Below are positions 1 through 42,945 of a stretch of DNA of 42,945 bases, piece by piece. The stretch is taken from contig JAQTPK010000023.1 of the NCBI GenBank assembly GCA_028712885.1, forward strand, positions 1-42,945. The letters run 5' to 3'. Position numbers and translations under genes: made by a program. Source of the stretch: Syntrophales bacterium. Lineage in GTDB: Bacteria > Desulfobacterota > Syntrophia > Syntrophales > UBA4778. The notes beneath the pieces were generated by a model. That model did no database searches and was not told the origin of the DNA. It saw only the letters and a program-made list of their open reading frames with translations. Every line of letters starts with the position of its first letter. Within the stretch, counting starts at the first letter, position 1.

Positions 1-34
1 CTGGGGCGGAATAAAAGGGAGAAGCTGCTCTCGC

Positions 35-56
35 TTCGAGTTCCCGGTTTCGAGTT
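35..56. repeat. Twin TTCGAGTT word
   Basis: The octamer TTCGAGTT occurs at 35-42 and 49-56. The same word family (GTCGAGGA, TTCGAGGT, TTCGAGTG) recurs as three abutting units at 6357-6380 after yebC. It looks like a minimal member of the intergenic word-repeat family seen across this window. The rest of 1-184 shows only a weak hairpin (CCGGTC at 68-73 with GACCGG at 87-92) and no gene. Confidence 0.4.
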
Positions 57-184
57 GGACCCGGGGGCCGGTCGTAATGAGAAACTGACCGGAATCAGAA
101 AGGGGTTCTTATGCTGTTCCGTATTTTCGGAATACGACCTCTCGCTCGGCCTGAGATACAGGTGGTAAGGAATGGAGCCGGAGA

Positions 185-1219
185 GTGAAGAAATCTGAGG
201 ACATAGCTGGCAGGATCCTGCCGTTCTTTTCCGTTCTCGCGATTTTACTGGCCGGTTTCGCCTGCCTGGCCGGCGCAGCGGCGGGAGGCCGTCCCTCCGG
301 ATGGGCCGAAGATATGGCCGCGTTCGGCCGAGGTCTCACGGCGGATTCATTTCAGGGCCAGCCGCCCGGCGCGTCCTTGACGCCGGAACCGAAAAAGGAG
401 GAAGCCGGTTCATACAACGCGCCGGACTGGCTGAAGCGCACGTCCGTAGGCGCCGCGATCGAGAGCCGGCAGAAGCCGCGCTATTACCTGGAGACCGTTC
501 AGCCTCTGTACCGGTCCAAGGGCAAAATGGATACTTTCTTTACACATCTGCGCGCCTCCGGGCAGGACGGTTACGGAACCTATTCGGCCGGCCTGGGTTA
601 CCGGAGACTGATGTTCGATAAAAATCTCATGGTCGGCGTCAACACCTTCTTCGACTTCCAGGACCCCAATCAGCACTACCGCCAGGGCGCTGGCCTGGAA
701 TTCATCGGCAAATACGCCGAGCTGAGGTGGAACGGCTATTTCGCCCTCTCGCCCGCCCGGGTCGTGGAAGAGAACGGTTCGACAATGACCATGGCCAGGG
801 CGGTGAACGGCTGTGACGTGGAATTCGGGGTTCCCGTCCCTTATCTCCCCTGGCTCAAGATTTTCGGGGGCTATTACTGGTACGATTTCCGGGAGAGCAG
901 CGACATGCAGGGCTGGAAGGGACGCACGGAAGTTAAGGCTTTGAGCTTCATGACCGCCAACCTGGAGACCTTCAGCGACAACAAGGGTTCGCAGGATTGG
1001 CGCGCCGATATCCGCATGACCCTCTGGGTGGACAGTTTCGCCCCGAAAGACGTATTGGCTGCGCTTGCGTCATCTTTCCGGGCTCCGCTGCCGGAGGCGG
1101 ACTTGAGAGAGAGGACCCTCGACCGGGTCGAAAGGAATTTCACGATCCAGCTTGAAACATACAATGAGACCGGCGCCGGCGGAGACGGCATGTTGACGGT
1201 GGAGATCGGAAGGAATTAG
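185..1219 (+). CDS. Inverse autotransporter beta-domain protein without a passenger
   Basis: The 344-residue product has a hydrophobic export signal (about residues 12-33), a Pro-rich linker, then a stretch of aromatic, glycine-rich alternating strands (about 95-275) typical of the intimin/invasin inverse-autotransporter barrel. After the barrel comes RVERNFTIQLETY (314-326), which resembles the conserved VERNNNIVLEY segment after the barrel in intimin. It should insert in the outer membrane. Intimin-type proteins normally continue into Ig-like passenger domains; this one stops about 18 residues after that motif. The start is GTG at 185 with GGAG at 174-177, 7 nt upstream. A secreted protein gene follows after 9 nt and may be its partner. 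The family assignment is by pattern only. Confidence 0.75.
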   Translation: MKKSEDIAGRILPFFSVLAILLAGFACLAGAAAGGRPSGWAEDMAAFGRGLTADSFQGQPPGASLTPEPKKEEAGSYNAPDWLKRTSVGAAIESRQKPRYYLETVQPLYRSKGKMDTFFTHLRASGQDGYGTYSAGLGYRRLMFDKNLMVGVNTFFDFQDPNQHYRQGAGLEFIGKYAELRWNGYFALSPARVVEENGSTMTMARAVNGCDVEFGVPVPYLPWLKIFGGYYWYDFRESSDMQGWKGRTEVKALSFMTANLETFSDNKGSQDWRADIRMTLWVDSFAPKDVLAALASSFRAPLPEADLRERTLDRVERNFTIQLETYNETGAGGDGMLTVEIGRN

Positions 1220-1228
1220 GAGACGGCC

Positions 1229-1849
1229 ATGAAGAGATTGATCGGTACCGCGATTTTCGCGATATTTTTTGCGGCCTGGACATACGATCTTTGCGCCGCT
1301 ACGAGAGACGTGACCCCGGTGGTTTACAAGGTGACAGTCAGAAAGGTGGAATTGTATGATTCCGCGACTGCGGCCTGGGTTACGGTGGGCGAGGGCGACG
1401 CGGCTTTCGATATCGCCTCGGTCGGCGCGGGGTCCGTTGCGGGCAGTTATATCAGCGCCCGGACTGTTCCGGAAGGCGATTACACCAGAATGAGACTGAC
1501 GCTGGGCAGAAATGTTACGGTCAAGGCGACGGCCCTGCTGCCGGACGATCCGAAGTACACGACATCGACGCAGATCATGAACGGCGCCGATACGGCCATC
1601 CTGGGCAGCGGCATCGCGGGGGATTATGCCGAGGGTACGGCGGTGATACCGGCGGCGACCCCCGGCGTGAGCGGCGATGTTTACATCTTTACAAGCGATT
1701 TTCCCTCAACTCTCACGGTGAGGAAAGGGACAGCAAAAAAGACGCGGGTAAAATTCGACCTCGCCAATACTGTCCGGTTCGATGACGGTCCCGGACAAGT
1801 GATCGTTTACCCCAGACAGCCGTCCGTGTTCGTCCAGGTTATGGAATGA
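1229..1849 (+). CDS. Secreted protein, possibly DUF4382-like
   Basis: The 206-residue product begins with a clear Sec signal peptide (MKR, then a hydrophobic core, probable cut near LCA-A at about residues 22-24). The mature part is beta-rich. A segment of the type VYKVTVRKVELYDSATAAW, then a 'PEGDYTRMRLTLG' stretch, recalls DUF4382-type carbohydrate-binding-like domains, where an Arg/Leu-rich strand follows 'G-x-Y'. There are no cysteines after the signal region and no anchor. It starts at ATG 1229 with AGGAGA upstream, 9 nt after the barrel gene, so the two are probably co-transcribed. It could be cargo or a surface partner of the barrel protein; that is inference. No enzymatic motif is visible. 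Confidence 0.7.
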   Translation: MKRLIGTAIFAIFFAAWTYDLCAATRDVTPVVYKVTVRKVELYDSATAAWVTVGEGDAAFDIASVGAGSVAGSYISARTVPEGDYTRMRLTLGRNVTVKATALLPDDPKYTTSTQIMNGADTAILGSGIAGDYAEGTAVIPAATPGVSGDVYIFTSDFPSTLTVRKGTAKKTRVKFDLANTVRFDDGPGQVIVYPRQPSVFVQVME

Positions 1850-2004
1850 GAATGCCCCATACTCCCTCCAGCCTGCGTGAATAGGCACATCCCGCACCCC
1901 CTCTCCCGCCATTTAATTCCGCCTGTCGGAAAAATATCAGCAGAGACTGGCAATAACCTTCCGGATGTGATTTGTTGACATGTATTTCATCTGCATGGCT
2001 CTGT

Positions 2005-3303
2005 ATGAAGCGATTTGCGGCAATCATGGTTTTCCTGGTTGTCGTTCTGCCGGCTGCCGGCGGGACGGCGCACGACGGGTACGGTTATCCTGTTCAGGGC
2101 GGGTATGAGGCTACAATCCTGGGGACGCCGGAAGATCTTAAGACCGCGCCCCCCGGCCGGGTCGCGGGCAAGCGACTCATCCTCAATGTCATCCCGGGAC
2201 TTCGGAAACCGGACGTTTTCTTTTACGACGAGGGGCTGCGCTGCACTCTGGCCCGTCAGGACAAAAAGGCGCCGCTTGTTTTCCTGATCGCCGGCACCGG
2301 CGGCGACGACCGGTCCCGGAAATCAATAGCGCTGCTGAAGGCCTTCTACAAAGAAGGATTCCACGTCATCTCCCTGCCTTCCCCCACACATCCCAATTTT
2401 ATCATCTCCGCTTCCCGGAGCCATGTGCCCGGCGAACCGGCTGAAGACGCGGCGGACCTCTACCGGGTTATGGAGGCGGCCTGGGACGAAGTGAAGGGGG
2501 ATATCGAAGTCTCGGAATTTCACCTGTGCGGCTTCAGCCTGGGCGGGACCCATGCCGCGTTTGTAGCGCGGCTGGACGAGCAGAGGCGCCGCTTCAATTT
2601 TCGCCGGGTCCTCATGATCAACCCGGCGGTGAACCTCTACGACTCCGTTTCCAGGATCGAGGGCCTGCTGGAAAGGATCCCCGGCGGTCCGCGCAGAATA
2701 GGAGCATATTTCAACCGGATGATGGCAAAGTTTACCGAGTTCTACCGAAAAGGAGATTTCGTCGAGATAAACGACCAGTTCCTCTATACTGTTTTTAAGT
2801 CCGGACTCTTCTCCCGCGAAGAGAGCGGGGCGCTGATCGGGCTGTCATTCCGGATTTCGCTGGCCGGGATGATTTTCTCCTCCGATGTCATGATCAACGG
2901 CGGCTATGTCGTGCCGAAAAACCGGGTCCTGACGGCAAGGGATTCTCTCAGGGACTACCTGCTGGTTTCCATCCATCTGAGCTTTCTCGACTACTTCGAC
3001 GAGTATTTCTATCCGTACTTCCGGAATAAACGGCCGGATCTCACCCGGGACGAACTCATCGGCACACTGGGGCTCAGGAGCATCGAAGGATATCTCAGGG
3101 CATCGCCCAAGATCGGCGTTGTTACCAACCGGGACGACTTCATCCTGGCGCCGGGAGAAATCGACTACCTCGCAAGCCTGTTCGGCAACCGCGCCAGAAT
3201 CTATCCCCGCGGGGGACACCTCGGCAATCTGGAATACCGCGACAACATGGCCGCCCTGATAGGATTCTTCAAGCAGCAAGACCGGGGAGGATTGACGCCG
3301 TGA
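2005..3303 (+). CDS. Exported alpha/beta hydrolase coupled to mlaA
   Basis: The 432-residue product starts with a short basic segment and a hydrophobic signal (about 5-23). The nucleophile elbow G-F-S-L-G places the catalytic Ser at about residue 178. Asp377/Asp378 (in TNRDD) and His405 (in RGGHLGN) are in the right order for a Ser-Asp-His triad. An oxyanion-type IAGTGGDDRS segment lies N-terminal. The open frame extends upstream to TTG 1972, but ATG 2005 sits directly before the signal peptide and is preferred. The stop overlaps the GTG start of the mlaA-like gene (GTGA, 3300-3303), so translation is probably coupled. This suggests an outer-membrane or periplasmic lipid esterase, but the substrate cannot be read from sequence. 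Confidence 0.75.
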   Translation: MKRFAAIMVFLVVVLPAAGGTAHDGYGYPVQGGYEATILGTPEDLKTAPPGRVAGKRLILNVIPGLRKPDVFFYDEGLRCTLARQDKKAPLVFLIAGTGGDDRSRKSIALLKAFYKEGFHVISLPSPTHPNFIISASRSHVPGEPAEDAADLYRVMEAAWDEVKGDIEVSEFHLCGFSLGGTHAAFVARLDEQRRRFNFRRVLMINPAVNLYDSVSRIEGLLERIPGGPRRIGAYFNRMMAKFTEFYRKGDFVEINDQFLYTVFKSGLFSREESGALIGLSFRISLAGMIFSSDVMINGGYVVPKNRVLTARDSLRDYLLVSIHLSFLDYFDEYFYPYFRNKRPDLTRDELIGTLGLRSIEGYLRASPKIGVVTNRDDFILAPGEIDYLASLFGNRARIYPRGGHLGNLEYRDNMAALIGFFKQQDRGGLTP

Positions 3304-4070
3304 AGATCCGGCCGTTTACGAGAGCAATCCTCGCCCTGCTCGCAGCCGCTTTTATCATGGGATGCGCCGGGGCGAGAGCCGTTACGCTGCCTCCTGAAGA
3401 GCCGGCGATGCACTCGGTCGAGGAATTCAGCGACGACGAACGGGTGGCCGGAATCGATGACCCCTGGGAGGAGTTCAACCGCGGCATGTACCGGTTCAAC
3501 TATTATCTGGACAAGCATGTCCTTCTTCCGGTCGTGAGCGGTTACGAGTTTGTCGCGCCCGTTGTCGTCCAGAAGGGGGTTTCGAACTTTTTCGGCAATA
3601 TCGGGGAAGTGCGCACCTTCTACAACAGCATACTGCAGTTGAAAGGGAAAAAGAGCCTCACTGTGTTCGGCCGTTTCGTGGTCAATACGACGGTCGGGAT
3701 CGGGGGACTGTTCGATCCGGCTTCGTCCATGGGACTGAAGAGACAGGGCGAGGACTTCGGCCAGACTCTTGGCCACTGGGGAGCCGGTTCGGGACCTTAC
3801 CTGGTCCTTCCGGTTCTTGGCCCCAGCACCGTCCGCAGCGCAAGCGGATTCGGGGCCGATGCCGGCGTCCGCTTTGCCCTGGTCAATGCCGTCGACCCTT
3901 TTGAAAACATCGGCCATGGAAATGTTCTCCTGGCGGGGATAACCGCGCTGGAGGGCATAGATATGCGGCACAGGGAGAAATTCCGCTACTACGACAGCGG
4001 TTACCCGTTCGAGTACGAAATGGTCCGCTTTCTCTATTACAAGATGGGCGAACTGAACGTGATGAAGTAA
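3300..4070 (+). CDS. mlaA: MlaA (VacJ) family lipoprotein
   Basis: The 256-residue product has a lipoprotein signal with Cys22 in I-M-G-C, then the family hallmark DPWEEFNRGMYRFNYYLDKH, and the later FGQTLGHWGAGSGPYLVLP segment. In E. coli MlaA sits in the outer membrane with porins and removes misplaced phospholipids from the outer leaflet, passing them to MlaC and the MlaFEDB transporter. None of those partners is in this window. The GTG start overlaps the upstream hydrolase stop, pairing a lipid-asymmetry protein with an esterase. A MITE-like element begins 3 nt after the stop codon. Confidence 0.92.
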   Translation: MKIRPFTRAILALLAAAFIMGCAGARAVTLPPEEPAMHSVEEFSDDERVAGIDDPWEEFNRGMYRFNYYLDKHVLLPVVSGYEFVAPVVVQKGVSNFFGNIGEVRTFYNSILQLKGKKSLTVFGRFVVNTTVGIGGLFDPASSMGLKRQGEDFGQTLGHWGAGSGPYLVLPVLGPSTVRSASGFGADAGVRFALVNAVDPFENIGHGNVLLAGITALEGIDMRHREKFRYYDSGYPFEYEMVRFLYYKMGELNVMK

Positions 4071-4073
4071 ATA

Positions 4074-4304
4074 GGGACACTTCCCATATTTTCATCGCCC
4101 GGCGTAAGGCATGGTAAATAGCGTGCTTTTACACTAAAATACCAGTTCGATAAAACCCGGAAGCGGCAAGCCTCGAAGATGAGCGAACCGCACCCGCAGG
4201 GGAAAGTCACCGGTTCTATATCTGCGGAGTGCAATGAATCTAATCGGTTGCAGCAGGGGATCATGGACTCGGAATGAACCGGGCGAAAATATGGGGAGTG
4301 TCCC
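4074..4304. mobile_element. MITE/REP-like element with GGGACAC terminal inverted repeats, copy 1
   Basis: The left end is GGGACACTTCCCATATTTTC (4074-4093) and the right end is its inverted copy (4285-4304) with one mismatch, 19 of 20. A CGCCCGG/CCGGGC match extends the repeat inward. The element is about 231 nt, carries no ORF and starts 3 nt after the mlaA stop. A second element with the same termini lies at 32350-32514 with unrelated inner sequence. Shared termini with differing cores and no transposase suggest non-autonomous elements moved in trans, perhaps by a REP-associated Y1 transposase elsewhere; that agent is inference. This element fills most of the 354-nt gap at 4071-4424. Confidence 0.7.
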
Positions 4305-4354
4305 TAAGTATGAAACAGCGGAAGTGCTGTCCCGGTGATTCCGTGCAACTAATC

Positions 4355-4363
4355 TGCTATAGT
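4355..4363 (+). promoter_or_regulatory. Extended -10 promoter
   Basis: TGCTATAGT is an extended -10 (TGn plus TATAGT, 5 of 6). The -35 region (GTGATT at 17 nt) is weak, as is common with extended -10 sites. Transcription would begin near 4370, about 55 nt before the small membrane protein gene. It lies just outside the MITE-like element. Confidence 0.4.
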
Positions 4364-4424
4364 TTAATCAGCGGATAATCAATCTCTCGCTTACTTAAGT
4401 TTTCCGGAGTGAAGGGGGAAGGGT

Positions 4425-4838
4425 ATGGCCCGAAGATATATTTTGGCTGTTATCCTGATTTTTTTCGCCTGGACGGTGTTCGATTTCATTATTCATGCGG
4501 CCGCTCTCGAACGCATGTACGCGTCGCTCTCCCACCTGTGGCGCCCTGTAGCGGAGATGAATGCGGCCCTGATCAATGTTGTCAGGCTTGTGGAATCCGC
4601 CGCGTTCGCGGCCATCTTTGCCTTGCTGGTTGCGCCGAAGAACCTCGTTTCAGGTTTGAAATACGGTCTGCTGTTCGGCATTGCCGCAGGAGTTCCCATG
4701 GGGCTTGGCGCTTACGCTTTCATGCCGGTACCGCTCAGCCTGGGTATTGCGTGGTCGCTGGGCGTACTTGCGGAGGCTGCCGCCGGCGGACTGATTCTGG
4801 GAGCTCTCTTCGGCCAGGAAAAGAGGCCCGCAAAATGA
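4425..4838 (+). CDS. Small integral membrane protein, unknown
   Basis: The 137-residue product has about four hydrophobic helices (near residues 5-27, 45-68, 77-98 and 103-130) with a short charged tail QEKRPAK. Small Gly/Ala residues in the last helices suggest tight helix packing. I do not recognise the family. The start ATG 4425 has GAAGGGGGAAGGGT upstream. Its stop overlaps the start of the acetyltransferase gene (ATGATG across 4835-4840), so both are probably translated from one mRNA. The function is unknown. Confidence 0.75.
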   Translation: MARRYILAVILIFFAWTVFDFIIHAAALERMYASLSHLWRPVAEMNAALINVVRLVESAAFAAIFALLVAPKNLVSGLKYGLLFGIAAGVPMGLGAYAFMPVPLSLGIAWSLGVLAEAAAGGLILGALFGQEKRPAK

Positions 4839-5347
4839 TGGAGGTAAGATTTGAAAGATCGGAAGACATTCCGTCCGTGCGGGAGATAAATCAACTGGCA
4901 TTTGCGAGGCGGACGGAAGCGGATATCGTCGATAATCTGAGGAAGTCCTGTCCGGACGCCGTATCGCTGGTGGTTGAGGAGGACGGGCGCATAGTGGGCC
5001 ACATTATGTTCACTCCTGTCATAATAGAGGGCGTGGACAAAAGACTCGAGGGAATGGGGCTGGGACCGGTGGCGGTCCGGCCGGATCTCCAGCGCAAAGG
5101 CATCGGCTCGGCTCTTATCAGGTGCGGCCTTGAAATCCTGCGCGGGCGGCGTTGTCCTTTTGTCGTCGTCCTGGGCATTCCCGGTTTCTATTCCCGTTTC
5201 GGTTTCGAACAGGCTTCCCGGCATGGAATAAAGAGTCCCTGGGAAGAAGTGCCGGAAGACGCGTTCATGATCAATATATTCAATAACGAGGATTTCAGGG
5301 GACTTGCCGGAATCGCATTGTTTAGAAAAGAATTCGATGAGGGATGA
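4835..5347 (+). CDS. GNAT family N-acetyltransferase
   Basis: The product is 170 residues from ATG 4835 (or 169 from the adjacent ATG 4838). It shows the acetyl-CoA-binding motif A, VAVRPDLQRKGIGSALI at about 79-95, with the QRKGIG pyrophosphate loop, and the downstream FYSRFGFE motif typical of YhbS-like GNATs. It should transfer an acetyl group from acetyl-CoA to an amine, but the substrate is not predictable. The open frame continues upstream to 4409 through the membrane protein gene in another frame. That extension lacks GNAT features, and the ATGA overlap supports the internal start. Confidence 0.88.
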   Translation: MMEVRFERSEDIPSVREINQLAFARRTEADIVDNLRKSCPDAVSLVVEEDGRIVGHIMFTPVIIEGVDKRLEGMGLGPVAVRPDLQRKGIGSALIRCGLEILRGRRCPFVVVLGIPGFYSRFGFEQASRHGIKSPWEEVPEDAFMINIFNNEDFRGLAGIALFRKEFDEG

Positions 5348-5436
5348 CAGCGCCGAACAGGCTTTCTTATCTGCCCGCCTTTGCAGCCCCGCCGGCGAAA
5401 GCAAGTTTACATAATTATTGCAATATGATAAAAGCG

Positions 5437-5573
5437 GGCATCGGGTTCGGGCTTCAGGTGAGAAATTCCGCTATTTTGGATAATCTTTCTTTCAATACAC
5501 GGCGGGCAGGATTTTAGATTGTCATTTCCTGATTGATTCCCTTTCTTTTCGCCTGTCGCCCAAACCCGATGCC
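5437..5573. repeat. Imperfect palindromic word repeat (GGCATCGGGTT word) before yebC
   Basis: GGCATCGGGTTCGGGC at 5437-5452 is the inverse of GCCCAAACCCGATGCC at 5558-5573, 15 of 16 matching. Weaker similarity (CAGG and flanking GC) continues on both sides. The arms are about 105 nt apart, so this is a long-loop inverted repeat. It ends 30 nt before the yebC start. The words read like TCGGG/CAGG units as in other gaps of this window. Confidence 0.55.
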
Positions 5574-5602
5574 TAACGCCAATTCAATCAGAGGAAATAT
5601 TT

Positions 5603-6346
5603 ATGTCCGGCCATTCGAAATGGAGCACGATCAAGAGGAAAAAAGGCGCCGCAGATGCGAAGCGCGGAAAGCTGTTCACCAAGATACTTAAGGAAATCCA
5701 GCAGGCGGCCCGGTCCGGGGGGGACCCGGACGGGAACCCGAGATTAAGGCAGGCGATCCTGGCCGCCAAAAACGAAAACGTCCCTAAAGACAATATCGAG
5801 CGCGCGATCAAGAAGGGAACGGGCGAACTCGGCGGCGCAGCTATGGAAGAAATCATTTACGAGGGATACGGCCCCGGCGGAGTAGCCGTCCTGGTGGAAG
5901 TAATGACCGACAACAAGAACAGGACGGTTGCAGACCTGCGGCATTTTTTTGCGAAACACGGGGGCAACCTCGCGGAGACCGGAAGCGTCTCCTGGATTTT
6001 CAAGAAGAAAGGCAGCATCCTGATCGATAAAAAGGGGATCAGCGAAGACAAGCTCATGGAGGCGGCGCTCGACGCCGGCGCGGAAGATGTGCTGGAAGAG
6101 GATCACGAATTCGAGATCATAACAGAGCCGGTCTCTTTCGAGAGCGTGAGAAAAGCGATAGAGCAGGCCGGGTTCAAGTCTCTCAACGCGAATATCAGCA
6201 TGATGCCGCAGACCACCGTGCGCGTCACCGATGCCAAGGCCGAGCAGATGCTCAAGCTCATGGAACGGCTCGAGGACAATGAAGACGTGCAGAACGTCTA
6301 TGCGAATTTCGATATTCCCGACGAAGTGATGGAACGATTAGGGTAG
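5603..6346 (+). CDS. yebC: YebC/PmpR family regulator or translation factor
   Basis: The 247-residue product has the invariant start [25 protein letters not shown], then NPRLRQAI, the [14 protein letters not shown] core and the [20 protein letters not shown] middle domain, so it is full length. The family (YebC/TACO1) was described as DNA-binding regulators, and some members help translation of difficult motifs. It directly precedes ruvC, an arrangement common in many bacteria. The start ATG 5603 has GAGGAA upstream. A 150-nt gap with a hairpin separates it from ruvC. Confidence 0.95.
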
Positions 6347-6356
6347 GGTTCAAGGG

Positions 6357-6380
6357 GTCGAGGATTCGAGGTTTCGAGTG
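6357..6380. repeat. TTCGAGG tandem words after yebC
   Basis: Three abutting octamers (GTCGAGGA, TTCGAGGT, TTCGAGTG) begin 11 nt after the yebC stop. The same word occurs twice at 35-56, about 6.3 kb away. Confidence 0.5.
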
Positions 6381-6413
6381 ACTGAAATTTTCAGGATCGT
6401 ACGCCTTCGGGCT

Positions 6414-6436
6414 GGACTGTGAATGACAGTCCTTTT
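6414..6436 (+). terminator. Terminator-like hairpin between yebC and ruvC
   Basis: GGACTGT (6414-6420), loop GAATG, ACAGTCC (6426-6432), then TTTT. This is a 7-bp perfect stem with a short U run, so a weak intrinsic terminator or attenuator 60 nt before ruvC. Confidence 0.45.
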
Positions 6437-6496
6437 GCACGATATGAGTATGCCGGTATAAGAATTGTGATTAATGAAAATCAGTGGGCGTGATCT

Positions 6497-6976
6497 GTGC
6501 GTATTTTGGGAATCGATCCCGGACTGAACGTGACCGGATTGGGCCTTGTCGAGCAGAACGGCCGGTCAATTTCGTGCGTGGAATACGACCAGATTGTGCT
6601 TGCCAGGAACCTCTCCCTTTCCGTGCGGCTGAAAACAATTCATGAAAACCTGGCCGGAATCATCATCAGGACCCGTCCCGACGCCGTCGCCATTGAGGAC
6701 ATATTCTATGGCAAGAATGTCCAGAGCCTGATAAAGCAGGGACATGCCCGGGGTGTTATTATTCTCGCCGCGGTGCAGGCGGGATTGGCCGTGTCGGAGT
6801 ACTCTCCCCTCGAAATAAAAAAGGCGGTGGCCTGTTACGGCAGGGCGGAAAAACAGCAGGTCCAGCAGATGGTCAGGGCTATTCTCCGGCTGGACGAACC
6901 GCCTCCCCCGGACGCGGCGGATGCGCTCGCCGTTGCCATCTGCCATCTCCATTGCGGGAAAAAGGATTGCCTGTAG
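6497..6976 (+). CDS. ruvC: Crossover junction endodeoxyribonuclease RuvC
   Basis: RuvC is the Holliday-junction resolvase that cuts branch-migrated recombination intermediates. The 159-residue product has the RNase H-like core with Asp7 (GIDPG), Glu67 (IEDIF), Asp139 and Asp142 (DAADALAVAICH), matching the four acidic residues of E. coli RuvC. The DNA-contact region is present (FYGKNVQSLIKQGHARGV). The start is GTG 6497. The TAG stop (6974-6976) shares its G with the GTG start of ruvA, so the two are translationally coupled. Confidence 0.96.
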   Translation: MRILGIDPGLNVTGLGLVEQNGRSISCVEYDQIVLARNLSLSVRLKTIHENLAGIIIRTRPDAVAIEDIFYGKNVQSLIKQGHARGVIILAAVQAGLAVSEYSPLEIKKAVACYGRAEKQQVQQMVRAILRLDEPPPPDAADALAVAICHLHCGKKDCL

Positions 6977-7575
6977 TGATTGCGACGATCAAAGGTTTTC
7001 TTTCTTTCAAGTCGGCGGTCGACGTCGTGGTGGACGTCAACGGAGTAGGTTACAGGATATTCGTTCCCCTCAGCACTTTTTACGAGCTTCCCGAAGTAGG
7101 CCGGCCGGTAACCCTCACCATCCACACCCATGTCAAGGAGGACGCTTTCCATCTGTTCGGCTTCCATACCTCGGAGGAGAAACAGGTATTCCAGATGCTG
7201 ATATCGGTTTCCGGAATCGGGCCGAAGCTCGCCCTCAGCGTTCTTTCCGGAATCTCCGCGGGGGAGCTGATGGAAGCCGTGTCAAGCGGGAATCTCGCCC
7301 GGCTGACAGGGATTCCCGGGATCGGGAGAAAGACCGCGGAGAGGATGGTTGTCGAGCTGAAGGACAAAATGAGGAAACTTGTCCCTGAAAGAGCGGCCGC
7401 GCAGGATTACCGTGAAGACAGGATAAAAGAGGACGCATTTTCCGCCCTGGTGAATCTGGGGTACAGAAGCAGCGCCGTCAAGAGCGCGGTGGACGAAGTG
7501 GTTCGCGATGCTCCTTCGGCGACTCTGGAGGGGCTTCTGAAAAAGGCATTGAAGATACTCGGCCGCAATCCGTAA
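6976..7575 (+). CDS. ruvA: Holliday junction DNA helicase subunit RuvA
   Basis: RuvA forms the tetramer that holds the four-way junction flat and loads RuvB. The 199-residue product from GTG 6976 begins with the family start IATIKGFLSFKSA, has two helix-hairpin-helix motifs (VSGIGPKLALSVLSG and IPGIGRKTAERMV) and a C-terminal RuvB-contact domain (DAFSALVNLGYRSSAV). An upstream in-frame start at 6952 would add eight residues not seen in the family. The start overlaps the ruvC stop by one base. A 193-nt gap packed with word repeats then separates it from ruvB. Confidence 0.96.
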   Translation: MIATIKGFLSFKSAVDVVVDVNGVGYRIFVPLSTFYELPEVGRPVTLTIHTHVKEDAFHLFGFHTSEEKQVFQMLISVSGIGPKLALSVLSGISAGELMEAVSSGNLARLTGIPGIGRKTAERMVVELKDKMRKLVPERAAAQDYREDRIKEDAFSALVNLGYRSSAVKSAVDEVVRDAPSATLEGLLKKALKILGRNP

Positions 7576-7578
7576 AAC

Positions 7579-7789
7579 GCGTCCTTGCGTCTGCTGCGTC
7601 TATTGAGTCTATTGCGTCATAGCGTCCATCGCGTTCTGCGGTGTCTATAGGTTCGCTATGCCGTACATTTCAACGGGCTCAAACTTCAAAATGGGACAGA
7701 TGCAGCGGCGCAGCAAACGGACGCTTTAACGAACATACGCAGACGGTTCAACAGACGCAAAGGACACAATGGACGCAACAGACGCAAAG
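7579..7789. repeat. TTGCGTC/GACGCAA word palindrome running into ruvB
   Basis: The left arm (about 7579-7640) is built of GCGTC words, for example TTGCGTCTGCTGCGTC at 7585-7600. The right arm (about 7737-7789) holds the inverse, for example GACGCAACAGACGCAA at 7772-7787 (15 of 16 to the left arm). The right arm contains the ruvB start codon and its first seven codons. The stretch AATGGACGCAACAGACGCAA recurs exactly near 33992-34011. Confidence 0.7.
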
Positions 7790-8791
7790 AAAAGAACCGT
7801 GCAGCCCCAGAAGATGGAGGGAGAAGAGGGGTTCGAGATTTCCATCCGCCCCAAGACCCTTTCGGAGTATATCGGGCAGGCGAAGATAAAGGAGAATCTG
7901 TCCGTTTTCATGGAGGCGGCGCGGCGCCGGGGCGAGGCCCTCGATCATGTGCTCCTGTACGGTCCGCCCGGCCTGGGTAAAACCACCCTCGCCTATATAA
8001 TGGCCCGGGAGATGGGTGTCGATATCAGGGTGACTTCCGGCCCGGTCGTTGAGAACAAAGGAGACCTGGCGGCTATCCTGACCAATCTCCACGATCATGA
8101 TATTCTCTTCATCGACGAAATTCACCGCCTGCCAGGCACAATTGAGGAAGTACTTTACCCCGCGATGGAGGATTACTATATCGATATCCTGATCGGGCAG
8201 GGTCCGTCGGCGAGGACGATGAAGCTCCAGATCCCGAAGTTCACGCTGGTGGGGGCGACTACGAAGGCGGGGCTTTTGACATCGCCGCTCCGAAACCGGT
8301 TCGGCATGAGCTTCCGTCTGGATTACTATGCCCCGGAAGAGCTGCACCGGATAATTGTGAGATCGGCGGGGATCCTGTCCATTCGGCTCGAGCCCGAAGG
8401 CGCAATGGAGATCGCCCGTCGCTCCCGCGGGACGCCCCGCATCGCAAACCGGCTCTTGAGAAGGGTCCGCGATTTTGCCGAAGTGGAAGGCGACGGCAGG
8501 GTCGACCGCCGGGCTGCGATCGATTCCCTCGAGCGGCTTGAAGTCGACCATAAAGGCTTCGACCAGATGGATCGCAAAATCCTTCTGACCCTTATTGAAA
8601 AATTCGACGGCGGCCCCGTCGGCATAGAAAGTCTCTCCCTGGCTATCGGGGAAGAAAAGAGCACGGTCGAAGACGTCTACGAGCCTTTTCTGATACAGGA
8701 GGGCTATCTCCATCGTACGGCGCGGGGCCGAATGGCTACGCGCCTGGCGTACGAGCATTTCGGGAAGGCCCCGCGGAAAGAACTTTTCTGA
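7769..8791 (+). CDS. ruvB: Holliday junction branch migration ATPase RuvB
   Basis: RuvB is the AAA+ hexamer that drives branch migration on RuvA-bound junctions. The 340-residue product has Walker A GPPGLGKT (65-72), Walker [10 protein letters not shown], sensor and arginine-finger region [16 protein letters not shown], and a C-terminal winged helix with RTARGRMAT. The N-terminal peptide MDATDAK is encoded inside the GACGCAA word repeat. Its Shine-Dalgarno AAAGGA is a variant of the same word, so the repeat appears to have supplied the start region. Full-length homology begins at about residue 17 ([21 protein letters not shown]). Confidence 0.96.
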
Positions 8792-8892
8792 TACTATGCC
8801 GGAACACAAATGTGATCCGTACAGAGACACAGAGGCCCAAAATTTCCCCTGTTACTTCGGGTGATGCGTATCTCCGCAATGTTCCGATCTGC

Positions 8893-8901
8893 TGATATAA
8901 T
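8893..8901 (+). promoter_or_regulatory. Extended -10 promoter abutting queH
   Basis: TGATATAAT is an extended -10 with a perfect TATAAT (8896-8901). A start 7 nt downstream falls on 8908, the A of the queH ATG. No Shine-Dalgarno is visible, so a leaderless transcript is possible. A second TATAAT overlaps at 8901-8906. Confidence 0.45.
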
Positions 8902-8907
8902 ATAATC

Positions 8908-9444
8908 ATGAATATTTTTCTTCACATCTGCTGCGCCCCCTGCACAATTTACCCGCTGCGAATTCTGCGGGAGAAGGGATTTCAGGTTAAAGGGTTCTTC
9001 TTTAACCCCAATATACATCCTTACACCGAATATCTGCGACGCCGCGAAACTCTTTCGGAATTTGCGGGCAGGGTAAATCTTTCCGTTTCTTTCTCTCCGG
9101 AATATCCGATAAAGGAATTCCTGTCGGGCATGATTGCCGCAGGCGAGGAAAGGTGCCGCTTCTGCTACAGAATGCGCCTTCGCACGGCGGCTGTTGCGGC
9201 CAGGCGGGAGGGCTTCTCGAAATTCACAACCACGCTTCTTTACAGCAGATACCAGAAACAGGATTGGATCAGGGAGGAAGGAGTAAAAGCAGCCGGCGAA
9301 GAGGGAGTGGAATTTTATTATGAAGATTTCCGGCCGGGATGGGAAGAAGGCGTCAGGAATTCTAAGAATATGGGCCTTTACCGCCAGCGATATTGCGGGT
9401 GCATATTAAGCGAAGCCGAGCGCTTCAAAGCTCCAGGCGTTTGA
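8908..9444 (+). CDS. queH: Epoxyqueuosine reductase QueH
   Basis: QueH performs the last step of queuosine tRNA modification, reducing epoxyqueuosine to queuosine without cobalamin. The 178-residue product carries the family's N-terminal CC pair and third Cys (C8, C9, C12 in HICCAPC), the FFFNPNIHPYTEYLRR segment, the RCRFC motif in the middle and the C-terminal RYCGCILSE motif. These Cys residues bind the metal/Fe-S centre in studied QueH. It lies between ruvB and lpxC and is not obviously part of either operon. It may be transcribed from the abutting extended -10. Confidence 0.93.
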   Translation: MNIFLHICCAPCTIYPLRILREKGFQVKGFFFNPNIHPYTEYLRRRETLSEFAGRVNLSVSFSPEYPIKEFLSGMIAAGEERCRFCYRMRLRTAAVAARREGFSKFTTTLLYSRYQKQDWIREEGVKAAGEEGVEFYYEDFRPGWEEGVRNSKNMGLYRQRYCGCILSEAERFKAPGV

Positions 9445-9487
9445 AAAACGCCCATATTTCACTTTTTAATACAGCTGAGTTTATCCA

Positions 9488-9505
9488 TGTGTCGATTACG
9501 ACACA
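9488..9505 (+). other. Hairpin upstream of lpxC
   Basis: TGTGTCG (9488-9494), loop ATTA, CGACACA (9499-9505) is a perfect 7-bp stem followed by GGAGG. There is no U run. It lies in the 239-nt gap between queH and lpxC; the role is unknown. Confidence 0.3.
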
Positions 9506-9572
9506 GGAGGCCGTCCGAGTCCCGTCCGGGCCTGAAAAATATTTATGAACATCTAATAATTATATATACTTG

Positions 9573-9600
9573 GGAGGAATACCTCCGGGCACTGAGGTAT
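9573..9600 (+). promoter_or_regulatory. Two mutually exclusive hairpins in the lpxC leader
   Basis: GGAGG (9573-9577) can pair with CCTCC (9582-9586), while ATACCTC (9579-9585) can pair with GAGGTAT (9594-9600). The two stems share bases, so only one can form. They lie about 85 nt before the lpxC start. Regulation by this switch is speculative. Confidence 0.25.
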
Positions 9601-9683
9601 AAAAATTGCTTTTCCTTACAGCCGTTGCAGTTTATGGTTTGGCGGCTTTTCCCCTTTTTGAATAAAGAGAGCGCGGTCCTGAA

Positions 9684-10589
9684 ATGCAGTTTCAGCGGAC
9701 GATTAAAAGTGAAATCAGATGTAAAAGTATCGGCCTGCATTCCGGCAGAAGAGTAAATATGGTCATCAGACCTGCCGGCGTCGATCAGGGAATTACTTTT
9801 ATCCGCAAGGATGTGCCGGGTGAAAACCGGATCAAGGCGCATCTGTCCAATGTGACCGACACTACTCTCGCCACTACCCTCGGCATAAACGGAACGAGAA
9901 TATCCACCATAGAACACCTGCTTTCCGCGTTCCGGGGAACCGGCATAGACAACGCAACCGTGGAGGTCGACTCTGCGGAAGTCCCTATAATGGACGGAAG
10001 CGCCCTGCCGTTCGTAAACCTTTTAAGAAATGCCGGAACCAGAATCCAGAATAAAAACCGGAAAGTCATGCTGGTCAGGAAGAGAATCGAAGTGGCCGAC
10101 GGGGACGGATCGGCCTGCCTTGAACCATGCGATCATTTCAAAATAACTTATAAAATCGATTACAGTCATCCCTTCATCGGAGAGCAGATCTATACGATGG
10201 CCTTTTCTTACGAGCTGTACCGGGAGGAAATCTGTCAGGCCAGGACCTTCGGCTTTCTCCGCGATGTTGAATATCTGCAGGCGAAGGGCCTGGCGCTGGG
10301 CGGCTCTCTGAAGAACGCAATCGTCCTGGATGATACCCGGATTATAAATAAGGAAGGGTTGCGCTGTCCCGATGAACTGGTCAAGCACAAGATCCTCGAT
10401 GCAATCGGCGACCTGTTCCTGCTCGGATACCCGGTGATCGGTCACTTTGTCGCCCGCAAGTCAGGGCATAAGCTGAATAATCTGCTCCTGAAGGAACTTA
10501 TCTCCAGCCCGGATAATCATGAGATGCTGAGTTACTCAAAACTGGAGTCCGGAGTTCCCGCTTCTGTGATAAAAGCGGCGGTCGAGTAA
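9684..10589 (+). CDS. lpxC: UDP-3-O-acyl-N-acetylglucosamine deacetylase LpxC
   Basis: LpxC removes the acetate from UDP-3-O-acyl-GlcNAc, the committed step of lipid A synthesis, and uses zinc. The 301-residue product begins with the family start QRTIKSEIRCKSIGLHSG. It has His78 in STIEHLLSA, the second metal pair in DELVKHKILDAIGDLFLLG (His and Asp) and the catalytic His in KSGHKLNN. Length and both repeated domains fit. It shows that the organism makes lipid A. The Shine-Dalgarno is poor. It is followed by a 231-nt gap without recognised features. Confidence 0.96.
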   Translation: MQFQRTIKSEIRCKSIGLHSGRRVNMVIRPAGVDQGITFIRKDVPGENRIKAHLSNVTDTTLATTLGINGTRISTIEHLLSAFRGTGIDNATVEVDSAEVPIMDGSALPFVNLLRNAGTRIQNKNRKVMLVRKRIEVADGDGSACLEPCDHFKITYKIDYSHPFIGEQIYTMAFSYELYREEICQARTFGFLRDVEYLQAKGLALGGSLKNAIVLDDTRIINKEGLRCPDELVKHKILDAIGDLFLLGYPVIGHFVARKSGHKLNNLLLKELISSPDNHEMLSYSKLESGVPASVIKAAVE

Positions 10590-10820
10590 CGCCGTATTTC
10601 CCGATATCAACTTATTTCAGAGGCATTGAGCATCGTAGTTGCCCAAAACCCTGAAATCCGTATAGTTGTATCCCCCCAAAAAAGGCTTGTCATCTTCCTC
10701 TTTCTTGGTATATCCTCGCCAAAATAGTCAAGAAAACAGGCACTTCAATATCAGGCCGAACCGCGTATTCCCGCTGCCCTGTCCAGACCGGCGTTTTTCC
10801 GTGCCTGCAGCCGATACAGA

Positions 10821-11399
10821 ATGAAATCAAAGTCGAAGAGACTTCTGTCCGTCCTCATCATCGCGATCGGCGCGGTCCTGGTGCTCCAAAGCCCGAGCCA
10901 TGCCCTGATCGCGTCTATCTCCGACCTCTTTGTGACACATAACAATAAAGAGGTGCTGGTTTATTTCCGGGTCAAGGACTGCTTCACAAAAAGCATGGAA
11001 GAGGCGATACTCGCGGGAATCCCGACCACGTTTACCTTTATTGTCGAGCTGTACCAGAAAAGGACGATCTGGTTTGACAGCAGGATGGCCTCTGTCGAGA
11101 TCAAGCAGACGGTAAAATACGACAATGTCAGAAATATCTTCTATGTGACCTCATCTCTGGGAAACGGCGCACATCAGGAATACAAGGATCTTGCCGGCGT
11201 CAAAAGGGCCATGACGGACATAAACGGGATAGCTATCGCCCCCTTGAGATTTCTCAGCCGGGAGAACCAGTATTTTGTGCGGGTAAAGGCTAAACTCGAC
11301 AAGATCCGCCTTCCTTTGCACATGGAATACGTATTGTTTTTCGTATCCATGTGGGATTTCGAAACAGAATGGCACCGTCAGGAGTTTGTTTACAAATGA
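10821..11399 (+). CDS. DUF4390 family exported protein
   Basis: The 192-residue product has an N-terminal signal or anchor helix (about residues 8-29) and a beta-rich remainder with IASISDLFVTHNNKEVLVYFRVKDCF at the start of the mature part. This fits the DUF4390 family, often found directly upstream of NtrY-like sensor kinases. The stop overlaps the kinase start (ATGA, 11396-11399), so translation is likely coupled. That coupling suggests a sensory accessory protein in the envelope, but no function is established from sequence. Confidence 0.82.
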   Translation: MKSKSKRLLSVLIIAIGAVLVLQSPSHALIASISDLFVTHNNKEVLVYFRVKDCFTKSMEEAILAGIPTTFTFIVELYQKRTIWFDSRMASVEIKQTVKYDNVRNIFYVTSSLGNGAHQEYKDLAGVKRAMTDINGIAIAPLRFLSRENQYFVRVKAKLDKIRLPLHMEYVLFFVSMWDFETEWHRQEFVYK

Positions 11400-13609
11400 C
11401 CGGAACGGAAAATAGATCGCTGCAGGACGCAAAGGAACAAAGGAGAAGGCGCCGCGAGCGCATTATAATTATCGCGACGATCGTGCTGATCCTGATCCTG
11501 ACGTTCATAGAGACGCACCTGTCCAAAATCGAATCGCTTATCCCCATCTCCAACAACGTCCTGATTTTCGCCCTGATCAACATCAATATCATTCTGGTTA
11601 TTCTTCTTATTTTCCTGATCGTGAGGAATGTCGTAAAGCTCGTCTCGGAGCGGAAGCACGGCATTCTCGGATCGAAGCTGAGAACGAAGCTAGTGGCGGC
11701 ATTCGTCGGCCTGTCGCTCATACCCACGGCCATTCTCTTCTTTGTGGCCATCAACCTCCTTTCGTACAGCATAGACAACTGGTTCAGCATGAAGGTGGGC
11801 GGCGCGCTCAATCTTTCCCTGGATATTGCCCAGGCCTATTACCAGCAGTATTCGGACAACGCCAGGTTTTATGCCCGGCAGATCGGGTCCGTCATTACCG
11901 CCAACCGCTTGTATCAGAGCGAACGCTCTCCTTACCTCCAGACCTATGCCGACCAGCGGCAAAAGGATCTCAAGGTGAGCATGCTGGAAATTTCTTTCAA
12001 GAACAACCCCGAGAAGTTCGTTTTCCGGGGCGCCGAGGAAGCGGATCTTCAGCCCAAAAAGCCCGCCCCCGAACTCATCGACGAGGTCTTTGCGGGAAAG
12101 GACGTGTCTACGACCCAATCCCTCGGCCAGGGGGATCTGATTATCGGGCTGGCCCCCGTCCTTTCTCCTCTCGAGCAGAACGAGGTCATCGGGATCGTGG
12201 CGGTCTATTATTACATTCCCAAAAGCGTGATCGACAAGGTATCCGTGATCTCGAAGACATCGGAAGAATACAGGCAGTTCCGGCTGCTCAAGAATCCCAT
12301 CAAGCTCAGTTATATAATTACCCTGTTTATTATAACGCTTCTCATTATCTTTTCCGCGACCTGGTTCGGCATTTATCTCGCGAAGGGCATCACGGTCCCC
12401 ATTCAGGATCTGGCGCAGGCGACCCGCAAAATAGCCCAGGGCAATCTCGATTACCAGATCGACATCGTTTCGGACGACGAGATCGGGGTTCTGGTGGATT
12501 CGTTCAACCAGATGACGAGGGATTTGAAAATCAGCCATGAAGAAGTCCAGCAGGCCAGCATCGATCTGGAGAGGCGCAGAAAATACATGGAGACCGTCCT
12601 GCGCAATGTGTCCGCCGGAGTGGTCTCCATCGATATGGACGGCAACATCACGACCATCAACCGGGCATCAGAGCGCATGCTCGGCATAAAAACGGACAAG
12701 GTCCTCGGCAGGAAATTCCGGGAAGTGCTGAAGCCCGAGCACCTCGTCCTGGTGGAGGAGTTTCTCAAGGAGATCACGGAGAGCGAAACAGGGTTCATTG
12801 AAAAGCAGATCGAGCTTAACCTCCCGGACCGCACCCTGACCGTTTGGATCACCACGACGATTCTGAGGGACGAGGAAGGAAACTATATGGGCATGGTCGT
12901 CGTGTTCGAGGACCTCACGGCGCTGCAGAAGGCGGAAAGGATGGCGGCCTGGCGCGAAGTGGCGAGGAGGATCGCGCACGAAATCAAGAACCCCCTCACG
13001 CCCGTCCAGCTTTCGGCACAGCGTTTGCAAAAGAAATACGGCGACAAACTGGAAGAGGACGGCGGCGTTTTCTATGAATGCACCAAGACCATTATCGATC
13101 AGGTGGAAGTGCTGAAAAGGCTTGTAAACGAATTTTCCCTGTACGCGCGGATGCCCGTGGCGCAGCCGGCCCCCAACCACATCAACGAGGTCATTGCGGG
13201 AACGGTAAATCTGTTCCAGGATGCCCATAAGGAGATAGAGTTTGTTTTCTCCATGGCGGAAGATATTCCCGCCGTGAACATAGATTCCGAGCAGATAAAG
13301 AGGGTGATGATGAACCTCCTCGACAATGCTGCAGCGGCGGTTCAGAAGGACGAGGGACGGGTTGAAATTCGAACTTCGTTTGATAAAATTTCCATGATGG
13401 CGAAAGTCGACGTGATCGATAATGGAACGGGGATAGCCCCGAGGGATAAAATGAGGATGTTCGAGCCTTATTTCTCCACCAAGAAGGCGGGAACGGGACT
13501 CGGCCTTGCAATCGTGAGTTCGATAATTTCCGATCATCGCGGCACGATCAGCGTGAAAGACAACCGCCCCAAAGGTACTATCGTTACATTTGAATTGCCG
13601 GCGGCATAA
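11396..13609 (+). CDS. NtrY-like membrane sensor histidine kinase
   Basis: The 737-residue product has transmembrane helices near 24-40, 50-75 and 100-125, an extracytoplasmic sensor region to about 300, a further helix, a HAMP domain (LAKGITVPIQDLAQATRKIAQGNLDYQ), a PAS domain, a HisKA box with His528 in ARRIAHEIKNPLTP, and a HATPase domain with NLLDNAAAAV, DNGTGI and GTGLGLAIV. The NtrY-type layout and a sigma-54 response regulator downstream define a two-component pair. The start ATG 11396 is chosen because it overlaps the upstream stop (ATGA); an upstream extension to 11351 would lie inside the DUF4390 gene. The signal is unknown. Confidence 0.93.
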   Translation: MTGTENRSLQDAKEQRRRRRERIIIIATIVLILILTFIETHLSKIESLIPISNNVLIFALININIILVILLIFLIVRNVVKLVSERKHGILGSKLRTKLVAAFVGLSLIPTAILFFVAINLLSYSIDNWFSMKVGGALNLSLDIAQAYYQQYSDNARFYARQIGSVITANRLYQSERSPYLQTYADQRQKDLKVSMLEISFKNNPEKFVFRGAEEADLQPKKPAPELIDEVFAGKDVSTTQSLGQGDLIIGLAPVLSPLEQNEVIGIVAVYYYIPKSVIDKVSVISKTSEEYRQFRLLKNPIKLSYIITLFIITLLIIFSATWFGIYLAKGITVPIQDLAQATRKIAQGNLDYQIDIVSDDEIGVLVDSFNQMTRDLKISHEEVQQASIDLERRRKYMETVLRNVSAGVVSIDMDGNITTINRASERMLGIKTDKVLGRKFREVLKPEHLVLVEEFLKEITESETGFIEKQIELNLPDRTLTVWITTTILRDEEGNYMGMVVVFEDLTALQKAERMAAWREVARRIAHEIKNPLTPVQLSAQRLQKKYGDKLEEDGGVFYECTKTIIDQVEVLKRLVNEFSLYARMPVAQPAPNHINEVIAGTVNLFQDAHKEIEFVFSMAEDIPAVNIDSEQIKRVMMNLLDNAAAAVQKDEGRVEIRTSFDKISMMAKVDVIDNGTGIAPRDKMRMFEPYFSTKKAGTGLGLAIVSSIISDHRGTISVKDNRPKGTIVTFELPAA

Positions 13610-13612
13610 AAT

Positions 13613-13732
13613 AAGTCTAAGTGGCTAAGGGCTAAGGGAACACTGTCCGAATATGATGAACAAACTTGTTTCTGAAGGGCGGATGTCTTCACGTTACCTT
13701 TTTTACCTTTAGCCCTTTGCCTTTAGCCTTAT
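13613..13732. repeat. CTAAGGG word palindrome between ntrY-like and ntrX-like genes
   Basis: Left arm GTGGCTAAGGGCTAAGGG (13621-13638, with AAGTCTAA before it) opposes right arm TTTAGCCCTTTGCCTTTAGC (13709-13728 region). The words are CTAAGGG and its inverse, imperfectly repeated. The arms fill the 136-nt gap between two co-directional genes and end 14 nt before the regulator's start. Confidence 0.6.
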
Positions 13733-13745
13733 TCCAAGGACGATT

Positions 13746-15110
13746 ATGAATTATAAGACTATACTCGTTGTCGACGACGAAGAGAGCATCTGCCAGTCCC
13801 TTAAGGGAATTCTGACGGATGAGGGCTACAGAGTCCTCACCGTCCTGAGCGGCGAAGAGTCCCTTCCCATTATTCAGGATGAGCTTCCCGATCTTGTCCT
13901 CCTGGACATCTGGCTTCCCGGGATGGACGGGATAGAGATACTGAAACTGATCAAAGCCGATAATCCGCAGCTGCCGGTTATCATGATGTCCGGCCACGGC
14001 ACGATCGAGACGGCGGTGAAATCGACGAAGCTCGGCGCCTTCGATTTCATAGAAAAGCCGCTTTCACTCGATAAGGTCGTCCTGATCATCCGCCATGCCC
14101 TGGACCTGGTGCGCCTGGAGGACGAAAACAAGCTGCTCAGGCAGAAATATCCCCAGGAGTACGAACTGACGGGTGAGAGCAGGGCGATAGAGGACCTGGT
14201 CGAAACGATTTCCATCATCGCCCCGACAAATGCCTGGATCCTGATCATGGGGGAAAACGGGACGGGAAAGGAACTCGTTGCGCGTTCGATACACCGGCAG
14301 AGCAAAAGGAGCCGAAGGCCTTTCATCGAAGTGAATTGCGCGGCCATTCCCGAAGACCTCATCGAAAGCGAATTGTTCGGCCACGAAAAGGGCTCATTCA
14401 CGGGCGCGACCCAGATGAAGAGGGGAAAATTCGACCTTGCCAACGAAGGCACGATCTTTCTGGATGAAGTCGCGGATATGAGTCTGAAAGCGCAGGCCAA
14501 GATCCTCCGCATACTTCAGGAAAAAAAATTCGAGCGGGTCGGGGGGACCCGGCTGATCGAGACGGACGTCCGGGTCATTGCGGCGACGAACAAGGATCTG
14601 GAGAAAGAAATGGAGGAGGGGCGGTTCCGGCCGGACCTCTTTTACCGTTTGAACGTCATACCCTTGTTCATCCCGCCGCTGAGGGAAAGAAAAGAGGATA
14701 TCCCTCCACTGGTCAAACGATTCGTCAAGGAATTCTCGTTAAAGGAAGGGAAAGAGGAAAAAGGGATCGCGCCGGAGGCGCTCGATTTCCTTATGAATCA
14801 TAACTGGCCGGGAAATGTCCGGGAGCTTAAGAATCTTATAGAACGGCTGGTCATCCTGACCTCGTCCGACACGATAGCGGTGGACGACATTCCCCCGTTC
14901 TTCAAGACGGAAAACGGCAGGATGGGCGAATCGGTTTTTGATTCAGATTTATTCAAAACGGCCAAGATGGAATGGGAAAAGAAATTCATCCTGCGCAAGC
15001 TCCAGGAGAATAACGGGAATATCTCGAAAACGGCGGACCTGATCGGGATGGAGCGCAGCAACCTTCATCGGAAGATAAAGAGCTACGGGCTGGAACCCAA
15101 AAAGGAATAA
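13746..15110 (+). CDS. NtrX-like sigma-54-dependent response regulator
   Basis: The 454-residue product has a receiver domain (acidic pair D10-D11, phospho-acceptor Asp54 in LVLLDIWLPGMDG, Lys in FIEKP), an AAA+ sigma-54 activation domain with Walker A GENGTGKE and Walker B IFLDEV, and a C-terminal Fis-type helix-turn-helix (NNGNISKTADLIGMERSNLHRKIKSYGL). The sigma-54 contact loop reads GSFTGA instead of the usual GAFTGA. The partner kinase lies upstream. The start ATG 13746 has AAGGA upstream, directly next to the word palindrome. The target genes cannot be read here. Confidence 0.94.
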   Translation: MNYKTILVVDDEESICQSLKGILTDEGYRVLTVLSGEESLPIIQDELPDLVLLDIWLPGMDGIEILKLIKADNPQLPVIMMSGHGTIETAVKSTKLGAFDFIEKPLSLDKVVLIIRHALDLVRLEDENKLLRQKYPQEYELTGESRAIEDLVETISIIAPTNAWILIMGENGTGKELVARSIHRQSKRSRRPFIEVNCAAIPEDLIESELFGHEKGSFTGATQMKRGKFDLANEGTIFLDEVADMSLKAQAKILRILQEKKFERVGGTRLIETDVRVIAATNKDLEKEMEEGRFRPDLFYRLNVIPLFIPPLRERKEDIPPLVKRFVKEFSLKEGKEEKGIAPEALDFLMNHNWPGNVRELKNLIERLVILTSSDTIAVDDIPPFFKTENGRMGESVFDSDLFKTAKMEWEKKFILRKLQENNGNISKTADLIGMERSNLHRKIKSYGLEPKKE

Positions 15111-15243
15111 ATCCTGAATCCCAAGCACCAAATCCCAATTAATTTCAAAATTCAAATATCCAAATCCAAAACTCGACGTTTTCGGACTTTGAATTTCGAC
15201 ATTAGGATTTGTTTGGGATTTGTTATTTGGGATTTGGGATTTG
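15111..15243. repeat. AATCCCAA/GGGATTTG word palindrome between convergent genes
   Basis: The left arm (15111-15178) is made of AATCC, CAAATCC, AATTTC and AATTCAAAT words. The right arm (15184-15243) carries the inverse words TTTGAATTTCG, AGGATTTG and GGGATTTGGGATTTG. The palindrome spans the gap between the NtrX-like gene and the epimerase. The epimerase's last codons (KKQIPNPK, stop at 15223-15225) lie within the right arm. Confidence 0.65.
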
Positions 15244-16176
15244 TTTTTTATACCATTCCACAGTCTGCTCCAGTCCGGAATGAAATGAAGTTTCCGGATT
15301 GAAGCCGAGAAATTCCCTGGCCAGGGAAATGTCCGCCATGGAAAAGCGGATATCTCCCGGCTGCGGATCCGTGAACAGGGGATTGCCGTTTTTTTTCGTG
15401 ATGGCGGAAATCTCCCGCAGCAGGTCAAGCAGGCTGTGGCTCCTGTTGCAGGCGATATTGAAGGCCAGGCCGGCCGCCCTGCCGTCCGCTTCGCAGGCCT
15501 TGATGTTCGCATTTACCACGTCCGAAACGCAGATAAAATCCCTCGACTGAAGTCCGTCTCCGTAAACGGTCGGCCTCTTCCCCTCCAGGAGCGCCTGAAT
15601 GAACTTCGGAATAACCGCTGCGTAGTCTGAATGCGGGTTTTGTCTTTTTCCGTAAACGTTGAAATACCTGAGCGCGACCGTCTCCAGTCCGTACAATTCA
15701 CGGAAAAGAGCGCAGTTAATCTCGCCGATCAGTTTGCTCGAACCGTAGGGGGACATGGGCTCCAGTCGTACGGATTCCGGCAGGGCCGATCCGGAATCCC
15801 TGTTCCCGTAAACGGCGGCGGATGAGGCGAAGACGAACCTCTTCGCGCCGGCATCGCGGGCGGCAACGAGCATGTTCAGAGTTCCGGTGACGTTGATATC
15901 ATGGCAGAGGATAGGGTCTGCAACGGATCTGGACACCGAAACGAGGGCTGCATGGTGCAGGATAAAGTCGGCCCCTTCGGCTGCCTTCCGGCAATCGGCG
16001 AGCCCTTGGACGTCCCCCTCGATAACTTCTATTCTCTCGGAGCCCGGAAAAGAGAGGTTTTCCCTTTTTCCCGTGGAGAAATTGTCGAGAATGCGGACTC
16101 TTTTGCCCCTGCGGACAACTTCTTCAGCGATATTGGAGCCGATGAATCCGGCGCCGCCTGTTATCGTGTAGAGCAT
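15223..16176 (-). CDS. NAD-dependent sugar-nucleotide epimerase (extended SDR)
   Basis: The 317-residue product has the Rossmann start TGGAGFIGSN (6-15), the ASSAAVYG motif (118-124), catalytic Tyr144 and Lys148 (YGSSK), and RYFNVYGKRQNPHSDYAAVIP. The last pattern is typical of UDP-GlcNAc/UDP-glucose 4-epimerase-like enzymes (WbpP/GalE group). It probably makes a surface-polysaccharide sugar. It is the last gene of a minus-strand run with a flippase-like gene 21 nt upstream. The C-terminal residues are encoded by the word repeat, so the natural end may have been replaced. The exact substrate is uncertain. Confidence 0.88.
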   Translation of the reverse strand: MLYTITGGAGFIGSNIAEEVVRRGKRVRILDNFSTGKRENLSFPGSERIEVIEGDVQGLADCRKAAEGADFILHHAALVSVSRSVADPILCHDINVTGTLNMLVAARDAGAKRFVFASSAAVYGNRDSGSALPESVRLEPMSPYGSSKLIGEINCALFRELYGLETVALRYFNVYGKRQNPHSDYAAVIPKFIQALLEGKRPTVYGDGLQSRDFICVSDVVNANIKACEADGRAAGLAFNIACNRSHSLLDLLREISAITKKNGNPLFTDPQPGDIRFSMADISLAREFLGFNPETSFHSGLEQTVEWYKKQIPNPK

Positions 16177-16197
16177 ATGTTGTATGTAATGGATTTT

Positions 16198-17169
16198 CTA
16201 CTTCCTGTCTACTCTTAAATCTGACAACCGGAAGTGATTGAAAGGCAAAAAAATTGCGCCCAGCACTACCGTGAAGCCCAAGCTTATGAAATGAAATATT
16301 ATGGCATAGGTAAGGGCGTCGGCTTTGGAAATGCCGAACAGAGTCAAGCCGAGTACGCAGAAAAAGTGCCAGTTTCCGATATACCCGGGCGCGGTGGGGA
16401 TAGTGATGCCGATGATCAGTATAACCATGACGATCAAGGCCGCGAGCACGGACAAATTGAAGCCGAACGCCTGGAACAGGATATAAATGACCAGGGCATG
16501 CAGAAACCAGATCAGGATGGACAGAAGAGATACATTGAGAATAAGCTTCGGGTCCGTGATTATCTCGATCCCGTCAATGAAGTGATGGATTACCCGGTTC
16601 AGCAGGGCGCCCCATCGGGCGGGGAGAATCCCCGTAAACCGGTCGAACATTCGCAGAGACGGCTCCCTCCTGAATATGAGCAGAAGGATGAAACCAAGCA
16701 CGCCGAGAGTCACGCCGAGAAAAACAAGGCTGGCGTTAACGAGCCAGACCGGCAGGGGCGTGAAAAGAAGAATGACAAAAAATATCAGGAGGACGGAAAG
16801 GCAGTCGAAGACCCTTTCGATGAACACGGTCCCCAGCGCAGCCGTGAGGCGGATATTGGCCTTTCCGGAAACCAGGTACGGCCGCGCCAGCTCCCCGATC
16901 CTTGCCGGGATGATGATAAGCGCCAGCGCGCCGACGTTGGTGATCGAAAAGAGCGAGAACTGGTCCAGCTTTACGATCGGGCTGAGCAACACGCCCCAGC
17001 GGTAGGAGCGGATTAGCTGAACCAGGAGAAGAACAATTAAAACGGGAACGATATAGCCGGCCTTCAGCGACCGGAAGCCCGCCGCGATCGCCTCGAAATC
17101 GATTCCCCGGAAAGAGAAATAAAGCAGGATTGCGCCTATTACTGCGCCGAAAACAATATTTTTTTTCAT
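16198..17169 (-). CDS. Flippase-like integral membrane protein (YbhN/LPG synthase TM family)
   Basis: The 323-residue product has about eight hydrophobic helices. It carries LVQLIRSYRWGVLL, TNVGALALIIIPARIGELARPYLVS and TVFIERVFDCLSVL, the conserved pattern of the UPF0104/lysylphosphatidylglycerol synthase transmembrane family. Members are linked to lipid or polyisoprenoid-sugar flipping. It lies 21 nt upstream of the epimerase and 20 nt downstream of the lipoprotein gene, so the three probably form an envelope operon. The substrate is unknown. Confidence 0.85.
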   Translation of the reverse strand: MKKNIVFGAVIGAILLYFSFRGIDFEAIAAGFRSLKAGYIVPVLIVLLLVQLIRSYRWGVLLSPIVKLDQFSLFSITNVGALALIIIPARIGELARPYLVSGKANIRLTAALGTVFIERVFDCLSVLLIFFVILLFTPLPVWLVNASLVFLGVTLGVLGFILLLIFRREPSLRMFDRFTGILPARWGALLNRVIHHFIDGIEIITDPKLILNVSLLSILIWFLHALVIYILFQAFGFNLSVLAALIVMVILIIGITIPTAPGYIGNWHFFCVLGLTLFGISKADALTYAIIFHFISLGFTVVLGAIFLPFNHFRLSDLRVDRK

Positions 17170-17189
17170 GCTGCTCCGACCGGCCCCGA

Positions 17190-17603
17190 TTACTTTTTCT
17201 TTGCCAGGTTTTCGGACAGTTTGTCGTGCAGCATCTTCGAGGACAGCTTATTGCCGAATAGTCCGACCCGGATGGCGACGGTCGTCAAATTCTTTTCCTT
17301 GTAGCGGATCTTGATCAGAACTTTTTCATCATTGATGACGACGTTTATGGTTCCCTGCGCGATTTCCCGGACCGGTTCCACATCGGTGCCCTGCATATCG
17401 GCTATCGTTTTTTCCGCGGCTGCCCAGACCTTATCGATAGAGGCGTTATAATCCGTCGTCATTTCGCCGTTGATATACACGTATGTTCCTGAAACACCGG
17501 CCCCTCCGGCGGCAACCGGCACCATCATCCAGCATCCGGAGGACAGTGCGGCCATGGCCAGAATCCCGAACAACAATACAATGCCCATTCTGAACTTCAG
17601 CAT
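17190..17603 (-). CDS. DUF3568-like lipoprotein
   Basis: The 137-residue product has a lipoprotein-like signal ending SSGC (Cys24), a Gly/Ala-rich linker (VAAGGAGVSGTYVYINGE), then an alpha/beta domain (KVWAAAEKTIADM ... GTINVVINDEKVLIKIRYKEKNLTTVAIRVG). This is the look of DUF3568-type small lipoproteins. It leads the minus-strand run with the flippase-like gene. A terminator upstream (17640-17667) separates it from the protease gene. No enzymatic motif is visible. Confidence 0.78.
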   Translation of the reverse strand: MLKFRMGIVLLFGILAMAALSSGCWMMVPVAAGGAGVSGTYVYINGEMTTDYNASIDKVWAAAEKTIADMQGTDVEPVREIAQGTINVVINDEKVLIKIRYKEKNLTTVAIRVGLFGNKLSSKMLHDKLSENLAKKK

Positions 17604-17631
17604 ACTTCGGCGCTCCTTCCTGCATCAGGCT

Positions 17632-17667
17632 GAAAGAAAAACCCACCCTGGTAGTTTGGGGTGGGTT
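17632..17667 (-). terminator. Intrinsic terminator of the Lon-like gene
   Basis: On the minus strand AACCCACCC (17667-17659) pairs with GGGTGGGTT (17648-17640) over a 10-nt loop. It is followed by TTTTCTTTC. It lies 38 nt after the Lon-like gene's stop and ends that transcript before the lipoprotein gene. Confidence 0.75.
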
Positions 17668-17705
17668 GTACTACAGCTGAAACTTAAGGGCAAACGGAAA
17701 AATGA

Positions 17706-20177
17706 TCACACTTTATCCGTTTTTTTCATCTCTTCCTCGCTGAATTTCTTAAGGCTCTCAATAATGGATTTCAGCCTGGAGTCCACCAGATCGTTAACGG
17801 TTCCCTTCGGATAGGCGCCGTTCACTTTCTGGCCCGCGCTCACGCCGGTCAGTATCTCAATGCCCTGGTCTATGCTCTTTATCGGATAGATGTGGAACTT
17901 GCCTTCGCTGACTGCCTTTACCACGTCCTTGCGGAGCATGAGATCGGGGACGTTCTGGACGGGAATCATTACCCCCTGCCGGCCCGTCAAACCTTTAGCC
18001 CTGCAGACGTCGAAAAACCCTTCGATCTTCCAGTTCACTCCCCCGATCGGCTGGATATCCCCCTTCTGGTTGACCGATCCCGTAACGGCTATATCCTGGC
18101 GCAGCGGCAGCTCCGAGAGGCTGGAGAGGATGGCGTAAACCTCGGTGGATGAGGCGCTGTCCCCGTCAACCCCCGAATACGACTGCTCGAAGGCGATGCT
18201 TGCGCTCATGGTGAGGGGTTTGTCCTGCGCATACTTGCCGCGGAAGTACCCTTCCATGATCAGGACGCCCTTGTCGTGCGTGCTTCCCGAGAGCTTTGCT
18301 TCCCTCTCAATATTAATCACGCCCGCCCTGCCGATTGACGTCCTCGCCGTAATGCGGGTAGGCCTGCCGAAAGCATGATCGCCCAGATCATATACGGAGA
18401 GCCCGTTTACCTGTCCGGTCACTTTCGCTTCCGTGTCGATCAGGATTATTCCATCGTCGATAAGTTCCTGAATCTTGTCCTCGATCAGTGAAACGCGGTT
18501 TGTCCTTTCCTCTATGGCCTTGTCCACGTGATCTTCGTCGACCAGCTCTTTCCCTTCCCTTTTTGCCCAGTAACTCGCTTCCCGGATCAGATCGGCGATA
18601 TCGCTGAACCTCGTGGACAGTTTTTTCTGCCTTCCCGCCAGCTTCGTGCCGTGCTCGATGACCGTGGCCACGGCCTTTTTATTGAAGTTAAGGAGCTTCT
18701 CGTCGTCTATGATTTTTTTTATGAAGCAGATATAGTCCTGGACATGCTTGTCCACGTTCGGCATTTCCGTGTCGAAATCGGCCTTGGTTTTGAAAATCTT
18801 TTTGAAATCGTCCTCAAGGTTGTAGAGGAGATAGTACATATACGGGTCTCCGATCATCACGACCTTCACGTCAAGTCCGATCGGCTCCGGCTTGATGGCC
18901 GTCGGCATGAATCCATACGGATCGTACGGCTGGAGATTAAGAAGCCGGTTTTTCAGCGTGCGCTTCAGCATCGGCCATACGCCGCCTTCGATCAGGGCGT
19001 CAAGGGCGCTGAAGACGATAAACCCGCCGTTCGCCCGCAGGATCGACCCCGCCTTGATCTTGGTGAAATCGGTTTTCCAGAAGCCGGCGCGGTCGATTTC
19101 CCGCTCGATCGTGCCGAAAAGATTCTTGTAATTCGGGTCGGTCTCCAGAATGACGGGAGTCTTCTTTGTCTGGGAGTTATCTACCAGGACGTTGACCTTG
19201 TATTCTACGTACCTCGGCTGCTGCGGCGGTATCATGATCGGCATTCCCCCTGCCGCCGCCGCCTGGGGCTGCTGTTCGTCCTCGCGCTCCCTGAAAATCT
19301 TCAGGTTGGAAAGGATGTTCTCCTGGACCTCGTCCAGATAGCTGTTCATCTTTTCGTTGCTGTTGCCGTATTTCATCCGGATATCGGAAACTATGCCGCT
19401 GACGGCGGGCAGCCCTGTTCTGTACTCGAGCTGTTCCACTTCTTTTCGCAGCTCGCGCTCGAGCTGGCGTGTCTCCCTCATCAGGGAATCCAGCTCGACC
19501 CGGAGGTCGATTATCTTTCTGCGTATCTTGTCCAGCTCTTCCCGGCTGAATTTGTCCTGCTCGGCGAGAGCTTCCAACTGCTCGATGGGGACCGGCTTGC
19601 CTTCGTACAGGGGCACTATGTCCTGCCGGGTGAAGGGGCCGATCTGAAACTGGACGAGCTGGAAATTTTCCTTGTATATCTTTTCGTTAAATTCCCGGAA
19701 AAGCTCCTTCTGCTTCGTCCGGTACTTCTCCATCATCTCCTCGGTCTCTTTCTTGAATGACTCGCTCTCGAAAATGAACGGAATCTGCCTTTTCAGAAAC
19801 GAGACCATCTCGTCCATATCCTCCTGGAATTTTTTTCCCATTCCGGCAGGCAGGGTTATTACTTTGGGCATATCCGGATTTTTGAAATTGTTCACATAAC
19901 AGATGTCGTCGGGTATACCCCGGCCGAGATCCAGCTGCTCCAGAAGAGCCATGATGGTGGAAGTTTTGCCCGTTCCGGCGCGGCCGGAGGCGAAAATATT
20001 GTAGCCGGGGCTGTCGATCTGCAGACCGAGGGTGATCGCCTTTACGGCGCGCTCCTGGCCGATTATCCCCTTGTAGTAAGAACATTCTTTCGTCGTTTCA
20101 AAACGGAGGGCGTCAGGATCGCAGATCCATCTAAGCTTGTCGACCGGTACCTCCTCAAACTGAGTTCTGTTATTCAT
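17706..20177 (-). CDS. Lon-like ATP-dependent protease (AAA_32 plus S16 domains)
   Basis: The 823-residue product has an N-terminal ATPase part with Walker A GRAGTGKT (about 63-70), a long charged coiled-coil region (about 150-300), a second AAA portion and a C-terminal Lon S16 protease domain. The catalytic dyad is Ser674 (GDSAS) and Lys717 (GGVNWK), 43 residues apart, the same spacing as in E. coli Lon. It belongs to the YcbZ/LonB-like group, not classical LonA. The start ATG 20177 has a strong GGAGGG. The frame stays open upstream to 20294, but that extension (repeated FTFHFSP) is translated word repeat and should not be included. It should degrade substrates in the cytosol. Confidence 0.93.
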   Translation of the reverse strand: MNNRTQFEEVPVDKLRWICDPDALRFETTKECSYYKGIIGQERAVKAITLGLQIDSPGYNIFASGRAGTGKTSTIMALLEQLDLGRGIPDDICYVNNFKNPDMPKVITLPAGMGKKFQEDMDEMVSFLKRQIPFIFESESFKKETEEMMEKYRTKQKELFREFNEKIYKENFQLVQFQIGPFTRQDIVPLYEGKPVPIEQLEALAEQDKFSREELDKIRRKIIDLRVELDSLMRETRQLERELRKEVEQLEYRTGLPAVSGIVSDIRMKYGNSNEKMNSYLDEVQENILSNLKIFREREDEQQPQAAAAGGMPIMIPPQQPRYVEYKVNVLVDNSQTKKTPVILETDPNYKNLFGTIEREIDRAGFWKTDFTKIKAGSILRANGGFIVFSALDALIEGGVWPMLKRTLKNRLLNLQPYDPYGFMPTAIKPEPIGLDVKVVMIGDPYMYYLLYNLEDDFKKIFKTKADFDTEMPNVDKHVQDYICFIKKIIDDEKLLNFNKKAVATVIEHGTKLAGRQKKLSTRFSDIADLIREASYWAKREGKELVDEDHVDKAIEERTNRVSLIEDKIQELIDDGIILIDTEAKVTGQVNGLSVYDLGDHAFGRPTRITARTSIGRAGVINIEREAKLSGSTHDKGVLIMEGYFRGKYAQDKPLTMSASIAFEQSYSGVDGDSASSTEVYAILSSLSELPLRQDIAVTGSVNQKGDIQPIGGVNWKIEGFFDVCRAKGLTGRQGVMIPVQNVPDLMLRKDVVKAVSEGKFHIYPIKSIDQGIEILTGVSAGQKVNGAYPKGTVNDLVDSRLKSIIESLKKFSEEEMKKTDKV

Positions 20178-20228
20178 CGGTCCCTCCTGATAGAAGTAGA
20201 TGCCTGATAAAAAATAGTACAGTTTTAA

Positions 20229-20372
20229 TGAAAAGTAAAAAGTAAAAGGTGAAAAGTGAAAAGTGAAAGGTGAAAGGTGAAAGGTGAAAAGCAAAAAGTA
20301 AAGCAGGTTGCCAACGACAGGATCTCGAGTCAGACTTGCCCGCAGAGTATCTTTTTACTTTTCACTTTTAAG
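20229..20372. repeat. GTGAAAA/CACTTTT word palindrome
   Basis: The left arm (20229-20306) is an array of AAAAGTA, AAAGGTG and AAAAGTG words. The right arm (20351-20372) is the inverse (CTTTTTACTTTTCACTTTTA). Between them is about 45 nt of unrelated sequence. It fills the gap between the TVP38-type gene and the Lon-like gene. The right arm encodes the TVP38-type protein's last residues (KSEK, then stop). Confidence 0.65.
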
Positions 20373-21029
20373 TCCTCGGACGGCGGCCAGGATCTTTTCC
20401 CGGTAAAAGTAGCCTATGAGAAAAATTATCGCGGAAATGCCCATGAGGATAAAGAAAGCGGCATTCTGCTCGTTTCTGACGCAGCTGCCGCTGATGGAGA
20501 GGAGAATTGTGCCGAAGAGTCTTCCCGCCGTGGAGATGATGAGAAACGTCCCCAGGGGCATGTGGCTCAATCCCATTATATAGCAGAGGGCGTCTTTTGG
20601 AAAACCGGGGATGAGAAACAGGACAAATGAAACGATGATACCCTGATGCTTCATGAAATGATCGTACTTCTGGATAATCCCGGCGTTGACCGCCCTTTCC
20701 ACAAACGGCAGCCCGAACGTCCGCGCGAGAATGAAGGCGATCCACGATCCGATGCTGAGGCCGATTGTGGAATAAATGGTGCCGAGCACGGGGCCGTACA
20801 GGTATCCCCCGATCAGGCCGGTCACCTCCCCGGGCACGGGGGCGACCAGCACCTGCATTATCTGAAGCAGAATGAATACGACAATCGAATAGGGCCCGAA
20901 TGAAGTCAGAAAGTAGACGAGCTTTTTCCGGTCTACGAAGTAGATGTATAAATTAAAATAATAAAGCAGGTAAACAGCCGCGGCAACAGCGATTATCAGG
21001 GCGGCTATCCTCAGGGGGGTTTTGGGCAT
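20355..21029 (-). CDS. TVP38/TMEM64 (VTT-domain) membrane protein
   Basis: The 224-residue product has an N-terminal helix, then the VTT-domain pattern: LQIMQVLVAPVPGEVTGLIGGYLYGPVLGTIYSTIGLSIGSWIAF, with the G-x(6)-G-x-x-Y-G motif, and later FLIPGFPKDALCYIMG. It has about five transmembrane helices. VTT/DedA-like proteins are linked to lipid scrambling or flipping. The C-terminus (GLKSEK) is supplied by the word repeat. It is encoded upstream of the Lon-like gene on the same strand, with the repeat between them. No substrate is deducible. Confidence 0.86.
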   Translation of the reverse strand: MPKTPLRIAALIIAVAAAVYLLYYFNLYIYFVDRKKLVYFLTSFGPYSIVVFILLQIMQVLVAPVPGEVTGLIGGYLYGPVLGTIYSTIGLSIGSWIAFILARTFGLPFVERAVNAGIIQKYDHFMKHQGIIVSFVLFLIPGFPKDALCYIMGLSHMPLGTFLIISTAGRLFGTILLSISGSCVRNEQNAAFFILMGISAIIFLIGYFYREKILAAVRGLKSEK

Positions 21030-21194
21030 TATTCGCTCGGCAATAGATTGACCAACTTATAACAGGTTTGTTTCAAATAAATCAAGCAAATGGGATTTTG
21101 GAGAGCCTGTGTGCCGCGCAGGCAAACTGACTGATAAGGCTCGAAGCTTCATGCGGAAAAGAGGCAAGAAAACGCGGCGGGCTGGTTCAAGATA

Positions 21195-22586
21195 TCAGGC
21201 GCCCTTTTTTCTGTTCCGGATGGGGCTGGCGCCGTCCCAGCATTTGAGGCACAAGGCCCCGCGGGGGAGCCCCAGCGCCTTGACGAACGAATCTATACTG
21301 TTGTATTTGACCGAGTCCGCGCCGATCCGGACCGCCATCCAGGATTCGAGTTTGCGCAATTCCTGCAGCGACAGGATGTCGCCCTTCCGGAGAAACTCAC
21401 GGGCGCAGAGTTCATCATAGGAGCGCGTCGATATTCCGAAATCACAGGGATACATCAGGGGCGGGCAGGCTATCCGGACATGTACTTCCCTGGCGCCCAC
21501 TTTTTTAATGTCGCGCACCTTGTTCTGTATCTGGGTCCCCCGGACGATGGAATCGTCGCAGAGAACAATCCGCTTTCCCTGTACGGCGTATCTCAGGACG
21601 GAAAGCTTCCTTTTCGCCATCACCTCGCGGGCGGCCTGTGTGGATTGCGTGTAACTCCGATCGGCATAGCGGTTATAGAGGAATACTTCCTGGTAGGGAA
21701 TTCCAGACCCTTTATGATACCCGAGCGCATGGCCGATTCCGGACATTGGAACAGGGGCGACGATATCGGCCGCAAGATTTCCTTCTTCCCGGTCCCGCGC
21801 GGCCAGGCTCTCCCCGAGCCGGCTCCTCGCCTCCTGCACATAAATACCGTCGATTATGGAATCGATGCTGGCGGTGTACGCCCATTCGAAGGCGCAGTGG
21901 GCGGTACGGGGGGAAGGCAACTGGAGCGCCGTTTCGAATCCCGCCTCGCTGAGCCGGACAATCTCTCCAGGCCGGACGTCGCGCACGACATCGATATCAA
22001 GGTTCTGCAGGGCCCTGGACTCGGAACTGACCGCGACGCGGTCTCCGTTTCTTCCCAGGATCAGGGGCCGGAAACCGTAGATGTCCCTGGCCGCGTACAC
22101 GGCGTCCCTGGTCAGCACCACGATACAATAAGCCCCCTCGATCTTTCGGGCGAGGCTGGCTATTCCCGATACAACATCTGATTCTTCCATGATCGCATGC
22201 GAGATGATTTCGATATGTTCATTGCGCTGAAAGGCCTTTCCCTTGGCTTTCATGGATTTCAGGAGCTTCTCTGAGTTGACCACGTTTCCGCTGAAGGCCA
22301 CCGCCATTTCCCCGAGCTTCGAATGAAGCGTGACCGGCTGCCTTTCCCACAGGCTCACGTGCCCGATGCCCCGGTTTCCGGTCAGATACGAAAGCTCCTG
22401 CTGCTGGAAGGTGATGCCCACTTTTCCGTAATGCGTCACCTGCCGGATAGCCTCGTCGAAAGTTGCAATACCGCAATACTGCTGGCCCCGATGCTGGAGA
22501 AAATCTATCCCCTGGTAAATATCCATAATACAGGGATTTCCGGAAATCATTCCGAAAAGGCCGCAGTTTTCTTCGATTTCTTTCAT
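21195..22586 (-). CDS. purF: Amidophosphoribosyltransferase PurF
   Basis: PurF makes phosphoribosylamine from PRPP and glutamine, the first step of de novo purine synthesis. The 463-residue product has an N-terminal glutaminase with Cys8 after a seven-residue leader (MKEIEENCGLFG), so a propeptide is probably removed. The PRPP loop is IVLCDDSIVRGT in the C-terminal half. A C-terminal CLKC pair resembles the Fe-S ligands of the Bacillus-type enzyme. It lies 31 nt downstream of carB on the same strand, an unusual pairing of purine and pyrimidine genes. No terminator lies between them. Confidence 0.95.
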   Translation of the reverse strand: MKEIEENCGLFGMISGNPCIMDIYQGIDFLQHRGQQYCGIATFDEAIRQVTHYGKVGITFQQQELSYLTGNRGIGHVSLWERQPVTLHSKLGEMAVAFSGNVVNSEKLLKSMKAKGKAFQRNEHIEIISHAIMEESDVVSGIASLARKIEGAYCIVVLTRDAVYAARDIYGFRPLILGRNGDRVAVSSESRALQNLDIDVVRDVRPGEIVRLSEAGFETALQLPSPRTAHCAFEWAYTASIDSIIDGIYVQEARSRLGESLAARDREEGNLAADIVAPVPMSGIGHALGYHKGSGIPYQEVFLYNRYADRSYTQSTQAAREVMAKRKLSVLRYAVQGKRIVLCDDSIVRGTQIQNKVRDIKKVGAREVHVRIACPPLMYPCDFGISTRSYDELCAREFLRKGDILSLQELRKLESWMAVRIGADSVKYNSIDSFVKALGLPRGALCLKCWDGASPIRNRKKGA

Positions 22587-22617
22587 TCGCCTTTGGTCCT
22601 TCTCCGCCTGACTGGAA

Positions 22618-25600
22618 TTATATTATATCACGGTGATATTCTTGCAGAGATTTCGCTCGTCCATGTCCTACCCGGTAAGCAGCGATCCCCTTCACGGCCG
22701 CCACCGCGGCCGCGGCCGTCGTGATGTACGGTATCTTGTACTTTATGGCGGCCTTACGAATATAGGAATCGTCGTACTTCCCGAGCCTTCCGTTCGGGGT
22801 GTTTATGACCAGGTTGATCTCGCCGTTTTTGATCCCGTCGACGATATTCGGCCTGCCCTCGTGCATTTTCAGGATGTGGTCCGCCTCTATGCCGTTATCG
22901 TTCAGGAATTTCTTTGTTCCCCCGGTTGCCTTGATCCGGAACCCAAGCTTTTCAAAATCCCGCGCTATTGCAAGGGACCTGTTCTTATCGGCGTCGGAGA
23001 CCGTAATCAGGACGGTGCCCCTGTCGGGGAGGTATTGCTGCGCGGCGACCTGGGCCTTGTAGAATGCCAGTCCGAAAGAATCGGCAAGTCCCAGGACCTC
23101 GCCCGTTGAGCGCATCTCCGGTCCGAGAAGCGGATCGACTTCCTGAAACATATTGAAGGGAAAGACGGCTTCCTTTACCCCGAAATGGGGGATCGGGCGC
23201 CTTCGCAGACCCAGGTCCTCAAGCTTCTTTCCGAGCATGACCTGGGTGGCCAGTCTCGCCATGGAAATATTGCATACCTTTGAGACCAGGGGTACTGTGC
23301 GGGAAGCCCGAGGATTTGCCTCAAGAATATAAACCACGTCCCTGGCGATTGCGTACTGGATATTCATAAGCCCGACGACTCTGAACTCGACGGCGATTCT
23401 CCTGGTATAATCGATAATTGTATCAATGTGTTTTGCCGGGATACTGATGGGCGGGATAACACAGGCCGAGTCGCCGGAGTGGACGCCGGCGAGTTCGATA
23501 TGCTCCATGACGGCGGGGACAAACGCGTCGGCGCCGTCGGAGATTGCATCCGCTTCCGCCTCGATGGCGTCCTCCAGGAATTTATCAATCAGAATCGGCC
23601 GCTCCGGCGTGACGCCGACCGCCCTGGCGACGTAATGTTTCAGCATTGCCTCGTCATGGACGATTTCCATTCCGCGTCCGCCGAGGACGTATGACGGACG
23701 CACCATCAGGGGATAACCGATGCCGTCTGCTATTTTGATTGCCTCTGCCAGGTTGCTTGCCATTCCAGAGGCCGGCATGGGGATGCCGAGCTTTTTCATC
23801 GCGTTCCGGAAAAGGTCGCGGTCTTCGGCCATATCGATTGTCTCCGGGCTCGTTCCGATGATCCGGACACCCGCCCCGGCCAGTTCCCCCGCTATATTGA
23901 GAGGCGTCTGCCCGCCGAACTGGACTATGACGCCTTCGGGCTTTTCCTTTTCGTAAATACTGAGGACATCCTCCACCGTCAGGGGTTCGAAGTAGAGCTT
24001 GTCGGAGGTATCGTAGTCGGTCGAGACCGTCTCCGGGTTGCAGTTCACCATGATGGATTCAAAGCCTTCGTCCCGGAGCGTGAACGCCGCATGGACGCAG
24101 CAGTAGTCGAACTCTATCCCCTGTCCGATACGGTTCGGCCCGCCTCCCAGGACCATGATCTTTCGCCTGCGGCTGGTCGCCACTTTGTCGGGGGCGTTAT
24201 AGGTAGAGAAATAATAGGCAGCATTCTCGACGCCGCTCACGGGAACGGGCTCCCAGGCTTCCGTCAGACCCAATTCCGTCCTTCGCTTTCTCAGGTTCTC
24301 CTCCGGAATTCCGAGCAGGCCGGCGAGATAGCGGTCGGCGAAACCGTCCTTTTTCGCCCTCGCAAGCAGGTCGTCCGGGAGTTCCTTTCCCCTGCAGCGG
24401 AGAATTTCTTCCTCGAGCTCGACCAGTTCCTTCATCTGCCCGATAAACCATGGCTTGATGAAGGTTCTGCGGTACAGCGTTTCCATATCCGCCCCTTTAC
24501 GGAGCGCCTCATACATGATGAACTGGCGCTCGCTCGTCGGTTCGGCCAGAAGCTCCATCAGCTGATCAAGCGTCTTTTCATGGAAATCTCTTGCGAATCC
24601 CAGGCCGTAGCGCCCCTTCTCGAGCGAGCGGATCGACTTCTGAAATGCTTCCTTGTAATTTTTTCCGATGCTCATGACCTCGCCCACGGCGCGCATCTGG
24701 GTTCCGAGTCTGTCGATCGCGCCGGGAAACTTCTCGAAATCCCACCGGGCGAATTTCACCACGACATAATCTCCCGAGGGAGTGTATTTTTCCAGGGTGC
24801 CTTCCCGCCAGTAGGGGATTTCGTCGAGGGTAAGCCCCGCCGCCAGCAGCGAGGAAATATAGGCTATGGGGAACCCTGTCGCCTTGGAGGCGAGCGCCGA
24901 GGAGCGCGAGGTCCGCGGATTGATCTCGATTACCACGACGCGGCCCGTTGCGGGGTCGTGGGCAAACTGGATATTGGTGCCGCCGATCACCTGGATCGCT
25001 TCCACGATATCGTAAGAATATTTCTGAAGCCTCTGCTGCAGTTCCGGCGCTATCGTCAGCATCGGGGCCGTGCAGTAGGAATCGCCCGTATGGACGCCCA
25101 TTGCATCCACGTTTTCGATGAAGCAGACGGTAATCATCCTGTTGTTCGCGTCGCGGACGACCTCAAGCTCCAGTTCTTCCCAGCCCAGGACGGATTCTTC
25201 CACCAGTATCTGTCCGACCAGGCTGGCGGAGATTCCCCTGCCGGCGACAACCCGGAGCTCTTCAAGGTTGTACACGAGGCCTCCGCCCGTTCCGCCCATG
25301 GTGTACGCAGGGCGGATCACTACGGGGTAGCCGAGCATGGCGGCGATTTTCTCGGCCTCTTCAACGCTGTAAGCCGGTTCGCTTTTCGGCATGTCTATTC
25401 CGAGCCGGTTCATCGCAGCCTTGAAAGCGATCCGGTCCTCTCCCCTTTCGATCGCGTCCACCTGGACTCCGATCACCTTGACTCCGAACTTGTCGAGTAT
25501 CCCCCGGCGGGCCAGATCCGCGGTGAGATTGAGTCCCGTCTGGCCGCCCAGGTTCGGGAGGATCGCGTCCGGCCGCTCATTTTCGATGATCTCGATCATG

Positions 25601-25818
25601 GAATCGATATTGAGCGGCTCTATGTACGTCACGTCGGCCATCCCGGGATCGGTCATGATCGTTGCGGGATTCGAATTGACAAGAACGATTTCGTATCCGA
25701 CCTTGCGGAGAGCCTTGCACGCCTGAGTTCCCGAATAATCGAATTCGCAGGCCTGCCCGATCACGATCGGGCCGGAGCCGATTATCATTACTTTGTGGAT
25801 ATCTTCACGTTTAGGCAT
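22618..25818 (-). CDS. carB: Carbamoyl-phosphate synthase large subunit CarB
   Basis: CarB uses ammonia from CarA, bicarbonate and two ATP to make carbamoyl phosphate for pyrimidines and arginine. The 1066-residue product has two tandem ATP-grasp halves (IIGSGPIVIGQACEFDYSG near the start, and VLGGGPNRIGQGIEFDYC at mid-protein), GGTGGG and GGRGMEI nucleotide loops, and a C-terminal MGS-like allosteric domain (TGGTKKFLNDNGI). The start ATG 25818 is preferred over an upstream in-frame start at 25899, because it matches the family start PKREDIHKVMIIG and has AGGAAGG upstream. carA is not in this window. Confidence 0.97.
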   Translation of the reverse strand: MPKREDIHKVMIIGSGPIVIGQACEFDYSGTQACKALRKVGYEIVLVNSNPATIMTDPGMADVTYIEPLNIDSMIEIIENERPDAILPNLGGQTGLNLTADLARRGILDKFGVKVIGVQVDAIERGEDRIAFKAAMNRLGIDMPKSEPAYSVEEAEKIAAMLGYPVVIRPAYTMGGTGGGLVYNLEELRVVAGRGISASLVGQILVEESVLGWEELELEVVRDANNRMITVCFIENVDAMGVHTGDSYCTAPMLTIAPELQQRLQKYSYDIVEAIQVIGGTNIQFAHDPATGRVVVIEINPRTSRSSALASKATGFPIAYISSLLAAGLTLDEIPYWREGTLEKYTPSGDYVVVKFARWDFEKFPGAIDRLGTQMRAVGEVMSIGKNYKEAFQKSIRSLEKGRYGLGFARDFHEKTLDQLMELLAEPTSERQFIMYEALRKGADMETLYRRTFIKPWFIGQMKELVELEEEILRCRGKELPDDLLARAKKDGFADRYLAGLLGIPEENLRKRRTELGLTEAWEPVPVSGVENAAYYFSTYNAPDKVATSRRRKIMVLGGGPNRIGQGIEFDYCCVHAAFTLRDEGFESIMVNCNPETVSTDYDTSDKLYFEPLTVEDVLSIYEKEKPEGVIVQFGGQTPLNIAGELAGAGVRIIGTSPETIDMAEDRDLFRNAMKKLGIPMPASGMASNLAEAIKIADGIGYPLMVRPSYVLGGRGMEIVHDEAMLKHYVARAVGVTPERPILIDKFLEDAIEAEADAISDGADAFVPAVMEHIELAGVHSGDSACVIPPISIPAKHIDTIIDYTRRIAVEFRVVGLMNIQYAIARDVVYILEANPRASRTVPLVSKVCNISMARLATQVMLGKKLEDLGLRRRPIPHFGVKEAVFPFNMFQEVDPLLGPEMRSTGEVLGLADSFGLAFYKAQVAAQQYLPDRGTVLITVSDADKNRSLAIARDFEKLGFRIKATGGTKKFLNDNGIEADHILKMHEGRPNIVDGIKNGEINLVINTPNGRLGKYDDSYIRKAAIKYKIPYITTAAAAVAAVKGIAAYRVGHGRAKSLQEYHRDII

Positions 25819-25952
25819 GAATACCTTCCTGTTGCGATCTCTATTGAGCAGTCCCGGGCCGGGAGATAGCGGGTAAAAAGATCTGGATAAAAGGGCCAAA
25901 GTTGCAGTTTTTACAAGCTGCTGGACTACAATATCGTGCTCATGGCAGGGCG

Positions 25953-25981
25953 ACTATAGGGAAGGGCATTGGGAAAGTCAA
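25953..25981 (-). promoter_or_regulatory. Sigma-70-type promoter of carB-purF
   Basis: On the minus strand, -35 TTGACT (25981-25976) and -10 TATAGT (25958-25953) are separated by 17 nt, each matching consensus at 5 of 6. Transcription would start near 25946, leaving a leader of about 128 nt before carB. No clear attenuator is seen in it. Confidence 0.65.
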
Positions 25982-26015
25982 GGCGGATTTGCTGTTATTT
26001 TAATCACCTCTGCGG

Positions 26016-26759
26016 TTATTGTTTTCTTCTTTTTACGCTCGATCCCGGCTTGAGCCAGCTTTCCGGATCGGAGAGAAAATCCCTGTAAATACGATAATAT
26101 TCCGTATCCTCGTACCTTATCGGCCTCACCGGGATATTATCGAAGCTGAGGATGTCTGCACCGGGGCACGCCAGCAGGAGCGGCGAATGGGTTGCGACAA
26201 TGAATTGGGCGTGGCCCGCTTCCGCCATTTCCGCCATGAGCTCCAGGAATTCAAGCTGGCTGCGGGGAGAGAGGGCCGTTTCGGGCTCATCCAGGAAGTA
26301 TATCCCCGGGATCTTGTACCGGGATTTGAAATAGGACATAAGGGACTGGCCGTGCGACTGTGAAACCAGCGATTTTCCCCCGAAATAATTGAGCTGTCCC
26401 GGGTCCGCCGCCGCCCATTCATCGAGTGCAAGGGTAAAATCGCGGAAGATGTCCGAGCCGAAATAAGACCCCGGAACCGGATCTTTCGTCCACCTGATAT
26501 CTATGTATTTGTAAAGCGTCTCCTCATGGGGATTCGAGTTGAAACGCGTTCTCCCGGAACTTTTCCAGATATGGACCCCTGCCTTTCTGCAGACCGCCTG
26601 GAGAAGCGTCGATTTGCCGGTCCCGTTTTCACCGATGAAAAAAGTGACGGGGGACTTCAGGTCGATTCTCTTTGTTTCCTGGAAAATTTTCAGATGGAAA
26701 GGGTATCCGTCTTTTACAGGGAATCGGGCTGGATCGATCTGGATAGTATTTAGATGCAT
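26016..26759 (-). CDS. AAA ATPase of the SMC/RecF-like predicted ATPase group
   Basis: The 247-residue product has Walker A FIGENGTGKST (41-51), an ABC-type signature-like SHGQSL (135-140), Walker B IYFLDEPE (153-160, Asp157 and Glu158) and His191 in the switch region (VATHSPLL). It matches the COG3910-type predicted ATPases that resemble the ABC ATPase head and lack a transmembrane partner. It is a single gene on the minus strand between the carB promoter and the atoE gene, with no nuclease or toxin next to it. It could act in DNA repair or phage defence, but nothing here proves that. Confidence 0.82.
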   Translation of the reverse strand: MHLNTIQIDPARFPVKDGYPFHLKIFQETKRIDLKSPVTFFIGENGTGKSTLLQAVCRKAGVHIWKSSGRTRFNSNPHEETLYKYIDIRWTKDPVPGSYFGSDIFRDFTLALDEWAAADPGQLNYFGGKSLVSQSHGQSLMSYFKSRYKIPGIYFLDEPETALSPRSQLEFLELMAEMAEAGHAQFIVATHSPLLLACPGADILSFDNIPVRPIRYEDTEYYRIYRDFLSDPESWLKPGSSVKRRKQ

Positions 26760-26834
26760 TTAAGGCCAGGAAGGTAATTTATTTTTCAATATCATTAGAT
26801 TTCATCCGGAAACAGCAAATAATTGACTAAAAGC

Positions 26835-26870
26835 AGAGAACGGCGGGTGAGAAACCCGCCGTTCTCTTTT
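26835..26870. terminator. Strong bidirectional terminator after the atoE-like gene
   Basis: A 14-bp perfect stem: AGAGAACGGCGGGT (26835-26848), loop GAGAA, ACCCGCCGTTCTCT (26854-26867). The plus strand continues TTTT; the minus strand continues GCTTTTAG. It lies 18 nt past the AtoE-like stop. Confidence 0.85.
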
Positions 26871-26884
26871 CCGGCAATTCAACC

Positions 26885-28240
26885 TCAGAATACTCCAAAT
26901 CCCACCATAAGGGCAAAAGCAGACAGCACAATTCCCGCCCACAACAGGGTCATTGTTGTGTATCCCATTATTTCTCTGGCCGATAACCCCGCGAGACCGA
27001 GCAACGGCAGGGCCCAGAAGGGCTGGATCATGTTCGTCCACTGGTCTCCCCATGCCACCATCATGGCTGATTTGGTCATGTCAATGTCAAGGAGCCTTGC
27101 GGCTTCGATCGTAATCGGACCCTGGACGACCCATTGGCCTCCACCCGAGGGCACGAACATGTTGATGAGGCCCGCTCCCCAGAACTGGAACATGTAAAAA
27201 GTCTCCGGGCTGGAAATCGCGACAAACCAACCGGCGATTATCTTGGCCAGACCCGTGCCGATAAGTATTCCCTGGATGCCGCCGTACAGGGGGAACTGCA
27301 GGGCAATGCCGCCCGCCCCCTTGATGGCGGTATTCACGGCTGCTATATAATTCACCGGCTTCGAATGGAAGATCACGCCGGCAATGAAAAATATGAATAT
27401 AACAATGTTAAGGTTCAGGTCGAACCCCTTGGTTGAGAAATGCCAGTACAAGTAAACGAGACCCATGGCAACGAAGATGTAATTGATTATGTGGCTATGG
27501 TCGATTCTCTCAGCCAGCGTCGGATTGGCGGGTTTCTCAACAGCCACTATATCGCTTTCCATCTGGTCCAGCCTCTCCTTGGAAATCGATACGACTTCCT
27601 CCTCTTTGGGATGCATGAGGGCGAAAAGCACCGGGAGAGTGAAAATAATGAGCAAAGCCGGTATCAGGTTATAGGGCTGAAAAATGGTCTGGGAAACCGG
27701 GACTGTCATCCCGGTTACCTTTTCAATAAAATTCTGGGGGCTTTTGGCCGTAGCCAGGAGAAGGGGAATGGATCCGGATATACCCATGTGCCAGATCACG
27801 AACCCGCTGTAACCAGCTGCAATCAGGTAAGGATAATCGACTTTTTTCGTCCTCTTGGCTATCTCAAGCGCCAATAACCCGCCCACGATGAGGCCGAATC
27901 CCCAACTCAAGAAGCAGCATATGCCCGCGACAAAGGCCACTATCATTCCCGCCCTTACCGGATTGCTGCCCTTGCCGGCTATCCAGACCAGGATCCGGTT
28001 AACGGCCGGGGAAAGGGCAAGAGCGTGCCCCGTGACCAGGATCAGGATCATCTGGAAGGCAAAAGCTATGATTCCATAGATCCCGTTGCCCCATGTCGTA
28101 ATCATTTTCATGAATCCGGCATCGGTGAAGATAAGGGCAAGTATACCCGAAAGGAACGTCAGCAGGATAGCAAACAGGAATGCGTCTGGAAGATAATGAC
28201 GCATAATGTAAGTGAAAAATGAGGCAAGCCGTCTGATCAT
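26885..28240 (-). CDS. atoE: AtoE-type short-chain fatty acid transporter
   Basis: The 451-residue product is a very hydrophobic permease (about 10-12 helices). It has MIRRLASFFTYIMRHYLPDAFLFAILLT at the N-terminus and GGGQWVVQGPI in the C-terminal half, the pattern of the AtoE/TIGR00366 family. Such proteins import acetoacetate or butyrate-type acids; the exact substrate is not fixed by sequence. The start ATG 28240 has AGGAGG 8 nt upstream; an in-frame start at 28258 is less likely. The leader holds a terminator and a short ORF (see entries). No beta-oxidation genes lie next to it. Confidence 0.9.
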   Translation of the reverse strand: MIRRLASFFTYIMRHYLPDAFLFAILLTFLSGILALIFTDAGFMKMITTWGNGIYGIIAFAFQMILILVTGHALALSPAVNRILVWIAGKGSNPVRAGMIVAFVAGICCFLSWGFGLIVGGLLALEIAKRTKKVDYPYLIAAGYSGFVIWHMGISGSIPLLLATAKSPQNFIEKVTGMTVPVSQTIFQPYNLIPALLIIFTLPVLFALMHPKEEEVVSISKERLDQMESDIVAVEKPANPTLAERIDHSHIINYIFVAMGLVYLYWHFSTKGFDLNLNIVIFIFFIAGVIFHSKPVNYIAAVNTAIKGAGGIALQFPLYGGIQGILIGTGLAKIIAGWFVAISSPETFYMFQFWGAGLINMFVPSGGGQWVVQGPITIEAARLLDIDMTKSAMMVAWGDQWTNMIQPFWALPLLGLAGLSAREIMGYTTMTLLWAGIVLSAFALMVGFGVF

Positions 28241-28254
28241 AATTGTACCTCCTC

Positions 28255-28335
28255 TCAAATTGAGCGTTTAAGAAACAATGCACTGCAAATAAAAAAACCC
28301 CGTTTACAATTAAACGGGGGCAAAGATCCGGTCAT
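28255..28335 (-). CDS. Candidate 26-residue leader peptide of atoE
   Basis: ATG at 28335 opens a 27-codon frame (MTGSLPPFNCKRGFFICSAL..., ending RSI) that ends 14 nt before the atoE start and overlaps its Shine-Dalgarno region. A GAGAGGG lies about 5 nt before its ATG. It runs straight through the terminator hairpin at 28291-28319, so translation would disrupt that stem. There is no run of one regulatory codon. It may be chance, but position and overlap fit leader-peptide attenuation. Confidence 0.35.
   Translation of the reverse strand: MTGSLPPFNCKRGFFICSALFLKRSI
28291..28319 (-). terminator. Terminator inside the atoE leader
   Basis: On the minus strand CCCCGTTTA (28319-28311 region), a 4-nt loop, TAAACGGGG, then a seven-T run (28297-28291). 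The stem is 9 bp and perfect. It lies about 50 nt before the atoE start, downstream of the candidate promoter, so it would act as an attenuator or stop readthrough. Confidence 0.7.
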
Positions 28336-28388
28336 AAAGCACCCTCTCTTTAACAAATCAACTTTGTGCGAAATCAAAAACCAGAGAA

Positions 28389-28417
28389 CCTATAACAAAG
28401 TTCCTCCTGCAAATCAA
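28389..28417 (-). promoter_or_regulatory. Candidate atoE promoter
   Basis: Minus strand: TTGATT (28417-28412), 17-nt spacer, TATAGG (28394-28389). Each box matches consensus at 4 of 6. Transcription would start near 28382, giving a leader of about 140 nt containing the short ORF and terminator. The rest of 28418-28541 shows only the plus-strand Shine-Dalgarno of the S1 gene. Confidence 0.4.
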
Positions 28418-28541
28418 CCAGATTACCACTTTTATGATGTCTCATCCGTGCTCCTGAAAAAATGTAGCGCATCAGGGCAAAACGTTGTATTGAATAGCCA
28501 ATCCCCGTCGAGGGGATTTCCATTTTTACAGGGGAGGAAAC

Positions 28542-29714
28542 ATGGGTACGGAAGAAAAAGAAAAAACATTTGCTGAACTGCTGGGAGAACATCCTCCGGA
28601 GCGGGAAAGGCTGCGCCCGGGGCAGGCGATCGAAGCGGCAATTGTGAAAATAACCCCCGAGTGGGTCTTTATCGATCTTGGAGAAAAGAGCGAGGGGTTT
28701 GTCGATCAGAAGGAATTCCTGGATGACAGGGGTGAATTGAAGGTCAGGGAGGGCGACGTAATCCGGGCATTTTTCCTCTCTTCAGCCAGGGGGGAAAAAC
28801 GCTTTACCACGAGGATTGCCGACGATTCCTCCCGGAACTTCCTTGAGGATGCCTGGAAGAACAGGATTCCCGTCGAGGGTGTCATCGAAAAGGAAGTAAA
28901 GGGAGGCTACGAGGTCAAGGTCGGCGCGGTAAGGGCATTCTGCCCGTATTCTCAGGCGGGCCGCACCAGGGCCGGAGAGCCGGGACAGCTTGCGGGAAAG
29001 CGCCTGGAATTCCTGATCACTGAATTCGGCAAAAAAGGAAAGAACATCGTCCTGTCGCATCGCGCGCTGCTGGAACAGCAGGCGCGCAAAAGAAAAGAAG
29101 AGCTCCGGGAAGTATTGAAGGAAGGCCAGAAAGTCAGGGGAAGAGTGGCAGGGATAAGGCAATTCGGAGCATTTCTGGATTTGGGAGGTATAGAGGGCCT
29201 CATCCCGGTGACGGAGATGGCATGGGGCGCCGTCGAGAACGCGGCGGACCTGCTGAAGGTGGGCGAGGAGGTCGAGGCAACAATAATCAAGCTCGACTGG
29301 GACCGGGACCGGATCACGCTCAGCCTGAAAGGAAATCTTCCCGATCCGTGGGAACAGGTCGGCCGGAAATACGCAGAGGGTACCTCCCATCCCGGTAAGG
29401 TTGCGAGGCTGACCGATTTCGGCGCGTTCATAACTCTGGAGCCCGGGGTTGACGGGTTGATCCATATCTCCAGGCTGGCTAAAGGCAAACGCATCAAGCA
29501 TGCCCGCGAAGCCCTGGAACAGGGACAGGCCGTCACGGTCCGCATCGGCAAAATCGAAAGCGATAAAAAACGGCTTTCGCTGGAGCTCGCCGGGCGGGAC
29601 TCGGAAGAAGGGGAAGAGGCGGATTTCCGGGCTTACGCCAAAAACGGGAGCAGGTCCTTCGGCTCTTTCGCCGACATCGTGAAAGGCCGGGAGGGGAGGA
29701 AGGGCAGAAAGTAA
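28542..29714 (+). CDS. S1 RNA-binding domain protein, copy A
   Basis: The 390-residue product holds about four S1-type OB folds: about 24-90 (AIVKITPEWVFIDLGEKSEGFV), a degenerate one at 105-180, about 190-262 (GRVAGIRQFGAFLDLGGIEGLIPVTEM) and about 280-350 (GKVARLTDFGAFITLEPGVDGLIHISRL). A basic tail follows. It is shorter than ribosomal S1 (normally six domains) but matches S1-like proteins of Desulfobacterota that may act with the ribosome or mRNA. It has a strong Shine-Dalgarno GGGGAGG. A paralog follows 102 nt later. Its role as true RpsA is uncertain. Confidence 0.88.
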   Translation: MGTEEKEKTFAELLGEHPPERERLRPGQAIEAAIVKITPEWVFIDLGEKSEGFVDQKEFLDDRGELKVREGDVIRAFFLSSARGEKRFTTRIADDSSRNFLEDAWKNRIPVEGVIEKEVKGGYEVKVGAVRAFCPYSQAGRTRAGEPGQLAGKRLEFLITEFGKKGKNIVLSHRALLEQQARKRKEELREVLKEGQKVRGRVAGIRQFGAFLDLGGIEGLIPVTEMAWGAVENAADLLKVGEEVEATIIKLDWDRDRITLSLKGNLPDPWEQVGRKYAEGTSHPGKVARLTDFGAFITLEPGVDGLIHISRLAKGKRIKHAREALEQGQAVTVRIGKIESDKKRLSLELAGRDSEEGEEADFRAYAKNGSRSFGSFADIVKGREGRKGRK

Positions 29715-29816
29715 AGCTCCCGCGGAGTAAGTGCGAACGCACTGGCATATGCAGGGCAATTATACTATGCTTATACCAGACCTTGTTTCAGCCGTATTAA
29801 TTCCGGAGCGATTGGC

Positions 29817-31049
29817 ATGAACCAGAAAGAAACCCGGCCGGATGAAAAATCGTTTGCCGAGCTTCTGGCGGAAAGCTCGATGAAGAGCGAGCACCTGAAG
29901 CCAGGCGAACGGGTCGAGGCGGAAGTCGTAAATATTACTCCGGATTGGGTCTATCTTAACATGGACGGCAAGACGGAGGGGTATCTGTCGAGCGAGGAGG
30001 TGCGCGACGAAACCGGAAACATCCCGCTCAAGGAAGGGGATCGCATTTCCGTATATTTTTTGGAGGCAAAAAACGGGGAGCGGCACTTTACTACCCGAGT
30101 AAGGGGACCGGAAGCGGCGCGAAGCTTTCTGGAGCAGGCGTGGCAGAACAAGACCGTTGTGGAAGGGACGGTCGAAAAGGCAATCAAGGGCGGCTTTCTC
30201 GTCAAGCTGATAGGGGGTATCAGAGGGTTTTGTCCTCTCTCCCAGGTGGAGACGGCGCGCCTGGAAAATCCCGAAGAATACATCGGCAGGAAACTTGATT
30301 TTATTGTTATCGGCTATGAAAAAAAGGGCCGCAATATAGTCCTTTCCCACCGCGCCGTTTTGGAGCAGGAGATTGAACGGAAGAGGCAGGCGCTCCGTGA
30401 AGAGCTCCGGGAAGGCATGACGGTTCGCGGGACAATTACCTCCATCCAGAAGTTCGGCGCATTTGTCGATCTGGGGGGAATAGAGGGGCTTATTCCCGCT
30501 TCCGAAGTGTCGTGGAGTCCGGTAGAAGATCTCCATTCCGTCCTGACCGAAGGCCAGGAGACGGAAGCGGTCGTGATCCGGCTCGACTGGGACAAGGGGC
30601 GCATTACCCTGAGCCTCAAGGAGGCCCTTCCCGGACCATGGACGAATATCGAAGAAAAATATCCGGATGGGTCGGTGCATACGGGACAGGTGGCGCGACT
30701 CACCCCCTTCGGCGCGTTCGTTACGCTGGAGCCGGGCATCGACGGACTAATCCGCTTCGCCAGGAAAAAAGAAGGCGAAAAACCGCCGCCTCTCCGGAAA
30801 ATCATCAAGGATGGCCAGTCCGTCGAAGTCAGGATTGAAAGCGTAAAAAAAGAAAAAAGACGGATTATCCTTTCACCGATTCTCCGGGAAGAGCCGGTTC
30901 GCCGCCGGGAACCCGGGAAAAAACCTGAACGCCCTCCATATTCTCCTCATCCTTCTCCCCGGCCTTCCCCAAAAGGTCAGCCTCCTTCGGTGGGATCCCT
31001 GGGAAAACTCCTGAAGGAAAAAATGAAGGAAAAGAAGCGGGACCGGTAA
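29817..31049 (+). CDS. S1 RNA-binding domain protein, copy B (tandem paralog)
   Basis: The 410-residue product aligns domain by domain with the preceding gene: EKSFAELLAE versus EKTFAELLGE, VNITPDWVYLNMDGKTEGYL versus VKITPEWVFIDLGEKSEGFV, and IQKFGAFVDLGGIEGLIPASE versus IRQFGAFLDLGGIEGLIPVTE. The fourth domain lacks the H-I-S of copy A (GLIRFARKK). The C-terminal tail is longer, basic and Pro-rich (RPPYSPHPSPRPSPKG). It is thus an old tandem duplication with divergence in the last domain. A metallo-hydrolase gene starts 9 nt later, so the three may be one operon. Confidence 0.87.
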   Translation: MNQKETRPDEKSFAELLAESSMKSEHLKPGERVEAEVVNITPDWVYLNMDGKTEGYLSSEEVRDETGNIPLKEGDRISVYFLEAKNGERHFTTRVRGPEAARSFLEQAWQNKTVVEGTVEKAIKGGFLVKLIGGIRGFCPLSQVETARLENPEEYIGRKLDFIVIGYEKKGRNIVLSHRAVLEQEIERKRQALREELREGMTVRGTITSIQKFGAFVDLGGIEGLIPASEVSWSPVEDLHSVLTEGQETEAVVIRLDWDKGRITLSLKEALPGPWTNIEEKYPDGSVHTGQVARLTPFGAFVTLEPGIDGLIRFARKKEGEKPPPLRKIIKDGQSVEVRIESVKKEKRRIILSPILREEPVRRREPGKKPERPPYSPHPSPRPSPKGQPPSVGSLGKLLKEKMKEKKRDR

Positions 31050-31057
31050 GTATACGG

Positions 31058-32152
31058 ATGCCGGCCCACATCAGGACAAGAAAGCCGGCCGCAATTCTTG
31101 TATCCTTGCTGCTTCTAATGGCCGGCGCCGGAGCATATTCCGAGATGGAAAGTGACCTGGAGACAGGGGCCGCAGAACGCAGGCATCATCGCAATTCGGG
31201 TTTCGTGAATTTCTGGAACCCGGAAGGCGGGCCCGGGCTCATCTCTTTTCTGAAATGGCGCTTTACCCCGAACCGCTATTCGCGCGAAAAAGAAAACCCT
31301 CCGGATCTGCCCGTGGTCGTTACCCCTGTCCGGGAGGTCCTGGCGGGAGGGGATTCGATAACCGCCCTCGGGCATGCAACGGTGTGGGTCCGCCTGAACG
31401 GGAAAAATATTCTCACGGATCCCGTAGTCGGGGACGTCTGGAATATCCGCCGGCATGCCCGTTTCCCCGTGCCGCCGGATCAGCTTCCGACCGCGGATTA
31501 CGTTTTGATCTCGCACAGCCATTACGACCACCTCGACAAGACGAGCATACGCCGGCTGGGAAACTCCCCGGTTTACCTGACCCCCCTCGGATACCGCGAA
31601 TGGTTCGCTTCCGTGCTGCCCGGATCCCGGGTTGTCGAGCTGGACTGGTTCCAGAAGTATGATGGGGACGGGGTCGTGTTCCGCCTGCTTCCCGTGCAGC
31701 ATTGGACGAAAAGAACCCCGTTCGACACGAACCGGAAACTCTGGGGCGCATGGCTGATTGAAGGACGGGACCGCAAAATCTTCTTCGGGGGCGATTCGGG
31801 TTACTTTCATGGATTCAGGGAATTCGGGAAAAAATTTGGTCCGATCGATGCGGCAATTCTGCCGATCGGGGCATATGAGCCCCGCTGGTTCATGAAATAC
31901 TCGCACATGAACCCCCCCGAAGCCGTCCAGGCCTTCCTGGACCTCCGGGCGGGGATTCTGATTCCGCAGCAGTGGGGCGTTTTCGATTTGAGCGACGAGC
32001 CGCTCGATCAGCCTGTCCGTCATCTCCTGGAAGCGGCGCGCACGGCGGGTTTCCCGGAAGATCGTATTGTCGTTCTCAATCCGGGCGGAACGTGGTATTT
32101 TAATAAAGAAGAAGCAAAATGCGCTGGGAGAAATACAGGAAGACGCGGATGA
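31058..32152 (+). CDS. NAPE-PLD/RomA-like metallo-beta-lactamase-fold hydrolase
   Basis: The 364-residue product has an N-terminal hydrophobic signal (about 11-25), an aromatic NFWNPEGGPGLISFLKWRFT segment and the metal motif HSHYDHLD (His153, His155, Asp157, His158). This is followed by PVQHWTKRTPFDTNRKLWGAWLI, GGDSGYF and ILPIGAYEPRWFMKYSHMNP. These are hallmarks of the NAPE-phospholipase D/RomA-like branch, which hydrolyses phospholipid headgroups or related esters. The export signal suggests a periplasmic or membrane location, another envelope-lipid enzyme. It follows the S1 pair by 8 nt. The substrate is inferred only by family. Confidence 0.86.
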   Translation: MPAHIRTRKPAAILVSLLLLMAGAGAYSEMESDLETGAAERRHHRNSGFVNFWNPEGGPGLISFLKWRFTPNRYSREKENPPDLPVVVTPVREVLAGGDSITALGHATVWVRLNGKNILTDPVVGDVWNIRRHARFPVPPDQLPTADYVLISHSHYDHLDKTSIRRLGNSPVYLTPLGYREWFASVLPGSRVVELDWFQKYDGDGVVFRLLPVQHWTKRTPFDTNRKLWGAWLIEGRDRKIFFGGDSGYFHGFREFGKKFGPIDAAILPIGAYEPRWFMKYSHMNPPEAVQAFLDLRAGILIPQQWGVFDLSDEPLDQPVRHLLEAARTAGFPEDRIVVLNPGGTWYFNKEEAKCAGRNTGRRG

Positions 32153-32330
32153 AGTCATATGCCTGAAGCTTCCGCACTACTTCACCACGGTGGGCCAGTT
32201 TTATGACAGGTTCGAGCAGATCGATGACGAGGAGGTTATCGAGATCCTGCGCCAGGAAACAGCGAGGAGAGAATTCCTGCCGAAACCCGGAAAAGACCGG
32301 GAGGAAGCCGGGAGCAGGCCGGGCAAATAG
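32067..32330 (+). CDS. Small hypothetical protein with uncertain start
   Basis: The frame from TTG 32067 gives 87 residues. Its C-terminal part (DADEVICLKLPHYFTTVGQFYDRFEQIDDEEVIEILRQ) looks like real coding sequence with acidic helices. The N-terminus overlaps the metallo-hydrolase gene by 86 nt, and TTG 32067 has no Shine-Dalgarno. A different frame has ATG 32119 (MRWEKYRKTRMKSYA, then stop), which looks like a natural start. Thus the gene may be frameshifted or begin within 32119-32160. No family is recognised. Confidence 0.4.
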   Translation: MSFSIRAERGILIKKKQNALGEIQEDADEVICLKLPHYFTTVGQFYDRFEQIDDEEVIEILRQETARREFLPKPGKDREEAGSRPGK

Positions 32331-32349
32331 GCGAGGATTCAGAAAATCA

Positions 32350-32514
32350 GGGACACTTCCCATATTTCCCGTCAGGAAACGACCAGTATCCTAAATACCG
32401 GAAATAATGTCAGATCGTCAGCAATGGCCATATCCTCCGGCCATGAGGACTTTTTTGTTTCACAAATGGGAAACCGTCTGAGCGTTACGGTTTGGAAAAT
32501 ATGGGAAGTGTCCC
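32350..32514. mobile_element. MITE/REP-like element with GGGACAC terminal inverted repeats, copy 2
   Basis: Left GGGACACTTCCCATATTT (32350-32367) and right inverse AAATATGGGAAGTGTCCC (32497-32514) match 18 of 18. The flanks extend the pairing (AAAATCA outside left against TGGTTTT outside right). The core is about 130 nt, with an internal ATGGCC/GGCCAT hairpin and a T6 run, and no ORF. It sits 20 nt after the small hypothetical gene. It shares its ends with the element at 4074-4304 but not its core. Confidence 0.7.
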
Positions 32515-32602
32515 TGGTTTTTTAGATCTTATGGGCATTCCGGTGAACACGCAACCCTGAGCCTGCCTGTGAGATTGGGTTATCTGGAGTGTTCGGACTT
32601 CT

Positions 32603-33385
32603 TCACATCACCCGTCCCGGGAAGACGTCAAGTTCCATGAGGTCGCGGGCGAAGATGAGCGGGCCGGCATATGTCTGCCGGCATTCCGATTCTATGTCGA
32701 AGCGGTCGCTCTCGGGGTAGAAATGCGTGAGTAGCAGTGTTTTGACATCAGCCCGCGTCGCGATCGTTCCGGCTATGGAAGGAGTAAGGTGACCCTCCGC
32801 TTTGATCTCATCCGGGAGAGACGACTCGCAGATGAGAAGGTCGGCGTTCCTGGCCAGTTCTATTAAATTATCCGAGTAATCCGTATCCCCCGAATAAACC
32901 GCGACGGAGCCGTCCCGCGCCGTGACCCTGTATCCGACGCTCGACTCGATATGCCTCATCGGGAGCGTTTCTGTTTCGAACTCTTCGTCTTCCATGACGT
33001 CGGGCCCGGCGGTGCTGAACTCACGGAAATGCAGGATCTCTTCCATCTCTATCCAATTTCCAAACGCCTGCCGCAGCCCGTCGTACAGCCGCAAGAGCCC
33101 TTCCGCCCCGGCAACCGTGAAGGCAGTGCGGCGCCTGTATTCTTCCGGGTATTTTGTCGCGAAGAGAAATGAAGCCAGCTCCCCCGTATGATCGGGGTGA
33201 TGATGGCTGATGAAAACGTGCGTTATCTCCCAGATCGAAACCCCGGCCTCCAGCAGCCGGCGCATCGTGCCCGCTCCCAGATCAAACAGGAGTTTCCGGC
33301 TCCCTGTCCGCATCAGGACCGAGCACGCGCTCCTCTCCAGCGAAGGCACGCCGGTTCCCGATCCCAATATTGTAACTCTTATCAT
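32603..33385 (-). CDS. RNase Z-like metallo-beta-lactamase-fold hydrolase
   Basis: The 260-residue product begins IRVTILGSGTGVPSLERSACSVL and has HHHPDHTGEL (His61, His63, Asp65, His66), a later YSGDTDYSDNLI segment and THFYPESD near the end. This is the order of metal ligands in the RNase Z/ELAC and phosphodiesterase branch. It is shorter than classical RNase Z (about 300), and I do not see the long flexible arm, so tRNA maturation is not assured. It may instead be a cyclic-nucleotide or phosphodiester hydrolase. It lies 41 nt upstream of nothing co-directional except the YjbQ gene on the same strand. Confidence 0.82.
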   Translation of the reverse strand: MIRVTILGSGTGVPSLERSACSVLMRTGSRKLLFDLGAGTMRRLLEAGVSIWEITHVFISHHHPDHTGELASFLFATKYPEEYRRRTAFTVAGAEGLLRLYDGLRQAFGNWIEMEEILHFREFSTAGPDVMEDEEFETETLPMRHIESSVGYRVTARDGSVAVYSGDTDYSDNLIELARNADLLICESSLPDEIKAEGHLTPSIAGTIATRADVKTLLLTHFYPESDRFDIESECRQTYAGPLIFARDLMELDVFPGRVM

Positions 33386-33425
33386 GAATCTCCAGAACGG
33401 ATTAAGATCAGTCCACAGCGATTTT

Positions 33426-33821
33426 TCATTCTGATAGAAATTTCAGAAGGAAGCGGCGGGTTCGGGGGCCGTCGAATTCGCAGAAGAAAACGGCCTGCCA
33501 GGTGCCGAGGACGAGATCCCCGTTTTTCACGATCACGGTCTCGGAGGCGCCCACGAGGGAAGACTTGATATGGGCGGCCGAATTCCCTTCCGTGTGGGAG
33601 TAATTGTCGTTCCAGGGAATCGCTTTGTCAAGCTCCTTCAGGATGTCACGGGGAACGCTCGGGTCGGCGTTTTCGTTTATCGTCACGGCAGCCGTTGTGT
33701 GCGGAACGAAAACGCAGCAGAGTCCGTTCCTGATTCCGCTTTCCGCCAGCGTCGACCGGATCCGGCCGGTGATGTCTATCATCTCGCTGCGGGCATTTGT
33801 CTTGATTGTGAACTGTTTCAT
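33426..33821 (-). CDS. YjbQ/UPF0047 family protein, copy A
   Basis: The 131-residue product carries the UPF0047 signature: CCVFVPHTTAAVTINENADPSV, then DNYSHTEGNSAAHIKSSLVG and GTWQAVFFCEFDGPR. The His residues in HTTAA and the HIKSS stretch are conserved ligands or catalytic residues of the family, which has been linked to thiamine-phosphate synthase activity. The start ATG 33821 has no clear Shine-Dalgarno; the word-repeat palindrome starts 6 nt upstream. A second family member lies about 400 nt away on the other strand. Its cellular role is unproven. Confidence 0.88.
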   Translation of the reverse strand: MKQFTIKTNARSEMIDITGRIRSTLAESGIRNGLCCVFVPHTTAAVTINENADPSVPRDILKELDKAIPWNDNYSHTEGNSAAHIKSSLVGASETVIVKNGDLVLGTWQAVFFCEFDGPRTRRFLLKFLSE

Positions 33822-33827
33822 GATTGC

Positions 33828-34016
33828 GCGTCAGGTGTCAGGTGTTGGGTGTTGGGTGTTGGGTGTTGGGTGTTTTCATTGTTTAATATTATCATGTGCA
33901 AATTCAGCAGGCAATAGAGATTCAGGAAAGAGTAGAGATGTATATCCCGCTTTTCCCCTCGCCTCAATGCCTGATACCTGATACCTGACGCAATGGACGC
34001 AACAGACGCAATAGAC
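33828..34016. repeat. Composite word palindrome with a GGTGTTG heptanucleotide array
   Basis: GCGTCAGGTGTCAGGTGT (33828-33845) is opposed by ATACCTGATACCTGACGC (33974-33991), 16 of 18. Inside the left arm the heptamer GGTGTTG repeats four times and a fifth degenerate time (33841-33875). The right arm continues into GACGCAA words (33989-34011), the same word as near ruvB, and shares AATGGACGCAACAGACGCAA with 7768-7787. Thus two word families join here. It fills much of the 398-nt gap at 33822-34219. Confidence 0.7.
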
Positions 34017-34084
34017 TCGATTTAATTTTCGCGCATTTCCCGCCTTTCCCTCATTTCAGCACGCAAATAAAACCTGACCCGAAA

Positions 34085-34165
34085 TTGCACACAAATATTG
34101 GACTTTCGATATTGGAATTTCCTTGAGATTGGGTGCTTGGGATTTGGGATTTCAAAAAAAGTATT
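34085..34165. repeat. GGGATTT-word tract before yjbQ copy B
   Basis: Words ATATTGG, TTTCGATATTGG, GAGATTGGG and CTTGGGATTTGGGATTT lie in line, the same word family as the palindrome at 15111-15243. Only one arm is seen, followed by A7. It ends 55 nt before the yjbQ copy B start. Confidence 0.5.
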
Positions 34166-34219
34166 GCATCCTCCTTTGTTCCCATCTAAAAAACAGGTTA
34201 TCACGTTGTGGAGGACTTT

Positions 34220-34639
34220 ATGAAATCCTATAGAAAGGAAATCTGGTTTAAGGTGCCGACCCGCAAGGCTTTCATAAACATCACCACGGATGTCCAAAAG
34301 ATGGTGAAAGAGAGCGGCGTCAAAGAGGGCCTTGTCCTGGTCAACGCGATGCATATCACCGCTTCCGTTTTTATCAACGATAACGAGCCGGGGCTTCACC
34401 AGGATTATGACGAGTGGCTGGAAAATCTTGCGCCCCACAAGCCCATCTCCCGCTACCGCCATAACCTTACGGGGGAAGCCAACGCCGATGCCCACCTGAA
34501 GCGCCAGATCATGGGAAGGGAGGTCGTAATCGCCGTAACGGAAGGAAAACTGGACTTCGGTCCCTGGGAGCAGATCTTCTACGGGGAATTCGACGGCCGG
34601 CGGAAAAAAAGGGTACTGGTCAAGATAATCGGGGATTAA
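34220..34639 (+). CDS. YjbQ/UPF0047 family protein, copy B
   Basis: The 139-residue product is full length for UPF0047. It has [42 protein letters not shown] and [56 protein letters not shown] (34210-34214) lies 5 nt before ATG 34220, so this start is chosen over GTG 34208. It shares the fold with copy A but is clearly diverged (HIT in place of HTT). The two are divergently transcribed from the repeat-filled gap. Function as thiamine-phosphate synthase is a family-level suggestion only. Confidence 0.9.
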
Positions 34640-34647
34640 AAAATCAA

Positions 34648-34723
34648 GGGGTAATGGGTCCTGGGTAATAGGTTATAGGCCGAATAAGCGGCCCATCACC
34701 CATCACCTATAACCCATTACCCC
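34648..34723. repeat. GGTAATGG word palindrome between convergent genes
   Basis: GGGGTAATGGGT (34648-34659) is perfectly opposed by ACCCATTACCCC (34712-34723). Inside, GGTTATAGG opposes CCTATAACC, and the centre is GGCCG-AATAAG-CGGCC. The left arm has words GGTAATGG, GGGTAATAGG and GGTTATAGG; the right arm has CCCATCA repeated. It fills the gap between yjbQ copy B and the thioesterase gene and could also terminate both. Confidence 0.75.
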
Positions 34724-34727
34724 GGAT

Positions 34728-35159
34728 TCACATTAGTTCATTTTCCAATATCGCCAGAGTAATCCTTGAAACGCAGACAAGCCGATCTTGTTCGTCCGTA
34801 ATCCGTATATCCCAAAGGTGGGTTCCCCGGCCGGTATGGACGGGGGTCACGATGCCGTAGACGAACCCCGACCGGACGGAGCGGACATGGTTGGCGTTGA
34901 TTTCCAGGCCGACGCAGCGTTTTTTTGACGGGTCGAGGCAGAGAAAAGACGCGACGCTGCCGAGCGTTTCCGCGAGAGTTACCGAAGCGCCCCCGTGGAG
35001 CAGGCCGTAGGGTTGAACGGTCCGACGGTCCACGGGCATCCTGGCCCGGATGAAATCATCTCCTATCTCAAGAATTTCGATTCCGATATGCTCGACCAGA
35101 GTTCCCCGGGTCCTCTCCCGGATGTCTTCCACATTTGAGTTCTGAAACCAGATTTTCAT
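34728..35159 (-). CDS. Hotdog-fold acyl-CoA thioesterase (PaaI/EntH group)
   Basis: The 143-residue product has the PaaI-type signature QPYGLLHGGASVTLAETLGSVAS, a central long helix with a Glu, and a C-terminal VHTGRGTHLWDIRI strand. This fits the hotdog thioesterases that include YdiI/MenI. They hydrolyse acyl-CoA or aryl-CoA thioesters. No phenylacetate or menaquinone genes are next to it. The gene is convergent to yjbQ copy B, and its end abuts the palindrome. Substrate unknown. Confidence 0.87.
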   Translation of the reverse strand: MKIWFQNSNVEDIRERTRGTLVEHIGIEILEIGDDFIRARMPVDRRTVQPYGLLHGGASVTLAETLGSVASFLCLDPSKKRCVGLEINANHVRSVRSGFVYGIVTPVHTGRGTHLWDIRITDEQDRLVCVSRITLAILENELM

Positions 35160-35213
35160 CTCAACCCGTCCCTTCAGGTCTTTTCAGCGACTTTGGTCGC
35201 GTCCGAAAAAGCG

Positions 35214-35239
35214 ATTGACAGCTGTTTCTTAAAGGAATA
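35214..35239 (+). promoter_or_regulatory. Twin promoter-like motif, copy 1
   Basis: ATTGACAGCTGTTTCTTAAA then GGAATA. The same 26-nt motif recurs at 35393-35418 with three mismatches, and each is preceded by A-rich sequence. TTGACA (35215-35220) is a perfect -35, but no good -10 is found at 17 nt. It may be a binding site. Confidence 0.45.
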
Positions 35240-35392
35240 CTTATTCCCCCGTCAACTGAAAAGAACCCTTGGACTCTTTTTCTGTTTCCTTTTCCTTGCC
35301 TCCCTTCCGCCCCTGTTCTCTGATCCTTGTCATCTATCCAGAATTGTTGAATAATTACCCGGCCACGGCCGATTCCGTTTCCGGAAAAAACA

Positions 35393-35418
35393 ATTGACAG
35401 CGGTTACCTAAAGGAATA
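35393..35418 (+). promoter_or_regulatory. Twin promoter-like motif, copy 2
   Basis: ATTGACAGCGGTTACCTAAA then GGAATA, the second copy of the 26-nt motif. The possible -10 is poor (TAAAGA at 17 nt). It lies 133 nt before the cstA start. Conservation of the whole stretch suggests a duplicated promoter/operator. Confidence 0.5.
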
Positions 35419-35475
35419 AAGATTTTCCGTCATTGAACATCCTTCCCCGAATCCCCCGAGCAGGAGGTTACATCT

Positions 35476-35494
35476 GCCGGGCCGCGGGCCCGGC
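35476..35494 (+). other. GC-rich hairpin in the cstA leader
   Basis: GCCGGGCC (35476-35483), loop GCG, GGCCCGGC (35487-35494): an 8-bp perfect stem 57 nt before the start. There is no U run, so it is not a terminator. It might affect mRNA stability or translation. Confidence 0.4.
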
Positions 35495-35550
35495 GGCGAT
35501 TTGATAAATGCGGATGCTTCATTTTTCTTGATCCTGAAAGGAGGAAAGTA

Positions 35551-37332
35551 ATGAGTACCACGATCATTGTCATCCTCGGTTTTCTGATCTATTCGATTCT
35601 TTATTTCACTTACGGCAAGAAGATCGAGAGGGATGTCGTAAAGGCCTCGGACGAGATCGAGGCCCCCTCGAAACGCCTTTACGACGGTATTGACTACGTC
35701 CCGGCCCACAGGGTCGTCCTGTTCGGCCATCATTTCTCTTCCATCGCCGGCGCCGGGCCGATCATCGGTCCCGCCTTGGCCATGTGCTGGGGATGGCTCC
35801 CGGCCCTGCTCTGGGTCTGGCTGGGGAACATCTTCATCGGCGCCGTCCATGATTACCTGGCGCTGATGGCCTCGATGCGCTACGACGGGAAATCCGTTCA
35901 GTTCGTCGCTTCCGACCTGATTTCGAAACGTACGGGTACGGCCTTTTACTGGATAGTCTTTTTCCTGCTCGTCCTCGTGGTCGCGGCGTTCGCCACCGTC
36001 ATCGCCGGGATGTTTGCAAAGACGCCGGAGATCGCCGGGGCTTCCATTTACGTCACGTTTGTAGCCGTCCTGCTCGGGTACCTGATTTACAAGTTAAAGA
36101 TGAACCTGCCCGTGGCGACCGTGATAGGAATAGCACTGTTAGCAGGGGCGATCTGGCTGGGAACCATTTCTCCGGTCCCGGCGAAATTCGAAACCTGGTT
36201 AGTTGTTCTCTTCTTTTACATAATCATAGCCGCGGCAATCCCTGTTAACATCCTGCTCCAGCCGCGCGATTACCTGAACTCGTGGCTGCTCTATTTCGGT
36301 CTCGCGATAGGTTTTGCGGCAGCCGTATTCACCTTCAGGGGAGTGGAAATTCCTCTGTTTTCGGAATTTTCTCCCATCCTGATCGGCGGCAAGCCCACAC
36401 CATTCTGGCCAGCAATCCCCCTGATCGTGGCCTGCGGTTCCCTTTCCGGGTTCCACTCCCTGGTTGCCTCTGGGACGTCGTCCAAGCAGATCGCAAAGGA
36501 GAGCGACGGCCTCTTCATCGGCTACGGATCGATGTTCACGGAGGGGTTCCTCTCCACTATCGTTATCTGCGCTATCGCGGGATTCGGGTTCACCGCTCTT
36601 AAAACAGCCGCTGCCGCGGGCAACGTGCCGTTCGCCCTCGACCACAGCAACTGGGGCGCGCTCTTCACCAAGACCTCAGAGACTTTGAAGCTCTCCCAGG
36701 CCAACCTGGTGGTCCAGACGTATGCGGACATGGTGGCGGCCAGCTTCCTGGCGTTCATCCCGGCCAAGATTGTGAAGGTCATCGCGGGGCTCTGGATTTC
36801 GGCTTTCGCTTTGACCACTCTCGATACGACAAACCGGATCGCCCGGTACTGCCTCGTCGAGATGCTGGCGCCGGTCAAAAACGCGGCCGGCGGGCTTTAT
36901 AAAATCGTTACCAACAGGTGGATCGCTTCCCTGGTGCCCGCGATGCTCGGGATTTACCTGGCCTGGAGCAAGCAGTTCACGATCGTCTGGCCCTCTTTCG
37001 GCGCCGCCAACCAGTTGATCGCCTCGATCGCCCTGATGACCGGGGCGGCCTTTGTCGCGAAGAAGCTGAAATCGAGATTCGCCGTCATGGCCATCGTACC
37101 CGCCTGGTTCCTCTGGGTGACGGTTACAGCGGCCATCATCTGGTTCATGATCGTGGTCATGCCCGCCAACATCGCCAAGGCCCCCGGGCAGGGCTGGACG
37201 GTGCAGATCATCATGGGCATCATGCTGCTTCTTAATTTCCTGTTCATCGTGGACTTCGTCAAGATGGGCAGGGAAGTCGGCAAGCCCGCGGCGGGAGAAG
37301 CTGTGGGCGAGAAAAAGAGCGAAACGGCCTAG
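35551..37332 (+). CDS. cstA: CstA-type transporter (carbon starvation family)
   Basis: The 593-residue product has about 16 hydrophobic helices. It carries the CstA-family hallmarks YDGIDYVPAHRVVLFGHHFSSIAGAGPIIGPALA near the N-terminus, GSLSGFHSLVASGTSSKQI in the middle and LTTLDTTNRIARY in the C-terminal half. Characterised members import pyruvate or peptides. Strong Shine-Dalgarno AAAGGAGGAAAG. The small-protein gene starts 22 nt after the stop, so the following three genes may be read from the same transcript. It is shorter than E. coli CstA (about 700), as in the family's shorter branch. Confidence 0.93.
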   Translation: MSTTIIVILGFLIYSILYFTYGKKIERDVVKASDEIEAPSKRLYDGIDYVPAHRVVLFGHHFSSIAGAGPIIGPALAMCWGWLPALLWVWLGNIFIGAVHDYLALMASMRYDGKSVQFVASDLISKRTGTAFYWIVFFLLVLVVAAFATVIAGMFAKTPEIAGASIYVTFVAVLLGYLIYKLKMNLPVATVIGIALLAGAIWLGTISPVPAKFETWLVVLFFYIIIAAAIPVNILLQPRDYLNSWLLYFGLAIGFAAAVFTFRGVEIPLFSEFSPILIGGKPTPFWPAIPLIVACGSLSGFHSLVASGTSSKQIAKESDGLFIGYGSMFTEGFLSTIVICAIAGFGFTALKTAAAAGNVPFALDHSNWGALFTKTSETLKLSQANLVVQTYADMVAASFLAFIPAKIVKVIAGLWISAFALTTLDTTNRIARYCLVEMLAPVKNAAGGLYKIVTNRWIASLVPAMLGIYLAWSKQFTIVWPSFGAANQLIASIALMTGAAFVAKKLKSRFAVMAIVPAWFLWVTVTAAIIWFMIVVMPANIAKAPGQGWTVQIIMGIMLLLNFLFIVDFVKMGREVGKPAAGEAVGEKKSETA

Positions 37333-37354
37333 CCGGATCGCAAAACGGCCCGGC

Positions 37355-37636
37355 ATGGGATTCAACCTTTTAGAAATTCTGAAAAGGTTTTTTCAGGACG
37401 TGCATCGGACGCAGTGTGAGGGCCTCGTGGCCCTCACCTGCGTCGAGTTGCGCGAGCTGGAGAATATTTTCGCCCTTCTCCTCCTGGGCTCTTTTGCCGG
37501 ATTTTCCGCGCCCCCCACTTTTCTCTCGCTTGAGCTCCTGCCGTACATGGAACGGGAGCTGCGGATAATGAACCGGCAGGCGGAGAATTCCGGGGACATG
37601 CTGGCGGAGCTGATGGGGACCCTGGGCATTGACTGA
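37355..37636 (+). CDS. Small helical protein next to the ArsA-like ATPase
   Basis: The 93-residue product is predicted mostly helical: LLEILKRFFQDVHR, then LRELENIFALLLLGSFAGFSAPPTFLSLELLPYMEREL. The LFALLLxG..G.P.P..LxLELLPYM pattern is reminiscent of the small 'cory-CC-star' proteins that I recall beside ArsA/GET3-like ATPases, but the C-terminal CC pair of that family is absent; its two Cys residues (C21, C29) are in the N-terminal third. It lies 22 nt after cstA and 8 nt before the ATPase gene. Its likely role is as a partner or adaptor. The family link is uncertain. Confidence 0.65.
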   Translation: MGFNLLEILKRFFQDVHRTQCEGLVALTCVELRELENIFALLLLGSFAGFSAPPTFLSLELLPYMERELRIMNRQAENSGDMLAELMGTLGID

Positions 37637-37644
37637 TCTGACAG

Positions 37645-38577
37645 ATGCGAATTGTCTTTTATACGGGGAAGGGCGGCGTAGGAAAGTCCACCATTGCGGC
37701 GGCTTCGGCGTGGCAGCTTTCGCGCACCCGCCGTGTCCTGATCGTTTCCCTCGATCCGGCGCATAACCTCGGAGATATTTTCCGGGTGCCGCTGGGACAG
37801 GGGGAAAGAAATTTCAGCGAGAACCTGGTCCTCCGGGAAGTCGACCTGAAAAAACTCTCCCGCAATTATCTCGAGCGTGAGATATCCGTCCTTTCCGGCA
37901 CCTATAAATACCTTCAGGCTTTCAATCTTGACCGTTATTTCTCCGTCCTGAAATATTCCCCCGGCATAGAGGAATACGCGCTTCTGACCAGCATCGACGA
38001 GACGATCCGCGGCGGAAAAGATTTCGATTATATCGTTTTCGATACGCCTCCGACCGGCTTGACGCTTCGCTTCCTTGCGCTTCCCCAGGTGACGATGGCC
38101 TGGATCGACCGTCTTATTCAGATCAGGAAGCAGATCCTGGAGAAGCGTTATACGATCCAGAAGATCATGCGCCCCCTGAAAGAGGGCGAGAACAACCCCG
38201 AAGTCAGGCTCGATTACACTGAAGAGGGGGACGAGGTCCTTCAACGACTCAGGTTCCTGAATGAAAACTACCAGGGATTGAGCCGGATTCTGCGGAGCGA
38301 GCAGTGCGGTTTTGTCCTAGTGTTCAACCCGGATCTTCTGTCGCTCCGGGAATCCGAACGCATAGTAGAAGGGTTGCGGGATTTGAAGCTGCCCCTGCGC
38401 CTCCTCATTGACAATAAAGTTACGGAAGAAAACAGGGAAACGGCCGCAAAGGCGGAGGAAGAACTCAGGACTGCAACAGGAGGCGTTCCGGTTGAGCGAG
38501 TCCTGCTTTCGGGAATGCTCGGCGGCGAAAAAGGCCTTTATGAGATTCCCGAGGATCTGGTCTCAATTCTGCACTGA
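37645..38577 (+). CDS. ArsA/GET3-like ATPase
   Basis: The 310-residue product has the deviant Walker A GKGGVGKST (8-16), the A-prime Asp in SLDPAHNLGDIF (Asp37), and the switch FDTPPTGLTLRFL (Asp133). This is the pattern of the ArsA/GET3 group of SIMIBI ATPases. It has only one Cys, so it has neither the arsenite-binding Cys cluster of ArsA nor the CxxC of fungal Get3. The usual His after DTxPTG is Leu here. Arsenic transport is unlikely, and no ArsB is present. It is flanked by a small helical protein and a membrane-anchored protein. A role in membrane-protein targeting is inference. Confidence 0.85.
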   Translation: MRIVFYTGKGGVGKSTIAAASAWQLSRTRRVLIVSLDPAHNLGDIFRVPLGQGERNFSENLVLREVDLKKLSRNYLEREISVLSGTYKYLQAFNLDRYFSVLKYSPGIEEYALLTSIDETIRGGKDFDYIVFDTPPTGLTLRFLALPQVTMAWIDRLIQIRKQILEKRYTIQKIMRPLKEGENNPEVRLDYTEEGDEVLQRLRFLNENYQGLSRILRSEQCGFVLVFNPDLLSLRESERIVEGLRDLKLPLRLLIDNKVTEENRETAAKAEEELRTATGGVPVERVLLSGMLGGEKGLYEIPEDLVSILH

Positions 38578-38588
38578 GAGAGAAAATC

Positions 38589-39257
38589 ATGTTCGAACAC
38601 GAATACCTGATACGCGAACCGCTCTTTTACCTCTTTATAGCCTTTTCATTCCTCCTCGGCCTCGGGTTCTTCTGGGGGAAGAGGGCCAATCGAAAAATAT
38701 TTCTCTCCGCGTTCAATGATCTCCTCGATGTAATCAAGCCCGTCGATCAGACGTTCACGAATATCGGGGGCCTGATAGGCTATCACGCAAGCTTTGTTAC
38801 CAGGAAAAAGGGCGCGATTGAAAAGGTGGATGCAACGATCACCTTTCTCCCGCGGCAGTCGTGGCTTTATTTTCCAATTTCCAGGCTGATCCGGAAATAC
38901 GACCGGCTGTTCATCACTTTGTATCTGCGCGGCGATCTGCCGGCGGAAGGACACCTGATTGAAGCCGGCTACGCCCGGTTCAGGGGGCCGAAAATCACGA
39001 ACGCCGACCGCCTGCAGAAAGAGACCGTAAAATGGGGCAAGCTGGATTTCCACCTCTATTACGGGAATATGAAAATGCGCGAGAAGCTTTTGCAGTACGC
39101 GGAGAGGAACCCGGATCCTGGCACCATCCGCCATATTGCGCTGGTGCCGCATGAAAAGAAATGCTTTGTCTTCATGATTCCCCGAAAGGGAGAGGTGGGG
39201 AGGTATTTCGGACCGGTATATTCCTGGCTTCCTTCCGTAATAAGGCCGGCTGATTAA
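38589..39257 (+). CDS. Membrane-anchored protein of unknown function
   Basis: The 222-residue product has one strong transmembrane helix near the N-terminus (about residues 11-28) followed by basic residues (GKRANRK), so the long remainder faces the cytoplasm. The soluble domain is alpha/beta, with VDATITFLPRQSWLYFPI and LHYGNMKMREKLLQYA-like segments. I recognise no family. It starts 11 nt after the ArsA-like gene and ends before a strong terminator at 39374-39410, so the cstA-small protein-ATPase-anchored protein set probably shares a transcript end. Confidence 0.7.
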   Translation: MFEHEYLIREPLFYLFIAFSFLLGLGFFWGKRANRKIFLSAFNDLLDVIKPVDQTFTNIGGLIGYHASFVTRKKGAIEKVDATITFLPRQSWLYFPISRLIRKYDRLFITLYLRGDLPAEGHLIEAGYARFRGPKITNADRLQKETVKWGKLDFHLYYGNMKMREKLLQYAERNPDPGTIRHIALVPHEKKCFVFMIPRKGEVGRYFGPVYSWLPSVIRPAD

Positions 39258-39373
39258 ACCTGAGATTTCTTGCCTTGACGAAGGTAAAATAGATTGATAA
39301 AAAACAGATACTATCATTCTGATCATCAAGAATAAACGGGTCCAGAATTTTCTGGAGGATATAGTCTGGTCGG

Positions 39374-39410
39374 GCCGCCAGCTGAAATTTTTTTCAGCCG
39401 GCGGCTTTTT
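39374..39410 (+). terminator. Intrinsic terminator after the ArsA-like operon
   Basis: GCCGCC-A-GCTGAAA, loop TTTT, TTTCAGC-C-GGCGGC, then TTTTT (39406-39410). The stem is 13 bp with one A-C mismatch. It lies 117 nt after the membrane-anchored protein gene. The 270-nt gap also holds the palindrome at 39426-39487. Confidence 0.88.
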
Positions 39411-39425
39411 ATTCACCGCATATCT

Positions 39426-39487
39426 TTTCAGGGGTGGATTACTCACAGCATCTCCTTTCAATTGAGCCCATTAATCCACCCCTGAAA
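39426..39487. repeat. 62-nt palindromic element with perfect 16-nt arms
   Basis: TTTCAGGGGTGGATTA (39426-39441) is the exact inverse of TAATCCACCCCTGAAA (39472-39487), with a 30-nt loop. It is 16 of 16, not word-like, and has no U run. It looks like a short mobile or REP-type hairpin. It lies between a terminator and the following gene. Confidence 0.6.
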
Positions 39488-39527
39488 TTTACGAATCCGG
39501 CTGCAGCGCACGAATTCCGGAGAGAGC

Positions 39528-39950
39528 ATGTTGTTGGCAATCCTCATACATCGCCTGGTTCCGATATTCTCTTCCCGGCGCGTAAATTCGGCCCTGTTTT
39601 TGTTATTGATATTTTCAGTTCCTGATCCGGTCCTTGCCCTGGAATGTGAGAACGGCAGGTATTTCAATGAAAGGACGGAAAGATACGAGGTATGCAGGAC
39701 GCTTCCGGATCTGAACGGCTGTAAAGACCTGGGGTCAAGAGGCCACATGAACAAGATAAGATCCATACCGGGGCAGGAGACTGAGTTGAGGAGTTACCAG
39801 TGCGGCAACAAGCTCGTAACCATATATATTTTTCCGGACAAGACCGTCTACGGTTTTGCTGTTTATGAGGAAAAAAAGGGAGAGATACAATGGTTCTGGG
39901 ATTATGACAGAGACGGCAATTTCGAAAGCGGCATTAAAATAATCTATTAG
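39528..39950 (+). CDS. Secreted hypothetical protein
   Basis: The 140-residue product has an N-terminal hydrophobic region (about residues 20-36, ending VLA) followed by LECENGRYFNERTERYEVC. Three or four Cys residues in the mature part (LEC, YEVC, NGC, YQC) suggest disulfides in the periplasm. It ends with FWDYDRDGNFESGIKIIY, rich in Asp as in calcium- or carbohydrate-contacting loops. Start ATG 39528 has GGAG five nt upstream. I do not recognise the family. Confidence 0.65.
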   Translation: MLLAILIHRLVPIFSSRRVNSALFLLLIFSVPDPVLALECENGRYFNERTERYEVCRTLPDLNGCKDLGSRGHMNKIRSIPGQETELRSYQCGNKLVTIYIFPDKTVYGFAVYEEKKGEIQWFWDYDRDGNFESGIKIIY

Positions 39951-40030
39951 TTCAGAATTCCTGCCCCGTATTCAAGCTCCATTCTGCATTTCCAATCAGA
40001 TTTTCAGAGCGCGCCTTTCCTCGAATATTA

Positions 40031-40059
40031 TTGAACGTGCTTGGAATGTTCCGTACTAT
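40031..40059 (+). promoter_or_regulatory. Promoter of the methyltransferase gene
   Basis: TTGAAC (40031-40036), 17-nt spacer, TACTAT (40054-40059). Transcription would start near 40066, 19 nt before the start codon, leaving room for the AAGGAG Shine-Dalgarno. Confidence 0.55.
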
Positions 40060-40084
40060 TTAAAAAATTTTCAAGGAGTATGGT

Positions 40085-40852
40085 ATGGACACATCAGCCA
40101 AGACAAAGGTCTCAACGGAGGATTTCGACGATGTTATATGGCAGGAGCTTTATCCTTTTCTTTTCCCTCCAAAATCTTTCCAGCGCGCCCGTGCAGAGGT
40201 CGCCGCAATATTAAAAAAAACGGGACTCAAGAAAGGGCGCGTACTCGACCTGGCGTGCGGTCCCGGCCGCCATTCCATCCCTCTCGCGGGGAATGGATTT
40301 CATGTGACCGGGGTTGACCGCTCCTCGTTTCTCCTCAGCCAGGCAAGGAATTATGCCTTGCGCGAACGCGTCGGGGTCGAATTGATCAATGAGGATATGC
40401 GCCTTTTTTCCCGGCCTGATCAATATGATCTTGCCCTGAGCATGCACAGCTCTTTCGGTTATTTCGAAGATCCCATGGATAACCGGGCGGTTTTAAAACG
40501 CGTATACGGAAGCCTGAAAAGAGGCGGAATGTTCTTTATCGACTTGCCGGGGAGGGAGGTCCTCTTCCGGAATTTCAGACAAACCGTGCGCAAGAAAGTA
40601 TCGGGATTCGGAAATGTAACGGAATACAGGATGTTGCAGGCAGAGGGGAAGAGACTTGAACTGAGGTGGAGATTCTATAAAGATGGGCTGTTGGAGAATT
40701 ATTCTTTCAAACTGTGGCTCTACTCAGGACCCGAGATCAGGAATCTTTTGGCTGAAACCGGCTTTGAAGATATCAGCCTTTTCGGGAATTTCAGCCTGAG
40801 TCCTTACGATCAAACGGCAAAGCAGCTTATTGCCTTTGCCGTCAAGAAGTGA
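40085..40852 (+). CDS. Class I SAM-dependent methyltransferase
   Basis: The 255-residue product has motif I VLDLACGPGRHSIPLAGNGFHVTGVDRS (about 54-81) for SAM binding, motif II/III ALSMHSSFGYFED and a GGMFFIDLPGRE post-motif. The fold is the Rossmann-like class I methyltransferase, without a diagnostic substrate domain. Start ATG 40085 has AAGGAG upstream. It stands alone between the secreted hypothetical and a convergent panE-like gene. The substrate is unknown. Confidence 0.87.
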   Translation: MDTSAKTKVSTEDFDDVIWQELYPFLFPPKSFQRARAEVAAILKKTGLKKGRVLDLACGPGRHSIPLAGNGFHVTGVDRSSFLLSQARNYALRERVGVELINEDMRLFSRPDQYDLALSMHSSFGYFEDPMDNRAVLKRVYGSLKRGGMFFIDLPGREVLFRNFRQTVRKKVSGFGNVTEYRMLQAEGKRLELRWRFYKDGLLENYSFKLWLYSGPEIRNLLAETGFEDISLFGNFSLSPYDQTAKQLIAFAVKK

Positions 40853-40906
40853 AGACCTGCCGGACTTTCCGGCTCCGGTAAAAGCGCCCTCCTCTTCGGC
40901 CGGCTC

Positions 40907-41824
40907 TTATTTCTTGAGTTTCTCATAAATTTCATCGTGGATCGGGACAGAGATGCCGAGTTCCTTCCCTTTCTTCACGATATAGCCGGTGAAGATCTCG
41001 AGTTCCGTTCTCCTCTTGTTTTCGAAGTCGAGCTGAAGCGAAGTTTTTGTTTCCGGCGGAAATGAGCCGGCCTTTTCCAGGACGGAAGAAACGAGGTCGC
41101 CGGGGAAACGGATTCCCTGCTTTCGGGCAACCTGGTCCAACTCCGCAGTAAGGCCTCTCAATTTCTCCAGGGTCTCTCCGTCTGCGAGGAGTTCTCCGAA
41201 ATTTTTTCCCGTGAATGCGCTCAGAGTAGCAAGAGGTTCGATAAAACCGTATTTCGCCCAGAGGACGTCCGCCATATTGCCCTGGAGCGCGGCATCCACG
41301 CCTGCCTGCCGGAAAATGGTTTCGATATACCTGAATTCTTCCGGATCGGTTTTTCCTCCGGGGCCGAATACGATCCGGCTGACGTCACCGCGGCGCTCAA
41401 TGACTCCCGGGGACACAATCCGCGAGCTGATATAGGCGGTTCCCCTCAGGACGATTCCTTCCGGGACAATATTTTCAATTCGCTCGGAAATATCAACTCC
41501 ATTCAGGAGAGGGAGTATCACCGTGCTGTCGTGCAGGCATCCGGCGATCGACCGTGCGGCTTCCTCGAGATCGTATCCTTTTACACAGAAAAGGATTATG
41601 TCCAGCGGACCGGCCTCGGAAGAGCGGTCGGTTGCAAGCCATGGCCTGGCGGTGAAGTTCCCTTCGGTGGAGATGATCTTGAGTCCGTCCCGCCTGATCG
41701 CCTCCAGATGCTTTCCGCGGGCGAAGAAAACAATGCGGTGTTCGCCTGCATTGGCGAATCTCCGGACCAGTTTCCCTCCGAAATAGCCGCCGACTCCCCC
41801 CAGTCCAATGACAGCGATTCTCAT
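40907..41824 (-). CDS. 2-dehydropantoate 2-reductase-like protein (PanE/ApbA family)
   Basis: PanE reduces ketopantoate to pantoate with NADPH in coenzyme A synthesis. The 305-residue product has the GLGGVGGYFGG nucleotide loop (residues 7-17), FFARGKHLEAIRRDGLKI, FCVKGYDLEEA, LLNGVD and the active-site region LWAKYGFIEPLATLSAFTG, then a C-terminal helical domain. The start ATG 41824 is chosen because AAGGAGG lies 9 nt upstream; the in-frame TTG at 41833 abuts that site. Related PanE-like proteins act on other 2-oxo acids, so the pantothenate role is likely but not certain. An SDR gene lies 22 nt upstream on the same strand. Confidence 0.88.
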   Translation of the reverse strand: MRIAVIGLGGVGGYFGGKLVRRFANAGEHRIVFFARGKHLEAIRRDGLKIISTEGNFTARPWLATDRSSEAGPLDIILFCVKGYDLEEAARSIAGCLHDSTVILPLLNGVDISERIENIVPEGIVLRGTAYISSRIVSPGVIERRGDVSRIVFGPGGKTDPEEFRYIETIFRQAGVDAALQGNMADVLWAKYGFIEPLATLSAFTGKNFGELLADGETLEKLRGLTAELDQVARKQGIRFPGDLVSSVLEKAGSFPPETKTSLQLDFENKRRTELEIFTGYIVKKGKELGISVPIHDEIYEKLKK

Positions 41825-41845
41825 CTCGCGCAACCTCCTTTCGGG

Positions 41846-42649
41846 TTAACTCTTGATGGGCGGACGGTTAGTGCTGAGGTGTCGGCCTCCGTCCACCGGC
41901 AGCAGTATTCCCGTTATCCAGGCGCTCCGGTCGGAAGCGAGGAAAAGGGCCGCTTCCGCCACGTCCTGCGGTTTTCCGTTTCTGCCGAGCGGGTGAAGAC
42001 CTCGCATTACATCATAAAATTCGGAGACCCGCTCCGGGCCGAAAATCGGCTGCGCCAGTTCGGTCTCCTCGACGGCCGCCGGGCAGATAACGTTTACACG
42101 GATGTTTTCCGGCGCCAACTCCATGGCGAATACCTGTGAGAGCATCTGCAGGGCCGCCTTGGTCGTGCAGTAAAGCCCCGCACCCGGAAGGGCCTTGTGC
42201 CCGGCGATGGACGAGATATTGATGATCGAGCCCCCGCCCGCCCTTCTCATGGCCGGGAGAACGGCTTTCGTAACCTGCCACGGAGCGAAGGCGTTTGTTT
42301 TCATCATCTCGTCCCACATGGCAGGGCCGGTTTCCTCGAGCGTTCCGAAGCGCATGAACCCGGCGTTATTTACCAGGATATCGATTCTCCCGGCGCGCTC
42401 CTCGGCAAATCGCACGAGCCTTTGGATATCTTCCGTCCGGGTCACGTCCGCGCGGATCGCATGGACGCCTCCGGCGCCGCCGCCCATCTTTTCGGCTGCT
42501 TCGAGCAGCTTTTCCTCCCGCCGGCCGCAAATGATTACAGCAGCGCCTTCATCGCGAAAGCGCCGGGCAATGGCGAGACCTATACCTGTCCCTCCGCCGG
42601 TGACGATGGCGACCCTGCCCTTCAATTCATTACTTTGAGAAGAACTCAT
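41846..42649 (-). CDS. SDR family oxidoreductase
   Basis: The 267-residue product is a classical short-chain dehydrogenase. It has the cofactor loop TGGGTGIG (about 17-24), NNAGF, the catalytic Ser in NISSIAG and the YCTTK pair (Tyr-x-x-x-Lys). The C-terminus resembles SDRs named glucose or 3-oxoacyl-ACP reductases. Arg27-type residues after the loop suggest NADP, weakly. ATG 42649 is preferred, though a GTG at 42652 is also in frame; both have a weak Shine-Dalgarno. It precedes the panE-like gene on the same strand (22-nt gap). The substrate is unknown. Confidence 0.87.
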   Translation of the reverse strand: MSSSQSNELKGRVAIVTGGGTGIGLAIARRFRDEGAAVIICGRREEKLLEAAEKMGGGAGGVHAIRADVTRTEDIQRLVRFAEERAGRIDILVNNAGFMRFGTLEETGPAMWDEMMKTNAFAPWQVTKAVLPAMRRAGGGSIINISSIAGHKALPGAGLYCTTKAALQMLSQVFAMELAPENIRVNVICPAAVEETELAQPIFGPERVSEFYDVMRGLHPLGRNGKPQDVAEAALFLASDRSAWITGILLPVDGGRHLSTNRPPIKS

Positions 42650-42677
42650 CACATTACCCCGTCCAAATCAGCTATTT

Positions 42678-42702
42678 AAAAAAAGCCCCGCTTGTTCGGG
42701 GC
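42678..42702 (-). terminator. Terminator in the SDR leader
   Basis: Minus strand: GCCCCG (42702-42697), loop AACAAG, CGGGGC (42690-42685), then seven T (42684-42678). It lies 29 nt before the SDR start and downstream of a promoter (42773-42802). It may be an attenuator or the end of a small RNA. Confidence 0.8.
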
Positions 42703-42766
42703 GGGGCGGAAACATCTCATGCGGCTTCCCTCGGTCCAAGTTTAGAAAGGGAAAAAGCTCAAAAAC
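42685..42766 (-). ncRNA. Candidate small RNA or attenuator leader
   Basis: Transcription from the promoter at 42797-42773 would start near 42766 and stop at the terminator at 42685, giving a transcript of about 80-90 nt. The segment includes GGGAAGCC and GATGTTTCC that can pair weakly. There is no ORF. It could be an independent small RNA or the leader of the SDR gene. No RNA family is recognised. Confidence 0.35.
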
Positions 42767-42772
42767 TGAAAG

Positions 42773-42802
42773 AACATAGATCATCTGAAGGCATGATGTC
42801 AA
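42773..42802 (-). promoter_or_regulatory. Promoter upstream of the SDR leader
   Basis: Minus strand -35 TTGACA (42802-42797, perfect) and -10 TATGTT (42778-42773, 4 of 6), with an 18-nt spacer. Start near 42766. Confidence 0.55.
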
Positions 42803-42820
42803 GGGGGGTCAGGTCTTTAT

Positions 42821-42851
42821 AAAAAAAGCCCGCCGGCAGGCGGGCTTTTTT
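42821..42851. terminator. Bidirectional terminator after the partial last gene
   Basis: GCCCGCC (42828-42834), loop GGCA, GGCGGGC (42839-42845), flanked by A7 and T6, so it can work on both strands. It lies 19 nt past the stop of the partial minus-strand gene. Confidence 0.88.
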
Positions 42852-42869
42852 GGGGAAGCATATATTGTA

Positions 42870-42945
42870 TCAGCGGGACTCCATGTTTCGGCGCTGCCAG
42901 GCATCCTGGTAGAGCCTCCCGATGCAGAGGAAGACCGCCAGGAAG
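42870..42945 (-). CDS. C-terminal end of a gene leaving the window
   Basis: A minus-strand frame ends at TGA 42872-42870 and is open to the window edge. The visible residues are FLAVFLCIGRLYQDAWQRRNMESR, a hydrophobic helix followed by a basic tail, as at the end of a membrane protein. The well-placed terminator supports it as a real gene end. The family cannot be named from 24 residues. Confidence 0.55.
   Translation of the reverse strand, partial: FLAVFLCIGRLYQDAWQRRNMESR

Follow-up and report, generated by a model that had tools for sequence, protein, structure and literature searches.

Arrays of short words at gene ends in a Syntrophales genome and the C-terminal tails read from them

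Genes and word repeats in the window

The window analyzed here comprises 42,945 nt of a Syntrophales bacterium (UBA4778), covering positions 1 to 42,945 of contig JAQTPK010000023.1 in assembly GCA_028712885.1. Repeats of 7-, 8-, or 9-base words lie at the edges of several of its genes, and the features concerned are listed below (a dot denotes no strand).

6345..6378 (.), 8-base words in contact with the conserved TAG stop of a YebC-type gene (5603-6346), of the shallow class
7582..7790 (.), inverted element of 9-base words between ruvA and ruvB (arms 7582-7618 and 7754-7790)
7769..7789 (+), start codon and first residues of RuvB, MDATDAK, repeat-coded
15106..15245 (.), AAATCCC-family inverted element, occupying the whole convergent spacer between an NtrX-like regulator and the epimerase
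15223..15243 (-), epimerase C-terminus QIPNPK and stop TAA, repeat-coded
15223..16176 (-), NAD-dependent epimerase gene (317 aa; Pfam Epimerase 4-242, GDP_Man_Dehyd 5-305)
17706..20177 (-), Lon-like (LonB/LonC type) protease gene, likely start an ATG behind AGGAGG
20178..20294 (-), upstream continuation of the reading frame through the repeat (MLFTFHLSPFTFHFSPFTF...), probably untranslated
20229..20302 (.), TGAAAAG words forming the left arm, upstream of the Lon-like gene
20351..20372 (.), CACTTTT words forming the right arm, at the stop of the TVP38-type gene
20355..20369 (-), TVP38-type C-terminus KSEK and stop TAA, repeat-coded
20355..21029 (-), TVP38-type membrane protein gene (VTT domain at residues 65-182 of 224)

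Gene ends and starts coded by the words

A sequence-only reading of the region had proposed that repeats supply the C-termini of the epimerase and the TVP38-type protein as well as the edge of RuvB, and all three were confirmed. The epimerase stop codon TAA occupies 15223-15225, and the final 21 nt of the gene, CAA ATC CCA AAT CCC AAA TAA (QIPNPK and stop), lie within the AAATCCC array. The tiled word matches the last 24 nt at 19 of 24 positions; in a one-strand sample of 20,544 genomic windows, 2 did equally well. The stop of the NtrX-like regulator (15108-15110) also falls within this element, and the RNA fold of 15108-15246 has an energy of -47.5 kcal/mol.

In an alignment of five epimerase sequences, the last invariant residue was W308, which is followed by nine residues in the window protein, by seven in each of the relatives G001, G049, and G058, and by 18 in G002; the epimerase of relative G033, which has no array, ends three residues after it. 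Since the tails differ in this way, at most about four unconserved residues would have been replaced by words and about two added. A predicted model of the protein places the end of the last helix at residue 312 and IPNPK beyond it.

The TVP38-type gene ends in AAA AGT GAA AAG TAA (KSEK and stop), that is, in GTGAAAA words inside the right arm. Of the 22 positions of this arm, 18 agree with the left arm, which was equalled by 4 of 20,547 sampled genomic 22-mers (arm shuffles, p =.0005). Its self-matching score of 9 was below the threshold of 10 for counting arrays, so it was left out of the array counts given below. The proteins of 29 relatives extend 0-42 residues beyond the last aligned column and have similar tails only within genera, so that no native end can be named; words (two units) were found at the stop in 1 of the 29.

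RuvB (7769-8791, plus strand) opens in GACGCAATG words, with both the start codon and MDATDAK encoded by the 9-base words, and the ribosome-site-like AAAGGA just upstream is also word sequence. For the Lon-like protease, the mechanically longest frame begins at TTG 20294 within the repeat and reads MLFTFHLSPFTFHFSPFTF..., as had been pointed out earlier as a trap for start calling. The gene caller picked ATG 20177 behind AGGAGG, and a protein starting there aligns from its very first residue with the first residues of both same-family relatives; this is the likely start, and the upstream extension is probably not translated.

Distribution of the arrays

The census covered 760 kb of this genome and 366 kb of a relative and yielded 213 arrays of 7-, 8-, and 9-base words, mostly intergenic and commonly in inverted pairs, with about ten or more word families of differing sequence in the sample by eye. 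In 360 kb, 41 of 43 period-7 arrays at score 10 were intergenic or partly so, and at a score of at least 12 there were 31 such hits compared with one coding hit. Across all 213 arrays, 33 overlapped a stop, three overlapped a start, and 11 were internal to genes, compared with 6.6, 7.3, and 133.3 expected from random shifts of 40-400 nt. Stops accounted for 16.3% of the non-internal placements, compared with 8.3% by random shift. By a slightly stricter count, arrays reached at least 9 nt into the gene at ten stops and one start (4.3 and 5.2 by shift). Because the home-made gene caller selects among starts, whereas stops are given, the number of start overlaps may be too low; in 7 of 914 genes, another possible start lies upstream, within an array.

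Most stop overlaps were shallow, with 22 of 33 entering the gene by less than 9 nt and the remaining third by 9-28 nt. Depths of gene overlap were bimodal (24 at 1-11 nt, nine at 21-28 nt). Among own-genome spacers of 60-300 nt, arrays occupied 16 of 34 convergent slots, compared with 43 of 184 tandem and 4 of 33 divergent ones (p =.003 for convergent versus divergent), and a lean to the stop side within tandem slots was not significant (42/68, p =.12; 22/30, p =.10). The scarcity in divergent slots could reflect promoter protection instead of a 3′ role.

Own-genome spacers with arrays folded more strongly relative to shuffles, the median z being -3.0 in these 63 spacers and -0.8 in the 188 lacking arrays (p = 4e-6). 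In a scan for inverted arms, a score of 34 was reached by 43 of 260 spacers and by four shuffled ones; three of the 43 were runs of N, and in the 36 own-genome rows about 17 were word pairs by eye, the others being terminator-like or other hairpins. G exceeded C in 75 of 93 arrays adjoining a 3′ end, and C exceeded G in 15. The usage of TAA/TAG/TGA was 26/11/10 at array-adjacent stops of the own genome and 98/48/137 elsewhere (p =.002), a lean to TAA that was not found in relative G001 (p =.38).

Pure tolerance, with elements landing or growing anywhere, surviving only in spacers and dispensable tails, and associating with stops functionlessly, would account for the few internal arrays, for tails lying beyond the listed domains, and for C-termini that vary among relatives without repeats. 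However, stop overlaps exceeded the random-shift expectation fivefold and stayed in excess among non-internal placements, and convergent slots were richer in arrays than tandem and divergent ones; we consider this explanation doubtful, at perhaps a minor share of the probability.

Ortholog comparison

The relatives listed for comparison were all from other genera. Twelve ortholog pairs had an array no farther than 10 nt from the stop in one of the genomes and lacked a deep overlap; 7 of the 12 shared the stop column, compared with 14 of 46 pairs without arrays (p =.10). The DUF4390 end FVYK and the end PLNFM are examples of shared stops with an array in one genome only. None of the three deep-overlap pairs shared a stop, which would fit replacement of the gene end. 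Unaligned C-terminal residues were not more numerous near arrays (median 2, versus 4 far from them, p =.58), so general erosion of gene ends is unsupported.

These data qualify the earlier proposal that growing repeats take the place of gene ends as far as the conserved domain. Words do supply the last residues and stops of two genes and the start of RuvB, but the proposal was too strong for the epimerase with its few, unconserved residues. A stop shared with orthologs lacking the repeat, named at the time as the observation that would count against it, is what the majority of pairs without deep overlap display, but not the deep ones.

Slippage would go further, with arrays growing into the gene and consuming its end back to the conserved domain. 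Eleven repeat-coded tails, the three deep pairs, and the differences between same-slot arrays (nine slots in three genomes, by eye) are in its favor, but it is quite improbable in view of the predominance of overlaps below 9 nt, the stops shared by pairs of that kind, and the absence of excess unaligned C-termini near arrays. Moreover, many arrays form, by eye, mirror-image pairs whose loops differ, a structure that slippage within a single array does not generate. The nine slots compared were too few to support a recurrence of word elements at matching positions across genera beyond expectation.

Repeat-coded tails and frame closing

Words spanned at least 9 nt of the 3′ end in 11 of 1006 proteins, or about one gene in a hundred sampled. 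Twelve repeat-tailed proteins were scanned against Pfam, and in each of them the best listed stretches stopped short of the tail. Four proteins of three families and two genera have similar ends (RLRS, KMRS, KMRS, KLGS), and the shared-tail motif, which was defined only after the tails had been seen, occurred in 5 of 1006 proteins and was word-derived in four of the five. Adaptive tails, such as a C-terminal tag or degradation signal common to several proteins, would explain these similarities but are very improbable, as the tail is a one-frame reading of an 8-base word, different word families give different tails, and the motif was picked after the fact.

Of 279 frames entering arrays in three genomes, 121 were closed by a stop within 24 nt, compared with 186 of 696 for array-free own-genome spacers. 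Relative to shuffled arms, closing was more frequent at period 7 (70 versus 49.5) and hardly more at period 8 (52 versus 48.5). Stop enrichment of the words themselves found little support, as tiled words held a stop in 41 cases versus 43.6 expected from shuffled words, yet arrays closed frames sooner than other spacers. A stop triplet in a period-7 or period-8 word visits all three frames over three successive words, so added tails tend to be self-limiting.

Word elements behind stop codons

We propose, with a probability of about 0.6, that hairpin-capable word elements settled or were kept behind stop codons, the deep ones coding short tails. The words would be the arms of short elements, degenerate 7-, 8-, and 9-base arrays often forming inverted pairs foldable as hairpins, which settle or are kept directly behind stops, as do REP/BIME and the Xanthomonas heptameric repeats. 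Most overlaps would merely touch the stop. In the third in which the arm enters the gene by 9-28 nt, translation would proceed through the words to an in-frame stop, which should come soon given the shifting frame, leaving a tail of about 2-8 residues outside the folded domain. Two such cases would be the tails of the epimerase and the TVP38-type protein. A REP-like hairpin role at mRNA 3′ ends is likely, insertion or spread may be the source of the arrays, and the repeat-coded tails are presumably neutral.

A broader version would make period-7/8 word hairpins widespread portable gene enders that seek 3′ ends, carry stops in every frame, and cap any overrun gene, leaving lineage-specific C-terminal tags common to unrelated proteins; sporadic phylum-crossing words would then represent repeated reinvention or transfer of caps. 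We consider this unlikely.

The counts now quantify the effect of intergenic word repeats on protein ends, which is mostly limited to contact with the stop; where arrays reach deeper, the word period tends to hold the addition to a few codons. For annotation, it should be borne in mind that repeat sequence may underlie start calls close to such arrays, as for the Lon-like gene and RuvB, and also what looks like a C-terminal motif there; similar tails in unrelated proteins need not imply common function.

Relation to known repeats

Precedents exist for repeat elements fused to gene ends and adding residues, namely RU-1, and the Xanthomonas heptamers are also among the nearest in print. Xanthomonas and Nostoc carry heptameric G-rich repeats (GGGAATC/GGGGATT), one word type per genus, which were studied as quadruplex-forming (PMC4692102). 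The arrays described here share with the Xanthomonas inverted repeats the intergenic 7-base tandem units, the G-rich strand on the coding strand behind the stop and reading away from the gene, the stop codon overlap, and the preference for convergent over divergent slots (PMC4692102). They differ in including 8- and 9-base arrays and many word families, and in G-quadruplex capacity, since a G3 motif was present in only 12 of 63 own-genome array slots; the TVP38 and RuvB arms have no GGG tract. The available part of the heptamer study makes no mention of repeat-coded protein tails (PMC4692102). The G-over-C polarity does not hold for the AAATCCC element at the epimerase.

The enterobacterial RU-1/RU-2/RU-3 and Rickettsia palindromic elements are mobile palindromes that add residues to proteins, and in the ECA3499 amidase the normal stop appears to have been eliminated, with the added residues outside the conserved domain (PMC2759123, PMC2229807). 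As with these fused MITE-like elements, in-frame fusion adds residues here; however, RU elements are 103-168 bp of set sequence with an open frame, whereas the periodic words tend to end it after a few codons. Inverted arms were seen among the arrays. The TAACTGA direct repeats of marine Beggiatoaceae yield stops in three frames from forward copies, and 13 sets overlap the upstream stop codon; they are heptads as well, but consist of one word, are direct instead of inverted, and mostly lie just upstream of starts (PMC4679880).

The REP/BIME palindromes of E. coli also lie near stops, and those within 15 nt are said, with citation of earlier work, to cause ribosome stalling or reduced translation (PMC12306157). 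Palindromes near stop codons are likewise found here, but REPs share one palindromic consensus, in contrast to the many word families of the arrays. REPs are associated with a Y1-type transposase. A search for Y1_Tnp (PF01797) gave no match in the own genome (G000), whose assembly is 99.2% complete so that a miss is possible, and one to four matches in each of six other genomes searched. Since these include G002 and G033, the transposase does not track the arrays.

A scan of viral contigs for a single 24-base string of the 8-base words gave no match. The occurrence of the AAATCCC element with its AAGCACC irregularity in several phyla was unsupported. The TTTGGTGCTTGGGATTT core, with at most two mismatches on either strand, was found in 7 of 111 fetched stretches and the reversed control in 1 of them; 11 of the 111 contained an inverted partner.

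Gene ends within repeat words

Contig C28, one of 97 in a 2.93-Mb assembly, makes up the window, where three genes end or start in degenerate repeat words:

15223–16176, minus strand, NAD-dependent epimerase, C-terminus ...VEWYKK-QIPNPK-stop
20355–21029, minus strand, TVP38-type gene, C-terminus ...AAVRGL-KSEK-stop, in GTGAAAA words
7769–8791, plus strand, RuvB gene, N-terminus MDATDAK, in GACGCAACA/GACGCAATG words

AAATCCC words make up the last 21 nt of the epimerase gene, including the stop. An equal match was found in 2 of 20,544 sampled genomic windows for this tail and in 4 of 20,547 for the TVP38-type tail. The sequence-only reading, in which both C-termini and the RuvB edge were taken from repeats, was thus confirmed. 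The open frame it described upstream of the Lon-like gene was also recovered: read mechanically, the longest frame passes through TGAAAAG words and begins at a TTG (20294). AGGAGG precedes the ATG at 20177, and from this ATG the protein aligns with the two same-family relatives at their residue 1 (starts as assigned by our home-made gene caller).

Placement of arrays relative to genes

Sampling covered 760,166 bases of the own genome and 365,769 bases of the same-family relative G001, in which the home-made caller found 679 and 300 genes, respectively. The 213 arrays detected, which exclude the TVP38 and RuvB right arms as these score under the threshold, overlapped a stop in 33 cases and a start in 3, and 11 were internal, compared with 6.6, 7.3 and 133.3 after random local shifts. 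The caller can shift starts, not stops; the difference nevertheless stays, because an alternative upstream start lies within an array for only 7 of 914 genes. Among own-genome spacers of 60–300 nt, arrays were present in 16/34 convergent, 43/184 tandem and 4/33 divergent ones, counts that depend less on start calls than the overlap counts, and array-bearing spacers showed better folding than array-free ones. In tandem slots alone the lean toward the stop side was not significant, which counts against a stop preference. The compared genome G002 had two arrays in 40 kb, one of them internal.

The arrays extended 1–11 nt into the gene in 24 of the stop overlaps and 21–28 nt in 9; 11 of the 33 were deep (≥9 nt). 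Array-supplied C-terminal residues were found in 11 of 1006 proteins. In all 12 tailed proteins scanned, TVP38 among them, the best Pfam stretches listed stop short of the tail.

Proteins of the deep class and their repeat-coded tails
Epimerase: QIPNPK
Histidine kinase: about SSEFRVQS
AcrB type: AGRLRS
Transglutaminase type: AGGLRG
NUDIX: GKGRKA
MFS transporter of G001: EVGKMRS
LpxB of G001: EVEKMRS
AcrB-type frame of G001: KLGS
LpxD of G001: ERRKAKG
APH-family protein: shorter repeat-coded end
KDO-transferase-type protein: shorter repeat-coded end

Comparison with relatives

Repeat growth had been proposed to replace gene ends. Stop positions were compared in 61 reciprocal-best pairs between the own genome and G001. 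In 12 pairs, one genome had an array ≤10 nt from the stop or overlapping it by <9 nt; 7 of these 12 shared the stop column, as did 14 of 46 array-free pairs (p = 0.10), so that YebC, DUF4390 and CarB, among others, keep their ends though an array abuts the stop. None of the three deep-overlap pairs shared it, the AcrB-type pair being doubtful as orthologues (43% identity, 239 aa in G001). Replacement fits the deep overlaps, which do supply residues; the stop columns shared by 7 of the 12 pairs with near arrays speak against it there. The NtrX stop column was also kept, but the window genome has an element at that stop (15106–15245) missed by the array detector; since both sides carry one, this is not a with/without-array case.

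Across 60 genomes (own counted), an epimerase-family match was found in 59 and a TVP38 match in 41. Only five other epimerases were close (57–61% identity; the next, 38%). W308 was conserved across the four aligned epimerases and is also present in G033, kept out of the alignment for a TAG inside the matched frame. Beyond W308 the own epimerase has 9 residues, G001, G049 and G058 have 7 each, G002 18 and G033 3; the stop touches arrays of other families in G001, G049 and G058, and G002 and G033 have no array there. Whether or not words are present, the tail is therefore unconserved. AlphaFold2 modelling from five sequences (mean pLDDT 80.8) puts the last helix at 298–312, and the final block, 311–317, has a mean pLDDT of 64. 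The 29 TVP38 relatives read had 0–42 further residues, with words (two 7-base units) at the stop in one.

For RuvB, 30 loci were read from the 60 genomes. In 18 of 29 relatives an ATG lies 25 or 27 codons ahead of the reference column; the own ATG lies at 30 codons, inside words, with alternatives at 20 (GTG) and 15 (ATG). A second gene (819 aa; contig C97, 37336–39795; stretch L301, 17303–17341) has its called ATG in the 9-base words of RuvB, here GACGCAATG, and its opposite end overlaps GGTCTTA words, placing both ends at repeats.

Length of the tails

By arithmetic, a stop triplet in a period-7 or -8 word recurs in every frame within 21 or 24 nt; stops in all frames from TAACTGA repeats are already described (PMC4679880). 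Deep overlaps of 21–28 nt fit this spacing, and frames running into an array at its stop side were closed within 24 nt in 121/279 cases versus 186/696 for array-free own-genome spacers. Stops were no commoner in tiled words than in shuffled words, and against shuffled arms period 7 alone stood out in frame closure. Frame closure as an account of short tails thus has modest support. Stop codons beside arrays lean to TAA in the own genome, but not in G001.

Relation to known repeats

The nearest match in print is the Xanthomonas heptameric repeat (PMC4692102), which shares with these arrays unit length, inverted pairs, strand polarity, stop overlap and a convergent over divergent excess. Transcripts in Xanthomonas start or stop more often at quadruplex-forming heptameric repeats (PMC4692102); unlike there, quadruplex capacity is not general here (12/63 slots). 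Enterobacterial RU-1, which appears to remove a stop and lengthens a protein past its domain, is a direct precedent for repeat-coded tails (PMC2759123), and an influence on translation is attributed to REPs ≤15 nt from stops (PMC12306157, after earlier work). A Y1 transposase had no match in the own genome. From these comparisons we interpret the elements as REP-like 3′ hairpins made of words that now and then overrun genes, with an inferred hairpin function.

Word families and their spread

The word-array pattern extends over the whole genome: TTTGGGATTTGGGATTT (≤2 mismatches) occurred 120 times and its reversed pattern 8 times. Self-matching over 360 kb (shifts 4–13) showed a prominent period 7 and weaker 8 and 9, nearly all outside genes. 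By eye, the families are numerous and frequently form inverted pairs with unlike loops. The AAATCCC family (≤1 mismatch) is a local burst, with 52 own-genome sites and none in 97 of 99 other genomes; records from many phyla contain a 24-base AAATCCC array, in at least 111 stretches. The 8-base GAGAAGNT family had 92 (overlapping) own-genome sites, 81 in G001, and was present in 10 further genomes of 59 others, some with just 1–4 sites; reversed controls gave 0–4. It has 85 sites in G025, listed with 5 contigs, so fragmented assembly does not account for the family.

In a single Desulfonema magnum array (L164, 3070–3303), adjoining words shift stepwise from GAAACTT through GAGATTT to GGGATTT, as if words mutated one into another. 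At 33830–34152 in the window, four families are stacked (GGTGTTG, CCTGATA, GACGCAACA and an AAATCCC arm) in a spacer parting two divergent genes (33426–33821 and 34220–34639), each of which matches the same G002 protein. Two further sites in the window, 4072–4306 and 32343–32521, carry a MITE-like inverted repeat belonging to a single sequence type (GGGACACTTCCCATATTT and its complement); at the former it starts one base past a stop codon. A long inverted repeat of a different kind (GGCTGTTCAAAAACGCC...) lies at the YebC stop of G001 (L121, 1846–1975). An nhaA-I riboswitch was found at 39338–39383 in the window, with 38.6 bits against an Rfam gathering score of 37.
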